Made by a program: the position numbers and the translations under genes. Of a DNA stretch of 64,000 nt, positions 1-64,000 are shown in pieces. The notes beneath the pieces were generated by a model. That model was not told where the DNA came from and ran no database searches. It saw only the letters and a program-made list of their open reading frames with translations. The stretch is from Galbibacter pacificus (GTDB lineage Bacteria > Bacteroidota > Bacteroidia > Flavobacteriales > Flavobacteriaceae), in contig NZ_JAQSVC010000002.1 in the NCBI RefSeq assembly GCF_029603165.1, positions 620,001-684,000 on the forward strand. The letters are read 5' to 3'. How positions within the stretch are numbered: the first letter of the stretch is position 1; every line of letters starts with the position of its first letter.

Positions 1-74
1 GTACTCAAGATGTGTTTTTCTAAAATTAATAGTATAAAATAGCTACATTTGAGTAATCAACCGATTTAACAGTC

Positions 75-836
75 ATGAAACGTCAAGAAAACCTAAAAGT
101 CTTAAACACAGTGCTTGTTTTTGTATTTATAGCATGTTTTGGTTATCAGGCAAATGCTCAGGCCGCTATTTTTGCTGCTTTGTTTGGCGACAAAGTTGCT
201 TCTAAAAAATTCAATATCAGTATGGAAATTGGTGTTCCGCTAACAAATGTTGGGAACATAGACGGAAACAAACCCAATATTGGCGTAAACTTTGGAATTG
301 CAGGCAATTTAAAAATTAACGATACTTGGTCTGTTAGCCCAACCGCTTATTTTTTATCCAAGCGTAGTTTTGATATGGAGTCTTTTTCCCTGAACAGTCC
401 AGATGTGTATTTAAACAATATATATACAGATGTGCCTACCACCATTTCCATGAACTACATCCAGATGCCCATTTTTGTATATTACAACATCCCCAATTCC
501 AACTTAAGGCTTGGCTTGGCCCCGCAAATGTCGTTTAAACAAAATGTAGATGCCACATTTAGTGCCGATATTGGGGACTTTGAACAATCGGTCGGTATAC
601 ATGCCAATAATATTGATTATGGATTGGTTGCCAATGTAAGTTATTACCTAAAATACAAAAGAAACGGAAAAGGGCTATACGTAAGCCTGCGTTATGGTCA
701 AGGGTTTACCGATGTTTTTAAGGATTCTTTTATAGACGGAAACAATAAAAGTCATTATTTTTCATTCAATATAAGTTTACCATTTATTACCGACGAACTT
801 GCGCAAAAAAATCTGGGCGACCAACCAAACAACTAA
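75..836 (+). CDS. Outer membrane beta-barrel protein
   Basis: 253 residues. A cleavable signal peptide covers residues 1-29 (basic start, hydrophobic TVLVFVFIACFGY, cleavage after NAQ). The rest alternates polar and hydrophobic residues with many aromatic strand ends and finishes in a strand-like segment (SHYFSFNISLPF) near the C-terminus, as in PorT-type or porin-like barrels of Bacteroidetes. Its stop codon overlaps the stop of the convergent FMN reductase gene (CTAA at 833-836). Specific function is unknown; the barrel assignment rests on composition and signal peptide. Confidence 0.75.
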   Translation: MKRQENLKVLNTVLVFVFIACFGYQANAQAAIFAALFGDKVASKKFNISMEIGVPLTNVGNIDGNKPNIGVNFGIAGNLKINDTWSVSPTAYFLSKRSFDMESFSLNSPDVYLNNIYTDVPTTISMNYIQMPIFVYYNIPNSNLRLGLAPQMSFKQNVDATFSADIGDFEQSVGIHANNIDYGLVANVSYYLKYKRNGKGLYVSLRYGQGFTDVFKDSFIDGNNKSHYFSFNISLPFITDELAQKNLGDQPNN

Positions 837-1369
837 AGTTTGTTTAAAAAACTCCCCAATTGTTCCTTGTGTTTGGCTTTTAGCTCATCATTGGTGATGA
901 TTCCTTTTTTTATTGAAAAATTCTCGTTGAAAGACGGCAAAAAAAACACGTTTTCAACCTTTGCACCAAAACGCGGAAGCATATTTTCGGTAACGGTAAT
1001 AGATCCAATTGCCCCTCTTTTTCCTGCGGAAGTGCCCATTAAAAAAACATATTTGTCAGCCAAAAACTTCCTGTCTACACGAGACAGCCAATCTATTAAA
1101 TTTTTAAAGTAGGCCGATGGATTGCTGTTGTGTTCATTAACGCTAATTATAACTCCGTCGGCTTCTAAAATATCATCTTTTAATTCAATTAAGGAATTTT
1201 TATATCCATTTGCTTTTTCGTCGTCTTCACTAAATAAGGGAAAAGGCATATTGGTCATATTGAGTAACTGAATGTCAAAATCATCAATTAAGGAAACGGT
1301 ATATTTCACCAATTCGTAATTAATAGAAGTAGAAGAATTACTTCCGGCAAAAGCTATAATTTTTTTCAT
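833..1369 (-). CDS. NADPH-dependent FMN reductase family protein
   Basis: 178-residue flavodoxin-like protein. The N-terminal strand-loop KIIAFAGSNSSTSIN (residues 3-17) is the FMN phosphate-binding loop of the NADPH:FMN reductase family, and the NEHNSNPSAYFKNLIDW segment around residues 78-94 matches the region that stacks on the isoalloxazine ring. It probably reduces quinones, azo compounds or flavin in the cytosol; the substrate cannot be told from sequence. It is a single gene convergent with the barrel protein and has no obvious operon partner. Confidence 0.88.
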   Translation of the reverse strand: MKKIIAFAGSNSSTSINYELVKYTVSLIDDFDIQLLNMTNMPFPLFSEDDEKANGYKNSLIELKDDILEADGVIISVNEHNSNPSAYFKNLIDWLSRVDRKFLADKYVFLMGTSAGKRGAIGSITVTENMLPRFGAKVENVFFLPSFNENFSIKKGIITNDELKAKHKEQLGSFLNKL

Positions 1370-1532
1370 CTGCTAATGTTTTATCGTTTTTAATGGTCAG
1401 ATGGAATGCCCTCAATTATCATTCCGGTTGGTATCTAAATTTAGTTATGGGCATTTCATAACAACAGGTATTTAATTTGTTTGAACCCGATTAAATATAG
1501 CCAACTTTTTTAAATAAATGATTCGGTTTTAA

Positions 1533-1540
1533 TACTTTTG
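1533..1540 (+). promoter_or_regulatory. Promoter -7 element of the epimerase-like gene
   Basis: TACTTTTG fits the Bacteroidetes -7 consensus TAnnTTTG and lies 28 bp before the ATG at 1569. No clear -33 TTG is seen at the expected distance. Confidence 0.45.
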
Positions 1541-1568
1541 ACAAGTATCCATTAATAAGCTTTAATTC

Positions 1569-2465
1569 ATGAAAAATTCTGAAAAACTCACCATAAAAAA
1601 CTCACATTTAGAAATAAAAATCACCAAAATAGGGGCTGAAATATGCAACATTAAAGACCAAAACGGACAAGAATACATGTGGCAGGGCGATGCAAGTATT
1701 TGGGGCAGCCATGCGCCGGTACTTTTCCCCATAATTGGTGCCTTAAAAAACGGTTCTTATTTATATGAAGGGGAAAAATACAGTGTTCCAAAACACGGTT
1801 TTATCCGTAATAATGAAAATATGTCGGTAACAGACCATCAAGAAAAGAGCATTACTTTTCAATACAAGTATGATGAGGGAACACTAAAGGATTATCCGTT
1901 TAAATTTGAGTTTAACATTACTTTTTCCCTTGAAGGAAAAGCACTCCGTATACAGCATGAAATTGTAAACCACGGAAATCATGAAATGTTGTTCTCGTTG
2001 GGCGGTCATCCGGCATTCAAATGTCCGCTTACCGAAACCGAAACCGAAACCGAAAATTATAATGATTACGAACTTCAATTTGAAAAAACAGAAAATAGCA
2101 ACAGGCATTTAATCAATAATGAAGGCCTGCAAAATGGAAAGACCGCTCCTTTTCTAGAAAATACCGACAAAATACAGTTGCAACACCAACTTTTTAAAAA
2201 CGACGCCCTTATTTTTAAGGATTTAAAATCTAAGCAAATAAGCTTGGCGCATAAAACCAAGGGTAAAATCCTTACTGTTTCTTATACCGATTTTGACTAT
2301 TTGGGCATTTGGGCAAAAACCAACGGAGATTTTGTTTGTATAGAACCATGGCTTGGCATTACGGATAACGAAAATACCAATGGCGATTTTAAAAAGAAAG
2401 AGGGGCTTATTAAACTTGAGGGGAATAAAAGTTTTGAGGCTACTTTTTCAATAACAATTCATTAA
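1569..2465 (+). CDS. Aldose 1-epimerase (galactose mutarotase-like) family protein
   Basis: 298 residues, close to the length of the LacX/YeaD-like branch of the mutarotase superfamily. Recognisable active-site segments are KHGFIRN near residue 77 and GGHPAFKCP near residue 145, which carry the two histidines, and CIEPWLGITD near residue 258, which carries the catalytic Glu. It likely interconverts anomers of a hexose or hexose phosphate in the cytosol. An in-frame hexamer repeat (ACCGAA, 2032-2055) writes a TE-dipeptide run in a loop just after the second histidine. It is monocistronic, with a 12-bp inverted repeat after the stop. Confidence 0.85.
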   Translation: MKNSEKLTIKNSHLEIKITKIGAEICNIKDQNGQEYMWQGDASIWGSHAPVLFPIIGALKNGSYLYEGEKYSVPKHGFIRNNENMSVTDHQEKSITFQYKYDEGTLKDYPFKFEFNITFSLEGKALRIQHEIVNHGNHEMLFSLGGHPAFKCPLTETETETENYNDYELQFEKTENSNRHLINNEGLQNGKTAPFLENTDKIQLQHQLFKNDALIFKDLKSKQISLAHKTKGKILTVSYTDFDYLGIWAKTNGDFVCIEPWLGITDNENTNGDFKKKEGLIKLEGNKSFEATFSITIH

Positions 2466-2471
2466 AAATTT

Positions 2472-2520
2472 AATTCAGTTTGAACAAAACCAAGAATTCA
2501 AGCATTGCTCAAACTGAATT
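2472..2520. terminator. Possible bidirectional hairpin between convergent genes
   Basis: AATTCAGTTTGA at 2472-2483 is repeated inverted as TCAAACTGAATT at 2509-2520. The loop is 25 nt and there is no strong T-tract. It sits between the convergent epimerase-like and ABC-F genes. Confidence 0.4.
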
Positions 2521-2535
2521 ATACTTTAAAAAATA

Positions 2536-4230
2536 TTATCCGCGTATTAATTTCTTGTATTTAATACGTTTTGGCGTTACATCGGCACCAAGGCGTTTAC
2601 GTTTGTTTTCTTCATAATCAGAAAAACTTCCTTCAAAGAAATATACTTCCGAGTTTCCTTCAAAAGCAAGAATATGCGTACAGATACGGTCTAAAAACCA
2701 ACGGTCGTGAGAAATAACCACGGCACAACCTGCAAAATTCTCCAACCCTTCTTCTAAAGCACGAAGGGTATTTACATCCAGGTCGTTGGTAGGCTCATCG
2801 AGTAAAAGCACGTTTCCTTCTTCTTTTAAAGTCATGGCCAAATGCAAGCGGTTGCGCTCCCCGCCCGACAAAGCCTCAACTTTTTTATTCTGTTCGCTTC
2901 CGGCAAAATTAAACCGGCTTAAATATGCACGCGTATTTACCTGTTTTCCGCCCATCATGATTAATTCCTGTCCATCGGAAAAGTTATCATAAATGGATTT
3001 CGACGGGTCTATATTGGAATGCGATTGGTCCACATAGGCAATTTTGGCGGTCTCTCCAACTTCAAAAGAACCCTTATCGGGAGTTTCTTCGCCCATAATC
3101 ATTTTAAAAATAGTGGTCTTCCCGGCACCATTCGGACCGATAATGCCCACAATTCCGGCCTGTGGCAGTTTAAAATTAAGGTCTTCATACAATAATTTAT
3201 CACCAAAGGCTTTTGAAACCCCTTTTGCTTCAATAACATTGGTTCCCAAACGCGGTCCGTTGGGAATATAAATTTCCAACTTTTCGTCTAGCTTGTTTTG
3301 GTCTTCATTCAATAATTTATCGTAATTATTTAAACGGGCTTTCTGTTTGGCCTGCCGTCCTTTTGGTGCCATCCGTACCCATTCCAGCTCTCGTTCCAAT
3401 GTTTTTTGGCGTTTGGATGCCTGTTTTTGCTCCTGTGCCAAACGCTTCGATTTTTGGTCCAGCCAAGAAGAATAGTTCCCCTTCCAAGGAATGCCTTCTC
3501 CCCTGTCTAATTCCAAAATCCATCCCGCAACATTATCCAAAAAATAACGGTCGTGCGTTACGGCAATTACCGTTCCACTGTATTGTTGCAAATGCTGCTC
3601 CAACCACAATACCGATTCGGCATCCAAATGGTTGGTAGGCTCGTCCAGTAGTAAAATATCGGGTTGTTTCAATAGCAATCTACATAAAGCCACGCGCCTG
3701 CGTTCTCCACCAGAAAGTACTTTAATGGGCGTATCTGGCTCGGGTGTGCGTAAGGCGTCCATGGCAATTTCCAGCTTTGTGTCCAGTTCCCAAGCATTGG
3801 TAGCATCAATTTTGTCTTGCAGTTCGGCTTGTTTGTCCATTAGTTTTTGCATCTTATCGGCATCTTCATATACTTCCGGCAGGCCAAACATATCGTTAAT
3901 TTTATTGTATTCATCAAGAATGGCAACCGTTTCGCCCACGCCTTCTTTTACAATTTCAATAACGGTCTTGGACTCGTCCAACTGAGGTTCCTGCGCCAAG
4001 TATCCCACGGAATATCCCGAAGAGAACACTACATCGCCTTGATAATTTTTTTCTTCGCCTGCAATAATCCTCAACAAAGTAGATTTACCGGAACCATTTA
4101 AACCGAGTATCCCGATTTTGGCTCCGTAGAAAAAGCTTAAATAAATATCCTTTAAAACTTGTTTATTGGAACTTTGGTATGTTTTTGATACTCCCGACAT
4201 GGAGAATATCACCTTTTTATCGTCTGACAT
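2536..4230 (-). CDS. ettA: Energy-dependent translational throttle protein EttA (ABC-F ATPase)
   Basis: 564 residues with two ABC ATPase domains and no membrane segments. First domain: Walker A GLNGSGKST near 43-51, signature LSGGERRR, Walker B LLLDEPTNHLD. Second domain: GPNGAGKTT near 363, LSGGERNR, LLLDEPTNDLD. The charged linker between them (about 240-320, rich in Lys/Arg/Gln) is the ABC-F P-site tRNA interaction motif. Length and the DEPTNDLD ending match EttA rather than the longer Uup. EttA binds the ribosomal E site and gates the first elongation steps in response to the ATP/ADP ratio. It seems to be transcribed alone. Confidence 0.92.
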   Translation of the reverse strand: MSDDKKVIFSMSGVSKTYQSSNKQVLKDIYLSFFYGAKIGILGLNGSGKSTLLRIIAGEEKNYQGDVVFSSGYSVGYLAQEPQLDESKTVIEIVKEGVGETVAILDEYNKINDMFGLPEVYEDADKMQKLMDKQAELQDKIDATNAWELDTKLEIAMDALRTPEPDTPIKVLSGGERRRVALCRLLLKQPDILLLDEPTNHLDAESVLWLEQHLQQYSGTVIAVTHDRYFLDNVAGWILELDRGEGIPWKGNYSSWLDQKSKRLAQEQKQASKRQKTLERELEWVRMAPKGRQAKQKARLNNYDKLLNEDQNKLDEKLEIYIPNGPRLGTNVIEAKGVSKAFGDKLLYEDLNFKLPQAGIVGIIGPNGAGKTTIFKMIMGEETPDKGSFEVGETAKIAYVDQSHSNIDPSKSIYDNFSDGQELIMMGGKQVNTRAYLSRFNFAGSEQNKKVEALSGGERNRLHLAMTLKEEGNVLLLDEPTNDLDVNTLRALEEGLENFAGCAVVISHDRWFLDRICTHILAFEGNSEVYFFEGSFSDYEENKRKRLGADVTPKRIKYKKLIRG

Positions 4231-4302
4231 ATATTCTTTTTTTGGTATTTTGGTATTTGGTATGTGTTTTAGGTATTGGCTTGGGGTGTTGCTTTGGTTA
4301 TT

Positions 4303-4491
4303 TTAAACCCTTCCTTTTAGGGCATTAAATACCCAGGCGATGGCAAAAAAGCCTATTCCAACCGATGCAAAACCATAACCGGCAACTTCATCATATCTAA
4401 AAGCGCCCAAGGCTATCAATGCAATTCCAACAATAATCATAATCCACGTAGCCCAGGCTAAAATTGTATTTTTATTCATTCCCATGTACAA
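4303..4491 (-). CDS. Small membrane protein, CAL67264-like family
   Basis: 62 residues with two predicted membrane helices (ILAWATWIMIIVGIALIALG and GFASVGIGFFAIAWVFNAL). The sequence from MNKNT onward resembles a flavobacterial family of about 60 residues annotated as CAL67264 membrane proteins; function is unknown. Three starts are possible (4491, 4485, 4479), and MNKNT at 4479 looks most natural. It lies 73 bp downstream of the ettA start region on the opposite end, with its own short leader. Confidence 0.7.
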   Translation of the reverse strand: MYMGMNKNTILAWATWIMIIVGIALIALGAFRYDEVAGYGFASVGIGFFAIAWVFNALKGRV

Positions 4492-4683
4492 TAACTTTTA
4501 ATAGATTTAAAGGGTTTCATATTTTAGGTTGGCAAATATCGTACAATTTAAGGAAATATTAGATAATTCTATAAAGGTTGATTTTGTATTTTAGCAGAAA
4601 ATACCAGGAGTTTTTACTATTTTCTTGATTTGACGGACATGAATTGCCAAAAACTTCTATATTACAGGAAATACATATTTTAA

Positions 4684-6312
4684 ATGGATTTAAAATTCAA
4701 TCAGAACGAAGATCACAATAAATTATCGGTTTCGGCATTAAAGCAAAAATTGGCAAAGGTGCATCTTGGCGGTGGCGAGAAGCGAATTGAAAAATTACAC
4801 GGTCAAGGTAAACTAACTGCCCGTGAACGTATTGATTACCTACTGGATAAAAACACCAACAGCATAGAAATAGGTGCTTTTGCAGGCGATGGCATGTACA
4901 AAGAACACGGCGGGTGCCCATCGGGCGGGGTGGTTGTAAAAATTGGCTATGTAAGTGGTAAACAGTGTATTGTAGTTGCCAACGATGCCACCGTTAAGGC
5001 CGGGGCATGGTTCCCTATTACCGGAAAGAAAAATTTAAGGGCACAGGAAATTGCCATGGAAAACAGGTTGCCCATTATCTATTTGGTTGATAGCGCCGGC
5101 GTGTATCTGCCCATGCAGGACGAAATTTTCCCTGACAAAGAACACTTCGGAAGAATTTTTAGGAACAACGCTGTAATGAGCAGTATGGGAATTACCCAAA
5201 TTGCGGCCGTTATGGGAAGTTGCGTTGCCGGAGGTGCTTATTTGCCCATTATGAGCGACGAAGCACTTATTGTTGACAAAACCGGAAGCATTTTTCTGGC
5301 AGGAAGCTATTTGGTAAAGGCGGCCATTGGCGAAAACATTGACAATGAAACCTTGGGCGGTGCTACCACCCACTCTGAAATTAGCGGTGTGACCGATTAT
5401 AAAGCCAAAGACGACAAAGATGCGTTGGATACCATTAAAAATATAATGGATAAAATAGGCGATTTTGATAAAGCGGGATTTAACCGAAAAAAAGCCGTAA
5501 AACCACTTGAAAAACAAGAAGATATTTATGGTATTCTGCCCAAAAACCGGACCGAGCAATACGATATGAACGAAATTATCGATCGGTTGGTAGATGCCAA
5601 TTCGTTTGAAGCATACAAAGACGGCTTTGGAAAAACCATTATTACCGGATATGCACGTATTGATGGTTGGGCAGTGGGGATTGTGGCCAACCAGCGCAAA
5701 GTGGTTAAAACAAAGAAAGGCGAATTGCAGTTTGGCGGGGTTATTTATTCCGATTCGGCCGATAAAGCCACGCGTTTTATTGCAAATTGCAATCAAAAAA
5801 GGATTCCTTTGGTGTTTTTGCAGGATGTTACCGGATTTATGGTGGGAAGCAAGTCCGAACACGGTGGGATTATTAAAGACGGCGCAAAAATGGTAAATGC
5901 CGTTAGTAATTCGGTAGTACCTAAATTAACGGTCGTTGTTGGAAATTCATACGGAGCCGGAAATTATGCCATGTGCGGAAAGGCTTACGACCCGCGATTA
6001 ATTGTAGCATGGCCAAGTGCCGAACTTGCGGTAATGGGCGGTTCGCAGGCTGCAAAAGTATTATTGCAGATTGAAACTGCCTCATTAAAAAAGAAAGGCG
6101 AAGAAATTACCAAAGAAAAAGAAGAAGAGCTTTTTAACAACATAAAATCTAAATACGATACACAAGTTTCACCCTACTATGCCGCTGCCCATTTATGGAC
6201 CGATGCCATTATAGATCCGCTCGATACCCGGAAGTGGATAAGCATGGGCATTGAAGCTGCCAACCACGCTCCTATTGAAAAACCGTTTAATTTAGGGGTT
6301 ATTCAAACTTGA
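4684..6312 (+). CDS. Acyl-CoA carboxylase, carboxyltransferase (beta) subunit
   Basis: 542 residues of the biotin-dependent carboxyltransferase family, with both crotonase-like halves. The N-terminal half has GQGKLTARERIDYLLD near 40-55, MGSCVAGGAYLPIMSDE near 177-193 (oxyanion loop) and LGGATTHSEISGV near 225. The C-terminal half has QDVTGFMVG and GNSYGAGNYAMCGKAYDPR. The GAYLPIMSDE form resembles methylcrotonyl-CoA carboxylase more than propionyl-CoA carboxylase, suggesting leucine or branched-chain acyl-CoA catabolism. The biotin carboxylase subunit is not in this window, so substrate is an inference. Confidence 0.9.
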   Translation: MDLKFNQNEDHNKLSVSALKQKLAKVHLGGGEKRIEKLHGQGKLTARERIDYLLDKNTNSIEIGAFAGDGMYKEHGGCPSGGVVVKIGYVSGKQCIVVANDATVKAGAWFPITGKKNLRAQEIAMENRLPIIYLVDSAGVYLPMQDEIFPDKEHFGRIFRNNAVMSSMGITQIAAVMGSCVAGGAYLPIMSDEALIVDKTGSIFLAGSYLVKAAIGENIDNETLGGATTHSEISGVTDYKAKDDKDALDTIKNIMDKIGDFDKAGFNRKKAVKPLEKQEDIYGILPKNRTEQYDMNEIIDRLVDANSFEAYKDGFGKTIITGYARIDGWAVGIVANQRKVVKTKKGELQFGGVIYSDSADKATRFIANCNQKRIPLVFLQDVTGFMVGSKSEHGGIIKDGAKMVNAVSNSVVPKLTVVVGNSYGAGNYAMCGKAYDPRLIVAWPSAELAVMGGSQAAKVLLQIETASLKKKGEEITKEKEEELFNNIKSKYDTQVSPYYAAAHLWTDAIIDPLDTRKWISMGIEAANHAPIEKPFNLGVIQT

Positions 6313-6383
6313 TTATTGTATTTGGAAATAGTGGGAATTAATTTCTTGCAAGTTTTTTACAACCTTGTAGAAAATTAAATTTG

Positions 6384-6458
6384 TTTACTAAAAAGGAAAT
6401 TGACAAAGCAACGGAACTAATGAACAAGTACTTCCAATCTAAAAATAGAAAGCGATGA
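6384..6458 (+). pseudogene. C-terminal remnant of a HigB/RelE-type toxin
   Basis: In the frame ending at TGA 6456-6458 the DNA reads FTKKEIDKATELMNKYF followed by a basic tail. This is the usual C-terminal helix of HigB-like (Gp49 family) toxins (TPKKEI-x-A-x(5)-Y). Its stop overlaps the antitoxin start as ATGA, the normal toxin-antitoxin arrangement. Upstream the frame turns into unrelated sequence and hits TAA at 6339-6341, so about four-fifths of the toxin is gone. Confidence 0.6.
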
Positions 6459-6772
6459 AAACATATTCATTTGATGAAGTAAAAGACAAGTATATAGGAA
6501 AAAAAGGAACTATAGAAAGGGATGCGTATGAAAATGAATTGCGACTTGATTTAATTGGCGAAGCAATTGAACAAGCTCGAAAAGAAAGAAAACTAACTCA
6601 AACGCAACTTGGAGAATTGATTGGCGTAAAAAAAGCACAAATCTCTAAAATCGAGAATAATCTAACCGATGCCAGGTTTGAGACTATTTTAAAAGTGTTT
6701 CGAGCATTGAATGCAAAAATCAATTTTAACGTAGAACTACGAAACCAAAAAATGGATTTAGCACCCGAATAA
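6455..6772 (+). CDS. XRE-family HTH protein, orphan HigA-type antitoxin
   Basis: 105 residues. An N-terminal extension with YENELRLDLIGEAIEQARKE (about 25-44) leads into a helix-turn-helix (LTQTQLGELIGVKKAQISKI, about 47-66) followed by NNLTDARFETILKVFRAL. This is the layout of antitoxins encoded directly after HigB/RelE toxins, where the HTH binds the operon promoter and the N-terminal part contacts the toxin. Only the toxin's final codons remain upstream, so it cannot be neutralising a cognate toxin here. It may act as a plain DNA-binding protein or be decaying. Confidence 0.8.
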   Translation: MKTYSFDEVKDKYIGKKGTIERDAYENELRLDLIGEAIEQARKERKLTQTQLGELIGVKKAQISKIENNLTDARFETILKVFRALNAKINFNVELRNQKMDLAPE

Positions 6773-6802
6773 AAAACACTACAATCAACAACGTACAGGG
6801 TC

Positions 6803-6838
6803 CAAAACCTACAAGGTCAAAAAAAGACCTTGCAGGAT
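6803..6838. terminator. Hairpin between antitoxin and menE 3' ends
   Basis: ACCTACAAGGTC pairs imperfectly with GACCTTGCAGGATTTT across an A7 loop. It stands between two convergent genes and can serve either strand. Confidence 0.5.
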
Positions 6839-6839
6839 T

Positions 6840-7931
6840 TTACATTGTAATTTTATTCAAACTAGCTTCGCGGATAACCTTGCCATTTTCGGTTTCAACG
6901 AAGGCATCAGTGAAATAGATTTCTTTTGGGCATTCGTGTTTTTTTAGCGTTTTGGATTTCTTCAAAGTTTCTTGAAGTGTATCGTCTTTATGGCCTTCAA
7001 CCACAAGCACTAATTTTTCTCCAAGTTCCTTATCGGCTATTCCATAGACAAAAAAACGCTGTTCAATAATTCCTGCCATCTTCTTCTCCAACTGTTCCGG
7101 GATTAATTTTATACCGCCCGAATTTATTATGTTGTCATAACGCCCTTTCCAGTCAAATTCATTGGCATTGATCAATTCAACCAAATCGTTGGTTACAATG
7201 GTTTCTTCTGCAATATTTGGAGCATCTATTACCAAACACCCACGCTGGTCCAGCCCAATGGTTATATTGGGCAATATTTTAAAATGTGCTTCTTCAATTT
7301 CTTCTTTGTTCCTAAAATTATTGATTTGCTTAGCGGCAATATGGGTAACGGTTTCGGTCATTCCATAAGTTTCGTATACATTGGTATGCTTTTCTTGAAC
7401 GGCCTCTATCAATTCTTTGGTAACCGGGGCACCACCTACAATAAGCTGTTTTATTTGATTAAGTTTTGGCAACGAATTGTAAACCTGTAATGGTATCATT
7501 GCCGAAAAATGGTAATTCGAGTCTATTTCGCGCATGGGATTTAGCGATGGCGCTACCAAGTCTATTTCCAAGCCGAGTATCATGGCGCGCACCAACATCA
7601 TTTTTCCGGCAATATATTCGGCGGGAAGGCAATGCAAAGCGGTGTCGCCAACAGAAATACCAAAAAAATCCCCTGAAGCAATGGCCGAATTGACCATAAA
7701 TTGTTTCTGCAACCGAATGTGTTTTGGCGTACCCGTTGAGCCGGAAGTACGCACATATAAATGGTCCTTATCGTTCAACCAATCCATTAAAAAGTCTCCT
7801 ATGGATTGTTCGTAAGGTTCGCCCTCTTTTACAAAACTATAGGCAACTTCTTTTAAATCTTCACGGTCGTAATAGGTTCCGTTCAGTTTAAATTTTAAAT
7901 GCACTTTATCAAAAGAAGGTATATTGTCCAT
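6840..7931 (-). CDS. menE: o-Succinylbenzoate--CoA ligase
   Basis: 363-residue AMP-forming acyl-CoA synthetase, shorter than typical family members, as is usual for Bacteroidetes MenE. Visible motifs are the ATP loop YVRTSGSTGTPKHIRLQK (about 56-73), YETYGMTETVTHIA near 187, the hinge region RYDNIINSGGIKLIPEQLE near 265, and the C-terminal NGKVIRE carrying the adenylation lysine. It activates o-succinylbenzoate with CoA in menaquinone synthesis. It is the last gene of a minus-strand run with the CPBP protein, menC and a UPF0173 hydrolase, whose men genes confirm the call. Confidence 0.88.
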   Translation of the reverse strand: MDNIPSFDKVHLKFKLNGTYYDREDLKEVAYSFVKEGEPYEQSIGDFLMDWLNDKDHLYVRTSGSTGTPKHIRLQKQFMVNSAIASGDFFGISVGDTALHCLPAEYIAGKMMLVRAMILGLEIDLVAPSLNPMREIDSNYHFSAMIPLQVYNSLPKLNQIKQLIVGGAPVTKELIEAVQEKHTNVYETYGMTETVTHIAAKQINNFRNKEEIEEAHFKILPNITIGLDQRGCLVIDAPNIAEETIVTNDLVELINANEFDWKGRYDNIINSGGIKLIPEQLEKKMAGIIEQRFFVYGIADKELGEKLVLVVEGHKDDTLQETLKKSKTLKKHECPKEIYFTDAFVETENGKVIREASLNKITM

Positions 7932-8002
7932 TTTTTTTACTCGTTCTTTTATGTTAATAATATCCCGAATAAAATTAAAACGGATTGTTCTTATAAAAAA
8001 GT

Positions 8003-8956
8003 TTAATGGCTATTAGTTTCCGATATTTTTTCAACAGTAAGGGGCTTCTCTATTTTACCCGTTAATTTTTCTTGCCAGTTGGACCAATTGTATTTTTTTG
8101 AAAACACCATCAACAAAATAGGGAAAACCACAAAAATGGGCACAAACACATCGTAACCCAGTTCTGGTATGGAAACATCTTTGTAAATGGAATGTGTTTG
8201 AAAAGCTGTCCAATCGGCCGTTACAAGCAATGCAGTAATAAGGTTGTTGGCGACATGAAACCCCAAACTGAGCTCCATACCGTCGTCCATTAAGGTCAAT
8301 ATGCCCAAAAACAATCCCGTGCCAATGTAATAAACCATTATTCCATAGCCCAATTGGTAGACTTCGGGATTAAAAGCATGCAGACTGCCAAAAATAAGGG
8401 ATGTCATTAACAACGGTGCCCATCGGTTAAGGAACAAACCTGCAAAGCCCTGCATTAAATATCCTCTAAAAATATATTCTTCCAAGCTGGTCTGCAAAGG
8501 AATCAATAAGGTACCGAGAACGAAAAGAATAAGAAAGGGAACCAGTTTAAAGTTAAGTTGATAATCTTCTGGAGATATATACACATCTACCATAATAAGT
8601 ATCCCTGAAATCGATGCCCACAAAACGAAAGAAAAGAAAATACGCTTCCAATCAATTTTTTTCCTTCCCGTTGTTAAGGACGTAATAGATTGACTATGGA
8701 ATACCTTTACCAATACAAACAAAAGCGGTAAACAAACCGCAAATGGCAACAGCATTAAAAACAAATTAAGGTTGGGTTCCAGTACGCTCAATAGCGCAGT
8801 AGTGTCTCCACTGGTAAGGACGCCCGCACCCTCTTTGTAAACAATGGCTAGGACAAAGGGAATCTGCATTATCTGACTTACAACTATTATTATAAGCGAT
8901 ACCAATAAATACCGCCAAAATTCGTGTTTGTAATTAAATACCTGTTTTAAATACAT
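8003..8956 (-). CDS. CPBP family intramembrane metalloprotease
   Basis: 317 residues with about eight hydrophobic helices. The glutamate motif EEYIFRGYLMQ (about 161-171) and two later histidine motifs (FGSLHAFNPE and LGFHVANN) are those of the CAAX protease/bacteriocin-processing (CPBP, Abi) family of membrane metalloproteases. It sits between menC and menE on the same strand; this gene order is common in flavobacteria but has no known link to quinone synthesis. Substrate unknown. Confidence 0.87.
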   Translation of the reverse strand: MYLKQVFNYKHEFWRYLLVSLIIIVVSQIMQIPFVLAIVYKEGAGVLTSGDTTALLSVLEPNLNLFLMLLPFAVCLPLLFVLVKVFHSQSITSLTTGRKKIDWKRIFFSFVLWASISGILIMVDVYISPEDYQLNFKLVPFLILFVLGTLLIPLQTSLEEYIFRGYLMQGFAGLFLNRWAPLLMTSLIFGSLHAFNPEVYQLGYGIMVYYIGTGLFLGILTLMDDGMELSLGFHVANNLITALLVTADWTAFQTHSIYKDVSIPELGYDVFVPIFVVFPILLMVFSKKYNWSNWQEKLTGKIEKPLTVEKISETNSH

Positions 8957-8987
8957 ATGCTATAAAATAAAATCCCTTTAATGGGAA

Positions 8988-10031
8988 TTAACTTGTAATT
9001 AAATTTTTGTTCCAGTTTTTTTGGGTATTGTAATGCAAGGCACCATTTTTAACCTCCAACGGGCTATCTATATTGTTTGTATACAAACTGCCCGTTCCCA
9101 AACCTTGCGGCAATGGGTTTTTCAAGGTATACGTCCATTGAGCTATGGCATTGAGCCCTACGTTGCTCTCCAAGGCACTTGTTACCCACCAACCTATATC
9201 CATATTATTGCAAAGTGAGATCCATTCTTCTGCGCCTTTGTAACCGCCAATTAAACTTGGTTTTAAAATTATGTACTGTGGCTTGATAGTTTGTAGCAGT
9301 TCTTGCTTTTTTGTTACATCAAAAATGCCAATTAATTCTTCATCCAAAGCAATGGCCAGCGGAGTTTGTTGGCACAACTGTTCCATTTTTTTCCATTGGC
9401 CGGGTTTTATGGGCTGCTCGATGGAATGGATATCCAGCGTTGCTAGTTTTTCCAATTTTGATAAGGCTTCATTTGGAAAAAATGCACCGTTTGCATCTAC
9501 GCGAAGTTCTATTTCTTTTGCTGAAAAGCTACTTCTTATGGCCTTTAAGAGTTTGAATTCCGTATCAAAATCAATGGCGCCAATTTTCATTTTTATACAA
9601 TTGAAGCCAGCCGCTATTTTTTCGGAAATTTGCTGGTTCATAAACTTTTCTTCGCCCATCCAAATGAGTCCATTTATGGAGATTGCGCTTTTTCCCTGTG
9701 TAAAATCTGAAGGGAATAATTCAAATTTATTTTTACTCTGAAGTGATAAAAAAGCTTGTTCTACACCAAACTGTATTGAGGGAAACTCCAACAAAGCTTT
9801 CCACAAGGCTTCTTTTCCCAATTGTATATTCTTACAGACCCAATTAAGCTTTTCTTCATAATCTGGAGTATCGTCAATACTTAACGAGCGTAAAATACCG
9901 CATTCGCCAATACCGGTTTTTCCTTCATCTTCAATAACAATAAACCAAGTTTCCTTATGGGTAAGTATCCCTCTTGAGGTTCCGCTGGGACGTTTAAAAT
10001 GAAGTAAATGTTTTTTATAAGATGCCTTCAT
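8988..10031 (-). CDS. menC: o-Succinylbenzoate synthase
   Basis: 347-residue enolase-superfamily enzyme. The catalytic lysine motif CIKMKIG is near 144, followed by metal ligands in RVDANGAF, SIEQPI and ALDEELIG. The second lysine is in ILKPSLIGG near 254, as expected for the dehydration of SHCHC to o-succinylbenzoate in menaquinone synthesis. The start codon directly abuts the stop of the upstream UPF0173 gene (10032), which indicates co-transcription. Genome neighbours menE, menA and menB support MenC rather than a dipeptide epimerase. Confidence 0.9.
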   Translation of the reverse strand: MKASYKKHLLHFKRPSGTSRGILTHKETWFIVIEDEGKTGIGECGILRSLSIDDTPDYEEKLNWVCKNIQLGKEALWKALLEFPSIQFGVEQAFLSLQSKNKFELFPSDFTQGKSAISINGLIWMGEEKFMNQQISEKIAAGFNCIKMKIGAIDFDTEFKLLKAIRSSFSAKEIELRVDANGAFFPNEALSKLEKLATLDIHSIEQPIKPGQWKKMEQLCQQTPLAIALDEELIGIFDVTKKQELLQTIKPQYIILKPSLIGGYKGAEEWISLCNNMDIGWWVTSALESNVGLNAIAQWTYTLKNPLPQGLGTGSLYTNNIDSPLEVKNGALHYNTQKNWNKNLITS

Positions 10032-10709
10032 TTACAGTTCTATACTTTCACCAATTTCTAATAGCATCAAGTCTTTTCCGGCATTATAAAACTGTTTTTT
10101 GGCATCTTCGTGGTCAATTTCAATATATCCAAAAGTATCAAAATGATAACCAAGAACCTTATCGCATTCAACAAAATCTGAAGCCGTAATGGCGTCTTCC
10201 ACACCCATTGTAAAATTATCCCCAATGGGCAAAATAGCCAAGTCTAACTTGGTGCGCAACGGAATGAGCTTCATGTCCATTGTAAGTGCGGTATCGCCGG
10301 CTATGTAAATGTTTTTATGCTCGCTCTCTATTACAAATCCGCCGGGTTGTCCGCCATAAGAGCCATCGGGAAAGGAGGACGAATGTATTGCGTTTACGTA
10401 TTTTACAATACCAAACTCGAAGTCCCAATTTCCACCATGGTTCATTGGGTGCGATTCAATGCCCATTTTACCGTAATGAGATGCTATTTCGGCATTAGAG
10501 ACCACTACTGCGCCTGTTCGCTTGGCAATGTTTTCGACATCCAGGACATGATCTCCATGGGCATGGGTTACCAAAATATAATCGGCTTTTATGGCATCGA
10601 GATCTATGTGCGAAGCCCTTTCGTTGCCCGAAATAAACGGGTCTACCAAAATATGTATGTCGTCTATTTGGATTACTAAAGAAGCATGTCCGTAAAATGT
10701 AATCTTCAT
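10032..10709 (-). CDS. UPF0173-type metal-dependent hydrolase (MBL fold)
   Basis: From the ATG at 10709 (MKITFYGHAS) the protein has about 225 residues. A longer frame to 10733 adds an unlikely basic leader. It contains the metallo-beta-lactamase motif THAHGDHV near 54-61, plus downstream metal ligands in SHPMNHGG, IYIAGDTALTMDM and GYHFDTFG. The UPF0173 family has unknown substrates. It lies between the sensor kinase and menC and abuts menC, so it is probably in the men operon. Confidence 0.87.
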   Translation of the reverse strand: MKITFYGHASLVIQIDDIHILVDPFISGNERASHIDLDAIKADYILVTHAHGDHVLDVENIAKRTGAVVVSNAEIASHYGKMGIESHPMNHGGNWDFEFGIVKYVNAIHSSSFPDGSYGGQPGGFVIESEHKNIYIAGDTALTMDMKLIPLRTKLDLAILPIGDNFTMGVEDAITASDFVECDKVLGYHFDTFGYIEIDHEDAKKQFYNAGKDLMLLEIGESIEL

Positions 10710-10783
10710 CAGTTTGATTTTTTGATTAAACAAAGCACAAAATCATAATTAATCATGATTTCCCAGCCTAAAATTAAGGAAAT

Positions 10784-12829
10784 TTAATCGAAATAAAACC
10801 AAAAACGAACACCTTGTAAATTCTTGTCGATATTTATTTTGGAACGGAGCTGATTGGCAAGCCTTCTTATTAGGTTCATTCCCATTGAGCCGGACACTTC
10901 GGTATCGAATCCTTCGGGGAGCCCCATGCCATCGTCTTTATATTCAAACAATATTCTGTTGTCTTCTTCTTTTATCAAGCTAATGTATATGTTTCCTTTG
11001 TTGCCGTGCTCAAATGCATATTTAAAAGAATTGGAAATGAGCTCGTTTAAAATCAAACCAATGGGAATAGCCCTGTCTACGTCCAGTTCTGAACTTTCTG
11101 CATTGATGTGTATGTGAATTTTGTCTCCGTTTTTTTTGTATACGGATTGAATGCTTGCCGATAACGATTCTATGTATTCCTGCATTTTAATGACCGAAAG
11201 ATCCTCATTTTGATATAATTTTTGATGAATCAATGCCATTGCCTTTACCCGGCTTTTACCTTCTTCCAAGGCATTTATGGCCGACTTGCTTTTGGTATTT
11301 TTTGTTTGAATGCTCAACAAGCTCGATACCACCTGTAAATTGTTTTTTACGCGGTGGTGGATCTCCTTGAGCAGGGAATCTTTTTCTATTAACGAGTTTT
11401 CTATAATTCGCTTTTGGTTTTCAATTAGGCGTTTGTTTTTTGTACTTTTTAAATACGCAACAATCAACCCAATTACACAAAGTATACATAATGCCAGCGC
11501 AGAAACACTTAGATAGATTGCCTTTTCCCGTTCTAAAATCTCTGCCTTATTTTTTTCAAGGTTAAGGCGTTGCCTTTCTATGGTTTCTTTTTGGTTTTTA
11601 AGGTCGAATTGCACCAAAAGACTCAGCAATTGCTTCTTTCTACTGCTATAATCTACCGAATCTTTAAGTTTTACATATTTTTTAAAAAAAAGCGAAGCAG
11701 AATCGGGGGAACTGTCTTTTAAGTAAAAATTGGCCCGTAAGCGATTGTAATTAACCGAGTTGGACTTTACTACTTTTTGCTGCTGGACAATACTGTCCAG
11801 ATATGCCTTTGCCAATTCAAGATTGTTAATTTCCAGGTAACATTCGGCAATATTGCCCCATAAATCGACCGTGGTTTTGGAATACATGCCATTATCGTGT
11901 ATTTTACTGGCAGAAACCCCAGCCTCTAAATAAGGGAGTGCATCCTTGAATTTGCTCTGGAACATTTTGCATTTTCCTAAATTGCTTTCTATTTTACCTT
12001 TTAAGAAGACGGCTTCGTTAAACCTGTCGACACTGATACTGGTATCCTTTAGGTAATTATCGATGCTTTTTTTGGCAGTTTCTATGTCTTTTAGCGCCGT
12101 GTATATGGAACCATCTTTTAAAAGATAAACTCCAAGATCGTTGTAATACTTTGCCTTATAAAATTCGTCGTTGCTTGTTTCCAGTTTGGTTTTATTGGCA
12201 ATTACATATTCCATCATTGCTTGTCTGTACAAGCCCAATTCTGCATATACATCATACAGGACAATAGCTACCCCGGCATTTTTAAGGTCCCTTCTAATTT
12301 CCAATTGCTTGTCGTACAATTGCAGCTCTTCATAAAGCTTATCCAGCGTTTTAAGCAACTGTATTTTTACTTCCCTGCCCAGTTTTCCTTCTTTTTGATA
12401 TAGCAATTCGGCTATTAAAGCCCCTTTATCGTAGTTTCCAACATCGTAATAAAGCTGGGCCAAAATAGTCTTGTACTTAAATACGGTAACAGAATCCTTG
12501 TATTTTTCGGCTTCAATTAAAGGTTTGTTTATGGAATCCAGCCAAGTATATGCCGAGCTAATCTGGTAACGGTTATTAGTATTAAAAAAGTAATTGAAAC
12601 GTTCTTCGATAGAATTAATCTTTAAAAACTCCTTTAAAGGATCGTTGTTAACGGTATCGCCCTTTTGGGCATAGCAAATTACAACTGCATTAAGCAGCAA
12701 GAACAAAAAAACGGTCTTTTTATATGTTGTGTAGCGTTGCAATGCTATTTCTAACTTTAATCCCATAAAATGGGCTTTTATTTTCCGTTGGCACTGTGGC
12801 ATGAACCGGCCTTTATAGGTCGAATACAT
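10784..12829 (-). CDS. TPR-containing sensor histidine kinase (HisKA_2 type)
   Basis: 681 residues at most. A signal-like helix KTVFLFLLLNAVVICYAQ precedes a long helical TPR-like periplasmic region (about 70-430). A membrane helix follows (AIYLSVSALALCILCVIGLI, about 440-460), then a HisKA_2 module with phospho-acceptor motif EIHHRVKNNLQ near 490 and a HATPase (NELISNSFKYAF, DDGMGLPEGFD, GSMGMNLIRRL). The Met at 12766 gives a better signal peptide than 12829. The LytTR regulator upstream on the same strand is its probable partner. The gap between them carries three predicted small-RNA units, the last just upstream of this gene. Confidence 0.88.
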   Translation of the reverse strand: MYSTYKGRFMPQCQRKIKAHFMGLKLEIALQRYTTYKKTVFLFLLLNAVVICYAQKGDTVNNDPLKEFLKINSIEERFNYFFNTNNRYQISSAYTWLDSINKPLIEAEKYKDSVTVFKYKTILAQLYYDVGNYDKGALIAELLYQKEGKLGREVKIQLLKTLDKLYEELQLYDKQLEIRRDLKNAGVAIVLYDVYAELGLYRQAMMEYVIANKTKLETSNDEFYKAKYYNDLGVYLLKDGSIYTALKDIETAKKSIDNYLKDTSISVDRFNEAVFLKGKIESNLGKCKMFQSKFKDALPYLEAGVSASKIHDNGMYSKTTVDLWGNIAECYLEINNLELAKAYLDSIVQQQKVVKSNSVNYNRLRANFYLKDSSPDSASLFFKKYVKLKDSVDYSSRKKQLLSLLVQFDLKNQKETIERQRLNLEKNKAEILEREKAIYLSVSALALCILCVIGLIVAYLKSTKNKRLIENQKRIIENSLIEKDSLLKEIHHRVKNNLQVVSSLLSIQTKNTKSKSAINALEEGKSRVKAMALIHQKLYQNEDLSVIKMQEYIESLSASIQSVYKKNGDKIHIHINAESSELDVDRAIPIGLILNELISNSFKYAFEHGNKGNIYISLIKEEDNRILFEYKDDGMGLPEGFDTEVSGSMGMNLIRRLANQLRSKINIDKNLQGVRFWFYFD

Positions 12830-12863
12830 GTTCCAGGCTGGTTGGCCATCAATATAAAACTTT

Positions 12864-12896
12864 AAAAAAGCCTAAATGCAATATTTAGGCTTTTTT
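12864..12896. terminator. Intrinsic terminator T3 upstream of the kinase gene
   Basis: Perfect 14-bp stem: AAAAAAGCCTAAAT at 12864-12877 pairs with ATTTAGGCTTTTTT at 12883-12896, with a 5-nt loop. It has U-tracts on both strands. On the minus strand it ends predicted small RNA unit 3 and lies 35 bp before the longest kinase reading frame, so it could attenuate that gene. Confidence 0.8.
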
Positions 12897-12962
12897 TCAG
12901 ATAACATATATAATAATTAATCCTCCAAGCGTCATTATTATATAATTAACATCTTAACAGCG
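12864..12962 (-). ncRNA. Predicted LytTR-controlled small RNA, unit 3
   Basis: Inferred about 99-nt minus-strand RNA. It would start about 4 nt after the -7-like box TAAGTTTA (12973-12966) and end at terminator T3. It contains an 11-bp hairpin (12907-12917 with 12934-12944) whose 16-nt loop includes TTGGAGGA. The RNA begins near CTGTTAAG, similar to the TGTTG starts of units 1 and 2. No convincing peptide is encoded. It may be a free sRNA or an attenuated leader of the sensor kinase. The call rests on geometry shared with units 1 and 2. Confidence 0.45.
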
Positions 12963-12965
12963 CGG

Positions 12966-13031
12966 TAAACTTAGTCTATATAACCGAAAAAAGTAAATTT
13001 TTGTTGTATAAGAAGAGTTTTATGTGGTAAA
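12966..13031 (-). promoter_or_regulatory. LytTR-type direct repeats plus -7 box, unit 3
   Basis: On the minus strand TTTACCAC (13031-13024), N13, TATACAAC (13010-13003), then 29 bp, then TAAGTTTA (12973-12966), 7 of 8 to TAnnTTTG. The 8-N13-8 arrangement (21-bp period) is the geometry known for LytTR regulators such as BtsR/YehT. The regulator gene is 550 bp upstream. Confidence 0.55.
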
Positions 13032-13097
13032 AAAGTTTAAATATGAAATTCTGTGAAGAATAATACATTTTTACATGTAAGCAATTGACTGCCTTTT

Positions 13098-13198
13098 AAA
13101 ATAAAAAGAGTTTTAAGGGGGGACTTAAAACTCTTTTATAATAACATTATGAAAAAATAAGTTGTCTTTGCTATTAACCAACTTTTTAATTATCAACA
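13098..13198 (-). ncRNA. Predicted LytTR-controlled small RNA, unit 2
   Basis: Inferred about 100-nt minus-strand RNA starting near TGTTGATAATTAAAAAGTTG, 4 nt after the -7-like box, and ending at terminator T2. A 5' hairpin pairs AAGTTG (13184-13179) with CAACTT (13164-13159). The same position in unit 1 pairs AATTGAT with ATCAATT, so the stem is kept while its bases change, which favours a structured RNA. No ORF of note. Confidence 0.45.
13104..13137. terminator. Intrinsic terminator T2
   Basis: 14-bp perfect stem: AAAAGAGTTTTAAG (13104-13117), loop GGGGGA, CTTAAAACTCTTTT (13124-13137). The minus-strand tail CTTTTTATTTT is the better U-tract. The stem core matches that of T1 at 13341-13374. 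Confidence 0.75.
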
Positions 13199-13201
13199 GG
13201 G

Positions 13202-13267
13202 CTAACTTATGGCTTCTTTTAGAGGAATAATAATTTTTGTTGTGTAAACGGCATATAGTGTTGTATA
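13202..13267 (-). promoter_or_regulatory. LytTR-type direct repeats plus -7 box, unit 2
   Basis: On the minus strand TATACAAC (13267-13260), N13, TACACAAC (13246-13239), then exactly 29 bp, then TAAGTTAG (13209-13202), 7 of 8 to TAnnTTTG. Spacing is identical to units 1 and 3. Confidence 0.55.
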
Positions 13268-13332
13268 AAGCACAAATATGTTCGCAAACATACTTTCTGG
13301 TAAATTTTGGCTCTCTATTCTTGGTTGAGTTG

Positions 13333-13478
13333 AAAACAAAAAAAAGAGTTTTAGATTGCTCTAAAACTCTTTTTAAATACCATTTAATTAGGTAGGTAGT
13401 AGTAAGTAATAGTATAGGTTTAAGGCTTTGCGTTTTTAATTGATATATTGGGGCTTAATCAATTTTTAACTAACAACA
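13333..13478 (-). ncRNA. Predicted LytTR-controlled small RNA, unit 1
   Basis: Inferred about 140-nt minus-strand RNA beginning near TGTTGTTAGTTAAAAATTGA, 4 nt after a perfect -7 box, and ending at terminator T1. It has a 5' hairpin AATTGAT (13464-13458) with ATCAATT (13444-13438) and CCCC in the loop, then an unstructured A/C/U-rich stretch (about 13390-13420). Its start aligns with unit 2 (TGTTG, TTAAAAA, TTG, TTAA). Only a 10-codon frame inside the terminator is present, which I do not consider coding. Confidence 0.5.
13341..13374. terminator. Intrinsic terminator T1
   Basis: 15-bp perfect stem: AAAAAGAGTTTTAGA (13341-13355), loop TTGC, TCTAAAACTCTTTTT (13360-13374). On the minus strand eight T residues follow, a strong terminator for RNA unit 1. 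Confidence 0.8.
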
Positions 13479-13481
13479 CTC

Positions 13482-13568
13482 CAAATATATACTGCTTACT
13501 TAATACTAAAAAATTATTGTTGTATACTCCTCTTTTTATGTGGTTAAAAGACTACATTGTGTTGTTAA
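13482..13568 (-). promoter_or_regulatory. LytTR-type triple direct repeat plus perfect -7 box, unit 1
   Basis: On the minus strand TTAACAAC (13568-13561), N13, TTAACCAC (13547-13540), N13, TATACAAC (13526-13519), then exactly 29 bp, then TATATTTG (13489-13482), a perfect TAnnTTTG. Three repeats in strict 21-bp phase lie on one helix face. The array starts 8 bp after the response-regulator stop codon. No -33 TTG is visible, as expected for an activator-dependent promoter. Confidence 0.6.
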
Positions 13569-13575
13569 CGAAATT

Positions 13576-14337
13576 TTAAGAGTTCATATTTGAAAGAATA
13601 AACTCCCTAAATTCCTTGGAAATGGGAATGTTTTTCCCATTTATCATGATGTCTTTTGTATTGATGGCTTCAATTTGATCGATATTAACAATATACGACT
13701 TATGAGCACGGTAAAATTGCTTGGAAGGCAATTTTTCCAGGTAATCCTTTAAAGCCGACCGAACCAAAAAGGTTTTGTCTTCGGTATAAACTTCAAGGTA
13801 TACATTATCTGCTTTGACATAATGAATATCGTCAAAAGGAATCCTGTAGTAATGTTGGTTCTTTTTAACGAAGATTGAATTTCGCAATACGGAGTTGGAA
13901 ACCATTTTGCCATCGTCCTCTTCTTCTACGGCCGATCTTTCCGTAATAACCGATGTCTCATCGTTAAAATTGGAAAGCGCGATCTCTATTGAAGTAAAAA
14001 GGTCCTGTTGTTCAAATGGTTTTACCAAATAACCGTTTGGTTTTACACTCTTAGCATTCTCTACGGTAGCTTTGTCTGAGTTTGAGGTTACAAAAATAAA
14101 GGGGATGTTGTAATTTTGCCTGATATGTTTTCCCAGGTCTATCCCTGTTTTTTTCGATGCGAGAACAATATCCACGAGCGCTAGGTCTATATCTTGGCTT
14201 GAGAGTGCTTCTACGGCACTTTCATAATCTACTACGTTTGCCACGATTTCGTACCCGATGTCTTCGAGCATGGATTGCATGTCGTCTGCAATGATTACAT
14301 TGTCCTCGACAATTAGAATCTTAATTAGTTGGTCCAA
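13576..14337 (-). CDS. LytTR-family response regulator
   Basis: 253 residues. The receiver domain (about 1-120) has acidic pocket VEDN near residue 11, phospho-acceptor D in LALVDIVLASKKTG near 56, and KPFEQQD with the conserved Lys near 105. A linker leads to a C-terminal LytTR DNA-binding domain (about 150-250; IFVKKNQHYYRIPFDDI, FYRAHKSYIVNIDQI). LytTR domains bind 8-9-bp direct repeats about 21 bp apart, and such repeats occur in three clusters just downstream. It is 30 bp from menA on the same strand, so it may be transcribed with menB-menA. Partner kinase: the HisKA_2 protein at 10784-12829. Confidence 0.92.
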   Translation of the reverse strand: MDQLIKILIVEDNVIIADDMQSMLEDIGYEIVANVVDYESAVEALSSQDIDLALVDIVLASKKTGIDLGKHIRQNYNIPFIFVTSNSDKATVENAKSVKPNGYLVKPFEQQDLFTSIEIALSNFNDETSVITERSAVEEEDDGKMVSNSVLRNSIFVKKNQHYYRIPFDDIHYVKADNVYLEVYTEDKTFLVRSALKDYLEKLPSKQFYRAHKSYIVNIDQIEAINTKDIMINGKNIPISKEFREFILSNMNS

Positions 14338-14367
14338 AATTTTGTGCTGTTAAAATCTGTTCTAAAT

Positions 14368-15276
14368 CTACAAAAAAATATTATAACCAAGCAAGAACAG
14401 GATTGCAAATAGAAAAGTGCTCAGTGCTAATTTTTTTAGTTCAGGGTCTAATTTTGCTGCATCTTTGGTATGCTTTACCCTTTTAAGATGCATTATTAAA
14501 GGCAGGTACGAGATTAAAAATAACAGGTTGTATGCAGCATTATAATTCAAAATTAAATAGATAATCCCAAAAGCCATTGCCAAAATAATAATACTAAAAT
14601 GGTAAATTTTGGCTTTGTCAATACCAATTTTAACGACCAATGTATTTTTATTGGCTTTTTTATCGCTGTTCATGTCCCGCATATTATTGAGGTTTAAAAC
14701 CCCTACACTTAACAACCCGACCGAAAAAGCAGGTAAAAAAACATCAATGCTTAACTGTTGCGTATATAAAAAATAAGTACCTAAAACACTCACCAAGCCA
14801 AAAAACACAAATACAAAAACATCTCCATAGCCCCTATAACCATATGCGGTATTTCCAACGGTATATTTTATGGCCGCTACAATTGCAGCTATTCCCAAAA
14901 GAAAAAATATAATGGAGTGATTGAAATTTCGGTTTTCAAAAGACACATAAATAAGAAAAATAGCCGAGGCCAAGGTTAAAATAGTAGTAATGATAATTGC
15001 CGTCAACATTTCCCTGTCGGTTACAATACCGCTTTGCAGTGCCCTCATGGGGCCAATACGTTCCATATTATCGGTACCTTTTACCCCATCACCATAATCG
15101 TTGGCAAAATTAGAGAGTACCTGTAGCCCAACGGTTGTAATTAAGGCCAGTATTAAAATAGTGCCATTAAAAAAACCTTCTGAAAAAGCAATGGCCGAAC
15201 CAACAATAATACCAGATATTGAAAGGGGCAATGTTCTAAGTCTGGCAGCCGATAAAAGAGTTTTTATTTTTGTCAT
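14368..15276 (-). CDS. menA: 1,4-Dihydroxy-2-naphthoate polyprenyltransferase
   Basis: 302-residue UbiA-family prenyltransferase with about nine membrane helices. The first Asp-rich motif NFANDYGDGVKGTDN is near 57-71 and the second MRDMNSDKKANKNTL near 199-213; these bind Mg-prenyl diphosphate. MRALQSGIVT follows the first motif as in MenA. It joins the isoprenoid tail to DHNA to give demethylmenaquinone at the inner membrane. The gene lies 10 bp after the SPOR-like gene in a menB, SPOR, menA, LytTR run. Confidence 0.92.
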   Translation of the reverse strand: MTKIKTLLSAARLRTLPLSISGIIVGSAIAFSEGFFNGTILILALITTVGLQVLSNFANDYGDGVKGTDNMERIGPMRALQSGIVTDREMLTAIIITTILTLASAIFLIYVSFENRNFNHSIIFFLLGIAAIVAAIKYTVGNTAYGYRGYGDVFVFVFFGLVSVLGTYFLYTQQLSIDVFLPAFSVGLLSVGVLNLNNMRDMNSDKKANKNTLVVKIGIDKAKIYHFSIIILAMAFGIIYLILNYNAAYNLLFLISYLPLIMHLKRVKHTKDAAKLDPELKKLALSTFLFAILFLLGYNIFL

Positions 15277-15285
15277 TCAAATAAA

Positions 15286-15897
15286 TTATAGGCCATCTTC
15301 AATCTTGATACGCTTTCCGTTTTTATAAGAAGCTACAAAAGCATCTTGAAAGCCAAGTGCTATGAGTTCCTTTCTAAATATTTTTGCATCGTCTAATGAA
15401 GTAAAATTGCCCAGTGAATATTTATTGTAGGGTTTGTCCTTGTATTGATTAATGTTCCGAAGCTCTTCTGAATATAAAGAAAGATCTCTGTTTTCCAGTG
15501 CAGCAATTTGTACGGCATAAATAACTTCAGAATTAAGGTCCCTGTAATCTATGGTGCTTATCTCCTGTGGAATATTACTTTCGACCTTGGTTTCGAGCAT
15601 GGATATTTGTTGCTGGTAATTATCAATTTCATTTGTATTGATAAGCTTTTTGTTTTTGGATTGCAGGTATGTGTCGTTAACATACACGGAAGGTCTTACA
15701 AAATATAGGGTAACTCCAACAACAAGAATCATTACAAGTGAAATTGAGGTCCATTTAAAAATATCCTTTTTTCTCAATATCTCTTCTTTTTCTTCCCTTT
15801 GTTTACGCAATTCGTTTAAAAGGCGTTCTTCGGTAACCTCTTTAGATTCGATAGTCTTGTGCAAATCTACTAAGTGATGTTCGTCAATGTATGGCAT
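15286..15897 (-). CDS. Single-pass membrane protein with SPOR-like C-terminus
   Basis: 203 residues. It has a charged cytoplasmic coiled-coil (about 15-45, rich in Glu/Lys/Arg), one membrane helix (WTSISLVMILVVGVTLYFV), a spacer, and a C-terminal segment VIYAVQIAALENRD to GFQDAFVASYKNGKRI (about 128-198). That segment has the spacing of a SPOR peptidoglycan-binding domain. It may locate to the division site, but this is inferred from the fold only. It lies between menB and menA on the same strand. Confidence 0.7.
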   Translation of the reverse strand: MPYIDEHHLVDLHKTIESKEVTEERLLNELRKQREEKEEILRKKDIFKWTSISLVMILVVGVTLYFVRPSVYVNDTYLQSKNKKLINTNEIDNYQQQISMLETKVESNIPQEISTIDYRDLNSEVIYAVQIAALENRDLSLYSEELRNINQYKDKPYNKYSLGNFTSLDDAKIFRKELIALGFQDAFVASYKNGKRIKIEDGL

Positions 15898-15936
15898 AAT
15901 ACATATCTTTTTGATTAAACAATCAGTTATTTTATG

Positions 15937-16779
15937 CTATGGAATCCACTTTATATCTTTAAAATTAGGTTTTCTTTTTTCTAAAAATGCATTCCTTCCC
16001 TCTTTCGCTTCTTCGGTCATATAAGCCAATCTGGTTGCTTCTCCGGCAAAGACTTGTTGACCAACCATACCGTCATCGGTAAGGTTCATTGCAAATTTGA
16101 GCATCTTTATGGATGTGGGGGATTTTTCTAATATTTCCTGCGCCCATTGATAGGCCGTACTTTCGAGCTCGTCGTGTGGAACAACGGCATTTACCATGCC
16201 CATGTTAAAAGCTTCCTGTGCGGAATAGTTTCTTCCTAAAAAGAAAATCTCCCGAGCCTTTTTCTGCCCTACCATTTTAGCAAGATAGGCAGAGCCATAG
16301 CCACCGTCAAAGCTGGTAACATCGGCATCTGTTTGCTTAAATATGGCGTGTTCCTTGCTTGCCAGCGTCATATCGCAAACCACGTGCAAACTATGTCCAC
16401 CACCAACGGCCCAGCCTGGAACTACGGCAATAACCACTTTTGGCATAAAACGTATAAGTCGTTGAACTTCAAGAATATTCAACCTGTGCATCCCATCTTC
16501 TCCAACATATCCTTGGTGGCCGCGCGCTTTTTGGTCGCCACCACTACAAAAGGAATAAACACCATCTTTTGTAGAAGGCCCTTCGGCAGACAACAAAACA
16601 ACCCCAATGCTTGTATCTTCTTGCGCATTGTAAAACGCTTGGTATAATTCACTGGTCGTTTTTGGCCTAAATGCATTTCTAACATTGGGACGGTTAAATG
16701 CAATTCTGGCTACACCATTGCATTTTTTATAGGTAATATCTTCAAATTCCTTAACAGTTTCCCACTGTGGTAAGCTCAT
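15937..16779 (-). CDS. menB: 1,4-Dihydroxy-2-naphthoyl-CoA synthase
   Basis: About 280 residues from the ATG at 16779 (MSLPQWETVKEFEDITYKK); the frame opens at a TTG 21 bp earlier. Crotonase fold with CSGGDQKARG (oxyanion hole) near 85, WAVGGGHSLHVVCDMTLAS near 135-153, and the active-site segment TSFDGGYGSAYLAKMVG near 171. It performs the Dieckmann-type ring closure of o-succinylbenzoyl-CoA in menaquinone synthesis. It heads the menB, SPOR-like, menA, LytTR gene run. Confidence 0.93.
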   Translation of the reverse strand: MSLPQWETVKEFEDITYKKCNGVARIAFNRPNVRNAFRPKTTSELYQAFYNAQEDTSIGVVLLSAEGPSTKDGVYSFCSGGDQKARGHQGYVGEDGMHRLNILEVQRLIRFMPKVVIAVVPGWAVGGGHSLHVVCDMTLASKEHAIFKQTDADVTSFDGGYGSAYLAKMVGQKKAREIFFLGRNYSAQEAFNMGMVNAVVPHDELESTAYQWAQEILEKSPTSIKMLKFAMNLTDDGMVGQQVFAGEATRLAYMTEEAKEGRNAFLEKRKPNFKDIKWIP

Positions 16780-16910
16780 ACTTATTGGTATTTTTTTCAA
16801 ATGTAACAGATAAACTTTGCATTTCTAAATAAATGCCCGTTTTTTTGAGCAAATGCAACGCCTCAAAGCAGTTTTTTGCCATTTTTTCCTTAAAAAAACG
16901 CTCTAAATGT

Positions 16911-17741
16911 TTATACCAAGGATATTCCGTCTTCTTTTATCAGGATTTGCTTGTTTTTGTACAAAACACCAATAGCCTTTTTAAAGCTTTTTTTGCTCAT
17001 CCCTAAAATAGCTTTTATGTCTTCTGGGTTGCTTTTATCGTGCAGGCCTAAAAACCCGTGGTTCCTTTTAATGGCCTCCAGTACTTTTTGAGAAGCTGGC
17101 TCTAAATTTTTAAAACCAATAGGTTGCAGACTAATGTCTATTTTATGGTCCTCCCTAATTTTTTTTACATACCCCTTTATGTGCTGGCCCAGTTTTAAGT
17201 CTTCAAAAATTTCGTCGTTGTAAACCAACCCCTTATGTTTCTGGTTGATAATAACCTCTACCCCTATCTCGGTAAAACGGGACACAATAAGTTCTACTTC
17301 TTGATAAGCCTCAACCGTCAAGACATCGTTATCCATATACTGGTTTGTTTTACTGGAAGCAACCATCCTATCGGTTTCGTCGTCTAGATAAGCATATACC
17401 AAATACCATTTGCCGGCCTCCATTTTTCGGGCCTGCTCTTTAAACGGCACAAATAAATGTTTTTCAAGCCCCCAGTCTAAAAATGCGCCAATATTGTTTA
17501 CCTCTACAGCTTTTAACAGTGCAAATGTGTCTTTGGTTATTTTCGGGGTCAACGTTGTGGCTATGGGACGTTCTTCATGGTCCAGGTAGCAAAATACTGC
17601 CAACGTATCTCCAATTTCGTAATGTTCGGGCATGTATTTATTGGGCAAAAGTATATCGTTTCCATCATCATCGCCCAAAAACAAGCCCACAGAAGTTTCC
17701 CTTAATATTTCAAGCGTATTATATTCTCCTATCTGTATCAT
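16911..17741 (-). CDS. CvfB-like S1 RNA-binding protein
   Basis: About 276 residues from ATG 17741 (MIQIGEYNTLEIL); the first nine codons of the longer frame look non-coding. It has tandem S1-type beta-barrel segments (GLFLGDDDGNDILLPNKYMP; NNIGAFLDWGLEKHLFVPF; a third around residues 145-210). A C-terminal winged-helix segment is rich in Lys (KKSFKKAIGVLYKNKQ). The architecture matches CvfB/YitL-type RNA-binding proteins, which affect virulence or stress gene expression in Firmicutes. Role in this lineage is unknown. Confidence 0.82.
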   Translation of the reverse strand: MIQIGEYNTLEILRETSVGLFLGDDDGNDILLPNKYMPEHYEIGDTLAVFCYLDHEERPIATTLTPKITKDTFALLKAVEVNNIGAFLDWGLEKHLFVPFKEQARKMEAGKWYLVYAYLDDETDRMVASSKTNQYMDNDVLTVEAYQEVELIVSRFTEIGVEVIINQKHKGLVYNDEIFEDLKLGQHIKGYVKKIREDHKIDISLQPIGFKNLEPASQKVLEAIKRNHGFLGLHDKSNPEDIKAILGMSKKSFKKAIGVLYKNKQILIKEDGISLV

Positions 17742-17961
17742 TTTATAATTGTAACAAAATAATTGCAAAGGACGCTATTTAATATTGAATTTTTTAATTT
17801 TTATATGAATAACTTTCTGTTGATGCATAAATTAAGTTTCCATGTAATAAAACTGAAAACCGGCAACGTCAAACTTCGTTTAAATGTAGATTATATATAC
17901 AAATAATCTAGCAATTCCCCATAAATTAACCTTGTAAAGCTGTCAATTCAATAAATGTTAT

Positions 17962-17969
17962 TAATTTTG
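17962..17969 (+). promoter_or_regulatory. Promoter -7 element of smpB
   Basis: TAATTTTG fits TAnnTTTG. It ends 6 bp before the ATG at 17976, so a transcript from it would have almost no leader. Confidence 0.4.
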
Positions 17970-17975
17970 ACACTT

Positions 17976-18434
17976 ATGCAACAACATGTAAACATAAAGA
18001 ACAAAAAGGCCCGTTTTGAATATGAAATTTTAGACAAATATGTGGCGGGCATCGTTTTATCGGGGACAGAAATAAAGTCCATTCGGCAAAGTAGGGCTTC
18101 CATTGCCGAAAGTTTCTGCGAATTTAATGATGCGGGCGAGCTTTTTGTTATCAACATGACCATTGAAGAGTATACGCATGCTACGCATTTTAACCATAAC
18201 CCAAAAAACGCCCGCAAGCTTTTGCTAAACAAAAGGGAGTTGAAAAAATGGCATAAATCGGTAAAAGTATCGGGAAACACCATTGTACCGCTACGGTTGT
18301 TTGTTAACGACCGCGGATTGGCCAAAATGGAAATTGCGCTGGCAAAAGGTAAAAAACTGTACGACAAACGCGAAACCATAAAAGACCGCGACAACAAGCG
18401 CAATCTGGATAGGATAAAAAAAACTTATAATTAG
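17976..18434 (+). CDS. smpB: SsrA-binding protein SmpB
   Basis: About 152 residues from ATG 17976 (MQQHVNIKNKKARFEYEIL). A longer frame to 17955 adds MLLILTL and would span the predicted -7 box, so I prefer the later start. The OB-fold core has YVAGIVLSGTEIKSIRQSRASI and the conserved NVxxEEY-like segment INMTIEEYTHA. The basic C-terminal tail (KGKKLYDKRETIKDRD) enters the decoding centre. It delivers tmRNA to stalled ribosomes. The tmRNA gene itself is not in this window. Confidence 0.95.
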   Translation: MQQHVNIKNKKARFEYEILDKYVAGIVLSGTEIKSIRQSRASIAESFCEFNDAGELFVINMTIEEYTHATHFNHNPKNARKLLLNKRELKKWHKSVKVSGNTIVPLRLFVNDRGLAKMEIALAKGKKLYDKRETIKDRDNKRNLDRIKKTYN

Positions 18435-18464
18435 TTGTTTTTCAGATGGTTATTAAGTGTTAGG

Positions 18465-18557
18465 GATTAGTGAAAAGGGAAGAGTGATTAGGTGGTTAGT
18501 TATTTGTTAATGGTTGTTTGTTGAACTTTGAACCTCTGAACTCTCAACACATAGCAT
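18465..18557. repeat. Dispersed intergenic repeat, copy 1
   Basis: The smpB to 18649 gap shares GATTAGTGAAAAGGGA (18465-18480) and CTTTGAACCTCTGAACTCTC (18526-18545, continuing to ATAGCAT at 18557) with the gap at 21752-21960. The blocks are in the same order, with diverged spacers. No coding potential. Confidence 0.6.
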
Positions 18558-18648
18558 CGTAACAACATAACAGCGTAACATCGTAACAACGAGAACTGAC
18601 AAATTCACAGTCAACAAACAACCATTAACAAGACGTAAAGCCTAAAAA

Positions 18649-18906
18649 TCAGCCCTTTTTATCTTCATCTACAACAGCAATTTCTTTTGGTGCCTTCCAA
18701 ATGCTTAAACATATCAGTCCGGATATCAACAAAGAGGCAACTGCACCTACTATAAAAAACGTCCTTCCGTCATTACCCCTGTCCAACGTATAATCCAACA
18801 CGCCAAAAAGTACGATCCCCAAAATAACGTCTAGTCCTAATTGAATAATCCAATAAGCAGTTTTTCCTTTTTTGGTAAGTTTATTTAAAAATAATCTGTC
18901 GAGCAT
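18649..18906 (-). CDS. Hypothetical two-helix membrane protein
   Basis: 85 residues. It has a basic N-terminus, then two membrane helices (IIQLGLDVILGIVLFGVL and FFIVGAVASLLISGLICLSI) separated by a short polar loop (DYTLDRGNDGR), and a charged tail ending DEDKKG. I recognise no family. It lies 11 bp downstream of pcm on the same strand and is probably co-transcribed with it. Codon use and a clean N-terminal Met support a real gene. Confidence 0.65.
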   Translation of the reverse strand: MLDRLFLNKLTKKGKTAYWIIQLGLDVILGIVLFGVLDYTLDRGNDGRTFFIVGAVASLLISGLICLSIWKAPKEIAVVDEDKKG

Positions 18907-18917
18907 ATTTTATATGT

Positions 18918-19559
18918 TTAATTTCTATCTTCAAGCATTGGCACAAACCTAAATTCGCCAAATTCATGTTTTTCAAATTCTTTGGGGGACTTTCTCGTGT
19001 ACAATGTCATGGTTTGAACGGCATCACCAACCGGAATTACCAGCCTGCCCCCTACTTTAAGTTGCGCCATAAGGGGTTTGGGCACAAAAGGAGCTCCGGC
19101 GGTTACAATAATACCATCAAATGGAGCCTCGTCCGGCAAGCCCTTGTAGCCATCTCCAAAAATCATTTTTTTGGGCTTGTATCCCAGTTTCGGGAGGAAT
19201 AGGTTTGTTTTTTTAAACAATTCCTTTTGTCTTTCAATGGTATAGACCACGGCACCCAATTCCAGCAGCATGGCTGTCTGGTATCCGCTTCCAGTACCTA
19301 TTTCCAAAATTGTGTCGCCTTTTTTTATGTTCAACAATTCCGTTTGGAAAGCAACTGTATAGGGTTGGGAAATAGTTTGACTGGCACCAATGGGAAAAGC
19401 TTTGTCTTGGTAGGCATGATCTTCAAAACTGCTGTCCATAAACAAATGCCGGGGAATTTTCTTTACGGCATTAACAATCCGCTTGTCCGAAATTCCTTTT
19501 TCCTGTACAATCCCGGCCAGTTTGTTACGCATTCCTTGGTGTCTATAGGTATCTTTCAA
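18918..19559 (-). CDS. pcm: Protein-L-isoaspartate O-methyltransferase
   Basis: 213 residues, the usual length. The substrate-binding motif IGASQTISQPYTVAFQTELL is near 57-76. SAM motif I is TILEIGTGSGYQTAMLLELG near 83-102, with motif II GDGYKGLPDEAPFDGIIVTA following. It methylates abnormal isoaspartyl residues so that damaged proteins can be repaired. It is the first gene of a two-gene unit with the small membrane protein. The 296-bp gap upstream (19560-19855) holds the Gfo/Idh promoter and nothing else I can identify. Confidence 0.93.
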   Translation of the reverse strand: MKDTYRHQGMRNKLAGIVQEKGISDKRIVNAVKKIPRHLFMDSSFEDHAYQDKAFPIGASQTISQPYTVAFQTELLNIKKGDTILEIGTGSGYQTAMLLELGAVVYTIERQKELFKKTNLFLPKLGYKPKKMIFGDGYKGLPDEAPFDGIIVTAGAPFVPKPLMAQLKVGGRLVIPVGDAVQTMTLYTRKSPKEFEKHEFGEFRFVPMLEDRN

Positions 19560-19808
19560 GTGTTAGGTTTGTTTTAATCGTGGAGTAAAATTATAAATTT
19601 TCAATCGAACTTCTATGCCCTATTTTCTACTTATATCATTATCAGCTGTAAAATAACAAGTTAAAGTTTTCAACAATGGTATTGCCAACAATTAATTGCG
19701 TTGTATACCCCATGGCTTATAGATACCGTATTTCCTTCAGAAAACAAAAAGCAACAGCATCTTTATTCTCTTTTTTTATGCTATTTTTAAAAACACTTAT
19801 TAATAAGG

Positions 19809-19839
19809 TTGAAAGAATCCATCAATAACCTTATTTTTG
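19809..19839 (+). promoter_or_regulatory. Flavobacterial promoter of the Gfo/Idh operon
   Basis: TTG at 19809-19811, 20 bp, then TATTTTTG at 19832-19839. This fits the Bacteroidetes -33/-7 pattern (TTG, about 19 bp, TAnnTTTG). It lies 17 bp before the ATG at 19856. Confidence 0.55.
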
Positions 19840-19855
19840 TTAAAAAACATATAGT

Positions 19856-20824
19856 ATGCTTAAAGCAGGTGTTCTAGGTGCCGGTCACCTTGGAAAAATT
19901 CATTTAAGGCTTATCAATCAATCTGATAAATACCAACTGGTTGGTTTTCACGACCCTGACGAAAAAAACGCCAAAAAAATTGTAAAAGAATTTGGTTATA
20001 AATATTATCCATCCATCGAAGAACTTATAGATGCCGTTGACGTTGTTGACATTGTAACGCCCACGCTATCTCATTACAAATGTGCCGTTCAGTCCATTAA
20101 AAAGGGAAAACACGTTTTTTTGGAGAAACCCATTACCAAAACCGTTGAACAGGCCGAGGAACTTATTTTATTGGCCAGGGAAAACAATGTAAAGGGACAG
20201 GTTGGGCATGTGGAGCGCTTTAATCCCGCATTTATGTCTGTAAAAGACAAGATAGAAAACCCCATGTTTATAGAAACGCACCGATTGGCGGAGTTTAATC
20301 CCCGTGGTACGGACGTTCCCGTTGTCCTAGACCTTATGATCCATGATATTGACATTATTTTAAGTGTGGTAAAGTCTCCGGTAAAAAGCATTAACGCAAG
20401 CGGGGTTTCGGTAATTAGCAAATCTCCCGACATTGCCAATGCCCGGATTGAATTTGAAAATGGTTGCGTTGCCAATTTAACGGCTAGCAGGATTTCGCTT
20501 AAAAACATGCGTAAATCAAGATTTTTTCAACGCGATGCTTATATTTCGGTAGACTTTCTTGAAAAACAGGTGGAAGTTGTAAAAATGAAGGATGCTCCAA
20601 AGAAACCGGACGAGTATGCACTGGTATTACAAAATGCAGAAGGCGATAAAAAGCAAATCTATTTTGAAAACCCCAAAGTAACTCAGAACAATGCCATTCT
20701 AGATGAACTGGAAACTTTTGCCGATGCAATTAACAACAATACGGAAACCGCGGTTAGCCTGGAACAAGGCACGGCAGCCCTAAAAGTGGCCATGCAAATT
20801 GTAAGTCTTGTGGAACGCGGCTAA
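19856..20824 (+). CDS. Gfo/Idh/MocA family oxidoreductase
   Basis: 322 residues. N-terminal Rossmann fold with GVLGAGHLGKIHLR (7-20) for NAD(P) and the family EKPITKTVEQAEEL motif near 92-105. The C-terminal alpha/beta domain contains the catalytic-type segment LDLMIHDIDIIL near 158-169. The substrate is probably a sugar or inositol-like polyol but is not predictable. It is followed 30 bp later by the 3-hydroxyacyl-CoA dehydrogenase on the same strand, a pairing that recurs in flavobacteria. Confidence 0.88.
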   Translation: MLKAGVLGAGHLGKIHLRLINQSDKYQLVGFHDPDEKNAKKIVKEFGYKYYPSIEELIDAVDVVDIVTPTLSHYKCAVQSIKKGKHVFLEKPITKTVEQAEELILLARENNVKGQVGHVERFNPAFMSVKDKIENPMFIETHRLAEFNPRGTDVPVVLDLMIHDIDIILSVVKSPVKSINASGVSVISKSPDIANARIEFENGCVANLTASRISLKNMRKSRFFQRDAYISVDFLEKQVEVVKMKDAPKKPDEYALVLQNAEGDKKQIYFENPKVTQNNAILDELETFADAINNNTETAVSLEQGTAALKVAMQIVSLVERG

Positions 20825-20854
20825 AACCGGGGTTATTAATTACAAATATTAAAT

Positions 20855-21751
20855 ATGACAACTCTAAAAAAAATAGCAGTAATTGGTGCTGGAACAATGG
20901 GAAATGGCATTGCGCACACTTTTGCACAAAACGGTTTTTCGGTTAATTTGATTGATATTTCTGAAGACTCCATACAGCGCGGACTACAGACCATAGAAAG
21001 AAACCTTGACCGTATGCTGGCCAAAGAAAAAATTTCTGAAAAAGAAAAAGCCAGTACCTTAAAAAATATCAACTCTTTTACAGATACAAAAAAAGGTGTT
21101 GAAAATGCCGATCTTGTTATTGAGGCCGCAACCGAAAATGAGGCCCTAAAACTTAAGATTTTTGGCGATTTAGGTAAATTTTGCTCAAGTTCTACCATTT
21201 TGGCCACCAATACATCTTCTATTTCCATTACAAAAATAGCAACGGCGGTTGCCCATCCCGAGCGTGTTATCGGCATGCATTTTATGAATCCCGTTCCCAT
21301 CATGAAATTGGTAGAAGTCATAAAAGGCTATAACACCAGCAACGAAGTGCTATCTACCATATTCCAACTTTCTAAAACCATAGGGAAAGTTCCCGTGGAA
21401 GTAAACGATTATCCGGGCTTTATTGCCAACAGAATATTAATGCCCATGATCAACGAAGCCATAGAATCGCTTTACAACGGTGTTGCCGGAGTTTACGAAA
21501 TCGATACCGTTATGAAACTGGGAATGGCCCACCCCATGGGACCCTTGCAATTGGCAGATTTTATTGGTTTGGATGTTTGCTTGTCCATTTTAAACGTATT
21601 GTATAGCGGATTTAAAAATTCAAAATATGCACCATGTCCGTTATTGGTAAACATGGTTACCGCAGGAAAGCTGGGCGTAAAATCCGGAGAAGGTTTTTAC
21701 GATTATTCCGAAAGTAAAAAAGCCGAAAAGCTAGCTAAACAGTTTTTGTAA
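20855..21751 (+). CDS. 3-Hydroxyacyl-CoA (3-hydroxybutyryl-CoA) dehydrogenase
   Basis: 298 residues, the length of single-function short-chain enzymes. NAD-binding motif IAVIGAGTMGNGIAHTFAQN is near 7-26. Catalytic His is in GMHFMNPVPIMKLVEVI near 141. The C-terminal substrate domain has DYPGFIANRILMPMINEA and LGMAHPMGPLQLADFIGLD. It oxidises L-3-hydroxyacyl-CoA with NAD in fatty-acid or butanoate metabolism. It is in an apparent operon with the Gfo/Idh gene. Confidence 0.92.
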   Translation: MTTLKKIAVIGAGTMGNGIAHTFAQNGFSVNLIDISEDSIQRGLQTIERNLDRMLAKEKISEKEKASTLKNINSFTDTKKGVENADLVIEAATENEALKLKIFGDLGKFCSSSTILATNTSSISITKIATAVAHPERVIGMHFMNPVPIMKLVEVIKGYNTSNEVLSTIFQLSKTIGKVPVEVNDYPGFIANRILMPMINEAIESLYNGVAGVYEIDTVMKLGMAHPMGPLQLADFIGLDVCLSILNVLYSGFKNSKYAPCPLLVNMVTAGKLGVKSGEGFYDYSESKKAEKLAKQFL

Positions 21752-21797
21752 ATAGTTGGTAGTTAAAATAAACCAAAAACCTGAAACCTCAAATAGT

Positions 21798-21880
21798 GAT
21801 TAGTGAAAAGGGATTAGGGATAAGTTATTAAACTTTGACCCTTTGAACCTCTGGACTCTCAACCCTCAACAACATAGCAT
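21798..21880. repeat. Dispersed intergenic repeat, copy 2
   Basis: Carries GATTAGTGAAAAGGGA (21798-21813) and CTTTGAACCTCTGGACTCTC (21841-21860, on to ATAGCAT at 21880) in the same order as 18465-18557. The surrounding bases are low-complexity (CCTGAAACC, AACAAC). Confidence 0.6.
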
Positions 21881-21960
21881 GATAGCAGCATAACAACCAA
21901 AAACCTGAAACCTTAAATCTGAAACAAAAAAACAATCGTTAACTATCAATAGAAAAAAGT

Positions 21961-23193
21961 ATGGTAAAAATCATTCCATTTGCGGCAGTACGACCTACCA
22001 AGGACAAAGTGAGCCTTGTAGTGTCCAGGTCGTATGAAGATTACCCCACCAACGAGCTTAACGCCACTTTATCATACAATCCTTTTTCCTTTTTGCACAT
22101 TATCAACCCGGGGTATAAATTTCATCATGACATCTCTGGCGAAAGGCGTTTTTCATTGGTGCGGAACCGCTATTTGGAATTTATAGAAGAAAATGTTTTT
22201 ACAAAAGATGAAAGTCCGTCGTTGTATATCTATAAAATAAAAACCCGAAAAGGGGATTTTTGCGGCATCTTTGCTGGGGCCAGCGTAGAAGATTATCAAA
22301 ATAACAGCATAAAAAAACATGAAGCCACATTACAAACACGGGAAGAATTGTTTAAGGATTACCTAAAAACAGTAGGCTTTAATGCAGAGCCAGTGCTCCT
22401 TACCTACCCCGATAATGCAGAAATCGATGCTATTATAACAACGGTTACCAAAGAAATACCCGAATATGAGTTTGCTACCACCGACAAGGCAGTTCATTAT
22501 TTATGGAAAATCAGTAATTTAAAAATTATCGATACCATACAGCAGGTATTTAAAAAAATGGATTGCGTTTATATTGCTGATGGGCATCACCGTTCTGCAT
22601 CGTCCAATTTATTGTCAGAAGAATTAAAGAGCAACAACCCAGACCATACCGGAAAAGAGCCTTACAATTATTTTATGAGCTATTTTATACCGGAATCCAA
22701 CCTAAAAATATACGATTTTAACCGGATGGTAAAAGACCTGAACGGATTGAGCAAAGAGGAGTTCCTAATTCAGCTCGACGAGCATTTTAGAATTGAAAAC
22801 CGTGGCGACGACCTATACAAGCCTTCAAAAAAACACCATTTCGGTATGTATCTTGATGGTGAGTTCTATTCGCTCTACCTTAGAAAACATTACGAGTTCA
22901 GCAATTCATTGAGCGAACTGGACACTCATATTTTATACATCACGGTGTTAAAACCCATTTTGGGGATAGAAGACCTGAGAAACGACAATAGAATTGAATA
23001 TGGTTATGGGAAATACAATACCATTAAAATGAAAGACTTCATCGATCAGGATAAATTTAAGGTTGGTTTCAGCCTTTTTCCCGTAAAGGTGGATCAAATG
23101 AAAAAAATATCGGACGAAGGCCTTAAAATGCCGCCAAAATCGACTTACATAGAGCCCAAACTTAAAAGCGGACTCACTATTTATGAGTTTTAG
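21961..23193 (+). CDS. DUF1015 family protein
   Basis: 410 residues. The N-terminus KIIPFAAVRPTKDKVSLVVS and later segments VYIADGHHRSASSNLL (about 202-217) and FNRMVKDLNGLSKEEFL are hallmarks of the DUF1015 family, a soluble protein class of unknown biochemical role. The GHHR motif resembles a phosphate-binding or catalytic loop. It lies 26 bp upstream of the YggS gene on the same strand. Confidence 0.85.
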   Translation: MVKIIPFAAVRPTKDKVSLVVSRSYEDYPTNELNATLSYNPFSFLHIINPGYKFHHDISGERRFSLVRNRYLEFIEENVFTKDESPSLYIYKIKTRKGDFCGIFAGASVEDYQNNSIKKHEATLQTREELFKDYLKTVGFNAEPVLLTYPDNAEIDAIITTVTKEIPEYEFATTDKAVHYLWKISNLKIIDTIQQVFKKMDCVYIADGHHRSASSNLLSEELKSNNPDHTGKEPYNYFMSYFIPESNLKIYDFNRMVKDLNGLSKEEFLIQLDEHFRIENRGDDLYKPSKKHHFGMYLDGEFYSLYLRKHYEFSNSLSELDTHILYITVLKPILGIEDLRNDNRIEYGYGKYNTIKMKDFIDQDKFKVGFSLFPVKVDQMKKISDEGLKMPPKSTYIEPKLKSGLTIYEF

Positions 23194-23219
23194 AAAGCAT
23201 TAGTTAAAAAAGATAAAAA

Positions 23220-23894
23220 ATGTCCATCAAAGAAAATTTAGAACAGATTAAAACATCGTTACCAAAAAATGTAACCCTTGTAGCCGTTTCCAAAACAAAA
23301 CCAGAAAGCGACATAATGATTGCTTACGGTGCCGGACAACGTGTTTTTGGAGAAAACAAAGTACAGGAAATGACCTCTAAATGGGAAAATCTTCCGAAGG
23401 ACATAAAGTGGCACATGATTGGACACGTACAGCGCAACAAGGTTAAATACATGGCACCATTTGTTAGCTTGATACACGGGGTAGACAGCCTAAAACTTTT
23501 AAAGGAAATTAACAAGCAAGCGCAAAAGCACGACCGTATTATTAACTGCCTGTTACAGGTACATATTGCCAAAGAAGATACAAAATTTGGCATGGATGAA
23601 GGAGAAGTTATTTCTTTACTGGCTTCGGACGAGTTTAAAAACATGCAAAATATTAAAATAATGGGCTTGATGGGCATGGCTACCTTTACCGAAGATGAAA
23701 CCCGAATAAAAGATGAGTTTACCTTTCTTCATGGCCTGTTTAAAAAATTAAAGGGAATTTACCCCGCTTCGGCCAAAATTAACATCGACACCCTTTCCAT
23801 GGGAATGAGCGGCGACTACAATATAGCCATAGCCTGCGGAAGCAATATGGTAAGGATTGGGAGCAACATTTTTGGGGCCCGAAATTATAATTAA
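23220..23894 (+). CDS. YggS family PLP-binding protein
   Basis: 224 residues, single TIM-barrel domain. PLP lysine is in LVAVSKTKPESDI near 20-32, followed by FGENKVQEM and WHMIGHVQRNKVKYM. The phosphate-binding end is IDTLSMGMSGDYNIAIACGS (about 192-211). YggS/PLPBP proteins buffer pyridoxal phosphate and help amino-acid homeostasis rather than catalysing a known reaction. It follows DUF1015 in a likely operon. Confidence 0.93.
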   Translation: MSIKENLEQIKTSLPKNVTLVAVSKTKPESDIMIAYGAGQRVFGENKVQEMTSKWENLPKDIKWHMIGHVQRNKVKYMAPFVSLIHGVDSLKLLKEINKQAQKHDRIINCLLQVHIAKEDTKFGMDEGEVISLLASDEFKNMQNIKIMGLMGMATFTEDETRIKDEFTFLHGLFKKLKGIYPASAKINIDTLSMGMSGDYNIAIACGSNMVRIGSNIFGARNYN

Positions 23895-23973
23895 ATCTGG
23901 AGTGCGGTTTTTTTGTTGCTTTTTAACTATTTTTAAATAATCGATTATACAATAAACACTACCAAATATATTA

Positions 23974-25335
23974 ATGTACGCAATACTCGATATAGAAACC
24001 ACAGGAGGAAAATATAATGAAGAAGGTATTACGGAAATTGCCATTTATAGGTTCGACGGCCATACAATAACCGACCAGTTTATAAGTCTTGTAAATCCCG
24101 AAAAAGAAATACAGCCCTTTGTAGTCAAGCTCACGGGCATCAACAATGCCATGTTGCAAACGGCTCCCAAATTTTTTGAAATTGCCAAAAGGGTTGTGGA
24201 AATAACCGAAAATTGCACCTTGGTAGCCCACAATGCCCAATTTGATTACAGGATATTGCAAACCGAGTTTAAACGGCTGGGCTACGATTACCAGCGAAAA
24301 TCGGTTTGCACGGTAGAGCTGGCCAAAGAGCTCATTCCCGAACAGCCATCGTACAGTTTGGGAAAACTGGTGCGGTCGTTGGGCATACCCGTTAGCGATC
24401 GTCACAGGGCAAATGGAGACGCCCAAGCAACCGTTAAGCTTTTTAAAATGTTGCTCACCAAGGATGCTTCAAAAAAAATCATCCAAAACAACATAAGGGC
24501 CGAAAACGTAGGCCAACTTAACCCCAGGCTCATAGACATTGTGGAGCGCCTCCCAAATGCCGTCGGGGTTTTTTACATGCACGATCTTGACGGAAAGATT
24601 ATGTTTTTGGCCAAGAGCAGGAATATCCAAAAAAGGGTTAATCAAATTTTTGTGAACACCTCCCGAAAATTCATGAAAATCCAAAAGGAAGTAAGGGCGG
24701 TAACGTACGACGAAACCGGTAATGAACTTATTGCGCTCCTAAAGGAAAATTCAGAAGTTAATTTAAACAAACCTCCTTACAATAAAAAAAGCAAAAAATT
24801 GTTCACACATGGTTTGTACCTGTCGGAAGATAAAAACGGATATCTTTCCTTAAAAATAAAAAAAGCAGAAAGCACCGGAAACTGTGTAACCACTTTCTCT
24901 AATTACCAACAGGCATATAACTTTTTACACAAGCTTGATGAAGAATTTGAACTCTGCAATAAATTAAACGGACTATCGGAAGCAAAAAAAAATTGCTATA
25001 ATTATACCATTGGTAAATGCAAAGGTGCCTGTATTTGCACAGAACCTACCCAAACATACAATAAAAGGGTGAAAAAGGCCATTTTTGAATATAGTATAAA
25101 CCATAAAACCATGCTTATTATAGACAAAGGAAGAAATGCAAGCGAGCATAGTTTTGTTTTTATAGAGGGTGGTGATTTTAAAGGAATTGGGTATTTTGAC
25201 TTAAACCATCAAATTAACAATATAGAAATTGTAAAATCTATTTTGGCTCCCATGCAGCACACCAAAAATGCCAAACATTTAATACATGCTTACATTCGAA
25301 AAAAGAGAAATTTGAAAAAATTAAACTTCAACTAA
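23974..25335 (+). CDS. DnaQ-like exonuclease fused to a degenerate GIY-YIG (UvrC-like) domain
   Basis: 453 residues. Residues 1-165 form a DEDDh 3'-5' exonuclease: DIETTG near 6, HNAQFDYR near 88, HRANGDAQATVKLF near 144. From about 195 there is a GIY-YIG domain (GVFYMHDLDGKIMFLAKSRN) with the catalytic-type Arg (RNIQKRV) and Glu (TGNELIALL), but the second motif Tyr-Val-Gly is changed to Phe-Leu-Ala. The C-terminal part resembles UvrC/Cho. Such fusions probably act in nucleotide-excision-type repair. It lies 3 bp upstream of the DUF3857 gene. Confidence 0.85.
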   Translation: MYAILDIETTGGKYNEEGITEIAIYRFDGHTITDQFISLVNPEKEIQPFVVKLTGINNAMLQTAPKFFEIAKRVVEITENCTLVAHNAQFDYRILQTEFKRLGYDYQRKSVCTVELAKELIPEQPSYSLGKLVRSLGIPVSDRHRANGDAQATVKLFKMLLTKDASKKIIQNNIRAENVGQLNPRLIDIVERLPNAVGVFYMHDLDGKIMFLAKSRNIQKRVNQIFVNTSRKFMKIQKEVRAVTYDETGNELIALLKENSEVNLNKPPYNKKSKKLFTHGLYLSEDKNGYLSLKIKKAESTGNCVTTFSNYQQAYNFLHKLDEEFELCNKLNGLSEAKKNCYNYTIGKCKGACICTEPTQTYNKRVKKAIFEYSINHKTMLIIDKGRNASEHSFVFIEGGDFKGIGYFDLNHQINNIEIVKSILAPMQHTKNAKHLIHAYIRKKRNLKKLNFN

Positions 25336-25337
25336 AT

Positions 25338-27323
25338 ATGTATAAAAAACTACTAATACTACTACCCTGCTTATTGTTACACTTATCTTCTTTTTATACA
25401 GCTGCCCAAGAAAAAAAAGGAAGGGAAATTGATGATGTTACCAATGAAGAACTGGAAATGGCCATCTATCAAAAAGACACTACTGCAAACGCTGTGGTAC
25501 TTTATGAAGAAGGCAATAATTATTTTGAGGTGGAACGAAAAGGCAATTTTCAGTTTATAAGACTTATAAAACAATACTATTGCAAAATAAAAATCTTAAA
25601 CGAAAAAGGGTTTGACGAGGCCAATATAGAAATCCCCTTTTACCATGCAGATAAGGAAACAGAAAAAATTAGCAATATAAAAGCCATGACCCACAATGGT
25701 CCTCAAAAAATAGTAGTCGGCCAAAATGATATATATGTTACCGACATAAACGAACACTGGTCTGCTTACCGTTTTACTTTTTCTGATGTAAAAAAAGGTA
25801 GCGTGCTGGAATACCGCTATACGTTAAAATCGCCTTTTTTCTTTAATTTTGAAGGGTGGCAGTTCCAATCGCATATCCCAAAAGTAAAAAGTAGGTTCAC
25901 CGCTCTAATTCCGGGCAATTATGTTTATAACCGGACATTGTTCGGTTCTCAAAAACTGGCCGTCAACGATGCATCCCTAAAAAAGAGCTGTTTCTATCTG
26001 GACGGGGCTTCCAATGGTGCAGATTGCGAAAAATTGACCTATGAAATGGTTGACGTCCCTGCCTTTAAGGAAGAAGAATACATGCTTTCTGAAAAAAATT
26101 ATATTTCACGCATTAAATTTGAATTGTCAGAATTTCATGATTTCCGCGGAAGCAGCCATAAATATACCAAAAGCTGGGAAGACGTAGACAAAGAGTTTAG
26201 GTACGATAAAGATATTGGCAGGCAACTCAACAAGGTTAATTTTTTCAAGGATATTATTCCGCAGGAAGCCTTAAACGAAGAAAACAACATAAAAAAGGCC
26301 GAAAAAATCTATAATTTAATCAAAGAATATTATACATGGAACGGCAAATATGGATTATTTAGCGATTCTAGGATTACCGATGCATACAAAGAAAAATCGG
26401 GGAACATTTCAGAAATAAACATATCGTTGATAAATGCATTGAAAGCAGCCGGACTGGAAGCAAAATTGGTATTGCTTTCCACGCGCCAAAATGGCTTGCC
26501 TACCAAACTGCACCCTATTATTTCCGACTTTAATTACTGCATTGCCATGCTGGAAATAAACAACGGCATGGTATTGTTGGACGCATCAGATAAATATGCC
26601 CCTTTTGGGATATTGCCATTTAGGGCCTTGAACCATATTGGGAGGGTCATGGACTTTAAAAACGATAGCTATTGGATTGAAGTTTCGCCATACAAAAAAA
26701 ACCACCATATACTTACAACTTCTGTAAAGATAGACGAAGAAGGGAACCTAAACGGAAAATTTAGACATACAAGTTCCGGCTATTTTATGTTTTCTAAGTT
26801 GAAGGAGATAAAAACCCAATCGAAAGAGAAATATATTGAAGAATTGGGCAGCAGGTTCCAAAATATAGAAATAACGGATTATAATACGTCGGAAATGGGA
26901 AATTCCATAACCGAGACGTTTTCCTTTAAAATAAACGAAGGCGTAACCATTGTAAACGGCAATATTATCTTCTCCCCGTTCCTGTTTAAAGACCTTACGG
27001 AAAACCCGTTTAAAGTTGAAGATAGAGGTTATCCCGTAGATATAGGCTATCCTAAAAAATTTAGCAGTAATATTTCGGTTGCCTTTCCCGAAAACTATAA
27101 AGTAGAAAATACAATTCAACCCGAAACAACCCTTTTAATAGAAAATGGGGGCAAATTGACCCTTATCAAGCAAGAAAAAGGCAACATTATCAATATATTA
27201 TATAATTTTGACCTAAATAAATCGTATTATCCAACAGAAGAGTACAAAGAGTTGAAAGCTATTTTTACAAAAGCAGTTAATATCCAGAACAACGAATCCT
27301 TGATTGCCAAAAAACAAGTATAA
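25338..27323 (+). CDS. DUF3857 / transglutaminase-like secreted protein
   Basis: 661 residues. An N-terminal signal peptide (LLILLPCLLLHLSSFYTAAQ) is followed by a DUF3857 beta-rich domain (about 55-250), then a transglutaminase-like domain (about 300-420). The positions where a Cys and His would be expected read SGNISEINISLINAL and DFNYCIAMLEINNG, so the catalytic Cys and His look absent. A beta-rich C-terminus follows. It is probably an exported non-catalytic binding or assembly protein. It is transcribed with the exonuclease (3-bp gap) and the channel (10 bp). Confidence 0.8.
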   Translation: MYKKLLILLPCLLLHLSSFYTAAQEKKGREIDDVTNEELEMAIYQKDTTANAVVLYEEGNNYFEVERKGNFQFIRLIKQYYCKIKILNEKGFDEANIEIPFYHADKETEKISNIKAMTHNGPQKIVVGQNDIYVTDINEHWSAYRFTFSDVKKGSVLEYRYTLKSPFFFNFEGWQFQSHIPKVKSRFTALIPGNYVYNRTLFGSQKLAVNDASLKKSCFYLDGASNGADCEKLTYEMVDVPAFKEEEYMLSEKNYISRIKFELSEFHDFRGSSHKYTKSWEDVDKEFRYDKDIGRQLNKVNFFKDIIPQEALNEENNIKKAEKIYNLIKEYYTWNGKYGLFSDSRITDAYKEKSGNISEINISLINALKAAGLEAKLVLLSTRQNGLPTKLHPIISDFNYCIAMLEINNGMVLLDASDKYAPFGILPFRALNHIGRVMDFKNDSYWIEVSPYKKNHHILTTSVKIDEEGNLNGKFRHTSSGYFMFSKLKEIKTQSKEKYIEELGSRFQNIEITDYNTSEMGNSITETFSFKINEGVTIVNGNIIFSPFLFKDLTENPFKVEDRGYPVDIGYPKKFSSNISVAFPENYKVENTIQPETTLLIENGGKLTLIKQEKGNIINILYNFDLNKSYYPTEEYKELKAIFTKAVNIQNNESLIAKKQV

Positions 27324-27332
27324 CAATATACA

Positions 27333-28172
27333 ATGCAACAACGCCAAACAAAGGGGAACTGGAAAAGAAAACTTCATGAAATAATTTATGAGGCAGACAC
27401 CCCTATGGGAAAATGGTTTGACATCATTCTGTTTTTAATCATAATCCTTAGTATTGTTTTGGTAATGCTGGAAAGCATCAAATCTTTCGACAAACGGTAC
27501 CACACATATCTAATTACGGCAGAATGGGCTATTACGGTATTCTTTTCCCTGGAATATATTGCCAGGATCATTTCAATAAAAAAACCGCAACGGTATATTT
27601 TCAGTTTTTATGGCATAATAGATTTTATCTCTACGATCCCACTGTATTTATCGCTGTTTTTTGGTGGTGCACATGTGTTGCTGGCCATTAGGGCGCTTAG
27701 GCTGTTAAGGGTATTCAGGATATTAAAATTAGTGCGCTTTATGGGCGAAGCCTCTCAACTCAAGGAAGCCATAAAATCGAGCCGCACCAAAATTGCCGTT
27801 TTTATTTACACGGTACTTATACTTTCGGTAATCATGGGCACCATTATGTACCTTATAGAAGGTGAAGAAGCTGGGTTTACAAGTATTCCAAGGAGTATTT
27901 ATTGGACCATTGTTACACTTACCACCGTGGGCTATGGAGATATAGCCCCGGTAACGGATATCGGGCAGGTTATTGCCGCTATTATCATGATTCTCGGGTA
28001 TGGAATAATTGCAGTTCCAACAGGTATTGTAACCGTTGAATTTGCCAAACAAGGAGGAAAAAAACAACACATAGACATCAATACACAGGTATGTCCACAT
28101 TGCAATGCAGAACACCATAAAGACAATGCCACCTTTTGTTATAACTGCGGAAATATATTAAATGAACAATAA
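27333..28172 (+). CDS. Voltage-gated K+ channel-like ion transporter
   Basis: 279 residues, six membrane helices. The S4-type helix is positively charged at every third residue (AIRALRLLRVFRILKLVRF, about 120-138). The pore loop TLTTVGYGDIAP (about 194-205) is the K+ selectivity filter. After the pore helix the C-terminus ends in a two-CxxC zinc-ribbon (CPHC, CYNC, about 253-273). It likely controls membrane potential or K+ efflux. It overlaps miaA by 11 bp. Confidence 0.88.
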   Translation: MQQRQTKGNWKRKLHEIIYEADTPMGKWFDIILFLIIILSIVLVMLESIKSFDKRYHTYLITAEWAITVFFSLEYIARIISIKKPQRYIFSFYGIIDFISTIPLYLSLFFGGAHVLLAIRALRLLRVFRILKLVRFMGEASQLKEAIKSSRTKIAVFIYTVLILSVIMGTIMYLIEGEEAGFTSIPRSIYWTIVTLTTVGYGDIAPVTDIGQVIAAIIMILGYGIIAVPTGIVTVEFAKQGGKKQHIDINTQVCPHCNAEHHKDNATFCYNCGNILNEQ

Positions 28173-29076
28173 AAAGTACCTTATTACAGTTGTAGGGCCC
28201 ACCGCCATTGGAAAAACTTCGCTGGCCATAAAACTCGCCAAGGAATATCATGCTGAAATCATATCGTCCGATTCTAGACAGTTTTACAAAGAAATGCGCA
28301 TTGGTACCGCCGTGCCCGAAGAAGAAGAACTGGCAGAAGCAAAACACCATTTTATCCAGCACAAATCTATATTTGAAGATTATTCTGTAGGCGATTTTGA
28401 AAAAGAAGCCTCCAAAATGCTCCATAAACTTTTTACATCAAACAATTTTGTTATCATGGCCGGGGGAAGCGGTCTGTACAACGACGCTGTAATAAAGGGC
28501 CTCGACGACTTTCCGGACATAGACCCAAGCATAAGACAGCAATTAAACCAACAGTTAAAAAACGATGGCATTGAAGCATTGCAGGACCGGTTAAAATCTT
28601 TGGATCCCGATCATTTTAACAATATGGACGTTCAAAACCCGCACCGGTTGATCCGCGCACTGGAAATTTGTATGGGAACGGGAAAACCCTATTCTTCATT
28701 TTTAAATCAAAAAAAAGAACAGCGCAATTTCCAGACCATCAAAATTGGCTTGACCGCCGAACGGGAAACAATCTACAACCGCATCAACCAACGGGTGGAC
28801 ATCATGATGCAAAACGGCCTGCTGGAAGAAGCAAGGAAACTACATCAGTATAAAAACTTAAACGCCCTGCAAACGGTAGGCTACAAAGAATTGTTTGATT
28901 ATTTCGACGGCAAATGGACACTGGATTTTGCAGTTTCAGAAATAAAAAAAAATACACGACGCTTTGCCAAAAGGCAACTAACTTGGTTGCGAAAAGACGA
29001 AGACATTCTTTGGTTTGACCATACCGCAAACCTATCTGATATCCTTCTAAAAGTCAATCAAAAAATAGAGGCTTAA
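28162..29076 (+). CDS. miaA: tRNA dimethylallyltransferase
   Basis: 304 residues, normal length. P-loop VVGPTAIGKTSLAIKLA near 10-26, DSRQFYKEMRIGTA near 36-49, and the NPHRLIRALEICMGTGKPYS segment near 160-179 that contacts substrate. The C-terminal basic FAKRQLTWLRK is typical. It adds the isopentenyl group to A37 of tRNAs reading UNN codons. The ATG lies inside the last codons of the ion-channel gene (11-bp overlap), suggesting translational coupling. Confidence 0.95.
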   Translation: MNNKKYLITVVGPTAIGKTSLAIKLAKEYHAEIISSDSRQFYKEMRIGTAVPEEEELAEAKHHFIQHKSIFEDYSVGDFEKEASKMLHKLFTSNNFVIMAGGSGLYNDAVIKGLDDFPDIDPSIRQQLNQQLKNDGIEALQDRLKSLDPDHFNNMDVQNPHRLIRALEICMGTGKPYSSFLNQKKEQRNFQTIKIGLTAERETIYNRINQRVDIMMQNGLLEEARKLHQYKNLNALQTVGYKELFDYFDGKWTLDFAVSEIKKNTRRFAKRQLTWLRKDEDILWFDHTANLSDILLKVNQKIEA

Positions 29077-29119
29077 TATATCCTTTAAATAATTATCTTT
29101 AAGCTCATAAAATTGCTAT

Positions 29120-30097
29120 ATGAATTTATTTTTCAGAAAAATAATAGTAGACCGTGTACGTAAAAAGTATAAAAAGACCACGCATACCGAGCACGATAGT
29201 TTTAAGCAACAGGTAAAAGACCTTGAAGTTGAGATAAGCCATGAAATACACGATATTTTATACTTATTTATCGGGGTCTTGGCGGCTTCGTTTGGCTTAA
29301 AGGGGTTTTTATTGCCAAGTTCGTTTATAGACGGTGGCGTTACGGGTATTTCGTTAATCGTTAGCGAGCTTACCAGTTGGCCATTGTCCATTCTTATTTT
29401 TATCCTCAACCTTCCTTTTGTAATCCTTGCTTATATTGCCATTAATAAAAGGTTTGCCATCAATAGCATTATCGGCATTTTATTATTGGCCTTGGCGGTC
29501 CATTTTATCCCCTTCCCCACAATTACCAACGATAAAATTCTTATTGCGGCCTTTGGCGGTTTCTTTCTTGGGCTGGGCATTGGCATGGCCATACGCGGCG
29601 GGGCCATTATAGACGGTACCGAGGTGCTGGCCATATATATAAGTAGAAAATCGAGTTTAACCGTTGGAAATGTTATACTGCTTTTCAATATTGTTATTTT
29701 TATGACAGCCGCTTATATTTTTACCACCGAAATAGCGCTGTATGCCATTTTAACCTATTTTTCGGCTTCAAAAACGGTAGATTTTGTTATAGATGGCATC
29801 GAGGAGTTTATTGGCGTTACCATTATTTCCGAGAGGCACGACGCCATCCGTAAGGCCATTATCCATAAAATGGGACGTGGTTGCACTATTTATAAAGGAA
29901 AAAGGGGCTTTTCTGCCGATAACAGCCAACTAAAGGACATAGATGTGGTATATACGGTAATAACACGTTTGGAAATGTCTACCCTGAAAACCGAAATTGA
30001 TAAAATAGACAAGAATGCCTTTATTATTATGAACTCGGTAAAGGACACCAAGGGCGGAATGATTAAAAAGAAACCATTGACTAAGATAAAATCGTGA
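29120..30097 (+). CDS. YitT family membrane protein
   Basis: 325 residues. A soluble N-terminal lead of about 45 residues is followed by about five or six membrane helices with the conserved FLLPSSFIDGGVTGISLI segment. The C-terminal cytoplasmic DUF2179 domain (about 235-315, RGCTIYKGKRGFSADN and VVYTVITRLEM) is typical. The family's transported substrate is unknown. It is convergent with the TerC gene, 43 bp away. Confidence 0.88.
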   Translation: MNLFFRKIIVDRVRKKYKKTTHTEHDSFKQQVKDLEVEISHEIHDILYLFIGVLAASFGLKGFLLPSSFIDGGVTGISLIVSELTSWPLSILIFILNLPFVILAYIAINKRFAINSIIGILLLALAVHFIPFPTITNDKILIAAFGGFFLGLGIGMAIRGGAIIDGTEVLAIYISRKSSLTVGNVILLFNIVIFMTAAYIFTTEIALYAILTYFSASKTVDFVIDGIEEFIGVTIISERHDAIRKAIIHKMGRGCTIYKGKRGFSADNSQLKDIDVVYTVITRLEMSTLKTEIDKIDKNAFIIMNSVKDTKGGMIKKKPLTKIKS

Positions 30098-30140
30098 GCC
30101 AAAAAGATGGCCTGAAAAACATTTTATTATAAAAGATTTT

Positions 30141-31091
30141 TTAAGCAGTCTCTTCCTTTTTTTCTTTATGAAGGGAAAACCATACCCCTGCACCCAAGGA
30201 AACCCCAATGACAGACAACGAAAGCCATTCGGGAATTTCTATATGATGGGAAAGGATCATTTTAATCCCCACAAAAGTCAATATTACCACGAGGCTGTAT
30301 TTTAAGTACCCAAAACGTTCCAGCATATTTGCCAGAAAGAAATACATGGAACGCAGTCCTAAAATGGCCATTATATTGGAGCTGAACACCAAAAACGGAT
30401 CGGAAGTAATGGCCAAAATAGCCGGAATACTGTCTAAAGCAAAAAGTATGTCGGTAAACTCAATAATAATTAGTGCTATAAAAAGCGGCGTAGCAACCAA
30501 TAAATGCTTTTTTCTTGTAAAAAAGTGTTCGGAATCCATATGTGTGGTTACCGGAATAACCTTTCTTATAGCTTTGTATACAAAAGATTTTTTGGGGTCG
30601 TAAGCATCGTCGTCTTTTTCCAAAGCAAGCTTAATGGCCGTATAGATAAGGAATACGCCAAAAACGTAAATAATCCAATCGAATTTTTTAATAAGGTATA
30701 CGCCAAACAAAATCATTAATGCCCTAAAGACAATAGCCCCGATAATTCCCCAGAACAATACGCGGTGCTGATAGATTTTAGGAATTTTAAACGAAGTAAA
30801 TATTACGGCAATTACAAAGATATTGTCCACGCTCAAGGAAAGTTCTATTAAATATCCCGTAATATATTTTAAGGTAGCATTTGAAGGTGAAAGTTGGTCT
30901 ACGTTGTCTATCCAACCATGTTTGAATATAAAAAACACCAATAAGGAGAAAAGCATGGCAATACTCACCCAAATGGCGGTCCACATAGATGCTTCTTTAT
31001 TGGTTATTTCATGGGGGTTTTTGTTAAAAATCCCCAAATCGATTGCTAAAAAAATTACAATCAGTGTTATAAACGATATCCAAACAATCAT
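30141..31091 (-). CDS. TerC family membrane protein (Alx-like metal homeostasis)
   Basis: 316 residues with about nine membrane helices. Acidic motifs lie within helices: IFLAIDLGIFNK near 14-25, ELSLSVDNIFVIAV near 83-96, EFTDILFALDSIPAI near 211-225. These define the TerC/Alx family, linked to Mn2+ export and metal loading of secreted proteins in other bacteria. It is followed 7 bp downstream by the coding start region of a small coiled-coil protein that reads the same way, so the two may be linked. Confidence 0.88.
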   Translation of the reverse strand: MIVWISFITLIVIFLAIDLGIFNKNPHEITNKEASMWTAIWVSIAMLFSLLVFFIFKHGWIDNVDQLSPSNATLKYITGYLIELSLSVDNIFVIAVIFTSFKIPKIYQHRVLFWGIIGAIVFRALMILFGVYLIKKFDWIIYVFGVFLIYTAIKLALEKDDDAYDPKKSFVYKAIRKVIPVTTHMDSEHFFTRKKHLLVATPLFIALIIIEFTDILFALDSIPAILAITSDPFLVFSSNIMAILGLRSMYFFLANMLERFGYLKYSLVVILTFVGIKMILSHHIEIPEWLSLSVIGVSLGAGVWFSLHKEKKEETA

Positions 31092-31097
31092 AAAAAG

Positions 31098-31592
31098 TTA
31101 ATTTCTAGTATACAGCAAATGGTCCAAAACCGTAAAGTCCACACCCAAATCGTCTTTCAATTGGTATTCAAGCATAAGCTCGCCCCAGTATTTTCCGTCG
31201 GAGAAGTCGGCAATAATCCATTTATGGTTCAATATTTTTATTTTATTAATTTTCATTGGGGCTCCGGACATTCCGTCATAAGGTACCAACGGATTGTTCC
31301 CTTTTTGCTCATTGGTCTCCAATAATTTATCGGCTATGTAGCGCGAAGGATTTTCTAGTTGTAAATGATCGTAATATGCCAATGCATCGTCGTTGTTTTC
31401 CAAAGAAAAATATTGAAGGTCAAGATTGTTCAATGTGAGCGTTTCAATAGAATCGTTTAAACGTACATTGCTTTCTTCAAGGTGTTCAATTTTTACGGTT
31501 TCTTTTTCAAAATATTTCTTGGCGCTTACATATTGATAAACAATATAGAGGACCGCAAAGAAAAAAAGGTACATAAAAATATTACGTTTCAT
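31098..31592 (-). CDS. Hypothetical membrane-anchored coiled-coil protein
   Basis: 164 residues. One N-terminal membrane helix (IFMYLFFFAVLYIVYQYVSA), then a short coiled-coil (KKYFEKETVKIEHLEESNVR) and a compact C-terminal domain (about 75-164; KINKIKILNHKWIIADFSDG, YWGELMLEY). I do not recognise a characterised family. It is upstream of the TerC gene on the same strand, with 6 bp between. The hydrophobic start makes it an anchored periplasmic protein. Confidence 0.65.
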   Translation of the reverse strand: MKRNIFMYLFFFAVLYIVYQYVSAKKYFEKETVKIEHLEESNVRLNDSIETLTLNNLDLQYFSLENNDDALAYYDHLQLENPSRYIADKLLETNEQKGNNPLVPYDGMSGAPMKINKIKILNHKWIIADFSDGKYWGELMLEYQLKDDLGVDFTVLDHLLYTRN

Positions 31593-31631
31593 AGTATATG
31601 GAGTGTTTTTTGGTGTTTTTTTAATTATTTA

Positions 31632-31720
31632 CTCACTAAGTGAGATTTAAGATGCTCCGACGCTTGCGTCGAAATGTTATATATTTTAATGCCCCGTGTG
31701 CTTGCACCGGGGCTGTTTAC
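31632..31720. repeat. Palindromic intergenic repeat, copy 1
   Basis: Composite of CTCACTAAGTGAG (31632-31644), the hairpin CGACGCTTGCGTCG, and a third hairpin GCCCCGTGTGCTTGCACCGG plus GGC, ending GTTTACTA. The same order of blocks (ATGCTC, GCTTGC, TCGAAAT, ATATTTT, AATGCC, GTTTACTA) occurs at 37918-38016. It is REP-like and lies between two same-strand genes. Confidence 0.65.
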
Positions 31721-31736
31721 TATTGTTTATCAAGCT

Positions 31737-32516
31737 TTATATTTCCAAGACTTGATTGTCGTAAGCAATATAAACGTTTTTTGGCAATTCTTTTTGTGCT
31801 TCTTCATGAAATCCCATCATGGGGCTTATGTGCGTAAGATATGCCTTTTTTGGTTTTACAAGCTCAATAAATTCCAAAGCTTCATCAATATTAAAATGCG
31901 AATGGTGCCTTTCTTTGCGCAGTGCATTTACCACAAGCACTTCCACGCCTTTTAGTTTTTCAATTTCTTCTGCATCTATGCTTTTAATATCTGTTAAATA
32001 TGCAAATTTATCAAATCTATATCCAAAAACCTGCAATCTATTATGAAAAGCGTTTATTGGTATTACCTGAAGGTTCCCTATTGAAACGGGCTTATTGTTT
32101 ACCACTTCATGCCCCCGTACGGCCGGCGCTCCCGGGTACCTGTCTTTGGTTGCAAAAATATAGTCGAATTTAATACGCAGGGAATCCAAAACACGGGAAT
32201 GTGCATAAATCGGGATATCTCCTTGCCTAAAAAAGAAAGGGCGTATATCGTCCAGTCCCATAATATGGTCGGCGTGCTCGTGCGTGAATAAAATCCCGTC
32301 AATACGCTTTACGTTATTGGCGAGCATTTGTTGCCTAAAATCGGGGCCGCAATCTACAACATAACAATAATTGGCCCATTCTACCATAACAGAAACCCTT
32401 AAACGCTTGTCTTTTGGGTCTTTGCTTTTAGACACAGGGTCGTCACTTCCAATTATTGGAATTCCCTGCGATGTTCCGGTACCGAGGAAAGTTATCTTCA
32501 AAATCTCATTTTTCAT
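31737..32516 (-). CDS. MBL-fold metallo-hydrolase (PhnP/RNase Z-like)
   Basis: About 259 residues from ATG 32516 (MKNEILKITFLGTGTSQG); the longer frame opens at a GTG. Metal ligands are in FTHEHADHIMGLDDIRPF (about 77-94), later HHSHFN and YLTHISPMMGFHEE. GTGTSQGIPIIG at the start is typical of the PhnP-like/lipoate-cyclase type MBL branch. It probably hydrolyses a phosphodiester. It is divergent from the gene at 32587. Confidence 0.87.
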   Translation of the reverse strand: MKNEILKITFLGTGTSQGIPIIGSDDPVSKSKDPKDKRLRVSVMVEWANYCYVVDCGPDFRQQMLANNVKRIDGILFTHEHADHIMGLDDIRPFFFRQGDIPIYAHSRVLDSLRIKFDYIFATKDRYPGAPAVRGHEVVNNKPVSIGNLQVIPINAFHNRLQVFGYRFDKFAYLTDIKSIDAEEIEKLKGVEVLVVNALRKERHHSHFNIDEALEFIELVKPKKAYLTHISPMMGFHEEAQKELPKNVYIAYDNQVLEI

Positions 32517-32559
32517 CAAATTTATCACTTATATTCCGAATAGCTTCATGAAACTTTTT

Positions 32560-32567
32560 TAACTTTG
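32560..32567 (+). promoter_or_regulatory. Promoter -7 element of the gene at 32587
   Basis: TAACTTTG matches TAnnTTTG, 20 bp before the ATG at 32587, in the divergent gap with the MBL hydrolase. Confidence 0.45.
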
Positions 32568-32586
32568 CCATAAATATAAAACAGCT

Positions 32587-34041
32587 ATGACATTAGTTTT
32601 AAAAGGGGATAAGAACTTTGAAAATGTTCCTTCGCTAAAAGCCAAAGCTTTACGCATAAATCTCAACGAAGATATTTACGGGACTTTTGCCGAGATTGGT
32701 GCGGGGCAAGAAACAGTTAGGCATTTTTTTAGGTCCGGTGGAGCTTCCGGAACTATTGCAAAAGCAATGAGTGCCTACGATAAAAACTTTAGCGATGCCA
32801 TTTATGGAGTTGAAGATGATGGCCGATATGTTACCGAAGCCCGTTTAAAAAAAATGCTCTCGCATGAAATGATGCTCATGGAGCAGCGTATTCCCCGAAA
32901 GGACAATCCCAATAAGATATTCTTTTCGTATGCCAATACCGTTGCCACCATCGACTTTGCCAAAAAGTTTAAAGGGCATGGTTGGTTGGGCATTCGTTTT
33001 CAATTGGATCCCAATGAAGATTACAACGAAATTATTCTACACATCCGATTTAAACAAAACGAAGCCCGATTGCAACAGGAAACTTTGGGGATTGTTGGGG
33101 TAAACCTTATTTATGGAGCCTTTTACAAGCACCATAAACCAAAAAAATTATTGAAATACCTATACGACCATATAGACAACGATACCATTGAGATAGACAC
33201 CATAAACTTTTCAGGGCCCCGCTTTGAAGAAGTAGACAACCGCTTAATGAGCTTGCAGCTTGTTAAAAACGGGATGACAGAAGCCGTAATGTTCGGGCCC
33301 GATGGAAACAATATCCTTCCGGCGGCCATTTTATACAAGAAAAACATTTTGGCGCTACGCGGAAGTTTCCGACCGGTTACCTCGGTAAATATGGACATGT
33401 ACAAGAAATCTTATGAAATTTTTATACGTGAAAATAAAGTTGATGTCGATAATACCGTGGTAGTTTTTGAAATTACCCTATCCAATTTACGAGCCGAAGG
33501 CGAAATTGACGAAGAAGACTTCATGGACAGGGCACGCCTGCTATGTTCGCTTGGACAAACGGTAATGATTTCCAATTTCCAGGAATATTACAAATTGGTT
33601 GAATATTTCTCTGAATATTCCAAAGAACGCATGGCCCTTACCATGGGTGTAAATAATTTGGTAGATATCTTTGATGAAAAATATTACCGCCATTTAAGTG
33701 GTGGGATATTGGAAGCCTTCGGGAAACTTTTTTACAAAGATTTAAAAGTCTACCTATACCCAATGATAGACCAGGAAACCGGATTAACGGTTACCAGTAA
33801 CAACCTAAAGGTTCACCCACGTATGAAGGAGCTCTACAAGTTCTTTAAGTACAATGGAAAAGTAGTTGATATTTTTGATTATGACGATTCCATTCTGGAC
33901 ATATTCTCGCGGGAAGTGCTTAAAAAGATTGCAACCGGTGAAAAAGGATGGGAAGAAATGCTTCCGAAAGGGATTGCAGAGCTCATCAAGGAAAAAGGCC
34001 TGTTTGATTACAAATCCAAACTAAAAGAAAAGCAAAAATAA
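32587..34041 (+). CDS. Conserved cytoplasmic protein of unknown function
   Basis: 484 residues, no signal peptide and no membrane helix. Conserved-looking stretches are GTFAEIGAGQETVRHFFRSG (about 33-52), FFSYANTVATIDFAKKF and MTEAVMFGPDGNNILPAAIL. The protein is mixed alpha/beta and would be soluble. I recall homologues across Bacteroidetes with unreliable function labels, and I will not assign one. It is followed by a strong hairpin, so it is monocistronic. Codon use is like its neighbours. Confidence 0.75.
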   Translation: MTLVLKGDKNFENVPSLKAKALRINLNEDIYGTFAEIGAGQETVRHFFRSGGASGTIAKAMSAYDKNFSDAIYGVEDDGRYVTEARLKKMLSHEMMLMEQRIPRKDNPNKIFFSYANTVATIDFAKKFKGHGWLGIRFQLDPNEDYNEIILHIRFKQNEARLQQETLGIVGVNLIYGAFYKHHKPKKLLKYLYDHIDNDTIEIDTINFSGPRFEEVDNRLMSLQLVKNGMTEAVMFGPDGNNILPAAILYKKNILALRGSFRPVTSVNMDMYKKSYEIFIRENKVDVDNTVVVFEITLSNLRAEGEIDEEDFMDRARLLCSLGQTVMISNFQEYYKLVEYFSEYSKERMALTMGVNNLVDIFDEKYYRHLSGGILEAFGKLFYKDLKVYLYPMIDQETGLTVTSNNLKVHPRMKELYKFFKYNGKVVDIFDYDDSILDIFSREVLKKIATGEKGWEEMLPKGIAELIKEKGLFDYKSKLKEKQK

Positions 34042-34072
34042 AGGAATTTATAAAGTAACTTTTAATAAAAGT

Positions 34073-34126
34073 AAAGGCATGCAAAAGAGGTTAATATTGT
34101 TCCTCTTCTGTATGCCTTATTTTTTT
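34073..34126. terminator. Bidirectional terminator-like hairpin
   Basis: AAGGCAT and AAGAGG arms at 34073-34090 pair with CCTCTT and TATGCCTT at 34102-34118, followed by a T-run on the plus strand. It lies between convergent genes. Confidence 0.65.
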
Positions 34127-34141
34127 AGTGAATGTATAGTT

Positions 34142-34957
34142 CTACTGGTTTCCTAAAATAATGGGCAGGCCTTTATCGCCACTGCCAATAACAATTACTT
34201 TAGAATTTTGCGACTCAGATAGTTTAATGGTAGCTTCAATGCCTTTGTCCTGAAGGATTTTGTCGGTTAACGATGTGCTTAAAATTTGATTGGCATCTGC
34301 TTTACCCTGTGCTTCAATCCGTTGCCTTTCGGCTTCTTTTTCTGCCTTTTCAATCCTAAATTCATATTCAAGCGATTCCTGTTCCTGCCTCAATTTGCGT
34401 TCAATGGCGTCTTTAATGGTAGGTGGCAAAGTAACGTCGCGTACTAAAATCTCATTCAATTGCACAAATTGGTCTTTTAAAATTTCTTTGGTCTCATCGT
34501 AAATTTCTTCCTGAATGGCATCCCTTTTGCTAGAATACAACTGTTCTGGCGTATACCTACCAACCACGCTTCTGGCGGCCGACCGTACTGCGGGTTGTAA
34601 TACCCTTGCCACATAATCTACGCCCTTTTCTTGGTGCAAGGAACCTAGTTTGCTGTACAATGGCTGAAACCAAACAGAGGCATCCAGTTTAATTTCCAAC
34701 CCGTTTGAAGACAGCACCTGCATTTTTTCAGATACTTCCTGTTGCCTTACCTCGTATACAAAAACCTTATTCCAAGGCGCCACCAAATGAAAACCTTCGG
34801 ATAAAGGAGGCTCATCGGTTACCACACCGTTGCCAAAAGTTTCAAACAATACGCCTGCCTCTCCAGACTCAATCGTTACGGTAGATTTTGCAATAAAAAT
34901 AATCAGGGCAATTGCAATAATTACAATAGGTATTCCAATTTTAGGTAATTTATCCAT
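34142..34957 (-). CDS. Prohibitin/SPFH-domain membrane protein
   Basis: 271 residues. An N-terminal membrane helix (IPIVIIAIALIIFIAKSTV) is followed by an SPFH/band-7 domain (GEAGVLFETFG near 33 through about 190). A coiled-coil follows that is rich in Glu/Arg (RIEKAEKEAERQRIEAQGKA, about 204-223). It resembles mitochondrial prohibitin more than flotillin. It likely forms ring-like membrane scaffolds that regulate proteases. It is followed downstream by no same-strand partner; the SDR gene lies 22 bp upstream. Confidence 0.9.
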   Translation of the reverse strand: MDKLPKIGIPIVIIAIALIIFIAKSTVTIESGEAGVLFETFGNGVVTDEPPLSEGFHLVAPWNKVFVYEVRQQEVSEKMQVLSSNGLEIKLDASVWFQPLYSKLGSLHQEKGVDYVARVLQPAVRSAARSVVGRYTPEQLYSSKRDAIQEEIYDETKEILKDQFVQLNEILVRDVTLPPTIKDAIERKLRQEQESLEYEFRIEKAEKEAERQRIEAQGKADANQILSTSLTDKILQDKGIEATIKLSESQNSKVIVIGSGDKGLPIILGNQ

Positions 34958-34979
34958 ATAAAAAAGTAAAATTTAAAAA

Positions 34980-35780
34980 TTATCCGTTGTTTATAAATCC
35001 GGGATAGAGGGTCATACCCCCATCCACAAATATAGTTGTTCCGTTTACGTATTCCGATTTATCTGACGCGAGCCAAACCACGACCTCGGCTACATCTTCG
35101 GGCTCCCCTAGCCTATTATAAGGAATTAATTTCAATAAATGCTCTTTTTTCTCCTTGTCTTTCCAAACATCTTCGTTTATCGGGGTTTTTATAGCCCCGG
35201 GAGCCACACTATTGACACGGATGAGCTTGTTGGCCGTTTCTTGAGACAAGGAGCGCATCAATTCTGTAAGTCCGCCTTTGGATGCCGAATAGTTTATATG
35301 CCCAGCCCACGGTATTTCCTGATGCACCGAACTCATAAAAATAATTTTTCCGGCAGATTTGCTTATGCCTTTTACCACACCCCTTTTTAAAAAATATTGT
35401 ACCGCCTGCCTGGAACACAAAAAAGCACCGGTTAAATTGGTCCTAATAACCGTTTCCCAATCTTTTAATGTCATTTTTTCAATGGGGGCATCACGCTGTA
35501 TCCCGGCATTGCTTACCAAAATATCCAAGTTTCCATAGGTTTCGTATACTTTATTGAACATTTTCAGTACGTCTTCTTCATTTCCAACATCGCCTTGAAC
35601 TGGAAAGGCTTCCCCGCCTATTTCAGTAATTTTTTTTACAACATCATTGGCACCTTCTTCATCAGAATAATAATTCACGCCTACCTTTGCCCCTTCCTTG
35701 GCCAAATAATAAGCAACTGTTTTACCAATTCCCGAGCTGGCACCTGTTACCAAAGCCACTTGATCCTTTACTAATTTCAT
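34980..35780 (-). CDS. SDR-family oxidoreductase (glucose 1-dehydrogenase-like)
   Basis: 266 residues, classical short-chain dehydrogenase. TGASSGIGKTVAYYLAKEGA cofactor loop near 13-32, NAGIQRDAPIEK near 91, and the catalytic Ser in FMSSVHQEIPWAG with Tyr-Lys in NYSASKGG near 164-171. EDVAEVVVWLASDKSEYVNG is a common C-terminal motif. The closest family is glucose 1-dehydrogenase. It lies 11 bp from the VWA gene and 22 bp from the SPFH gene in a minus-strand run. Confidence 0.87.
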   Translation of the reverse strand: MKLVKDQVALVTGASSGIGKTVAYYLAKEGAKVGVNYYSDEEGANDVVKKITEIGGEAFPVQGDVGNEEDVLKMFNKVYETYGNLDILVSNAGIQRDAPIEKMTLKDWETVIRTNLTGAFLCSRQAVQYFLKRGVVKGISKSAGKIIFMSSVHQEIPWAGHINYSASKGGLTELMRSLSQETANKLIRVNSVAPGAIKTPINEDVWKDKEKKEHLLKLIPYNRLGEPEDVAEVVVWLASDKSEYVNGTTIFVDGGMTLYPGFINNG

Positions 35781-35791
35781 TGAATTTTATT

Positions 35792-37828
35792 TTAAATAAG
35801 TCCGCTGTATTTTCTTAAAAACCATTCAGAAGAAAAGGCAAGTATTATTATTGCCAACAGCCATTTCCAGTCTATTAAAGGTACAACATTTTCCATACTT
35901 TTTTGAACGGCCTGATAATTGCCCTTATCAAGCAATTCGTTTTTAAGTTTTTGAAAATCATTTAAATAAAATATTTTTCCGTTCGTATTATTGGCCAATG
36001 TATTTAACCTCTCGATATCCGGGTTTACAAACTGTTGTTCTACGTTAAAGTCCAAAATGGTAAAACTTCCCGATTTAGAAATGTTTGCCGATGGCACACG
36101 GACCGTAAAATTGTATGTGCCCGGCTGTAGCGTATTTAGGTTTGCTTGGTAGCTGTTGTTTCCATACAGCATGGAAAAGGTAGGTTTTTGATTAGTTTCC
36201 CGGTTTTCGGTAATAATTTCAATAGAAACGTCCGGGTCGAAAACATAATTTTCGTCAAAATAGGAAGCCGACAACAATACTTGGGAGTTTCCATAATAAA
36301 AAGATTCGGCCGCTACAGTTAAACGCTCCCTTTGTTTTTTAGAAGATAAAAACTGAATTAATTTCCCGAAATAGGCATCAAAAGCTTCTGTGTTTTGATT
36401 TGAAACATAGTTTGCCGCCCGCCATTTCCATATGCCCTCGCCCAAAAACAATGCCTTTTTTTGGTCTTGGTTTTCCATAACGGTCAACAATGGATAACTG
36501 GTAGGAACATTGCTTATTTTTTTGAACAACAATGTTTGGCCCGGGCTCATAAAGCTAATTTCGTCCAATGTGCTTTTTAATGGCGGAAAATCATCAAAAC
36601 CAATGTCTTCTGTTTGAAATGTGTGAAAATTTTGATTATAAGCCGGTATTATTTCTTCGTCGCCCCTACCTTGAGCATTGTTAAACCCCAATTGTTGTCC
36701 ATTTAAGAAATTCCAGTCGGTATCCATCCCGGTTATAATCCAGAAATTTGCCTTTCTATTGTTTAATTCCTGAAAAACAGGTTTGAACAATATGTTGGGT
36801 TGATATAAAACATACAGTTGGTAACTATTGTCCTGCGTGGCCTTAAAATTTCTAACATCTATAATATCTGCTTTTCGAAATTCGTTGCTTTCAATAGTCT
36901 TTTTTAACGCCCCAATATCGGGATGCAGCACATCGGTTACAATGGCAACGTTATTTTTTTTATCAATTACCTCCATGGCAAACAACTTTTGATTGTTTAC
37001 CTTATTTTTTTCGTTGGTCAATGGTACAATAACTGCCTGCATGGTTTGTATCCCTATTGAATTGGCCAACAATTGGGTATTAATAACTTGTGAAGTATTG
37101 TTTTTATCAAAAGAAAGTTTTTTTGAAAACAATACCTGCTTTCCTTTAATTATTTTAAAAGTTGATACGATACTGTCTTTTCCTTCGTAATCAAGAAAGA
37201 TTTCAACAGGAAATTTGTTCTTAAAATAAGCATATTTGTTAACGTTTAATTGCGCAATTTTTAAATCGCTATATGTGGTAGAATCTCCCACGACAATGGG
37301 ATAAACAGGCGTTTTATAGTTATTGCCCAAATATTGATAATCGGCACCATAAGTCTGGTTTCCGTCTGAAAACAGCAATACTGCACCTTGGCGTTTTCTG
37401 TTTATGGAAGACAAGGTATTTAATGCCTTGGTAATATTGGTTTGTTTGCCGTTGAACGAAAGTTTATTTAGTGGCTCAATACCTGCATCAAAGACATAAG
37501 AACTTATTGAAAATTTATCGTTTAATTCTTTATCGTTTGCAATTTTTTCCCAAGTATTTTTTGCAACACTATCAAACCCTAATTCATGGATGGAAGCAGA
37601 ATTATCCATTAATATGGACAAATTGGGTTTTTCGGTATAAAAGGTTTCTTTTTTGTATTTCGGACTGATTATTAAAAAGAGGATACAGAAAATCCCGAAG
37701 AACCTTAAAATTGCCAACCAAAGATATACACCTCCTTTTCTTGCTTCCTTTCCGTATTGAAAAAGAACCAGCAAAAAGGCTACAAGTACCGCAATTAAAA
37801 TGAAAATAACTTGGTTAGCTCCCACCAT
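35792..37828 (-). CDS. VWA-domain membrane protein
   Basis: 678 residues. Two N-terminal membrane helices (VIFILIAVLVAFLLVLFQYG and WLAILRFFGIFCILFLII) are followed by a von Willebrand A domain. Its MIDAS-type motif is LMDNSASIHE near 73-82 and LLFSDGNQTYG near 152. A long periplasmic beta-rich region follows, and a final membrane helix (WLLAIIILAFSSEWFLRKY) closes the protein. The topology resembles BatA-like or glutamine-amidotransferase-like VWA proteins of Bacteroidetes. Function is unknown. Confidence 0.8.
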   Translation of the reverse strand: MVGANQVIFILIAVLVAFLLVLFQYGKEARKGGVYLWLAILRFFGIFCILFLIISPKYKKETFYTEKPNLSILMDNSASIHELGFDSVAKNTWEKIANDKELNDKFSISSYVFDAGIEPLNKLSFNGKQTNITKALNTLSSINRKRQGAVLLFSDGNQTYGADYQYLGNNYKTPVYPIVVGDSTTYSDLKIAQLNVNKYAYFKNKFPVEIFLDYEGKDSIVSTFKIIKGKQVLFSKKLSFDKNNTSQVINTQLLANSIGIQTMQAVIVPLTNEKNKVNNQKLFAMEVIDKKNNVAIVTDVLHPDIGALKKTIESNEFRKADIIDVRNFKATQDNSYQLYVLYQPNILFKPVFQELNNRKANFWIITGMDTDWNFLNGQQLGFNNAQGRGDEEIIPAYNQNFHTFQTEDIGFDDFPPLKSTLDEISFMSPGQTLLFKKISNVPTSYPLLTVMENQDQKKALFLGEGIWKWRAANYVSNQNTEAFDAYFGKLIQFLSSKKQRERLTVAAESFYYGNSQVLLSASYFDENYVFDPDVSIEIITENRETNQKPTFSMLYGNNSYQANLNTLQPGTYNFTVRVPSANISKSGSFTILDFNVEQQFVNPDIERLNTLANNTNGKIFYLNDFQKLKNELLDKGNYQAVQKSMENVVPLIDWKWLLAIIILAFSSEWFLRKYSGLI

Positions 37829-37917
37829 GCATATGCTTTATAATGCTGAAAGTTTATAAAGTTATTTAATAAACAACCTTACAAACTTTCATGGCTATAT
37901 TAAATTTATTTATCTAT

Positions 37918-38016
37918 CTCGATAATCGAGGTTTGAATGCTCGGAAGCTTGCCTCGAAATCAAAATATTTTTCCTCCTAAAATGCCTCATGAGCCTACCA
38001 CGAGGTAGTTTACTAA
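37918..38016. repeat. Palindromic intergenic repeat, copy 2
   Basis: CTCGATAATCGAG (37918-37930), then GAATGCTCGGAAGCTTGCCT, CGAAAT, ATATTTTT, AATGCCTCATGAGCCTACCA and CGAGG, ending TAGTTTACTA. It overlaps the fabG stop codon at 38013. It is homologous in block order to 31632-31720. Confidence 0.65.
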
Positions 38017-38759
38017 GTAAGCATTCCTCCGTCTACCTGAAGCACCTGCCCGGTGATGTAGGCAGACATATCCGAACCTAAAAATACACAAGCATTGGCA
38101 ATGTCTTCAGGGTTTCCACCTCTTTTTAAAGGTATGGCATCTCTCCACCCCTGCACTACTTTTTCATCCAACGCACCTGTCATCTCGGTTTCAATAAATC
38201 CCGGTGCCACCACATTGCTTCTTATGTTCCTGGAGCCCAATTCTAAAGCCACAGATTTAGAAAAGCCTATAATTCCGGCCTTGGAAGCTGCATAGTTTGT
38301 CTGTCCGGCATTTCCTTTCACTCCTACTACAGAGCTCATATTGATAATCGACCCCTTACGTTGCTTCAACATAGTGCGTTGTACAGCTTTGGTCATGTTA
38401 AAAACCGATTTTAGGTTTACTTCTATTACTTTGTCAAAATCTTCTTCGGATATACGCATCAAGAGGTTGTCTTTTGTAATCCCGGCATTATTTACCAAAA
38501 TATCGATAGCTCCAAATTCTTTTGTCACTTCATCTGCCAATTCCTGGGCGGCCGAGAAACTTGCAGCATCACTTTTGTATGCTTTTGCTTTTACTCCAAA
38601 TGCAACAAGCTCTTTTTCCAATTCTTTAGCAGGCCATTCAGACGAGCTGTACGTAAAGGCCACATTGGCTCCTTGTTTTGCAAATTCCTGAGCAATGCCC
38701 TTACCAATACCGCGACTGGCTCCTGTAACAATAGCTGTTTTCCCTTCTAAAAGTTTCAT
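38013..38759 (-). CDS. fabG: 3-Oxoacyl-[ACP] reductase FabG
   Basis: 248 residues from ATG 38759 (MKLLEGKTAIVTGASRGIG); the longer frame to 38843 adds a Cys/Asn-rich leader. NADP loop TGASRGIGKGIAQEFAKQGA near 12-31, NNAGITKDNLLMRIS near 90, catalytic Ser (NMSSVVG) and Tyr-Lys (TNYAASKAG). The C-terminal YITGQVLQVDGGM is diagnostic of FabG. It reduces 3-oxoacyl-ACP in fatty-acid synthesis. Copy 2 of the palindromic repeat covers its stop codon. Confidence 0.92.
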   Translation of the reverse strand: MKLLEGKTAIVTGASRGIGKGIAQEFAKQGANVAFTYSSSEWPAKELEKELVAFGVKAKAYKSDAASFSAAQELADEVTKEFGAIDILVNNAGITKDNLLMRISEEDFDKVIEVNLKSVFNMTKAVQRTMLKQRKGSIINMSSVVGVKGNAGQTNYAASKAGIIGFSKSVALELGSRNIRSNVVAPGFIETEMTGALDEKVVQGWRDAIPLKRGGNPEDIANACVFLGSDMSAYITGQVLQVDGGMLT

Positions 38760-38946
38760 TCGTTGTTTTTTGTTCGTTCTTAATATGCCTGTTTGGATGT
38801 TTTGGCAACATAATTTCCAAAAGGCATTTATTGTGTTTATCACTGTGTTGTAAAACCTATTTGTATTTTTTACAACTACTCTTTCTGGTTTAAAATGACT
38901 TTTTCATTCTATCATCAAATATAGCAAATACCAAGTTTAACTAACA

Positions 38947-38975
38947 AAAAACCCTGCATTTTTAGCAGGGTTTTT
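38947..38975. terminator. Terminator after the M16 peptidase gene
   Basis: AAAAACCCTGC (38947-38957), 7-nt loop, GCAGGGTTTTT (38965-38975). It is near-symmetric with U-tracts on both strands and lies just past the peptidase stop codon (39004) on the minus strand. Confidence 0.8.
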
Positions 38976-39003
38976 ACATTGAACTTATTTTGCATTAAAA
39001 AGG

Positions 39004-41964
39004 TTATGATTTAATGGGCTTAGGTTTCTCATAATTAAACAGATAGTCCACATCTACTTCTTCTACTTCGCCTAGTTTCTTCAAGGCTTCCATATCTACA
39101 TCGTTTTTGTTTCCTATTACCATTACATCGTATGTTTCTCCTTTTATGTTCTCGTTAAAGAAATTTTTAAGGTCGTTAAAATCCATTTGTTGAATTTCGT
39201 TGTACATTTCTTTTCTGTTATCTTCGGTTATGCCGCGCTTTTTTAAACGCTCGTATTCCCAAAAAATATCCTGACGGTTAATGCGCTCGGCTGCAAGCTG
39301 TTTTAATGTTGATTCTTTTGCGGCCTGAAACTGTTTTTCTGCTTCCGGCATGTTTGTCATAAGCTCCATCATGGCATCAACTGCTTCGGGCATTTTATTG
39401 GCCTGTGTACCAATATATGCATAGGTGTAATTTGGCTTACCTTTTTCTGATGCATTCCTATATGAAGAGAACGCCGAATATGCAAGGGATTTGGATTCTC
39501 TTATCTCCTGAAAAACAATAGATGACAATCCACTTCCAAAATAAGTGTTGAACAATGCAGATGCCGCCATTTTTTTAGGGTCAAAGGTTTCTCCCTTTGC
39601 CAAAAACAGCATTTCGCTCTGTACCATGTCGTAATTAACAAAATACACATGCCCGCCGGTTTCCTTTTCCATATAATCCTTGGCCTTTGGATATTCTTCC
39701 AGGCTTTCCGGGATTTGGTGTTTTTCATCAAGAGAAGTTATAGCCCCTTGTAAGTTGTTGCCAAAATAAAAAATACGCTGTTTGTAGTTTTTAAGGTCTT
39801 TGAAAATAGTTACCAGTTCTTCCGGAGAAATTGACTTTAACTCATCAATAGTATAAATATCCCTTAATCTGGAATTTTCGCCATACATACCGTAATTCAT
39901 CAAACCGTTCCATAAAATATTTCCTTTGTTGGCCTTTCCGTCTTCCCTTCGTTTTCCAATATTCTGCACGTATTTATCGTATGTTTCTTGATTGGCAACG
40001 GCATTGGTCCATAAATGCTCGAAAAGTTCCAGTCCTTTGTCCATATTCTCGCTCAAACCGCTTACAGATACATAACAATAATCATCGGCAGTACTTACGC
40101 CATAATTAATCCCCAATTTGTAAAACTCTTTTTTAAGTTCTTCAGGCGAATATTTATCGGTTCCCAGATATTCCACATAACCAATTGCCTGCTGAAGCTT
40201 TTTATTGCTGTCTTTCCCCATGTCAAAAATAACATCGAGCTCGGCCAGATCGTTTACGTCGTTTTCTATATAAGAAACCTTGAGTCCGTTTTTAGTTGAA
40301 GTTTCCTTGATAGCGGTGCTATAATCTATTTCCTGAGGTTTAATTGGCGAAACTTCTATTTCGTTAAAAGCCTTTAAAAAAGCCGATTGCTTATCCCTAT
40401 TAAGCTCAATAGGCGTAATTCGTGGGTTTTCAACCTTTACAAGGTTTCTACTTTCGCCTTGCCTTTTGTAAACCACCGCATAATCGTCTACATAAAATTT
40501 ATTGGCAAAATCCACAAGCTCCTGTTTCGTTATTTTTTTAAGCTCATCCAGTTTTTTAACTTCAGCTTCCCAATCTTGAAAATGCACAAAGGCATCTACA
40601 TATGCATAGGCAACATAAGTTGCATTTTCGTACTGACGGATTTCTGATAATTTCAAGTCGTTAACCACCGCTTGAATCATCCATTCGTCAAAATTTCCTT
40701 TTTTAACTTCTTCAATCTGACCCAATAAAAGTGCTTTTATATCTTCTAAGGATTGATTTGACTTAGGATATCCATAAAAAGTATGTACTCCATAATCATT
40801 ATTAAATACAGGATAACAACCTGCTCTTTGTACTTTTTGTTTTTGATTAAGGTTCAAGTCTATTAACCCTGCTTCGCTATTGTTCAAGATCATATCGATT
40901 AAGGTGATGTATTTTTCCTCGTCGGACCCTATTCCAGCAGTTCTAAAGCCTATGCTAACCCGGGCGGCCTCTGGGCCAAATACCTCTTTTTCAATGGGAG
41001 CAGTAATTGGCTGTTCTTTTGGTCGTTCCGGATAAGTAACTTCCTTGGCCTTGAACGACCCGAAAGCATCGTTTACTTTTTTTATGGTTTCATCAAATTC
41101 CAAATCTCCTACCAAAATCACGGCCATGTTGTTTGGCACATAATATTTATTAAAATAGTTGTTGATGGCCACCATTGAAGGATTCTTTAAATGTTCGGAG
41201 ATTCCAATAGTTGGTTGCTGACCATAAGGATGCTCTGGAAAAAGTGTTTTCAGCATTTCGTAGTACTCTTTTCTACCATCGCTATCTTGAGATCTGTTAA
41301 ATTCTTCGTAAACGGCCTCAAGCTCGGTATGAAACAAGCGCAATACCAACTGACTAAAGCGCTCACTTTCCAGTTTTAGCCATTTGTCAAATTCGTTGGA
41401 TGGAATTTTATTGGTATAAACCGTTTCTTCATGGGAAGTCCATGCATTTGTTCCTTCTGCTCCCAAGGAGCTCACCATTTTATCATATTCATTGGCAATG
41501 GATATCTTGGAGGCCAACTGTGAAACACTGTCGATTTGCCTATAAATGGCAACTTTTTTAAGGGTGTCCGTCTCTTTTTTATGTGCTTCGTATAGATTGG
41601 ATATCTCCTGAAGCAATACTTTTTCGCTTTCCCAGTCTTGGGTTCCAATCTCATCGGTTCCCTTAAAAACCATATGTTCAAGGTAATGGGCAAGACCTGT
41701 ATTATCTCCGGGATCGTATACCGATCCGGCCCGTACCGGAATAAAAGTCTGGATTTTAGGTTCATCCGTATTTCTGCTTAGATACACTTTTAGTCCGTTA
41801 TCCAAAGTATATAAACGCAGTCCGGTTGGGTCGTTTGTAACGATTTCGTAGTTAAACCCATTGGGGTCTGTATGTTTTTCGGTAATAACTTGGTTCTTCT
41901 TGGACTCCTTACAGCCAACTGCAACAACCAAAAGCAATAATAAAATAGGTTTGAAAAACTTCAT
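39004..41964 (-). CDS. M16 family zinc peptidase lipoprotein
   Basis: About 986 residues; starts at 41970 and 41964 are both ATG. A lipoprotein signal (LLLLLVVAVGC) is followed by an M16 domain pair. The inverted zinc motif is HYLEHMVFKG near 92-101 (HxxEH), with the third ligand Glu in ELEAVYEEFNR near 217-227. The second half is a degenerate partner domain (from about 540, VDVIFDMGKDSN). The double-length layout matches outer-membrane or periplasmic peptidases of Bacteroidetes. It probably degrades peptides in the periplasm. Confidence 0.88.
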   Translation of the reverse strand: MKFFKPILLLLLVVAVGCKESKKNQVITEKHTDPNGFNYEIVTNDPTGLRLYTLDNGLKVYLSRNTDEPKIQTFIPVRAGSVYDPGDNTGLAHYLEHMVFKGTDEIGTQDWESEKVLLQEISNLYEAHKKETDTLKKVAIYRQIDSVSQLASKISIANEYDKMVSSLGAEGTNAWTSHEETVYTNKIPSNEFDKWLKLESERFSQLVLRLFHTELEAVYEEFNRSQDSDGRKEYYEMLKTLFPEHPYGQQPTIGISEHLKNPSMVAINNYFNKYYVPNNMAVILVGDLEFDETIKKVNDAFGSFKAKEVTYPERPKEQPITAPIEKEVFGPEAARVSIGFRTAGIGSDEEKYITLIDMILNNSEAGLIDLNLNQKQKVQRAGCYPVFNNDYGVHTFYGYPKSNQSLEDIKALLLGQIEEVKKGNFDEWMIQAVVNDLKLSEIRQYENATYVAYAYVDAFVHFQDWEAEVKKLDELKKITKQELVDFANKFYVDDYAVVYKRQGESRNLVKVENPRITPIELNRDKQSAFLKAFNEIEVSPIKPQEIDYSTAIKETSTKNGLKVSYIENDVNDLAELDVIFDMGKDSNKKLQQAIGYVEYLGTDKYSPEELKKEFYKLGINYGVSTADDYCYVSVSGLSENMDKGLELFEHLWTNAVANQETYDKYVQNIGKRREDGKANKGNILWNGLMNYGMYGENSRLRDIYTIDELKSISPEELVTIFKDLKNYKQRIFYFGNNLQGAITSLDEKHQIPESLEEYPKAKDYMEKETGGHVYFVNYDMVQSEMLFLAKGETFDPKKMAASALFNTYFGSGLSSIVFQEIRESKSLAYSAFSSYRNASEKGKPNYTYAYIGTQANKMPEAVDAMMELMTNMPEAEKQFQAAKESTLKQLAAERINRQDIFWEYERLKKRGITEDNRKEMYNEIQQMDFNDLKNFFNENIKGETYDVMVIGNKNDVDMEALKKLGEVEEVDVDYLFNYEKPKPIKS

Positions 41965-41989
41965 TATCATAATAATTAAGTTATTAGTT

Positions 41990-42028
41990 AAAATAAAAAA
42001 TCCATTCCCTGAAAATCAAGGAATGGAT
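41990..42028 (-). terminator. Terminator of sucD
   Basis: ATCCATTCC (42000-42008) pairs with GGAATGGAT (42020-42028). On the minus strand the stem is followed by TTTTTTATTT, and it lies just after the sucD stop at 42061. Confidence 0.75.
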
Positions 42029-42060
42029 AAATATATAGATAATATTTTATATATTATGTG

Positions 42061-42933
42061 TTATTTTATAACTTCGGCAACTTTTTTTCCAATTTCTGCC
42101 GGAGAATCTACTACATGAATGCCACATTCGTTCATGATACGTTTTTTAGCTTCCGCGGTATCATCGGCACCGCCAACAATAGCACCGGCATGTCCCATTG
42201 TTCTTCCTTTTGGTGCGGTTTCACCTGCAATAAATCCAATTACAGGTTTTTTATTGCCATTTTCTTTTACCCAACGGGCGGCATCTGCTTCCAATTGCCC
42301 GCCTATTTCCCCGATCATCACGATACATTCCGTTTCAGGGTCGTTCATTAAAAGCTCAACGGCTTCTTTGGTTGTAGTTCCTATAATTGGGTCTCCGCCA
42401 ATACCTATTGCGGTGGTAATACCTAATCCTTGTTTTACAACCTGATCGGCCGCTTCGTAGGTAAGTGTTCCCGATTTGGAAACAATCCCCACTTTTCCTT
42501 GTTTAAAAACAAAACCGGGCATAATTCCTACTTTTGCTTCACCCGGAGTAATAACTCCCGGACAATTGGGACCTATTAACCTACAGTCCTTATCTTTAAT
42601 GTAATCTGATGCCTTGATCATATCGGCAACGGGAATTCCTTCAGTAATAGTAATAATAACCTTGATCCCTGCATCGGCCGCTTCCATAATGGCATCGGCG
42701 GCAAATGCCGGTGGCACAAAAATAATAGATACGTCTGCACCTACTTTGTCTACGGCTTCTTTTACAGTGTTGAATACTGGCTTGTTTAAATGTTCCTGCC
42801 CTCCTTTTCCGGGAGTCACGCCTCCAACAACATTGGTGCCGTATTCAATCATTTGTTCTGCGTGAAATGTTCCTTCACTGCCTGTAAATCCTTGTACTAT
42901 TATCTTTGAATTTTTATTTACTAATACACTCAT
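42061..42933 (-). CDS. sucD: Succinate--CoA ligase subunit alpha
   Basis: 290 residues. CoA-binding Rossmann domain ([20 protein letters not shown] near 13-32; GGVTPGKGG) and the phosphohistidine loop [12 protein letters not shown] near 244-255. [19 protein letters not shown] is the ligase motif. With SucC (not in this window) it makes succinate and GTP/ATP in the TCA cycle. It is the last gene of the long minus-strand lpx run and ends in an intrinsic terminator. Confidence 0.95.
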
Positions 42934-43032
42934 TAGGGTTGAATTTTATTTAAGCTATGCAAAAATAGCCTTTTGAATATGATTTGAGAAATCTATTAAA
43001 TAATTTATTTGTTATATTTTTTTAAAATCCTT

Positions 43033-43446
43033 TTACTGCTTTACCGGAAGGAAAGAATTAAGGTTTACCGGATTATCATCGGCTAGCTGGCTAATTTCGT
43101 AACCTCGGTATAATTTATCGTCTTTACACTCCCAAATAGTGATAAAATGTGCCAAAGGTTGTTCTTCATCGGGGGTTTCAATGGCTTTTACATGGTAGGT
43201 ATAGCGCACGGTAACACTATTTCCATCTCTTAATAAATGACTTATTTCGGTCCTGATGGAATGATAGGCTTCTGCCATATTCATGGCCAGTGAAATCAAC
43301 TCTTCTTTGTTAAGCTTGGTAAACCCTTTGCTACTGTTCCAAAAAAGTTGACAGTCATCGTGCAGATACTCTTTTAAGATTTTATTGTTTTTAATGGGCT
43401 CTGATTGGTAAAAATCCTGAACGATCTTTTTAATCGATTGTGCCAT
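43033..43446 (-). CDS. SnoaL-like/NTF2-fold protein
   Basis: 137 residues. Compact alpha+beta protein with helix-strand pattern of the NTF2 fold (KKIVQDFYQSEPIKNN, LHDDCQLFWNSSKGFTKLN, VTVRYTYHVKAIET, LAHFITIWECKDDKLYRGYE). No catalytic residues can be singled out. It is placed between sucD and the second lpxD-like gene, one base after the latter's stop, so it is probably co-transcribed. Role unknown. Confidence 0.75.
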   Translation of the reverse strand: MAQSIKKIVQDFYQSEPIKNNKILKEYLHDDCQLFWNSSKGFTKLNKEELISLAMNMAEAYHSIRTEISHLLRDGNSVTVRYTYHVKAIETPDEEQPLAHFITIWECKDDKLYRGYEISQLADDNPVNLNSFLPVKQ

Positions 43447-43447
43447 A

Positions 43448-44377
43448 TTATCCTAATTTTTCAATTATTGATGGTATTTGACGGATGGATGCAAGTTCTT
43501 TATATTTCCTTCTGGCTTCTTCGGCCGGGTAACCAAAATATGTTTTATGAGGGGCCAGGGACTTGCTTACCCCAGATTGCGCCAACAATACAGCTTTTGT
43601 ACCGATTGTAATTGCACTTGCTATTCCTACTTGCCCCCAAATTGTTACTTCGTCTTCAATAATTACACAACCTGCAATTCCTACCTGAGAGGCAATTAAG
43701 CATTTTTTACCAATAACCGTATCATGGCCCACATGTACCTGATTGTCTATTTTACTGCCTTCCTTAATCAAGGTATCGCCCGTAACACCCTTGTCTATGG
43801 TGCACAGAGCGCCAAGGTCTACATTGTTCTCTACAACCACTCTTCCTCCCGAAAGTAATTTATCGAACCCTTCCGGTCTGTTTTTATAGTAAAAGGCATC
43901 GGCACCAAGTACCGTACCGGCATGGATTGTAACATTGTCTCTAATTATACAATTATCGTAAATACTTACATTGGGGTGGATTAAACAGTTTTTTCCAACA
44001 ACAACATTGTTTCCAATAAAAGTTCCGGGCTGCACAATAGTGCCCTCCCCTATTTTTGCCGATGCTGCAATAGAGGAAGTTGCTTTTTGAAAAGGCCTGA
44101 AAAAATCGGTAAGGGTATTAAAATCCCTAAAAGGATCGGTTGAAATCAACAACGCCTTGCCCGCAGGGCAATCTACTTCTTTGTTGATAAGCACAACTGT
44201 TGCCGCCGACTGAAGGGCCTTATCATAATATTTTGGATGGTCCACAAAAACAATATCCCCGGGTTCTACCACATGTATTTCGTTCATTCCCATAACAGGA
44301 AAATCGTCGTTCCCCACATAATTGCAATTTAAAATTGTGGCAATCTGTTTTAGGGTATGTTTTTGAGGAAACTTCAT
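43448..44377 (-). CDS. Second LpxD-like UDP-acylglucosamine N-acyltransferase
   Basis: 309 residues. A short N-terminal LpxD-type domain (ATILNCNYVGNDDFPVMGMN) is followed by a left-handed parallel beta-helix of hexapeptide repeats (GEGTIVQPGTFIGNNVVVG and onward). The catalytic-type His lies in VHVGHDTVIG near 218. It is paralogous to the full LpxD at 47380 but about 30 residues shorter. It may add a different acyl chain or act on another sugar nucleotide. It lies in the lpx-efp run. Confidence 0.8.
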   Translation of the reverse strand: MKFPQKHTLKQIATILNCNYVGNDDFPVMGMNEIHVVEPGDIVFVDHPKYYDKALQSAATVVLINKEVDCPAGKALLISTDPFRDFNTLTDFFRPFQKATSSIAASAKIGEGTIVQPGTFIGNNVVVGKNCLIHPNVSIYDNCIIRDNVTIHAGTVLGADAFYYKNRPEGFDKLLSGGRVVVENNVDLGALCTIDKGVTGDTLIKEGSKIDNQVHVGHDTVIGKKCLIASQVGIAGCVIIEDEVTIWGQVGIASAITIGTKAVLLAQSGVSKSLAPHKTYFGYPAEEARRKYKELASIRQIPSIIEKLG

Positions 44378-44467
44378 ATTATTGCTGATGTTAATTTGTT
44401 AAGCTGTTATATCGTTAAGCTATTTTCATGGTATTTGCACATAGTTGAAAACAGCTTATTGAAAAAG

Positions 44468-45034
44468 CTACTCTTTTGCACGTTCCATGTACGAACTTTT
44501 CTCGGTATCTATTTTTATTCTATCGCCTTCGTTAATAAATAAGGGCACATTGATTATGGCCCCGGTTTCAACGGTAGCAGGTTTTGTGGCATTTGTTGCC
44601 GTATTCCCTTTTACCCCAGGCTCTGTATGTGTAACTTCTAAAATAACATGTGCCGGCATGTCTACAGAAAGCGGCATGCTATCTTCAGTATTAAACAAGA
44701 TGGTTACCACTTCTCCTTCTTTTAACAAATCGGGGGTATCGAGCGCATCTTTTTGAAGTGTGATCTGGTTATAATCGTCTGTGTTCATAAAATGATAGGT
44801 ATCCCCTTCAGCATATAAAAACTGATATGAACGTGTTTCTACACGAACATCCTCTATTTTGTGCCCGGCAGAAAAGGTATTGTCTAAAACCTTGCCAGTA
44901 GTTACACTTTTTAACTTTGTTCTTACAAAAGCTGGGCCTTTTCCCGGTTTTACATGTAAAAACTCTATGATTTTATAAATATCGTGATTGTAACGGATGC
45001 ATAATCCTTTTCTAATATCTGATGTAGATGCCAT
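44468..45034 (-). CDS. efp: Translation elongation factor P
   Basis: 188 residues, three beta-barrel domains. Domain I tip loop HVKPGKGPAFVR (about 28-39) carries the Lys that is post-translationally modified in many bacteria. The C-terminal domain has VTHTEPGVKGNTATNATKPA and TGAIINVPLFINEGDRIKID. EF-P relieves ribosome stalling at poly-Pro. The modifying enzyme is not in this window. The gene's 5' leader contains a heptamer array (45048-45086). Confidence 0.95.
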   Translation of the reverse strand: MASTSDIRKGLCIRYNHDIYKIIEFLHVKPGKGPAFVRTKLKSVTTGKVLDNTFSAGHKIEDVRVETRSYQFLYAEGDTYHFMNTDDYNQITLQKDALDTPDLLKEGEVVTILFNTEDSMPLSVDMPAHVILEVTHTEPGVKGNTATNATKPATVETGAIINVPLFINEGDRIKIDTEKSSYMERAKE

Positions 45035-45047
45035 ATTTTTATTGTTA

Positions 45048-45086
45048 ATTGATAGTTGATAGTTGATAGTTGATAGTTGATAGTTT
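45048..45086. repeat. Heptamer tandem repeat upstream of efp
   Basis: TTGATAG repeated five times in a row (plus strand), in the 133-bp gap between lpxA and efp, starting 14 bp before the efp start. On the coding strand the leader would contain repeated CTATCAA. A copy-number-variable tract is plausible. Confidence 0.85.
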
Positions 45087-45167
45087 TAAATTAAAGATTT
45101 TATAATCCCTAAACCTCTAAAAACGTTAACCCTATACCTGATCAACTCTTAAATTTTACATATTTTT

Positions 45168-45956
45168 TTAATGATTTGAACTAAAGTAACCCTTCATAAT
45201 CCCTCTTTGGGAATCTTTAATAAACTGAAGTATTTCATCGCGTTCCGGAGTTGCCTCCATTTCGGCTTCAATAATTTCTACCGCTTGAGAATTGTTGTAA
45301 TTCTTCTGATATAAAATACGGTATATATCTTGAATTTCCCTAATTTTTTCAGTGGTATACCCTCTCCTTCTTAACCCTACGGAATTAATCCCTACATACG
45401 ACAGGGGTTCCCTTGCCGCCTTGGCATAAGGAGGGACATCTTTACGCACCAGTGAACCGCCAGTTACAAAGGCGTGATTTCCAATAGAACAAAACTGATG
45501 AACGGCGGTCATTCCGGCCAATACCACGTAATCTCCAACGGTAATGTGCCCCGCAAGGGTGCTGTTGTTTGAAAAAATACAATGATCCCCAACAATGCAA
45601 TCGTGAGCTATGTGGCTGTATGCCATGATCCAACAATTTTTTCCTATAATGGTTTTCATCCTATCGGTGGTGCCTCGGTTTATGGTCACACATTCCCTAA
45701 TGGTTGTATTATCGCCAATTTCGGCGGTAGTATCTTCGTCGTTATATTTTAAATCCTGAGGAATTGCAGAAATTACGGCTCCGGGGAAAATATTACAGTT
45801 TTTTCCTATCCGGGCACCTTCCATAATAGTTACGTTGCTCCCTATCCAGGTTCCCTCTCCAATTACCACATTGTTGTTGATGGTAGCAAAAGGTTCGATT
45901 ACCACATTTTTGGCAATTTTTGCCCCAGGGTGCACATATGCGAGTGGTTGATTCAT
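45168..45956 (-). CDS. lpxA: UDP-N-acetylglucosamine acyltransferase
   Basis: 262 residues, identical in length to E. coli LpxA. Left-handed beta-helix hexapeptides from residue 5 (AYVHPGAKIAKNVVIEPFAT). The catalytic His is in MAYSHIAHDCIVGDHC near 117-132. The C-terminal helical part has KAAREPLSYVGINSVGLRRR. It adds the first 3-OH acyl chain to UDP-GlcNAc in lipid A synthesis. Its start overlaps the lpxC-fabZ stop by one base, so they are translationally coupled. Confidence 0.95.
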   Translation of the reverse strand: MNQPLAYVHPGAKIAKNVVIEPFATINNNVVIGEGTWIGSNVTIMEGARIGKNCNIFPGAVISAIPQDLKYNDEDTTAEIGDNTTIRECVTINRGTTDRMKTIIGKNCWIMAYSHIAHDCIVGDHCIFSNNSTLAGHITVGDYVVLAGMTAVHQFCSIGNHAFVTGGSLVRKDVPPYAKAAREPLSYVGINSVGLRRRGYTTEKIREIQDIYRILYQKNYNNSQAVEIIEAEMEATPERDEILQFIKDSQRGIMKGYFSSNH

Positions 45957-47371
45957 TATTTTTTAGTTTCTTCTTTAACTTTTACTATTTGAGCCATTAG
46001 CTCTGCTTCTGTGGCCAGTTTGCCATTGGCATATGCATAGGCCTGCATATGGCAAATTCCCCTTCGTATAGGAGATATTAAATCCATTTTAAAGATAAGC
46101 GTATCGCCCGGGATTACCTGCTGCTTAAATTTTACATTATCGATTTTCATGAAATAAGTAAGGTAATTTTCCGGATCGGGTACCGTGCTCAGTGCCAAGA
46201 TGCCCCCTGTTTGCGCCAATGCCTCTACCTGGAGTACTCCCGGCATAATGGGCGCGCCCGGAAAGTGGCCCACAAAGAAAGGTTCGTTCATTGTAACGTT
46301 TTTCATCCCCACAACATGGCTATCGGAAAGTTCTAAGATTCTATCGACCAATAAAAATGGTGGCCTGTGCGGCAACATTTTCATAATCTGGTTGATATCC
46401 ATGAGCGGTGGTTGGTTTAGGTCTATTTTTGGAACCTTATTTCTCTTTTCTATTTTGATGATTTTTGAAACTTTTTTTGCAAATTGAGTATTTACAAAAT
46501 GTCCGGGCTTATTTGCTATTACCTTCCCTCTAACCCTTGTACCTATTAAAGCCAAATCGCCAATAACGTCAAGCAATTTATGCCTTGCTGCTTCATTGGG
46601 ATAATGCAATGTTAGGTTGTCTAGAATTCCGTTTGGCTTTACGGAAATGGAATCTTTTTTGAATGCCACTTTTAGCTTTTCCATTGTTTCCTTAGACAAT
46701 TCTTTGTCTACATATACTATGGCATTGTTAAGGTCGCCGCCCTTAATAAGTCCATGTTCCAGCAACGTTTCTATTTCGTGCAAGAAACTAAAGGTCCTGG
46801 AATTTGCAATTTCCTTTTCAAATTCTGATAAATGTTTCAGAGTGGCATTTTGCGTTCCCAAAACTTTGGTGCCAAAATCTACCATGGTGGTAACTTGGTA
46901 TTCATCAGATGGGATTATGGTAATTTCGCTTCCGGTTTCTTCATCGGTATACGATATTACATCGGTTACAATAAACTCATCGCGTTCTGCTTCCTGCGCT
47001 ACGATTCCTGCCTTTTTTAAAGCTTCAATAAAATATTTAGAAGAACCGTCCATAATTGGTGGCTCGGGAGCATTGAGTTCAATTAAAACATTATCGATCT
47101 CCAATCCAACCAATGCGGCCAACACATGCTCTGATGTTTGAATTTTAACACCCATTTTTTCAAGGTTGGTACCCCGTTGGGTATTTACAACATAATTGGC
47201 ATCGGCCTCGATTACTGGTTGACCTTCTAGGTCAACGCGCTTAAATGCATATCCATGATTTTCGGCCGCTGGCTTGAAGGTCATGGTAACGTTCATGCCT
47301 GTATGCAGTCCAACTCCGGTTAAAGAAACCTCTTTAGCGATGGTTCGTTGTTTTATAACCTGATCACTCAT
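45956..47371 (-). CDS. lpxC-fabZ: Bifunctional UDP-acyl-GlcNAc deacetylase / 3-hydroxyacyl-ACP dehydratase
   Basis: 471 residues, a fusion standard in Bacteroidetes. LpxC part (1-310): GVGLHTG near 20, zinc His in KIQTSEHVLAAL near 76-87, and zinc His/Asp in ARHKLLDVIGDLAL near 262 with catalytic His in NKPGHFVNTQFAKK. FabZ part (about 325-465): MKMLPHRPPFLLVDRI with FFVGHFPGAPIMPGVLQVEA (catalytic His and Glu). It commits the lipid A pathway and dehydrates 3-hydroxyacyl-ACP, joining the competing pools in one polypeptide. Confidence 0.95.
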   Translation of the reverse strand: MSDQVIKQRTIAKEVSLTGVGLHTGMNVTMTFKPAAENHGYAFKRVDLEGQPVIEADANYVVNTQRGTNLEKMGVKIQTSEHVLAALVGLEIDNVLIELNAPEPPIMDGSSKYFIEALKKAGIVAQEAERDEFIVTDVISYTDEETGSEITIIPSDEYQVTTMVDFGTKVLGTQNATLKHLSEFEKEIANSRTFSFLHEIETLLEHGLIKGGDLNNAIVYVDKELSKETMEKLKVAFKKDSISVKPNGILDNLTLHYPNEAARHKLLDVIGDLALIGTRVRGKVIANKPGHFVNTQFAKKVSKIIKIEKRNKVPKIDLNQPPLMDINQIMKMLPHRPPFLLVDRILELSDSHVVGMKNVTMNEPFFVGHFPGAPIMPGVLQVEALAQTGGILALSTVPDPENYLTYFMKIDNVKFKQQVIPGDTLIFKMDLISPIRRGICHMQAYAYANGKLATEAELMAQIVKVKEETKK

Positions 47372-47379
47372 TATTGTAT

Positions 47380-48396
47380 CTATTTACTTTTATCTAGTTG
47401 ATTAATCTTGTCTACCAGTTTTGGCAAATTTTTAAAGTGCACGTACGATTTGTTGTAATCGCCATAGTTTAATGCCGGGGAGCCCTGCAATGTTTCGTCG
47501 TCTTTTACATTTCTCCCTATTCCCGATTGTGCTTGTATTTTAACCCGGTCGCCAATAATAATATGGCCAACAATACCAACTTGCCCTCCGATCATGCAAT
47601 TTTTACCAATTTTTGTCGATCCGGCTATTCCTGTCTGGGCAGCTATAACGGTATTTTCGCCAATTTCTACGTTGTGCGCTATTTGTATCTGGTTGTCCAG
47701 TTTAACACCTTTTCTAATGATGGTCGACCCCAAGGTTGCCCTGTCTATAGTTGTTCCGGCCCCTACATCCACATGGTCCTCAAGGATAACGTTACCCGTT
47801 TGTGGTACTTTTTGAAACTCGCCATTTTCGTTGGGTGAAAAACCAAAACCATCGGCGCCAATTACGCATCCGCTATGAATTACGCATCCGTTGCCAACTA
47901 TTGACTCGGAATATATTTTGGCTCCGGAAAAAATAACCACATTATTGCCAATAGTAACATTATCGCCAATATATGCGTTCGGGTATATTTTTACATTGTT
48001 GCCAATTTTTACGTTTTCGCCTATGTAGGTAAATGCTCCAATGTATATATTTTCGCCATAATTAGAGCTTTCGGCTAAAAAAACCGGTTGCTCAATGCCC
48101 ACTTTGTGCAGTTTTACCTGATTGTAATATTCCAATAATTTAGAAAACGACTTATAAGCATCTTCAACCTTAATCAAGGTTGTGCTTAATTCATGTTCCA
48201 GTTTAAAGGATTTGTTCACTATGGTTATGGAAGCCTTTGTTGAATATATATATGGAGTATACTTTGGGTTTGCCAAAAAAGTTAGCGAGCCTTCGGTACC
48301 TTCTTCTATTTTAGAAAGTTTGGACACTTCCACTTCTGGATTGCCTATTATTTCACCTTCTAATATTCCTGCTATTTGAGTTGCTGTAAATTTCAT
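47380..48396 (-). CDS. lpxD: UDP-3-O-acylglucosamine N-acyltransferase
   Basis: 338 residues from ATG 48396 ([18 protein letters not shown]); the frame also opens at GTG 48402. N-terminal uridine-binding domain with [19 protein letters not shown] near 37-55. The beta-helix follows from about 100, with catalytic His in [20 protein letters not shown] near 240. The C-terminal [20 protein letters not shown] is typical. It adds the second 3-OH acyl chain in lipid A synthesis. It lies 9 bp upstream of lpxC-fabZ. Confidence 0.94.
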
Positions 48397-48426
48397 TTCC
48401 ACGCAAAAGTATAAAAAAAGTAGTAT

Positions 48427-49650
48427 TTATTTTTTAGGATAGCACATGTAATATTTTGTAACCGGCTTAGAAAGTGCTTTTAGGTTAAATTGATCTGAAG
48501 CTTTTGCAACGTCCACAATCTTCCCAGACTTCATTAGTATACATATGTTTTGCCTGTCTAAATTATACGCCTGGTTCTCTATCAACCCGCTAAACACAAA
48601 ATATTTAGCTTCATCGAGCGTTACCTTGTACTTGTCCATAAAGCTTTGCAAATGCGTCTCTATTTTGTGTTGCTTTATGGGTTTTTTCTTTATTTTGATC
48701 TTTAAAAGGTCACGGTTCAATAATATTTTACATAAATTGGACAATACAAAGTCTTCACTAAATTGCCATTCTTTCATTGCCGACAAAATATCCACATCAT
48801 CCAAATGAGAAAAAGTTTCCAAAATTTCCTTGTTAAAATTTTCTTTTCCTATTTGATAATCCAGAAAAAACTGTAATGCCTTGCTGGCATGTAGCTTATG
48901 TCCATTATGATGGATTTCGTTGGCCCTTTTCAATATCCTTATAAGCAATTGTTCGGCTGCAAGGCTTGTTTTGTGTAAAAATACCTGCCAGTACATAAGC
49001 CTTCTTGCTACTAAAAATTTTTCTACTGAATAAATCCCTTTTTCTTCAACAACAAGCTGGTCGTCTAACACATTCAGCATGGAAATAATCCGCTCCGAAT
49101 TTATATTCCCTTCTGATACTCCCGTATAGAAACTATCGCGTTTTAAATAATCTACCCGGTCCATGTCCAGTTGCCCGGAAATTAACTGATTCATAAACTT
49201 GCGGTGGTAAACTCCCTTAAAAATCTGGATCGCCAGCGTTAAAGTTCCGTTAAACTCATCGTTTAAAGCTTCCATGAACTGAAGCGAAATATATTCGTGT
49301 GAAACTCCGTTTACAATACTGTGTTCCATTGCGTGCGAAAACGGACCATGCCCAATGTCGTGCAACAAAATAGCGGCCAAAAGTCCTTTTTCTTCTTCAT
49401 CACTCACCTCAATCCCTTTAAAACGAAGTACTTGCACTGCTTTCTTCATTAAATGCATGCACCCAATTGCATGGTGAAACCGGGTATGGTGAGCTCCCGG
49501 ATATACTAAATACGAAAGTCCCATTTGGGATATCCGCCGCAGGCGTTGGAAATATTTATGCTCAATTAAATCAAAAATCAGTTCGTTGGGGATGGTAATA
49601 AATCCGTAAATTGGATCGTTAAATATTTTGAGCTTGTTTGCTGTCTTCAA
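48427..49650 (-). CDS. HD-domain phosphohydrolase (dGTPase-like)
   Basis: 407 residues. Metal-binding motifs: His in HTRFHHAIGCMHLMKKAV near 55-72, HD in LLHDIGHGPFSHAMEHS near 95-111, and Asp in SGQLDMDRVDYLKRDSF near 157-173. This order (H..HD..D) is that of the SAMHD1/dGTPase-like HD family, not the GGDEF-linked HD-GYP. The nucleotide substrate is unproven. It opens the minus-strand run leading to lpxD and shares a divergent promoter gap with porX. Confidence 0.87.
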   Translation of the reverse strand: MKTANKLKIFNDPIYGFITIPNELIFDLIEHKYFQRLRRISQMGLSYLVYPGAHHTRFHHAIGCMHLMKKAVQVLRFKGIEVSDEEEKGLLAAILLHDIGHGPFSHAMEHSIVNGVSHEYISLQFMEALNDEFNGTLTLAIQIFKGVYHRKFMNQLISGQLDMDRVDYLKRDSFYTGVSEGNINSERIISMLNVLDDQLVVEEKGIYSVEKFLVARRLMYWQVFLHKTSLAAEQLLIRILKRANEIHHNGHKLHASKALQFFLDYQIGKENFNKEILETFSHLDDVDILSAMKEWQFSEDFVLSNLCKILLNRDLLKIKIKKKPIKQHKIETHLQSFMDKYKVTLDEAKYFVFSGLIENQAYNLDRQNICILMKSGKIVDVAKASDQFNLKALSKPVTKYYMCYPKK

Positions 49651-49675
49651 ACTAAATAAATTGTGAAATTACATA

Positions 49676-49683
49676 CAAATATA
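49676..49683 (-). promoter_or_regulatory. Promoter -7 element of the HD-lpx run
   Basis: TATATTTG on the minus strand matches TAnnTTTG exactly. It lies 26 bp before the HD-gene start at 49650, in the porX divergent gap. Confidence 0.55.
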
Positions 49684-49693
49684 CATCAATAGA

Positions 49694-51241
49694 ATGAATG
49701 AGATAAAGATACTTTGGATAGATGATGAAATTGAACTTTTAAAACCGCATATTCTTTTTTTGGAAAAGAAGAATTACAAGGTACATACATGCCAAAGCGG
49801 TACAGAAGCGGTAGAAGAAGTTAAGGTTACAAATTTTGATATTGTTTTTTTAGATGAAAATATGCCCGGCCTAACGGGCCTTGAAACCTTGACGGAAATA
49901 AAAGCGCTCAAGCCTACCCTTCCAGTGGTAATGATAACCAAGAGCGAGGAAGAAAACATCATGGAGGAAGCTATTGGCTCTAAAATAGCCGATTACCTTA
50001 TAAAACCCGTAAACCCAAATCAGATTTTATTGAGCTTAAAGAAAAACCTGGATAACTCTAGGCTTGTTTCAGAGAAAACTACGTCGAGTTATCAACAGGA
50101 ATTTAGAAAAATTGCCATGGACCTTACCATGGTAAATACTTATGAAGAATGGGCAGAATTGTACAAAAAACTCATTTATTGGGAAATCGAGCTGGAAAAC
50201 ATTGAAGATACCGGAATGACGGAAATTCTGGAATCTCAAAAAACAGAAGCCAACACACAATTTGGAAAATTTATTGAAAAAAACTATGAAAACTGGTTTC
50301 GGGAAGACAATGGCCCCGTTATGTCTCATACCCTGTTTAAAGATTTAATATCCAAAGAGGTCAACAAAAAAACACCTACTTTGCTGGTAGTTATAGATAA
50401 TTTAAGGTTTGACCAATGGAAAGCTTTTGAGGGCACCGTAACCAATTACTACAAAAAAGTCAAGGAAGTACCTTATTACAGTATTCTTCCAACGGCGACT
50501 CAATATGCCAGAAATGCTATTTTTTCTGGTTTAATGCCTTCGGAAATGGCACGTTTACATCCAAAATTGTGGAAAAACGATACAGACGAAGGAGGGAAAA
50601 ACTTACATGAAGCCGATTTTTTGACAGCACAAATACGTAGATTGGGACTGGACATAAAATGGGAATACCATAAAATATCCAATTTACGGGCCGGCAAACA
50701 ATTGGCACAAAACTTTAGGTCGCAAAAGGAAAACGACCTCACGGTTTTGGTGTATAATTTTGTGGACATGCTCTCTCATTCCAAAACAGAAATGGAAGTT
50801 GTAAAAGAGTTAGCCGCAAACGACAAAGCATATAGATCGCTCACACAGAGCTGGTTTAAAAATTCACCTCTTATCGAAATTGTGCAGCAAGCCCAGCAAC
50901 TCGGCTTTAAATTAATAATAACCACAGACCACGGGACTATTAATGTAAAAAGTCCGTCGAAGGTAATAGGCGATCGCGACACCAGCTTAAACCTAAGGTA
51001 CAAAACGGGCAAAAGTCTGTCTTATAACGAAAAGGAAGTCTATGGTGTTAAAAACCCAAAAGAAATACACCTGCCGAGCATAAATATGAGCAGTTCTTTT
51101 ATTTTTGCTAAAGAAGACCTATTTTTTGCGTATCCCAACAATTACAACCATTATGTAAGTTATTACAAAAATACATACCAACATGGTGGGATTTCTCTTG
51201 AAGAAATTATTATCCCCTTTGTAGTGCTTAATCCTAGGTAG
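49694..51241 (+). CDS. porX: Type IX secretion response regulator PorX (receiver + PglZ)
   Basis: 515 residues. Receiver domain (about 1-120): WIDDEIELLKPH, phospho-acceptor in IVFLDENMPGLTG near 50-62, and KPVNPNQ near 103. A helical linker (about 130-200) precedes the PglZ/alkaline-phosphatase-like domain, whose metal-binding segments are LLVVIDNLRFDQW near 229 and ITTDHGTIN near 413. In Porphyromonas, PorX with PorY and SigP controls T9SS genes. The domain order matches PorX. Its tsaE and ald neighbours fit flavobacterial synteny, here interrupted by accessory genes. Confidence 0.93.
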   Translation: MNEIKILWIDDEIELLKPHILFLEKKNYKVHTCQSGTEAVEEVKVTNFDIVFLDENMPGLTGLETLTEIKALKPTLPVVMITKSEEENIMEEAIGSKIADYLIKPVNPNQILLSLKKNLDNSRLVSEKTTSSYQQEFRKIAMDLTMVNTYEEWAELYKKLIYWEIELENIEDTGMTEILESQKTEANTQFGKFIEKNYENWFREDNGPVMSHTLFKDLISKEVNKKTPTLLVVIDNLRFDQWKAFEGTVTNYYKKVKEVPYYSILPTATQYARNAIFSGLMPSEMARLHPKLWKNDTDEGGKNLHEADFLTAQIRRLGLDIKWEYHKISNLRAGKQLAQNFRSQKENDLTVLVYNFVDMLSHSKTEMEVVKELAANDKAYRSLTQSWFKNSPLIEIVQQAQQLGFKLIITTDHGTINVKSPSKVIGDRDTSLNLRYKTGKSLSYNEKEVYGVKNPKEIHLPSINMSSSFIFAKEDLFFAYPNNYNHYVSYYKNTYQHGGISLEEIIIPFVVLNPR

Positions 51242-51407
51242 CAAATTTTAATACTAAATGGGGCAAAATGTTAATATTACCTTTATCCTACTGTTTGTAG
51301 AAAACCATGTGTCCGATAATCGACTAGTTTCAAGGGTTAAATAACGACTAAATGTTAATTTTTTGTGAAAATGTCAAAAATATTAGTTTCTTGTAGAGTT
51401 TTTTTTC

Positions 51408-51415
51408 TATTTTTG
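51408..51415 (+). promoter_or_regulatory. Promoter -7 element of the HTH gene
   Basis: TATTTTTG matches TAnnTTTG, 22 bp before the ATG at 51438. Confidence 0.45.
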
Positions 51416-51437
51416 ATAAACCCTCAAAATTAAAACA

Positions 51438-51827
51438 ATGGCAAAAGCAATTGATAGAATTTTTTCTATTATCCAATCACTTGGAATGAGCGCAAGACAA
51501 TTCGACATGTCGATTGGCGCATCGAATGGTTACACATTACGTATGAAAAAGAACAACGCTTCCGTTGGAAGCGACATTCTTGAAAGAATCGTAGAAAAGT
51601 ATCCATTTGTAAACATTAATTGGGTAGTGACTGGTCACGGTACTATGTTTGGAACAGACTCATCGTCTTCTTCAAGCAGTGACATCGCCCAAGATAAAAG
51701 GCTCACTTATAAAGAAGTTGAGGCGATAATAGAACAGAAAATTAAAGCACATCAAGAACAAGAATTAAAGAACTTGATGGACCAGATTAAAAAAGAAATT
51801 GCAACTACCAAAAAAGAAATGGAATAG
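51438..51827 (+). CDS. CI-like helix-turn-helix protein
   Basis: 129 residues. N-terminal HTH region (RIFSIIQSLGMSARQFDMSI, about 7-26, then ASNGYTLRMKKNNASVGSDI) is followed by INWVVTGHGTMFG, a motif common in phage CI-type and Bacteroidetes XRE-like repressors. The C-terminal half is a Ser-rich linker and a charged coiled-coil (about 85-129) that may dimerise. It is the first gene of the patch that separates porX from tsaE. Target genes unknown. Confidence 0.82.
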   Translation: MAKAIDRIFSIIQSLGMSARQFDMSIGASNGYTLRMKKNNASVGSDILERIVEKYPFVNINWVVTGHGTMFGTDSSSSSSSDIAQDKRLTYKEVEAIIEQKIKAHQEQELKNLMDQIKKEIATTKKEME

Positions 51828-51875
51828 TAATATTTCCTATTTTTGAAATTAGTTGTTAATTTCCAGTAAATTAAT

Positions 51876-51911
51876 AAAAAAGCACTTGATTTAAAAGTCA
51901 AGTGCTTTTTT
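51876..51911. terminator. Bidirectional terminator
   Basis: AAAAAAGCACTTGA (51876-51889) pairs with TCAAGTGCTTTTTT (51898-51911), loop 8 nt. It serves the HTH gene and, reversed, the membrane-protein remnant whose stop codon (51910-51912) lies in the right arm. Confidence 0.85.
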
Positions 51912-52398
51912 ATTTCATCAACTTTCCTTTTAACTCTTCAAGTCTTTTTAAGTACTCCTCAGAAGAATATTTCTTTTTATCCCTTATAAGCATGTTAAGC
52001 TGATTTTTCACATCCTCGTGCTGATCGGTTTTATTTTTCCCCAGAAGGGCGACGATATTAAATATCTCCACTTTAATACGTCTTTTTAAATCTTCTACCT
52101 TCGTGAAATTCCTAATCTTGAAAGACACCCATAAAAGAAAACTCGTTAGAATCAACAAAACGGGAAAGGCCCTAAATATTTCGTTTTCGTCTATAGCAGT
52201 CACTTCCACATTAAGGGTTGTAATAATTTGGTAACTTACCATTATTAACGGGATAAGCAAAAAATATTTCCACCAATACCTACTGCTTAAAAACCATATG
52301 GTAATGGTTATGAAAACCGATAGTTTAAGCGTTATAAACCATAAAAAAATGTTTACATTCGGAAAGTTAAAGGAACCTAATCTAAATAATCCTAAATC
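51910..52398 (-). pseudogene. Second half of a membrane-domain gene, cut off by a TAG
   Basis: This reading frame continues without a shift from the TAG (52401-52399) that ends the upstream ORF, and reads 162 codons. It has no ATG for its first 52 codons; the first plausible starts are TTG 52260 and ATG 52242. Its N-terminal part (DLGLFRLGSF, then FLWFITLKLSVFITITIWFL) aligns with helix 2 of the paralogue at 54466, and LLIPLIMVSYQIITTLN with helix 3. The stop sits where paralogues have Trp. I read it as the disconnected second repeat of one former 405-residue protein; a downstream re-start could still make a stub. Confidence 0.65.
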
Positions 52399-53127
52399 CT
52401 AGTACGCTGTATTGGAGGCTAAACGGTAGAGGTTTGCAAAAACCGGGATAAATAATATCAGTAAAAAAATCAGTACCCCGCTCCAGTCCCTTCTCTCGCT
52501 CGGAGGCAAAATTGTGTTTTGAGAATTTGTTTCACTATTGTCTTCTGCTAGTACAACAGCTTTTGCTATTATAGATTTGGCGTCTTGCAAGGTAGAGTTG
52601 CCGACTTCTTCATTAAGGCCATTCAAAACTTTGGCATAGTGCCTTGTGTTCTTAAATTTATATCTCAAAATTTCTTCTGCATCAATAGCATCTACATGAA
52701 GCCTGCTCCATAAAGGATAATTAAGCTTTTTTCTTAACCAAATAAATAGTAAGCCCCATAAAAATGTTAAAGTATAAAGAATCATTTTAAACTGTAAGCT
52801 TGACTTGTCTATCTGGATTTCACCAAATACAACTATTATTAACTGATAAACATTGAATAGTAAAAGAACCAAAATAGCATTCCTCCACCGATATTTACAT
52901 GTAATGTACCATATTGTAGCCAAAAGCAAGTATGACAAGCTTAGTAAAAGTTGAAAACAATACATTTGAACAGTTTGATAATGGATTATTGAAATATCAA
53001 ACAGCATAGTTACCCATCTTTCTTTTTCGGGGCATAAAACGTGGGCATAAATCATAAAAGAAGATAGTATAATACCAAATATTATTATCCCTTCATAAAG
53101 AAGAAATCGTTTACTTTTATTGTTCAA
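52399..53127 (-). CDS. Multi-helix membrane protein, probably truncated by a stop
   Basis: 242 residues. Helices are LLYEGIIIFGIILSSFMIYA (about 9-28), FQLLLSLSYLLLATIWYITC (about 58-77), ILVLLLFNVYQLIIVVFGEI and MILYTLTFLWGLLFIWLRKK, then a soluble segment (about 145-215). A fifth helix (GVLIFLLILFIPVFANLYRL) stands just before the stop. That last helix corresponds to helix 1 of a second domain copy. The family is unknown to me; a paralogue stands at 54466. Expression start is supported by a minus-strand TAAATTTG at 53174-53167. Confidence 0.7.
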   Translation of the reverse strand: MNNKSKRFLLYEGIIIFGIILSSFMIYAHVLCPEKERWVTMLFDISIIHYQTVQMYCFQLLLSLSYLLLATIWYITCKYRWRNAILVLLLFNVYQLIIVVFGEIQIDKSSLQFKMILYTLTFLWGLLFIWLRKKLNYPLWSRLHVDAIDAEEILRYKFKNTRHYAKVLNGLNEEVGNSTLQDAKSIIAKAVVLAEDNSETNSQNTILPPSERRDWSGVLIFLLILFIPVFANLYRLASNTAY

Positions 53128-53198
53128 GTTTCGAATATATTAATTTAAACAGTTGTAGTCAATATACAAATTTAGTAATGTAAATACACCCATCTTCA

Positions 53199-53237
53199 TA
53201 AATTTGGCTTATTAAATAATTAGGTTTATTAAATTTG
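53199..53237 (+). promoter_or_regulatory. Two -7 elements upstream of tsaE
   Basis: TAAATTTG occurs at 53199-53206 and again at 53230-53237, both exact matches to TAnnTTTG. A third copy on the minus strand (53174-53167) serves the divergent membrane protein. Confidence 0.5.
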
Positions 53238-53252
53238 AACAAATTTTTCAAT

Positions 53253-53660
53253 ATGCTTGAAGCCGAATACAGCCTAAGCGATATAACCGCCATAGCAAAA
53301 AAAATCATTGACAATTCACAGAGCAAAATTCTTTTGTTTAATGGTGAGATGGGGGTTGGAAAAACAACGCTCATTAAAGAAATTGTAAAAGAATTAGGGA
53401 GCAAAGACAATGTTTCAAGCCCGACTTTTTCTATAGTAAACGAATATGAAGGCGAAGAAGGCCCTATCTATCATTTTGATTTCTACAGAATAAATAACAT
53501 TGAGGAAGTTTACAATATTGGATTAGATTATTATCTTCACGAGCAAGCATGGTGCCTGATTGAATGGCCCGAAAAGATAGCCGAATTACTACCTAATGAG
53601 GTTACAATTATCGATATAAAGACACAATTAAACGGTAAAAGAACCGTTAATCTAAAATAA
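53253..53660 (+). CDS. tsaE: tRNA threonylcarbamoyladenosine ATPase TsaE
   Basis: 135 residues from ATG 53253 (MLEAEYSLSDITAIAKKI); the frame also opens at a TTG at 53235. Walker A FNGEMGVGKTTLIKEI near 30-45, threonine switch SSPTFSIVNEYEG, and YHFDFYRI plus CLIEWPEKI near the C-terminus are all classic TsaE. It powers the TsaB-TsaD complex that makes t6A37 on ANN-decoding tRNAs. In flavobacteria it usually lies between porX and ald; here foreign-looking genes flank it on both sides. Confidence 0.95.
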   Translation: MLEAEYSLSDITAIAKKIIDNSQSKILLFNGEMGVGKTTLIKEIVKELGSKDNVSSPTFSIVNEYEGEEGPIYHFDFYRINNIEEVYNIGLDYYLHEQAWCLIEWPEKIAELLPNEVTIIDIKTQLNGKRTVNLK

Positions 53661-53665
53661 TATTC

Positions 53666-53673
53666 TATATTTG
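53666..53673 (+). promoter_or_regulatory. -7 element upstream of the lipoprotein array
   Basis: TATATTTG, exact TAnnTTTG, 128 bp before the first lipoprotein ATG. The implied leader includes an 8-bp hairpin GTATATTA (53702-53709) with TAATATAC (53719-53726). Confidence 0.45.
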
Positions 53674-53800
53674 AATTCTGCAACATAGCCCCAAACAGGC
53701 TGTATATTAAAAACTTACTAATATACGGCGAAGATTTTTATTATCCGCATTTATTTTTTTGGTAGGTTTGTCTCAACAAAAACCAAAAAAACATTCTACT

Positions 53801-53959
53801 ATGTCTTTCAAAAAAATTATTTTCTCTGTAATGGCCTTGTGCCTTTTAGCAATTTCTTTAGTTTCATGCTCTCCAAATAGTGTTGCCGATGAAGACTCTT
53901 TATACGACACCCACCAAGGAGTTGAAAAGTCTAAAATTGAAATGCCGCCTAACGGGTAA
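53801..53959 (+). CDS. Small lipoprotein, array copy 1
   Basis: 52 residues. Lipoprotein signal MSFKKIIFSVMALCLL followed by lipobox LVSC with the lipidated Cys at residue 23, leaving a 30-residue acidic mature peptide. That peptide contains SVADEDSLY, HQGVEKSKIE and the invariant end KIEMPPNG. It is the most diverged copy, with 39 of 52 residues identical to copy 2. Family unknown; I see no enzyme motif. A longer in-frame start at 53759 is unlikely because the lipobox would move far inside. Confidence 0.8.
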   Translation: MSFKKIIFSVMALCLLAISLVSCSPNSVADEDSLYDTHQGVEKSKIEMPPNG

Positions 53960-54014
53960 TTTGGACGTTTTATCCAGACTTATAATTAATTATTCACCTA
54001 AAAAAACTACTATC

Positions 54015-54173
54015 ATGTCTTTCAAAAAAATAATGTTTTCTGTTTTCGCCGTATTGCTTCTAGCTTCCACCCTTGTTTCATGCTCAAACGACAGTGTTGC
54101 AGACCAAGATGCCTTGTACAATAACCACCAAGGGGTCGATAAATCTAAAATTGAAATGCCGCCTAACGGGTAA
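54015..54173 (+). CDS. Small lipoprotein, array copy 2
   Basis: 52 residues, starting exactly 214 bp after copy 1. Signal ending LVSC (Cys 23), then SNDSVADQDALYNNHQGVDK and KIEMPPNG. It differs from copy 3 at only two residues (Met7, Ser44). The 55-bp spacers before copies 2 and 3 are also nearly identical, so the unit duplicated recently. Function unknown; it is likely a surface or periplasmic lipopeptide. Confidence 0.82.
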   Translation: MSFKKIMFSVFAVLLLASTLVSCSNDSVADQDALYNNHQGVDKSKIEMPPNG

Positions 54174-54228
54174 TTTGGACGTTTTATCCAGACTTATAAT
54201 TAACTATTCACCTAAAAAACCTAATATC

Positions 54229-54387
54229 ATGTCTTTCAAAAAAATAATATTTTCTGTTTTCGCCGTATTGCTTCTAGCTTCCACCCTTGTTTCGTGCTCA
54301 AACGACAGTGTTGCAGACCAAGATGCCTTGTACAATAATCACCAAGGGGTTGATAAGACTAAAATTGAAATGCCGCCTAACGGGTAA
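54229..54387 (+). CDS. Small lipoprotein, array copy 3
   Basis: 52 residues, starting exactly 214 bp after copy 2 and 50 of 52 identical to it (Ile7, Thr44). Same lipobox and mature end. The repeat homology stops at this copy's TAA; what follows differs from the spacers after copies 1 and 2, so the unit is gene plus downstream spacer. The next gene (membrane protein) starts about 80-100 bp on. Confidence 0.82.
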   Translation: MSFKKIIFSVFAVLLLASTLVSCSNDSVADQDALYNNHQGVDKTKIEMPPNG

Positions 54388-54413
54388 TTAATCATATACC
54401 CTTCTTGATTTAT

Positions 54414-54438
54414 TAAATTTGTGTTAAATATAGATTTG
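54414..54438 (+). promoter_or_regulatory. Two -7 elements before the membrane protein
   Basis: TAAATTTG (54414-54421) and TAGATTTG (54431-54438), both exact TAnnTTTG. The phrase ATTTGTGTATAT also occurs twice here (from 54434 and 54461). Confidence 0.45.
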
Positions 54439-54465
54439 TGTATATTTCTTTTATTCATTTAATTT

Positions 54466-55029
54466 GTGTATATCCAAATCTTTATAAAAGTGAATACTAA
54501 ATTAAAACCGAAAAAAAGTGATACCAATAAAAATGAGAGAGCCAAACTCATAAGCTTAGGGTCTGCGGTAGCGTTTTTTATAGCCATATCACCATATCTC
54601 TTTTATTTATATGAAAGCTTTCCGCTAGAACAAGTATGGGAAACTAAGCTGTACACTTTTAGTACTTCTTATTATTCGTCTTTATATATGGCTGCATGGA
54701 ACTTTATGAACAAGTTCGTGCCCCTTATGTTGCTTATTATATGGTTCTTTACCTGCAAACACTGGTGGTATCATGTTATACTCATTCCAATTAGCATGTA
54801 CGTTTTTCAATTGGTTAGTACCCTTAATGCCGATGTTAAATATGTAGACGAATTTGAAATATACTATATTATTCCTGTAATGATGATTGTTATCCCTATT
54901 GTATATCTTATCAGGCTTAAATTGTTTGACAAGATAGTCCACGGGATCGACCTTGATAAAATTGACAAAGAACTAAAGGAATATCAACAGAAAGAGACAT
55001 CCTCTAAAAAAGAAAACAAATTCTTTTAG
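54466..55029 (+). CDS. Four-helix membrane protein, paralogue of 51910-53127
   Basis: 187 residues from GTG 54466, or 179 from GTG 54490 (VNTKLKPKKSD); no ATG is available. Helices are SLGSAVAFFIAISPYLFYLY, FMNKFVPLMLLIIWFFTC, WYHVILIPISMYVFQLVSTL and IYYIIPVMMIVIPIVYLIRL, followed by a charged cytoplasmic tail. The Trp of VWETKLYTF corresponds to the TAG in the broken paralogue. Family unknown. It lies next to the lipoprotein array, the kind of neighbour a lipopeptide receptor or exporter could have, but this is only context. Confidence 0.7.
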   Translation: MYIQIFIKVNTKLKPKKSDTNKNERAKLISLGSAVAFFIAISPYLFYLYESFPLEQVWETKLYTFSTSYYSSLYMAAWNFMNKFVPLMLLIIWFFTCKHWWYHVILIPISMYVFQLVSTLNADVKYVDEFEIYYIIPVMMIVIPIVYLIRLKLFDKIVHGIDLDKIDKELKEYQQKETSSKKENKFF

Positions 55030-55045
55030 ACATAAAAAGTTTATT

Positions 55046-55053
55046 TACCTTTG
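55046..55053 (+). promoter_or_regulatory. Promoter -7 element of ald
   Basis: TACCTTTG matches TAnnTTTG, 17 bp before ATG 55071. Confidence 0.5.
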
Positions 55054-55070
55054 AGCTTTTAAGTGAAAAT

Positions 55071-56270
55071 ATGTCGTATCCTAATACTCCGTTTACCAAA
55101 CAGGAACTTATTCCTCAAGAGGAAACCCTGGAATTGCTAAAGCAAAAGGGAGAGTTATTTATTGGGATCCCTAAAGAAATTTCATATCAGGAAAACCGTG
55201 TTTGCCTTACCCCCGACGCCGTGAACGCTCTCACTGCCCATGGTCATCGAGTTATTATAGAGTCTAAAGCCGGTTTTGATGCTAATTATTCTGATGCCGA
55301 ATACAGTGAGGCCGGTGCAGAAATTACCACCGATACAAAAAAAGTATTCTCCTGCCCCATTATTTTAAAAGTGGAGCCTCCTTCTTTAAAAGAATTAGAA
55401 CTGATAAACCCGCAATCCATTCTTATTTCTGCGCTTCAAATAAAAACCAGGAGCAAAAAATATTTTGAAATCCTTGCCGGAAAAAGAATTACCGCCCTTG
55501 CATTTGAATTTATAAAAGATGAAGACGGCAATTATCCCGCTGTTAGGGCATTAAGTGAAATTGCCGGAACAGCTTCTGTTTTAATAGCCGCCGAACTTAT
55601 GACCAACGCCAATAGCGGTAACGGACTCATGTTCGGGAATATAACCGGGGTACCTCCTGTTGATGTTGTAATAATTGGTGCGGGCACCGTAGGGGAATTT
55701 GCCGCCAGGTCTGCAATAGGCTTGGGCGCAAATATTAAAATTTTCGACAATTCCATTACCCGGCTGCGTTGCATACAAAACAACCTTGGCAGGTCTTTGC
55801 ACACCTCTACCCTACAGCCAAAAAACCTTTTAAAAGCACTTAAACGTTGCGATGTGCTTATTGGTGCGGTAAGGGGAATAGATAGGGCACCTATTGTAGT
55901 TACCGAAACCATGGTTAAAAACATGAAGAAAGGAGCCGTAATTATAGATGTAAGCATTGATATGGGTGGATGTATTGAAACCAGTGAAGTTACCTCGCAC
56001 GATAAGCCAACCTTTATCAAACATGGGGTTATACATTATTCTGTGCCAAATATCCCTGCCCGGTATGCCAGGACCGCTTCGGTTTCCCTGAGCAATATTT
56101 TTACTCCTTATTTATTAAAAATTGGTGAAGATGGCGGTTTGGAACAATCCCTCCGCTTTGACAAAGGCCTGAGAAACGGACTTTATTTTTACCACGGAAT
56201 TCTAACGAGCAAGTCGGTTGCAGAGTGGTTTGACCTCTCGCACCGCGATATAAATCTTTTGATATTTTAA
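55071..56270 (+). CDS. ald: Alanine dehydrogenase
   Basis: 399 residues, slightly longer than typical (about 370). N-terminal pyruvate/alanine-binding domain with GIPKEISYQENRVCLTPDAV (about 33-52) and ESKAGFDANYSDAEYSEAGA. NAD-binding motif VVIIGAGTVGEFAARSAIGL is near 201-220. GAVIIDVSIDMGGCIETSEV and HYSVPNIPARYARTAS follow. It deaminates L-alanine to pyruvate plus ammonia. The family is shared with transhydrogenase alpha subunits; the alanine assignment fits neighbours and length. The DUF4258-like gene starts 7 bp downstream. Confidence 0.87.
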   Translation: MSYPNTPFTKQELIPQEETLELLKQKGELFIGIPKEISYQENRVCLTPDAVNALTAHGHRVIIESKAGFDANYSDAEYSEAGAEITTDTKKVFSCPIILKVEPPSLKELELINPQSILISALQIKTRSKKYFEILAGKRITALAFEFIKDEDGNYPAVRALSEIAGTASVLIAAELMTNANSGNGLMFGNITGVPPVDVVIIGAGTVGEFAARSAIGLGANIKIFDNSITRLRCIQNNLGRSLHTSTLQPKNLLKALKRCDVLIGAVRGIDRAPIVVTETMVKNMKKGAVIIDVSIDMGGCIETSEVTSHDKPTFIKHGVIHYSVPNIPARYARTASVSLSNIFTPYLLKIGEDGGLEQSLRFDKGLRNGLYFYHGILTSKSVAEWFDLSHRDINLLIF

Positions 56271-56277
56271 AATTACT

Positions 56278-56670
56278 ATGCCTTTATTAAAAAGAATCGG
56301 GTTCTATCTTATAGGTTTTGCCATCGGGCTAATATTTCTTGCTTATTTCTTTCGGGAAAAACGCTCGGAGTTTTGCTACCTTCCAAATTGTAGGACCCTA
56401 AAAGCCATTAGAACGCAAGAAAAAATAGATTTTTCCCCAATGATGCAACAATTATTGGACAACAACACCATTTCAAAAGAACAAATAGATTCGGTACTAA
56501 CAAATGGCAAAGTAAATTTTTCCAAAAGTGAAGTCGACAGGACCCAGGATCTTTCCCAAGAAAAATGCAGCACTTATTTTATTGATGGAAAGGTGAACAA
56601 CGAACCCATTGAACTTGTTGTGAAAAATTGCCGTTTTCAGGCTGAAATCATCCGTATTAACAAAAAGTGA
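56278..56670 (+). CDS. DUF4258-like membrane-anchored protein
   Basis: 130 residues. N-terminal membrane helix (IGFYLIGFAIGLIFLAYFF), then a small domain with two Cys pairs (FCYLPNCR and the later KCSTYF, VVKNCRF). The end CSTYFIDGKVNNEPIELVVK is reminiscent of DUF4258. It is 7 bp after ald on the same strand, so co-transcribed. Role unknown; the Cys spacing suggests a disulfide-bonded exported domain. Confidence 0.7.
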   Translation: MPLLKRIGFYLIGFAIGLIFLAYFFREKRSEFCYLPNCRTLKAIRTQEKIDFSPMMQQLLDNNTISKEQIDSVLTNGKVNFSKSEVDRTQDLSQEKCSTYFIDGKVNNEPIELVVKNCRFQAEIIRINKK

Positions 56671-56710
56671 TTTTTTAAGGTTTCATGAAATATAAATCTT
56701 GAAGAAGCAT

Positions 56711-56746
56711 AAAAAAAACGCCACAAATAAGCAATATCTGTGGCGT
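56711..56746 (-). terminator. Terminator of the proline dehydrogenase gene
   Basis: ACGCCACA (56718-56725) pairs with TGTGGCGT (56739-56746). On the minus strand the stem is followed by an eight-T tract. It lies just past the stop at 56771. Confidence 0.8.
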
Positions 56747-56770
56747 AACAGCATGTTTTTTACTAAAAAA

Positions 56771-57937
56771 CTATAATTTTCTTCGTTTTCTTTCAGCAGA
56801 GAGTAGGCTTAATTCCCTTGTGGTCTGTCCTGCCACCGAGGTATTTTCTTCTGCCCTTCTAATTAAATATGGCATTACGTCGCGCACTGGTCCAAACGGC
56901 AAATATTTGGCCACATTGTATGCTTTGTGAGCCAAATTATAACTTATATGGTCGCTCATTCCATATAATTGGCCAAACCATACCCGAGAATCGTTCTTGG
57001 CTATACCTTTTTCCTCCATGATGTTTAGTACCAGCATGGTACTGTCTTCGTTATGGGTACCTAAAAATAGGTGCATGGTATCAAGATGCTCCATTATATA
57101 ATGAACAGCATTGTTAAAGTTGTCATCGGTTTCCTTTTTGGAAGCACAAATTGGCGTTGCATAGCCCATTTCTTCGGCACGGTCGTTTTCCTTTTCCATA
57201 TAGGCACCGCGAACAAACTTCATCCCGATGATAAAACCTTCTTCTTTTGCCCTTTTGTGCAATTCCTTTAAATAATCCAATCGGTCCCAACGATATAATT
57301 GAAGCGTGTTGTAAACAACTGGTTTTTCTTTGTTGTACTTGCGCATCATTTCTTCAACTATGTCATCGGCGGCAATTTGCATCCAGCTTTCTTCTGCATC
57401 AATAAGCAAGGCCACGTTAAGCTCGTATGCTTTCTTACAAACAGTATCAAAACGGAACACAATCCTTTCCCATTCTTCTTTTTCTTCTGAAGTTAATTTT
57501 TCTCCGGTACCGACTTTTACATAAAGATCGAAACGCCCCATGGCCGTTGGTTTAAAAACAGCATACGGGATAGCCTCTTTTTCGTTAACAAAATCAATAA
57601 GCTTTAAGGTTCGCGCCACCACGGCATCAAATTGTTCTTCGGTTTCTTTCCCTTCAACAGAATAATCCAAAACAGAACATACCCCAGCGGTATACAGTGC
57701 ATCGACCGTTTTCATGCAATCCAGCTCGCTTACGCCCCCACAAAAATGATCGAAAACTGTTGCCCGTATTAAACCATCAACGGGCAAATGTGCCTTAATG
57801 GCAAAATTGGTCACGACCGTACCAATTCTTACCAAAGGTTGGTGGGCAATCATTTTAAACAAAAAATAAGCTCTTTCGAGCTCAGAATCGCTTTTTAGTT
57901 GAAAAGCGATCTCCGTATTATCAAAAAAGTTTTTCAT
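56771..57937 (-). CDS. Proline dehydrogenase
   Basis: 388 residues, the size of the monofunctional enzyme rather than PutA fusions. TIM-barrel with FAD/substrate residues visible in VALLIDAEESWMQ near 182-194, NTLQLYRWDRLDYLKELH near 212, and KFVRGAYMEKENDRAEEMGY near 243-262. The C-terminal YLIRRAEENTSVAGQ carries the substrate-binding Arg pair. It oxidises proline to pyrroline-5-carboxylate and feeds electrons to quinone. P5C dehydrogenase is elsewhere. Confidence 0.93.
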   Translation of the reverse strand: MKNFFDNTEIAFQLKSDSELERAYFLFKMIAHQPLVRIGTVVTNFAIKAHLPVDGLIRATVFDHFCGGVSELDCMKTVDALYTAGVCSVLDYSVEGKETEEQFDAVVARTLKLIDFVNEKEAIPYAVFKPTAMGRFDLYVKVGTGEKLTSEEKEEWERIVFRFDTVCKKAYELNVALLIDAEESWMQIAADDIVEEMMRKYNKEKPVVYNTLQLYRWDRLDYLKELHKRAKEEGFIIGMKFVRGAYMEKENDRAEEMGYATPICASKKETDDNFNNAVHYIMEHLDTMHLFLGTHNEDSTMLVLNIMEEKGIAKNDSRVWFGQLYGMSDHISYNLAHKAYNVAKYLPFGPVRDVMPYLIRRAEENTSVAGQTTRELSLLSAERKRRKL

Positions 57938-58042
57938 TTAATAAACCGCTATAAATTTTTGCAAATATACTGTTAGAAAATCTACATTTTTACATGAAAA
58001 ACCCGTTATTTTGCTATCAAATAAAAATTTATTTTCAATTCA

Positions 58043-59113
58043 ATGTTAAATTCCATATCAGGCACGGGCAGCCAAGTACATTTTGGCGATAAAGCATACA
58101 AAAAATTAAACCAACTTTTGGAAACTAAAAATTATTCAAAGGTTTTTCTATTGGTCGACGAAAACACACATGCCCAATGTTTGCCCCCTTTTTTAGAGAA
58201 ACTGGAAAATGCATATGATATTGAAATTATAGAAATACAATCTGGCGAAGAATACAAGCAAATCGAGACCTGTAGCCAGGTTTGGCAAGCAATATCCGAT
58301 CTTGGCGGCGACAGAAAGTCGTTGCTCATAAACCTTGGCGGCGGCGTGGTAACCGACCTTGGCGGGTTTGTTGGCGCAACCTATATGCGGGGGATCGACT
58401 TTTTAAATATTCCCACAACGCTTTTGGCTATGGTAGATGCGTCGGTAGGCGGAAAAACGGGAGTAGATTTAGGTGTTTTGAAAAATCAGGTCGGCGTTAT
58501 CATCAACCCGGTCATGGTTATAGTAGATACCGAATATTTAAGCACTTTACCGCAAAACCACCTCCGAAGCGGACTGGCAGAAATGCTAAAACACGGCCTT
58601 ATTTATGATGAAGCATACTGGAAGCAGTTACAAAACATGGACCAGTTAACGCTAGAAGATCTCGATACACTTATCCATCGATCTGTTGTAATTAAAAATG
58701 AAGTGGTTACCAAAGACCCCCGCGAAAACAACTTGAGGAAAATACTTAATTACGGGCATACGCTCGGGCATGCCATAGAATCGTACTTTCTACAGTCGGA
58801 AGATAAAACAACTTTGCTACACGGAGAAGCAATTGCCATTGGAATGATTATGGAAACTTATCTTTCTGCCCAGCTCACCAAATTTCCTGAAGATAAATTA
58901 AACGCTATTAAAGCAACTTTTCTTCATTATTTCGATAAGGTTAAAATTAACACAGACGACATGGAAACCATTATCGGGCTGATGAAATTCGACAAGAAAA
59001 ATGCGCATGGAAATATCAATTTTGTCCTTTTGGAAGACATTTCAAAACCCGTTCTGGACATACAAGCAAGCAAAGACCTTATAATCAAATCTTTGGAATA
59101 CTATAAAAATTAA
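58043..59113 (+). CDS. aroB: 3-Dehydroquinate synthase
   Basis: 356 residues. NAD-binding and active-site segments: SGEEYKQIETC near 66, LINLGGGVVTDLGGFVGATY near 95-114, TTLLAMVDASVGGKTGVDLG near 126-145, LKHGLIYDEAYW near 186, and metal ligand HTLGHAIESYF near 249-259. It makes 3-dehydroquinate in the shikimate pathway. Length is normal. It is divergent from the proline dehydrogenase gene across a 105-bp gap. Confidence 0.95.
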   Translation: MLNSISGTGSQVHFGDKAYKKLNQLLETKNYSKVFLLVDENTHAQCLPPFLEKLENAYDIEIIEIQSGEEYKQIETCSQVWQAISDLGGDRKSLLINLGGGVVTDLGGFVGATYMRGIDFLNIPTTLLAMVDASVGGKTGVDLGVLKNQVGVIINPVMVIVDTEYLSTLPQNHLRSGLAEMLKHGLIYDEAYWKQLQNMDQLTLEDLDTLIHRSVVIKNEVVTKDPRENNLRKILNYGHTLGHAIESYFLQSEDKTTLLHGEAIAIGMIMETYLSAQLTKFPEDKLNAIKATFLHYFDKVKINTDDMETIIGLMKFDKKNAHGNINFVLLEDISKPVLDIQASKDLIIKSLEYYKN

Positions 59114-59199
59114 TTTTTTTTCTTGTGTATTAAAAAAATTTAATGACTTTTGTTTCTGTATTTTATAGAATTTAATGAGTTGTTTTTTAAACTCCGTGT

Positions 59200-59245
59200 A
59201 TGTAAATATCAGGAAGTCGTATTTACATGTATCTCGTAGAACGAG
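59200..59245. other. Inverted repeats in the aroB-speA gap
   Basis: In the 296-bp gap 59114-59409, ATGTAAATA (59200-59208) is inverted as TATTTACAT (59220-59228), and CTCGT-AGA-ACGAG (59233-59245) is a short hairpin. No ORF or promoter match was found. The rest of the gap is plain AT-rich sequence. Confidence 0.5.
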
Positions 59246-59409
59246 GTCTCGGTTCTTAAATTTAGCTTCCAAAACCATCATAAAAAACAGGGCCGTACAA
59301 CCTATGGCTTATCTCCCTGCCTATTTGCGTATTTGAACAGAAATGCTATTTATAACATAAATTTAAATTAAAATAAATATCATTTTTTTAATATTACAAA
59401 AAAGCAACT

Positions 59410-60810
59410 ATGAAGACGAAGTATTTCGATCTTATAGATCAAACTTATTATTTTCCACAGGAAGAATTTACACTAGACGATAACGACCATTTAAAATTTC
59501 ATGATATCGACCTTATGGGGCTGGTAGAAAAATATGGAGCGCCGTTAAAGTTTACCTATTTGCCACAAATATCCAACAATATAAAAAGAGCACAATATTG
59601 GTTTAAAAATGCCATTGAAAAACACAATTATCAAGGAAATTACCATTATTGTTATTGCACAAAAAGCTCTCATTTTAGCCACGTGCTCAACGAGGCGTTG
59701 AAAAACAACATCCATATCGAGACTTCTTCTGCTTTTGATATCGACATTGTAAAGAGCCTTATTGCCCAAGGCAAGATCAACAAGAACAATTACATTCTTT
59801 GCAATGGTTTTAAAAGAGATAAATACATAGAAAACATTGCCGAGCTTATAAATGGCTCGCATAAAAAATGCATTCCCATTATTGATAATTATGAAGAGCT
59901 CAACCTTTTAGACGAAGCCATAAACGAGTCTTTTAACGTGGGTATCAGGATTGCATCGGAAGAAGAGCCGAAGTTTGAATTTTATACCAGCCGATTGGGC
60001 ATTGGTTATAAAAATATTGTCCCTTTTTACAATCGCGAGATCAAAGATAATAAAAAAGTAAAACTTAAAATGCTTCACTTTTTTATCAATACCGGAATTC
60101 GCGATACGGCCTATTATTGGAACGAGCTCTTAAAATGCTTAAAGGTTTACATTCAATTAAGGAAAATATGCCCAACGGTAGATTCATTGAATATTGGCGG
60201 CGGCTTCCCCATAAAAAATTCATTGGCTTTTGAGTACGACTATGAATATATGGTAAACGAGATTATCTATCAAATAAAAACCGCCTGCGACGAGGCCGAA
60301 GTTCCCGTTCCGAATATTTTTACGGAATTTGGCAGCTTTACCGTTGGCGAAAGTGGCGGTGCCATTTACGAGGTACTGTACCAAAAACAACAAAACGACC
60401 GGGAAAAATGGAACATGATAAACTCTTCCTTCATTACAACCCTTCCCGATAGTTGGGCCATAAGCAAGCGTTTTATCATGCTTGCCATTAACCGCTGGAA
60501 CGATGAGTACGAAAGGGTATTATTGGGTGGTTTAACGTGCGATAGCGACGATTATTACAATTCCGAGCAAAACATGAACGCCATCTATCTGCCAAAATAC
60601 AGCAGGGCAAAACCCTTGTATATCGGCTTTTTCAACACTGGGGCCTACCAAGAAACCATTGGAGGATTTGGCGGTTTACAACACTGTTTAATTCCATCGC
60701 CCAAACATGTCCTTATCGACAAGGACGATGAAGGAAACATAACGACCAAACTTTTTTCTGAACAACAAACTGCAAACGACTTTTTAAAAATTTTAGGTTA
60801 CGATGAATAA
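59410..60810 (+). CDS. speA: Arginine decarboxylase (PLP type III fold)
   Basis: 466 residues, shorter than E. coli SpeA. PLP lysine is in YHYCYCTKSSHFSHVLNE near 76-93. The glycine phosphate-binding loop is LNIGGGFPI near 260-268, and a C-terminal active-site Cys-Asp lies in LGGLTCDSDDYYN near 375. Decarboxylates arginine to agmatine. It overlaps speB by 8 bp, and the next gene is an agmatinase, supporting arginine rather than ornithine as substrate; diaminopimelate is unlikely. It opens a polyamine operon. Confidence 0.87.
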   Translation: MKTKYFDLIDQTYYFPQEEFTLDDNDHLKFHDIDLMGLVEKYGAPLKFTYLPQISNNIKRAQYWFKNAIEKHNYQGNYHYCYCTKSSHFSHVLNEALKNNIHIETSSAFDIDIVKSLIAQGKINKNNYILCNGFKRDKYIENIAELINGSHKKCIPIIDNYEELNLLDEAINESFNVGIRIASEEEPKFEFYTSRLGIGYKNIVPFYNREIKDNKKVKLKMLHFFINTGIRDTAYYWNELLKCLKVYIQLRKICPTVDSLNIGGGFPIKNSLAFEYDYEYMVNEIIYQIKTACDEAEVPVPNIFTEFGSFTVGESGGAIYEVLYQKQQNDREKWNMINSSFITTLPDSWAISKRFIMLAINRWNDEYERVLLGGLTCDSDDYYNSEQNMNAIYLPKYSRAKPLYIGFFNTGAYQETIGGFGGLQHCLIPSPKHVLIDKDDEGNITTKLFSEQQTANDFLKILGYDE

Positions 60811-61690
60811 GAAAAATTACGCAGGAATACCAGATAAATACGCTCGGCTAGACGATGCTAAAGTGGTATTGATACCTGTACCATACGATGGAACCAGTAC
60901 TTGGCAAAAAGGAGCAGATAAAGGCCCCGAAGCCTTTTTACACGCTTCTGAGAACATGGAACTTTTTGATATTGAAACGCGTAGCGAACCCTACAAAAAG
61001 GGAGTTTACCTAGCACCGCCCGTTACAGAGAACAGCACTCCTGAAAAAATGGTGGATACGGTACACAAAATTGCAAAAAACTATATCAAGCAAGATAAAT
61101 TTGTAACCCTTTTTGGAGGCGAACATTCTATTTCCATAGGCTCCATAAGGGCCTTTAATGAATGTTTTGACGATTTAACCGTTTTACAGATAGATGCCCA
61201 TGCCGACCTCAGGGAAGAATACGAAGGCAGTAAATGCAACCATGCCTGCGCCGTATATGAAGCCAGCCAACACACAAAACTGATTCAAGTAGGCATTAGA
61301 AGTATGGATATTTCTGAAGTCGTTAATATGGTCGAGGAACAAACCTATTTTGCCGAAGATATCAACCAAGATGATGAATGGGTAAACGATTCCATTAACC
61401 AAATGACAGAAAATGTGTTTATTACCATAGACCTGGATGCCTTCGACCCTTCCATCCTCCCCTCTACCGGAACCCCGGAACCGGGCGGGTTACTGTGGTA
61501 TGAAACGCTGGATTATTTAAAAAAGGTTTTCAAAAAGAAAAACGTAGTTGGTTTTGACATTGTAGAGCTTTGCCCCAATAAAGACGAAAAATCTTCCGAT
61601 TTTTTAGCCGCAAAGTTGTATTATAAAATGCTAGCATATAAATTTAAGTACACAAACACAAAAAATCAAGAAGACGATGACGAAGCATAA
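60803..61690 (+). CDS. speB: Agmatinase
   Basis: 295 residues of the ureohydrolase family. Mn-binding motifs: LFGGEHSISIG near 101-111, LQIDAHADLREEYEG near 132-146 (DAHAD) and ITIDLDAFDPSILP near 208-221. SNHACAVYEA-like KCNHACAVYEA follows. It converts agmatine to putrescine plus urea. It overlaps speA at its 5' end (8 bp) and the DHS-like gene at its 3' end (14 bp), so the three genes are tightly coupled. Confidence 0.92.
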   Translation: MNKKNYAGIPDKYARLDDAKVVLIPVPYDGTSTWQKGADKGPEAFLHASENMELFDIETRSEPYKKGVYLAPPVTENSTPEKMVDTVHKIAKNYIKQDKFVTLFGGEHSISIGSIRAFNECFDDLTVLQIDAHADLREEYEGSKCNHACAVYEASQHTKLIQVGIRSMDISEVVNMVEEQTYFAEDINQDDEWVNDSINQMTENVFITIDLDAFDPSILPSTGTPEPGGLLWYETLDYLKKVFKKKNVVGFDIVELCPNKDEKSSDFLAAKLYYKMLAYKFKYTNTKNQEDDDEA

Positions 61691-62654
61691 AGGGGCCATC
61701 TCCAATTTTATAGAAAAATATTACCTGCATTTTAATGCCGCAGCACTTGTAGATGCCGCAAAAGCCTACGAAGCGCAACTAAACGGGGGCGCTAAAATGA
61801 TGGTAACCCTGGCAGGGGCCATGAGTACCGGGGAACTTGGGAAAATTTTTGCAGAAATGATCCGTCAAGACAAAGTGCAAATTATATCGTGTACAGGTGC
61901 CAACCTTGAAGAAGATATTATGAATTTGGTGGCGCATTCTCATTACAAGCGGGTACCCAATTACAGAGACCTTACGCCAAAGGAAGAATGGGCATTGCTC
62001 GAAAAAGGCCTCAATAGGGTTACCGATACGTGTATTCCCGAAGAAGAAGCTTTTAGGAGATTGCAAAAGCATATTTTTAAAATCTGGAAAGATACCGAAG
62101 CAAAAGGTGAGCGTTATTTTCCGCATGAATACATGTACAAAATGCTATTATCAGGTGTTTTGGAAGAATATTACGAAATAGATCTAAAAGATTCCTGGAT
62201 GTATGCCGCCGCCGAAAAGAATTTACCCATTGTGGTTCCCGGATGGGAAGATAGTACCATGGGGAATATCTTTGCTTCCTATGTAATGAAAGGCGAATTG
62301 AAAGCCTCGACCATGAAAAGCGGTATTGAATATATGGGCTATTTGGCAGATTGGTACATAAAAAATTCTGATAAAGGAATTGGGTTCTTCCAAATTGGAG
62401 GCGGAATTGCCGGAGATTTCCCTATTTGTGTGGTGCCAATGTTGTACCAAGACATGGAAATGGAGGACATTCCGTTTTGGAGCTACTTTTGCCAGATATC
62501 CGATTCTACAACCAGTTACGGGTCGTATTCCGGAGCTGTGCCAAATGAAAAAATTACATGGGGTAAGTTGGACATCGATACGCCAAAATTCATCATAGAA
62601 TCTGATGCTACCATTGTGGCACCGTTAATTTTTGCATATCTTCTCGATATGTAA
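61677..62654 (+). CDS. Deoxyhypusine synthase-like NAD enzyme
   Basis: 325 residues. NAD site segments MVTLAGAMSTGELGKIFAEM near 42-61 and ISCTGANLEEDIMNLVAHSH near 74-93. The catalytic lysine motif NEKITWGKLD is near 295-304. It resembles eukaryotic deoxyhypusine synthase, but bacteria lack eIF5A. In the bacterial branch, homospermidine-type products or other aminobutyl transfers are possible. Directly downstream of speA-speB (14-bp overlap), it likely uses putrescine or spermidine made by them. Product unproven. Confidence 0.85.
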   Translation: MTKHKGAISNFIEKYYLHFNAAALVDAAKAYEAQLNGGAKMMVTLAGAMSTGELGKIFAEMIRQDKVQIISCTGANLEEDIMNLVAHSHYKRVPNYRDLTPKEEWALLEKGLNRVTDTCIPEEEAFRRLQKHIFKIWKDTEAKGERYFPHEYMYKMLLSGVLEEYYEIDLKDSWMYAAAEKNLPIVVPGWEDSTMGNIFASYVMKGELKASTMKSGIEYMGYLADWYIKNSDKGIGFFQIGGGIAGDFPICVVPMLYQDMEMEDIPFWSYFCQISDSTTSYGSYSGAVPNEKITWGKLDIDTPKFIIESDATIVAPLIFAYLLDM

Positions 62655-62725
62655 TTAAAAATGTTTCAGAAAACAAAAAAATATCTATTTTTAAAATATA
62701 CTAACCTACATTAATTATCAACAAT

Positions 62726-63025
62726 ATGAGACGCGTAATTGTAGATTACAAAAAATTAACCAATGAGATACTTTCTATGCTAGTAGAAAAGTATCCTGAC
62801 GGATATGGCGACGATGATATTATAAAATTCAAGAACGCCAACAACGAAACGGTCGAAGCGGTAGAAGTGCGCACAGAAGACACTATTTATCTTGTAAAAG
62901 TAAGTACCCGCCTAGCCAATACCATGGAAAAATTTGAAGATGACGATGACGACGATTTTGGAACGGACGATTCGCTGGGCAACGATATCGAAATCCCGGA
63001 AGAACAGGAAGACGACGACGATTAA
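62726..63025 (+). CDS. Small conserved acidic protein
   Basis: 99 residues. A folded N-terminal half (VDYKKLTNEILSMLVEKYPD to EDTIYLVKVSTRLANTM, about 5-68) is followed by a very acidic tail (Asp/Glu runs, residues 69-99). No characterised family recognised; similar short acidic proteins are widespread in flavobacteria. A symmetrical terminator follows. Acidic tails of this type often mediate nucleic-acid mimicry or protein contacts, but nothing here proves that. Confidence 0.75.
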   Translation: MRRVIVDYKKLTNEILSMLVEKYPDGYGDDDIIKFKNANNETVEAVEVRTEDTIYLVKVSTRLANTMEKFEDDDDDDFGTDDSLGNDIEIPEEQEDDDD

Positions 63026-63032
63026 TAAAACT

Positions 63033-63064
63033 AAAAAACCGCCTGAAATTTCAGGCGGTTTTTT
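63033..63064. terminator. Perfect bidirectional terminator
   Basis: AAAAAACCGCCTGAAA (63033-63048) directly joined to TTTCAGGCGGTTTTTT (63049-63064), a 16-bp perfect palindrome with T-runs on both strands. It serves the acidic-protein gene and the convergent DJ-1/PfpI gene. Confidence 0.9.
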
Positions 63065-63082
63065 TTATACTATGCTTTATTA

Positions 63083-63628
63083 TTAAGCATGCTGTTGGGC
63101 ATGTTTGCCTTCTTTAACCTCTTCAATTATTTTTTTGTTAAATGCCGGCAAATCGTCTGGATGCCTGCTGGTAACCAAGCCTTCGTCTACAACAACTTCC
63201 TTATCTACCCAATTGGCCCCTGCGTTTTCCAAGTCTTTTTTTATGGACATATAAGAGGTCAATGTCCTACCTTCCACAACTTCGGCGTCTATTAAACTCC
63301 ACGGGCCATGGCAAATGGCCGCAACCGGTTTATGCTGGTTAAAAAAGTTCCTAATAAATTTTTTCACGTTTTCATTAGTCCGCAATGTATCGGGGTTCAT
63401 TACGCCACCCGGTAATACCAAAGCATCGTAATTATCTGCCAGCCCTTTTTCCACCGTTAGGGTTACATTAAACGATTTTCCCCAGTTACCGTCTTTCCAG
63501 CCTTTAATTGAACCGGGCTTTAAGCTCACGATATCTGCTTGCCAACCTTCTTTTTCAATAGCATCCAATGGAGAGGCCAATTCGGATTCTTCAAATCCGT
63601 TTGTAGCTAAAATTGCAATCCTTTTCAT
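63083..63628 (-). CDS. DJ-1/PfpI family (type 1 glutamine amidotransferase-like) protein
   Basis: 181 residues. Nucleophile elbow AAICHGPWSLIDA near 102-114 with catalytic Cys and following His. FEESELASPLDAIEKEGW near 13-30 carries the conserved Glu that hydrogen-bonds the Cys. LVLPGGVMNPDTLR lies near 70. Family activities include protease/deglycase and stress chaperone functions. Substrate unknown. Monocistronic by position. Confidence 0.88.
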   Translation of the reverse strand: MKRIAILATNGFEESELASPLDAIEKEGWQADIVSLKPGSIKGWKDGNWGKSFNVTLTVEKGLADNYDALVLPGGVMNPDTLRTNENVKKFIRNFFNQHKPVAAICHGPWSLIDAEVVEGRTLTSYMSIKKDLENAGANWVDKEVVVDEGLVTSRHPDDLPAFNKKIIEEVKEGKHAQQHA

Positions 63629-63717
63629 AATAATTCTGTTTTTATGGTTCTTCTAAAGCTAGCCATTTGTATACAGAATCTCTGTTAGTGAAGTTATAAA
63701 ATAGCACCCCCCTATTG

Positions 63718-64000
63718 TTAAACATTCATAAAAGGAAGATATCGGTCCTTTAAAATATTTTCATGGTGCTTTTGGTGGCCACATATAATAAACCCGGCAG
63801 CTTTAACGCTCATCGCAACGCCTTCTACCTGGCCACTGTTTTCAAAGGCATTTTCTGGTAAAAACTCAAATAAATTTAGGGTACTATCGCGCACGGCAAT
63901 AAACTCTTTAATCAAACTTTCTTTGGTACGCATTGAAGCTTCAGAGTTGCCTACATATACATCTTGCTCAAATCCTTTCAACATGGCTCCTTCTTCTCTT
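63718..64000 (-). CDS. DinB family protein, partial (N-terminus outside window)
   Basis: Only the C-terminal part is seen, and the frame is open to the window end. GFEQDVYVGNSEAS, SLIKEFIAVRDSTLNLFEFL and the closing AGFIICGHQKHHENILKDRY are typical of DinB/YfiT four-helix metal-binding proteins. The HxxxH-like H and HH near the end fit the metal triad. The Met at 63984 is probably internal, since codons before it (EEGA) continue the family pattern. Often thiol or stress related. Confidence 0.82.
   Translation of the reverse strand, partial: REEGAMLKGFEQDVYVGNSEASMRTKESLIKEFIAVRDSTLNLFEFLPENAFENSGQVEGVAMSVKAAGFIICGHQKHHENILKDRYLPFMNV

Follow-up and report, generated by a model that had tools for sequence, protein, structure and literature searches.

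The RR-Kinase Locus

The window is a 64,000-nucleotide stretch of Galbibacter pacificus DNA in which a LytTR response regulator (RR) gene and a histidine kinase gene both lie on the minus strand. The intergenic stretch between them carries three units on the same strand, each consisting of 8-bp repeats, a TAnnTTTG-type box and a hairpin (Table 1). The first-pass annotation had named the regulator as a LytTR protein, and Pfam bears this out with a receiver domain (Response_reg, E 3.5e-21) and a LytTR domain (E 6.5e-21). Its profile finds a match at E ≤ 1e-60 in 85 of 397 genomes of the family Flavobacteriaceae (the RR genomes), and the protein is 85-90% identical to its orthologues in six genomes of the genus and 72% identical to those of two further genera. 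The kinase matches HisKA_2 (E 1.3e-26) and HATPase_c (8e-8), with TPR matches below the Pfam cut-off in its N-terminal part. The pair seems to be set among what we take to be menaquinone-synthesis genes (window positions 8000-16800), and eight relatives' loci retain the flanking genes on at least one side.

Table 1. Features of the RR-kinase intergenic region and the flanking genes, in window coordinates
Feature	Position	Strand	Remarks
LytTR response regulator (RR) gene	13576..14337	-	receiver and LytTR domains
Unit 1 operator, three 8-mers phased at 21 bp	13519..13568	-	sequence read directly
Unit 1 -7 box TATATTTG	13482..13489	-	29 bp past last repeat
Unit 1 RNA, putative start	13341..13480	-	terminator 13374-13341; proposed class D sponge
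Unit 1 stretch predicted to pair with class D positions 1-45	13376..13427	-	
Unit 2 operator TATACAAC-N13-TACACAAC	13239..13267	-	
Unit 2 -7 box TAAGTTAG	13202..13209	-	29 bp past last repeat
Unit 2 RNA, putative start	13104..13200	-	ends in terminator 13137-13104; probably a divergent class A sRNA
Unit 2 seed region, class-A-like, ACAACTTATTTTTTCATAATG	13145..13165	-	alignment to model R1; putative function
Unit 3 operator TTTACCAC-N13-TATACAAC	13003..13031	-	like operators before RR-distant kinases
Unit 3 -7 box TAAGTTTA	12966..12973	-	29 bp past last repeat
Unit 3, probable kinase leader, putative start	12864..12964	-	hairpin and terminator 12896-12864
Histidine kinase gene	10784..12829	-	HisKA_2, HATPase, TPR-like N-terminal part; start codon uncertain

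The stop codon of the RR gene ends at 13576, which leaves 7 bp before unit 1 rather than the 8 bp first given. Each unit ends in a terminator, as had been annotated; the segment from 12500 to 14000 contains five terminator-like hairpins including the three unit ends, compared with an average of 0.8 in shuffled sequence, and the fold z-scores of units 1, 2 and 3 are -3.97, -3.88 and -3.28. The earlier statement that the gap has no credible open reading frame (ORF) also holds. Only one ORF reaches 50 codons; it is on the opposite strand (13237-13395), and a tblastn search of ten relatives' loci gave no convincing match to it (best E 0.003, 20 residues). The longest closed ORFs on the RNA strand are short, with 10, 23 and 12 codons in units 1, 2 and 3. 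It is highly improbable that the units encode very short peptides: another operator in the genus does drive an ORF of 41-62 codons, and unit 2 has its 23 closed codons, but units 1 and 3 offer at most 10 and 12, and by eye no frame is kept between relatives, whereas the cores of the class A RNAs described below are kept nearly letter for letter. At the gathering score, Rfam 15 gave no match in the window and 13 further loci, and the sub-threshold Rfam matches (a plant microRNA, leaders and the like) were rejected as poor fits.

Operator Geometry across Flavobacteriaceae

A hallmark of LytTR operons is a set of direct repeats about 21 bp apart with the promoter just downstream. Direct reading of the sequence finds the repeats where they had been annotated, in 21-bp steps within each unit; seven of the 8-mers had been said to fit TWWACMAC and six do, the second of unit 2 (13246-13239) being TACACAAC. 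A strict TWWACMAC scan of the segment accordingly returned six matches, which form three pairs at 21 bp, two of them with a box at 29 bp. Among 1000 dinucleotide shuffles of the segment, the mean was 0.34 strict 8-mers, no shuffle had more than one 21-bp pair, and none combined a 21-bp pair with a box at 29 bp. The shuffles together with conservation rule out chance or AT-richness as the source of the repeats, and conservation across loci is a stronger test than shuffles of this one segment.

The 85 RR loci were scanned from the RR gene to the kinase gene, or over at most 1500 bp if the kinase was not found, using a weight matrix for the repeats alone that was trained on these same loci with the box left out of the training. 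This called 119 operators, all scoring at least 24.5, with zero, one, two and three operators in 15, 34, 23 and 13 loci, respectively; the species are related, so that these and the other genome and locus counts given here are not independent. Exactly 29 bp separate box and last repeat in all three units of the window, and the first-pass annotation had named beforehand the loss of both this spacing and the 21-bp phasing in relatives as something that would speak against it. The spacing is kept: the best box (at least five of six letters) lies 29 bp past the last repeat in 113 of the 119 operators and at 30 bp in 6, compared with 1.3% of 20,000 random positions in the same DNA with a box at exactly 29 bp. 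The LytTR-type geometry proposed from this locus, i.e., direct repeats of about 21 bp at a fixed distance from a box, is thus found throughout the 119 operators. Alignment of 52 operators gave the consensus TTCACAAC-N13-TWCACAAC-N29-TAnnTTTG, and no -33 element was visible by eye in the unit promoters. A set of 80 loci was taken as the best of a longer list, and four of these 80 (L044, L045, L046 and L050) were dropped as duplicates. Thirteen of the 15 empty loci are from Arenibacter, where the kinase was not found in the available sequence, two of these thirteen being cut by a contig end; degenerate operators escape the matrix, as in G003, where none was called though they are visible by eye. 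The repeats are putative binding sites of this regulator.

Unit 3 and the Kinase Gene

A copy of unit 3 lies directly 5' of the kinase gene in all seven genomes of the genus. In three of the seven the kinase is located apart from the RR, and there too the unit-3 operator, box and terminator are found directly upstream of it. Because the copy stays with the kinase even when this gene has moved away from the RR, unit 3 is most readily understood as promoter and leader of the kinase gene itself, perhaps also releasing a short RNA. In several Eudoraea-type loci an operator precedes the kinase without a called terminator after it. Positions 12940-12960 of unit 3 contain a possible four-codon ORF (ATG TTA ATT ATA TAA), kept by eye in most members of the genus, which may encode a leader peptide.

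The first-pass annotation had proposed three small RNA (sRNA) genes. The operators, boxes and terminators support it, and units 1 and 2 stand as RR-linked sRNA genes; the place of unit 3 before the kinase in 7/7 genomes argues against a third, free-standing one. The opposite extreme would be to regard RR and kinase as one operon and all the units as leader or attenuator segments within it, with terminators that set the ratio of kinase to RR. This would suit the position of unit 3 and the presence of terminators between the two genes, but every unit has an operator and a box of its own, units 1 and 2 remain beside RR genes that have no kinase downstream, and 30 of 34 class A cores (see below) occur in loci without an RR, which makes this explanation very unlikely.

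Unit 1 and Its Complementarity to Class D RNAs

By eye, unit 1 is found next to the RR in 7/7 genomes of the genus. Other genera have units, here termed class B, that carry CCCCAAATCTTAC; class B matches at E ≤ 1e-3 occur in 101 of 397 genomes, and the 27 genomes with a match at E ≤ 8.3e-7 are all RR genomes. Model R2 gave no match to unit 1. The complement of the class B motif was searched in 18 genomes and, in the 16 with matches listed, occurs elsewhere as tandem copies, which are exact or one letter off and mostly 150-330 bp apart. They appear to represent a third family of sRNAs, class D, in which a TAnnTTTG-type box is followed by CCATAGCATAAGTAGGTTAAGTTCATGGTAAGATTTGGGG and then by a terminator. 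The tandem sits after what we take to be an amidophosphoribosyltransferase-like gene, and a gene presumed to be superoxide-dismutase-like comes next in the five class D loci read, while it is absent at the locus of the window genome. A 33-nt piece of class D is present in 145 of 397 genomes, with zero matches for the control. Of the 85 RR genomes 80 have the core, 79 of them more than once, as against 65 of the 312 non-RR genomes, 12 of them more than once; in the window genome it is found twice, at G000:C15:349723 and 349932. Class D as a direct target of the LytTR protein was rejected, as no operator was found upstream of 28 copies (best score 7.7).

Duplexes predicted between class D and the unit 1 RNA of each of the seven genomes of the genus gave a mean of -28.0 kcal/mol, and none of 300 shuffled D sequences paired as well. 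For the window's own unit 1 the dG is -31.3, with 1 of 200 shuffles as good, and the duplex spans D positions 1-45. Taken genome by genome, at most 6 of 200 shuffles were as good in six of the seven genomes, and 40 of 200 in G001. As a control, class A RNAs were paired with D, and 126 of 300 shuffled D sequences did as well; units 2 and 3 of the window likewise showed no pairing (143/200 and 136/200 shuffles as good). Class B RNAs gave a mean of -33.2 with 0/300 shuffled D as good, a complementarity that is partly built in, since D was found through the class B complement and the 31 B RNAs were picked by their motif. Unlike the class B RNAs, unit 1 was not picked by this motif. Unit 1 thus looks like a sponge for class D, which it would sequester in the cell, and we propose the same role for class B, which carries the same class D complement in other genera.

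The pairing also bears on whether the three units are simply tandem LytTR-activated sRNA genes, unit 3 included, that act on unrelated mRNAs of their own, in which case the complementarity of unit 1 to D would be incidental. All three units do possess operator, box and terminator, unit 3 is conserved and folds well, and no target was found for unit 2. The link of unit 3 to the kinase and the failure of every shuffled D to match the real one speak against it, and we consider such a set of independent RNAs unlikely.

Unit 2 and Class A RNAs

Unit 2 was seen by eye beside the RR in five of the seven genomes of the genus, G001 and G003 being without it. Outside Galbibacter, many loci contain a unit of 80-115 nt with the core TTTTCATTTTCATATAGTGTTCTC, termed class A. 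In 29 aligned copies, 23 of the 24 core columns are invariant and the remaining column differs in one copy; the flanks vary. As a 12-letter stretch of the core served to select these copies, the invariance of its letters is in part a product of the selection. The terminator shows compensatory change at 11 of 14 pairs. With a covariance model, class A matches at E ≤ 0.01 were found in 198 of 397 genomes, with up to seven matches per genome, and the scores are separated by a gap: the best E is 7.1e-10 or lower in 70 genomes, and the next is 9.0e-6. All 70 of these strong class A genomes are among the 85 RR genomes (Fisher 1.7e-63, kinship ignored). In 30 loci (L124-L153), the operator stands at the fixed distance from 27 of 34 class A cores, and among the 30 cores located away from any RR it is present at 23.

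In the window, the class A model R1 matches positions 13183-13097 (42.2 bits, E 4.1e-7); the terminator contributes to this score. The unit 2 copies of relatives gave E 0.0015 or weaker, or no match, and lone terminators score too. Unit 2 is therefore graded here as a probable divergent member of class A, a kinship suggested by this alignment. The complement of the unit 2 seed was searched using the seed of the genus and Robertkochia (G002, G004, G006 and two Robertkochia genomes; the window genome and G005 have other seeds), and it gave 16 matches as against 23 for the control, the four exact matches being the sRNA genes themselves. In Cellulophaga (L053, L054, L082) a class B core is followed by a class A core in one RNA, as if classes A and B had been fused, or had split from one ancestor.

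Complementarity of Class A and Class D to a CAP Lipoprotein mRNA

The complement of the class A core was searched in 20 genomes with at most two mismatches, which returned 55 exact matches (mostly the sRNA genes) and 72 inexact ones, compared with 35 control matches. Five of the nine one-mismatch matches fall on start codons, and four of these five belong to one gene, which encodes a CAP-domain lipoprotein (Pfam E 1.1e-12); the fifth lies on another lipoprotein-like ORF with no Pfam match. Four of the exact matches are also CAP starts. Relatives of the CAP gene are present in 59 of 60 genomes searched. We then computed the pairing of the class A core across the start codon for the 42 closest CAP genes, each being the best protein match of its genome at a profile E ≤ 7.9e-66; the 42 include the four that had led to the target. 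All 42 beat every one of 661 control ORF starts, with energies of -33.6 to -20.4 kcal/mol (median -28.0) as against a median of -11.1 and a best value of -19.8 kcal/mol for the controls, which are mechanical starts of ORFs of at least 150 codons from 80 loci, many of them orthologous. At the 28 remaining CAP loci pairing was not beyond controls, with the exception of L282; as this is the only one to fit, 43 of the 53 class A genomes outside Galbibacter show the match. Within the paired stretch of the CAP mRNA (-10 to +12) most changes are in columns capable of G-U pairing, chiefly three, a pattern counted without control for transition or codon bias. Taken together, these observations suggest that in other genera class A is likely an antisense RNA that covers the start codon of the CAP mRNA. 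In Galbibacter, pairing of the CAP starts with the class A core was no better than controls, and the window genome's own CAP genes gave with unit 2 only long duplexes, which are uncontrolled. CAP genes as direct LytTR targets were rejected, as a scan ahead of 70 of them gave no operator (best score 12.7).

The leader of the same mRNA may be a partner for class D. The motif CCTACTTA, which is the complement of the class D loop/seed, is present in 28 of 42 CAP leaders and in none of 660 controls; it was spotted in CAP leaders before being counted. Whole CAP leaders paired with D at a median of -27.0 compared with -20.0 for controls, 22 of 42 being below the control 5% point, so that predicted whole-leader pairing is only moderately better than controls. 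For the window genome's own CAP leaders, 9.7% and 4.5% of control leaders were as good.

RNAs can also titrate proteins, as RsmY and RsmZ do with RsmA, and the RNAs described here might be decoys for a protein that recognises a C-rich motif (CCCCAAAT and similar), in which case the motif in the CAP leader would be its site. The C-rich motif does occur in the same sense in class B, unit 1, the small-ORF mRNAs described below and CAP leaders, and CCCC is found in 37 of 42 CAP leaders as against 135 of 660 controls. Against this, there is a conserved sRNA, class D, that complements both the motif and its neighbour, and class A is not C-rich and fits a start codon; we regard a protein decoy as quite improbable.

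A Proposed RNA-Based Output of the RR-Kinase Pair

Operator geometry and its conservation, complementarity beyond controls and co-occurrence can be read directly from the DNA; RR binding, transcription, pairing in the cell and the sign of regulation are what we infer from them. We consider it reasonably probable that the RR-kinase pair works to a good extent via RNA, namely through a sponge (unit 1), an antisense RNA (unit 2 and class A) and an autoregulated kinase. In this scheme the LytTR protein would bind the 21-bp phased repeats and activate the unit promoters. The unit 1 RNA would base-pair with the separately controlled class D sRNA and titrate it, as class B would elsewhere, while unit 2 would make an antisense RNA of the class A type. 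In other genera class A, often present in several dispersed copies, would cover the start codon of the CAP-domain lipoprotein mRNA, in whose leader class D would have complementary sites. Since class A and class D are both complementary to the CAP mRNA, the two arms would meet on one target. Unit 3 would act as an RR-dependent kinase promoter with a terminator-bearing leader, resulting in autoregulation. The presence of class D in non-RR genomes and of the RR operator before protein genes count against this explanation. It is tempting to speculate that the core output of the system in a large marine flavobacterial clade is a pair of sRNAs encoded between the RR and kinase genes, one antisense and one anti-sRNA, with one CAP mRNA as their common end point; we see the arguments for and against this as evenly balanced. 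If true, one signal would withdraw one RNA regulator (D) from a single target and bring in another.

Sets of sRNAs activated by two-component systems include Qrr (LuxO), the csRNAs (CiaR) and RsmY/RsmZ (GacA). The present system resembles them in that one response regulator appears to govern several sRNAs, some of which are copies of one family, and short terminator-ended RNAs are likewise predicted under the operator of the regulator. In contrast to these sets, the regulator is a LytTR protein with a HisKA_2 kinase, the hosts are Bacteroidota, the loci searched gave no Rfam match, and RNAs of two distinct types are encoded between RR and kinase. Activation of an RNA by a LytTR-domain regulator through phased direct repeats is known from RNAIII under AgrA and VR-RNA under VirR; the regulator type, the repeats and a putative regulatory RNA are shared with the present case, whereas RNA length, sequence, phylum and the multi-unit layout differ. 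SroC, 3'ETS-leuZ and the ChbBC decoy of ChiX are sponges or anti-sRNAs that complement the seed of another sRNA, as unit 1 presumably does in titrating class D. Unlike these, the presumed sponge would be a dedicated gene under a two-component operator, and it shares its locus with a partner sRNA whose likely target also fits the sponged sRNA.

To our knowledge, few sRNAs with known regulators or targets have been described in Bacteroidota. Among the papers listed in searches of the PMC literature, which leaves preprints and most subscription papers outside its scope, we found no report of LytTR-driven sRNAs in this phylum and no published description of an RR-sponge-antisense wiring. Here a regulator, an operator grammar, a target gene and predicted base pairs, together with three families of RNA, are suggested by sequence alone. 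The system would also be an example of a single regulator whose sponge and antisense RNA seem to converge on the same mRNA. The operator grammar can in addition be used to look for further RNAs under RR control in other members of the family. A conserved flavobacterial sRNA with a mutant phenotype is Rfp18 of Flavobacterium psychrophilum (PMC9723704), the main text of which makes no mention of LytTR.

Other Operator Sites

In six other genomes the operator model found 5-14 places each at E ≤ 1e-3. Thirty such loci, one of which is cut by a contig end, include nine class A RNAs, five class B RNAs, one class B-like variant and one kinase; the remainder are mRNAs or other RNAs, and several of these carry CCCCAAAT or CCCAAATCTTA near the start. 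The RR operator is thus also found before protein genes. In 7/7 genomes of the genus it precedes, complete with its promoter, the ORF of 41-62 codons mentioned above, beside a CoA-transferase-like gene (L158, G000:C16:349969-350033(-), in the window genome, and L155, L157, L160, L161, L167 and L168). This ORF has a hydrophobic, lysine-containing end of the KSLMLIAKKLLMF type and is followed by C-rich motifs and a terminator-like hairpin. As targets of class D the small-ORF mRNAs were rejected, the pairing being weak (z -0.3 to -2.9 in 7 genomes).

At L381 and L384 an ORF of 487 codons, with what looks like a signal peptide at its start, follows the operator, and letters like CCCAAATCTTA, complementary to class D, stand immediately ahead of its start codon. 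Close upstream of another LytTR gene, at G000:C17:41604-41653(-), the operator model matches in part (model positions about 5-54, no box), and similar partial matches in the other six genomes of the genus are, by position, near the corresponding LytTR gene. Two further partial matches, beginning at model positions 11 or 21, lie about 1 kb apart at G000:C14:455038 and 456048, and pairs of this type recur in several genomes of the genus.
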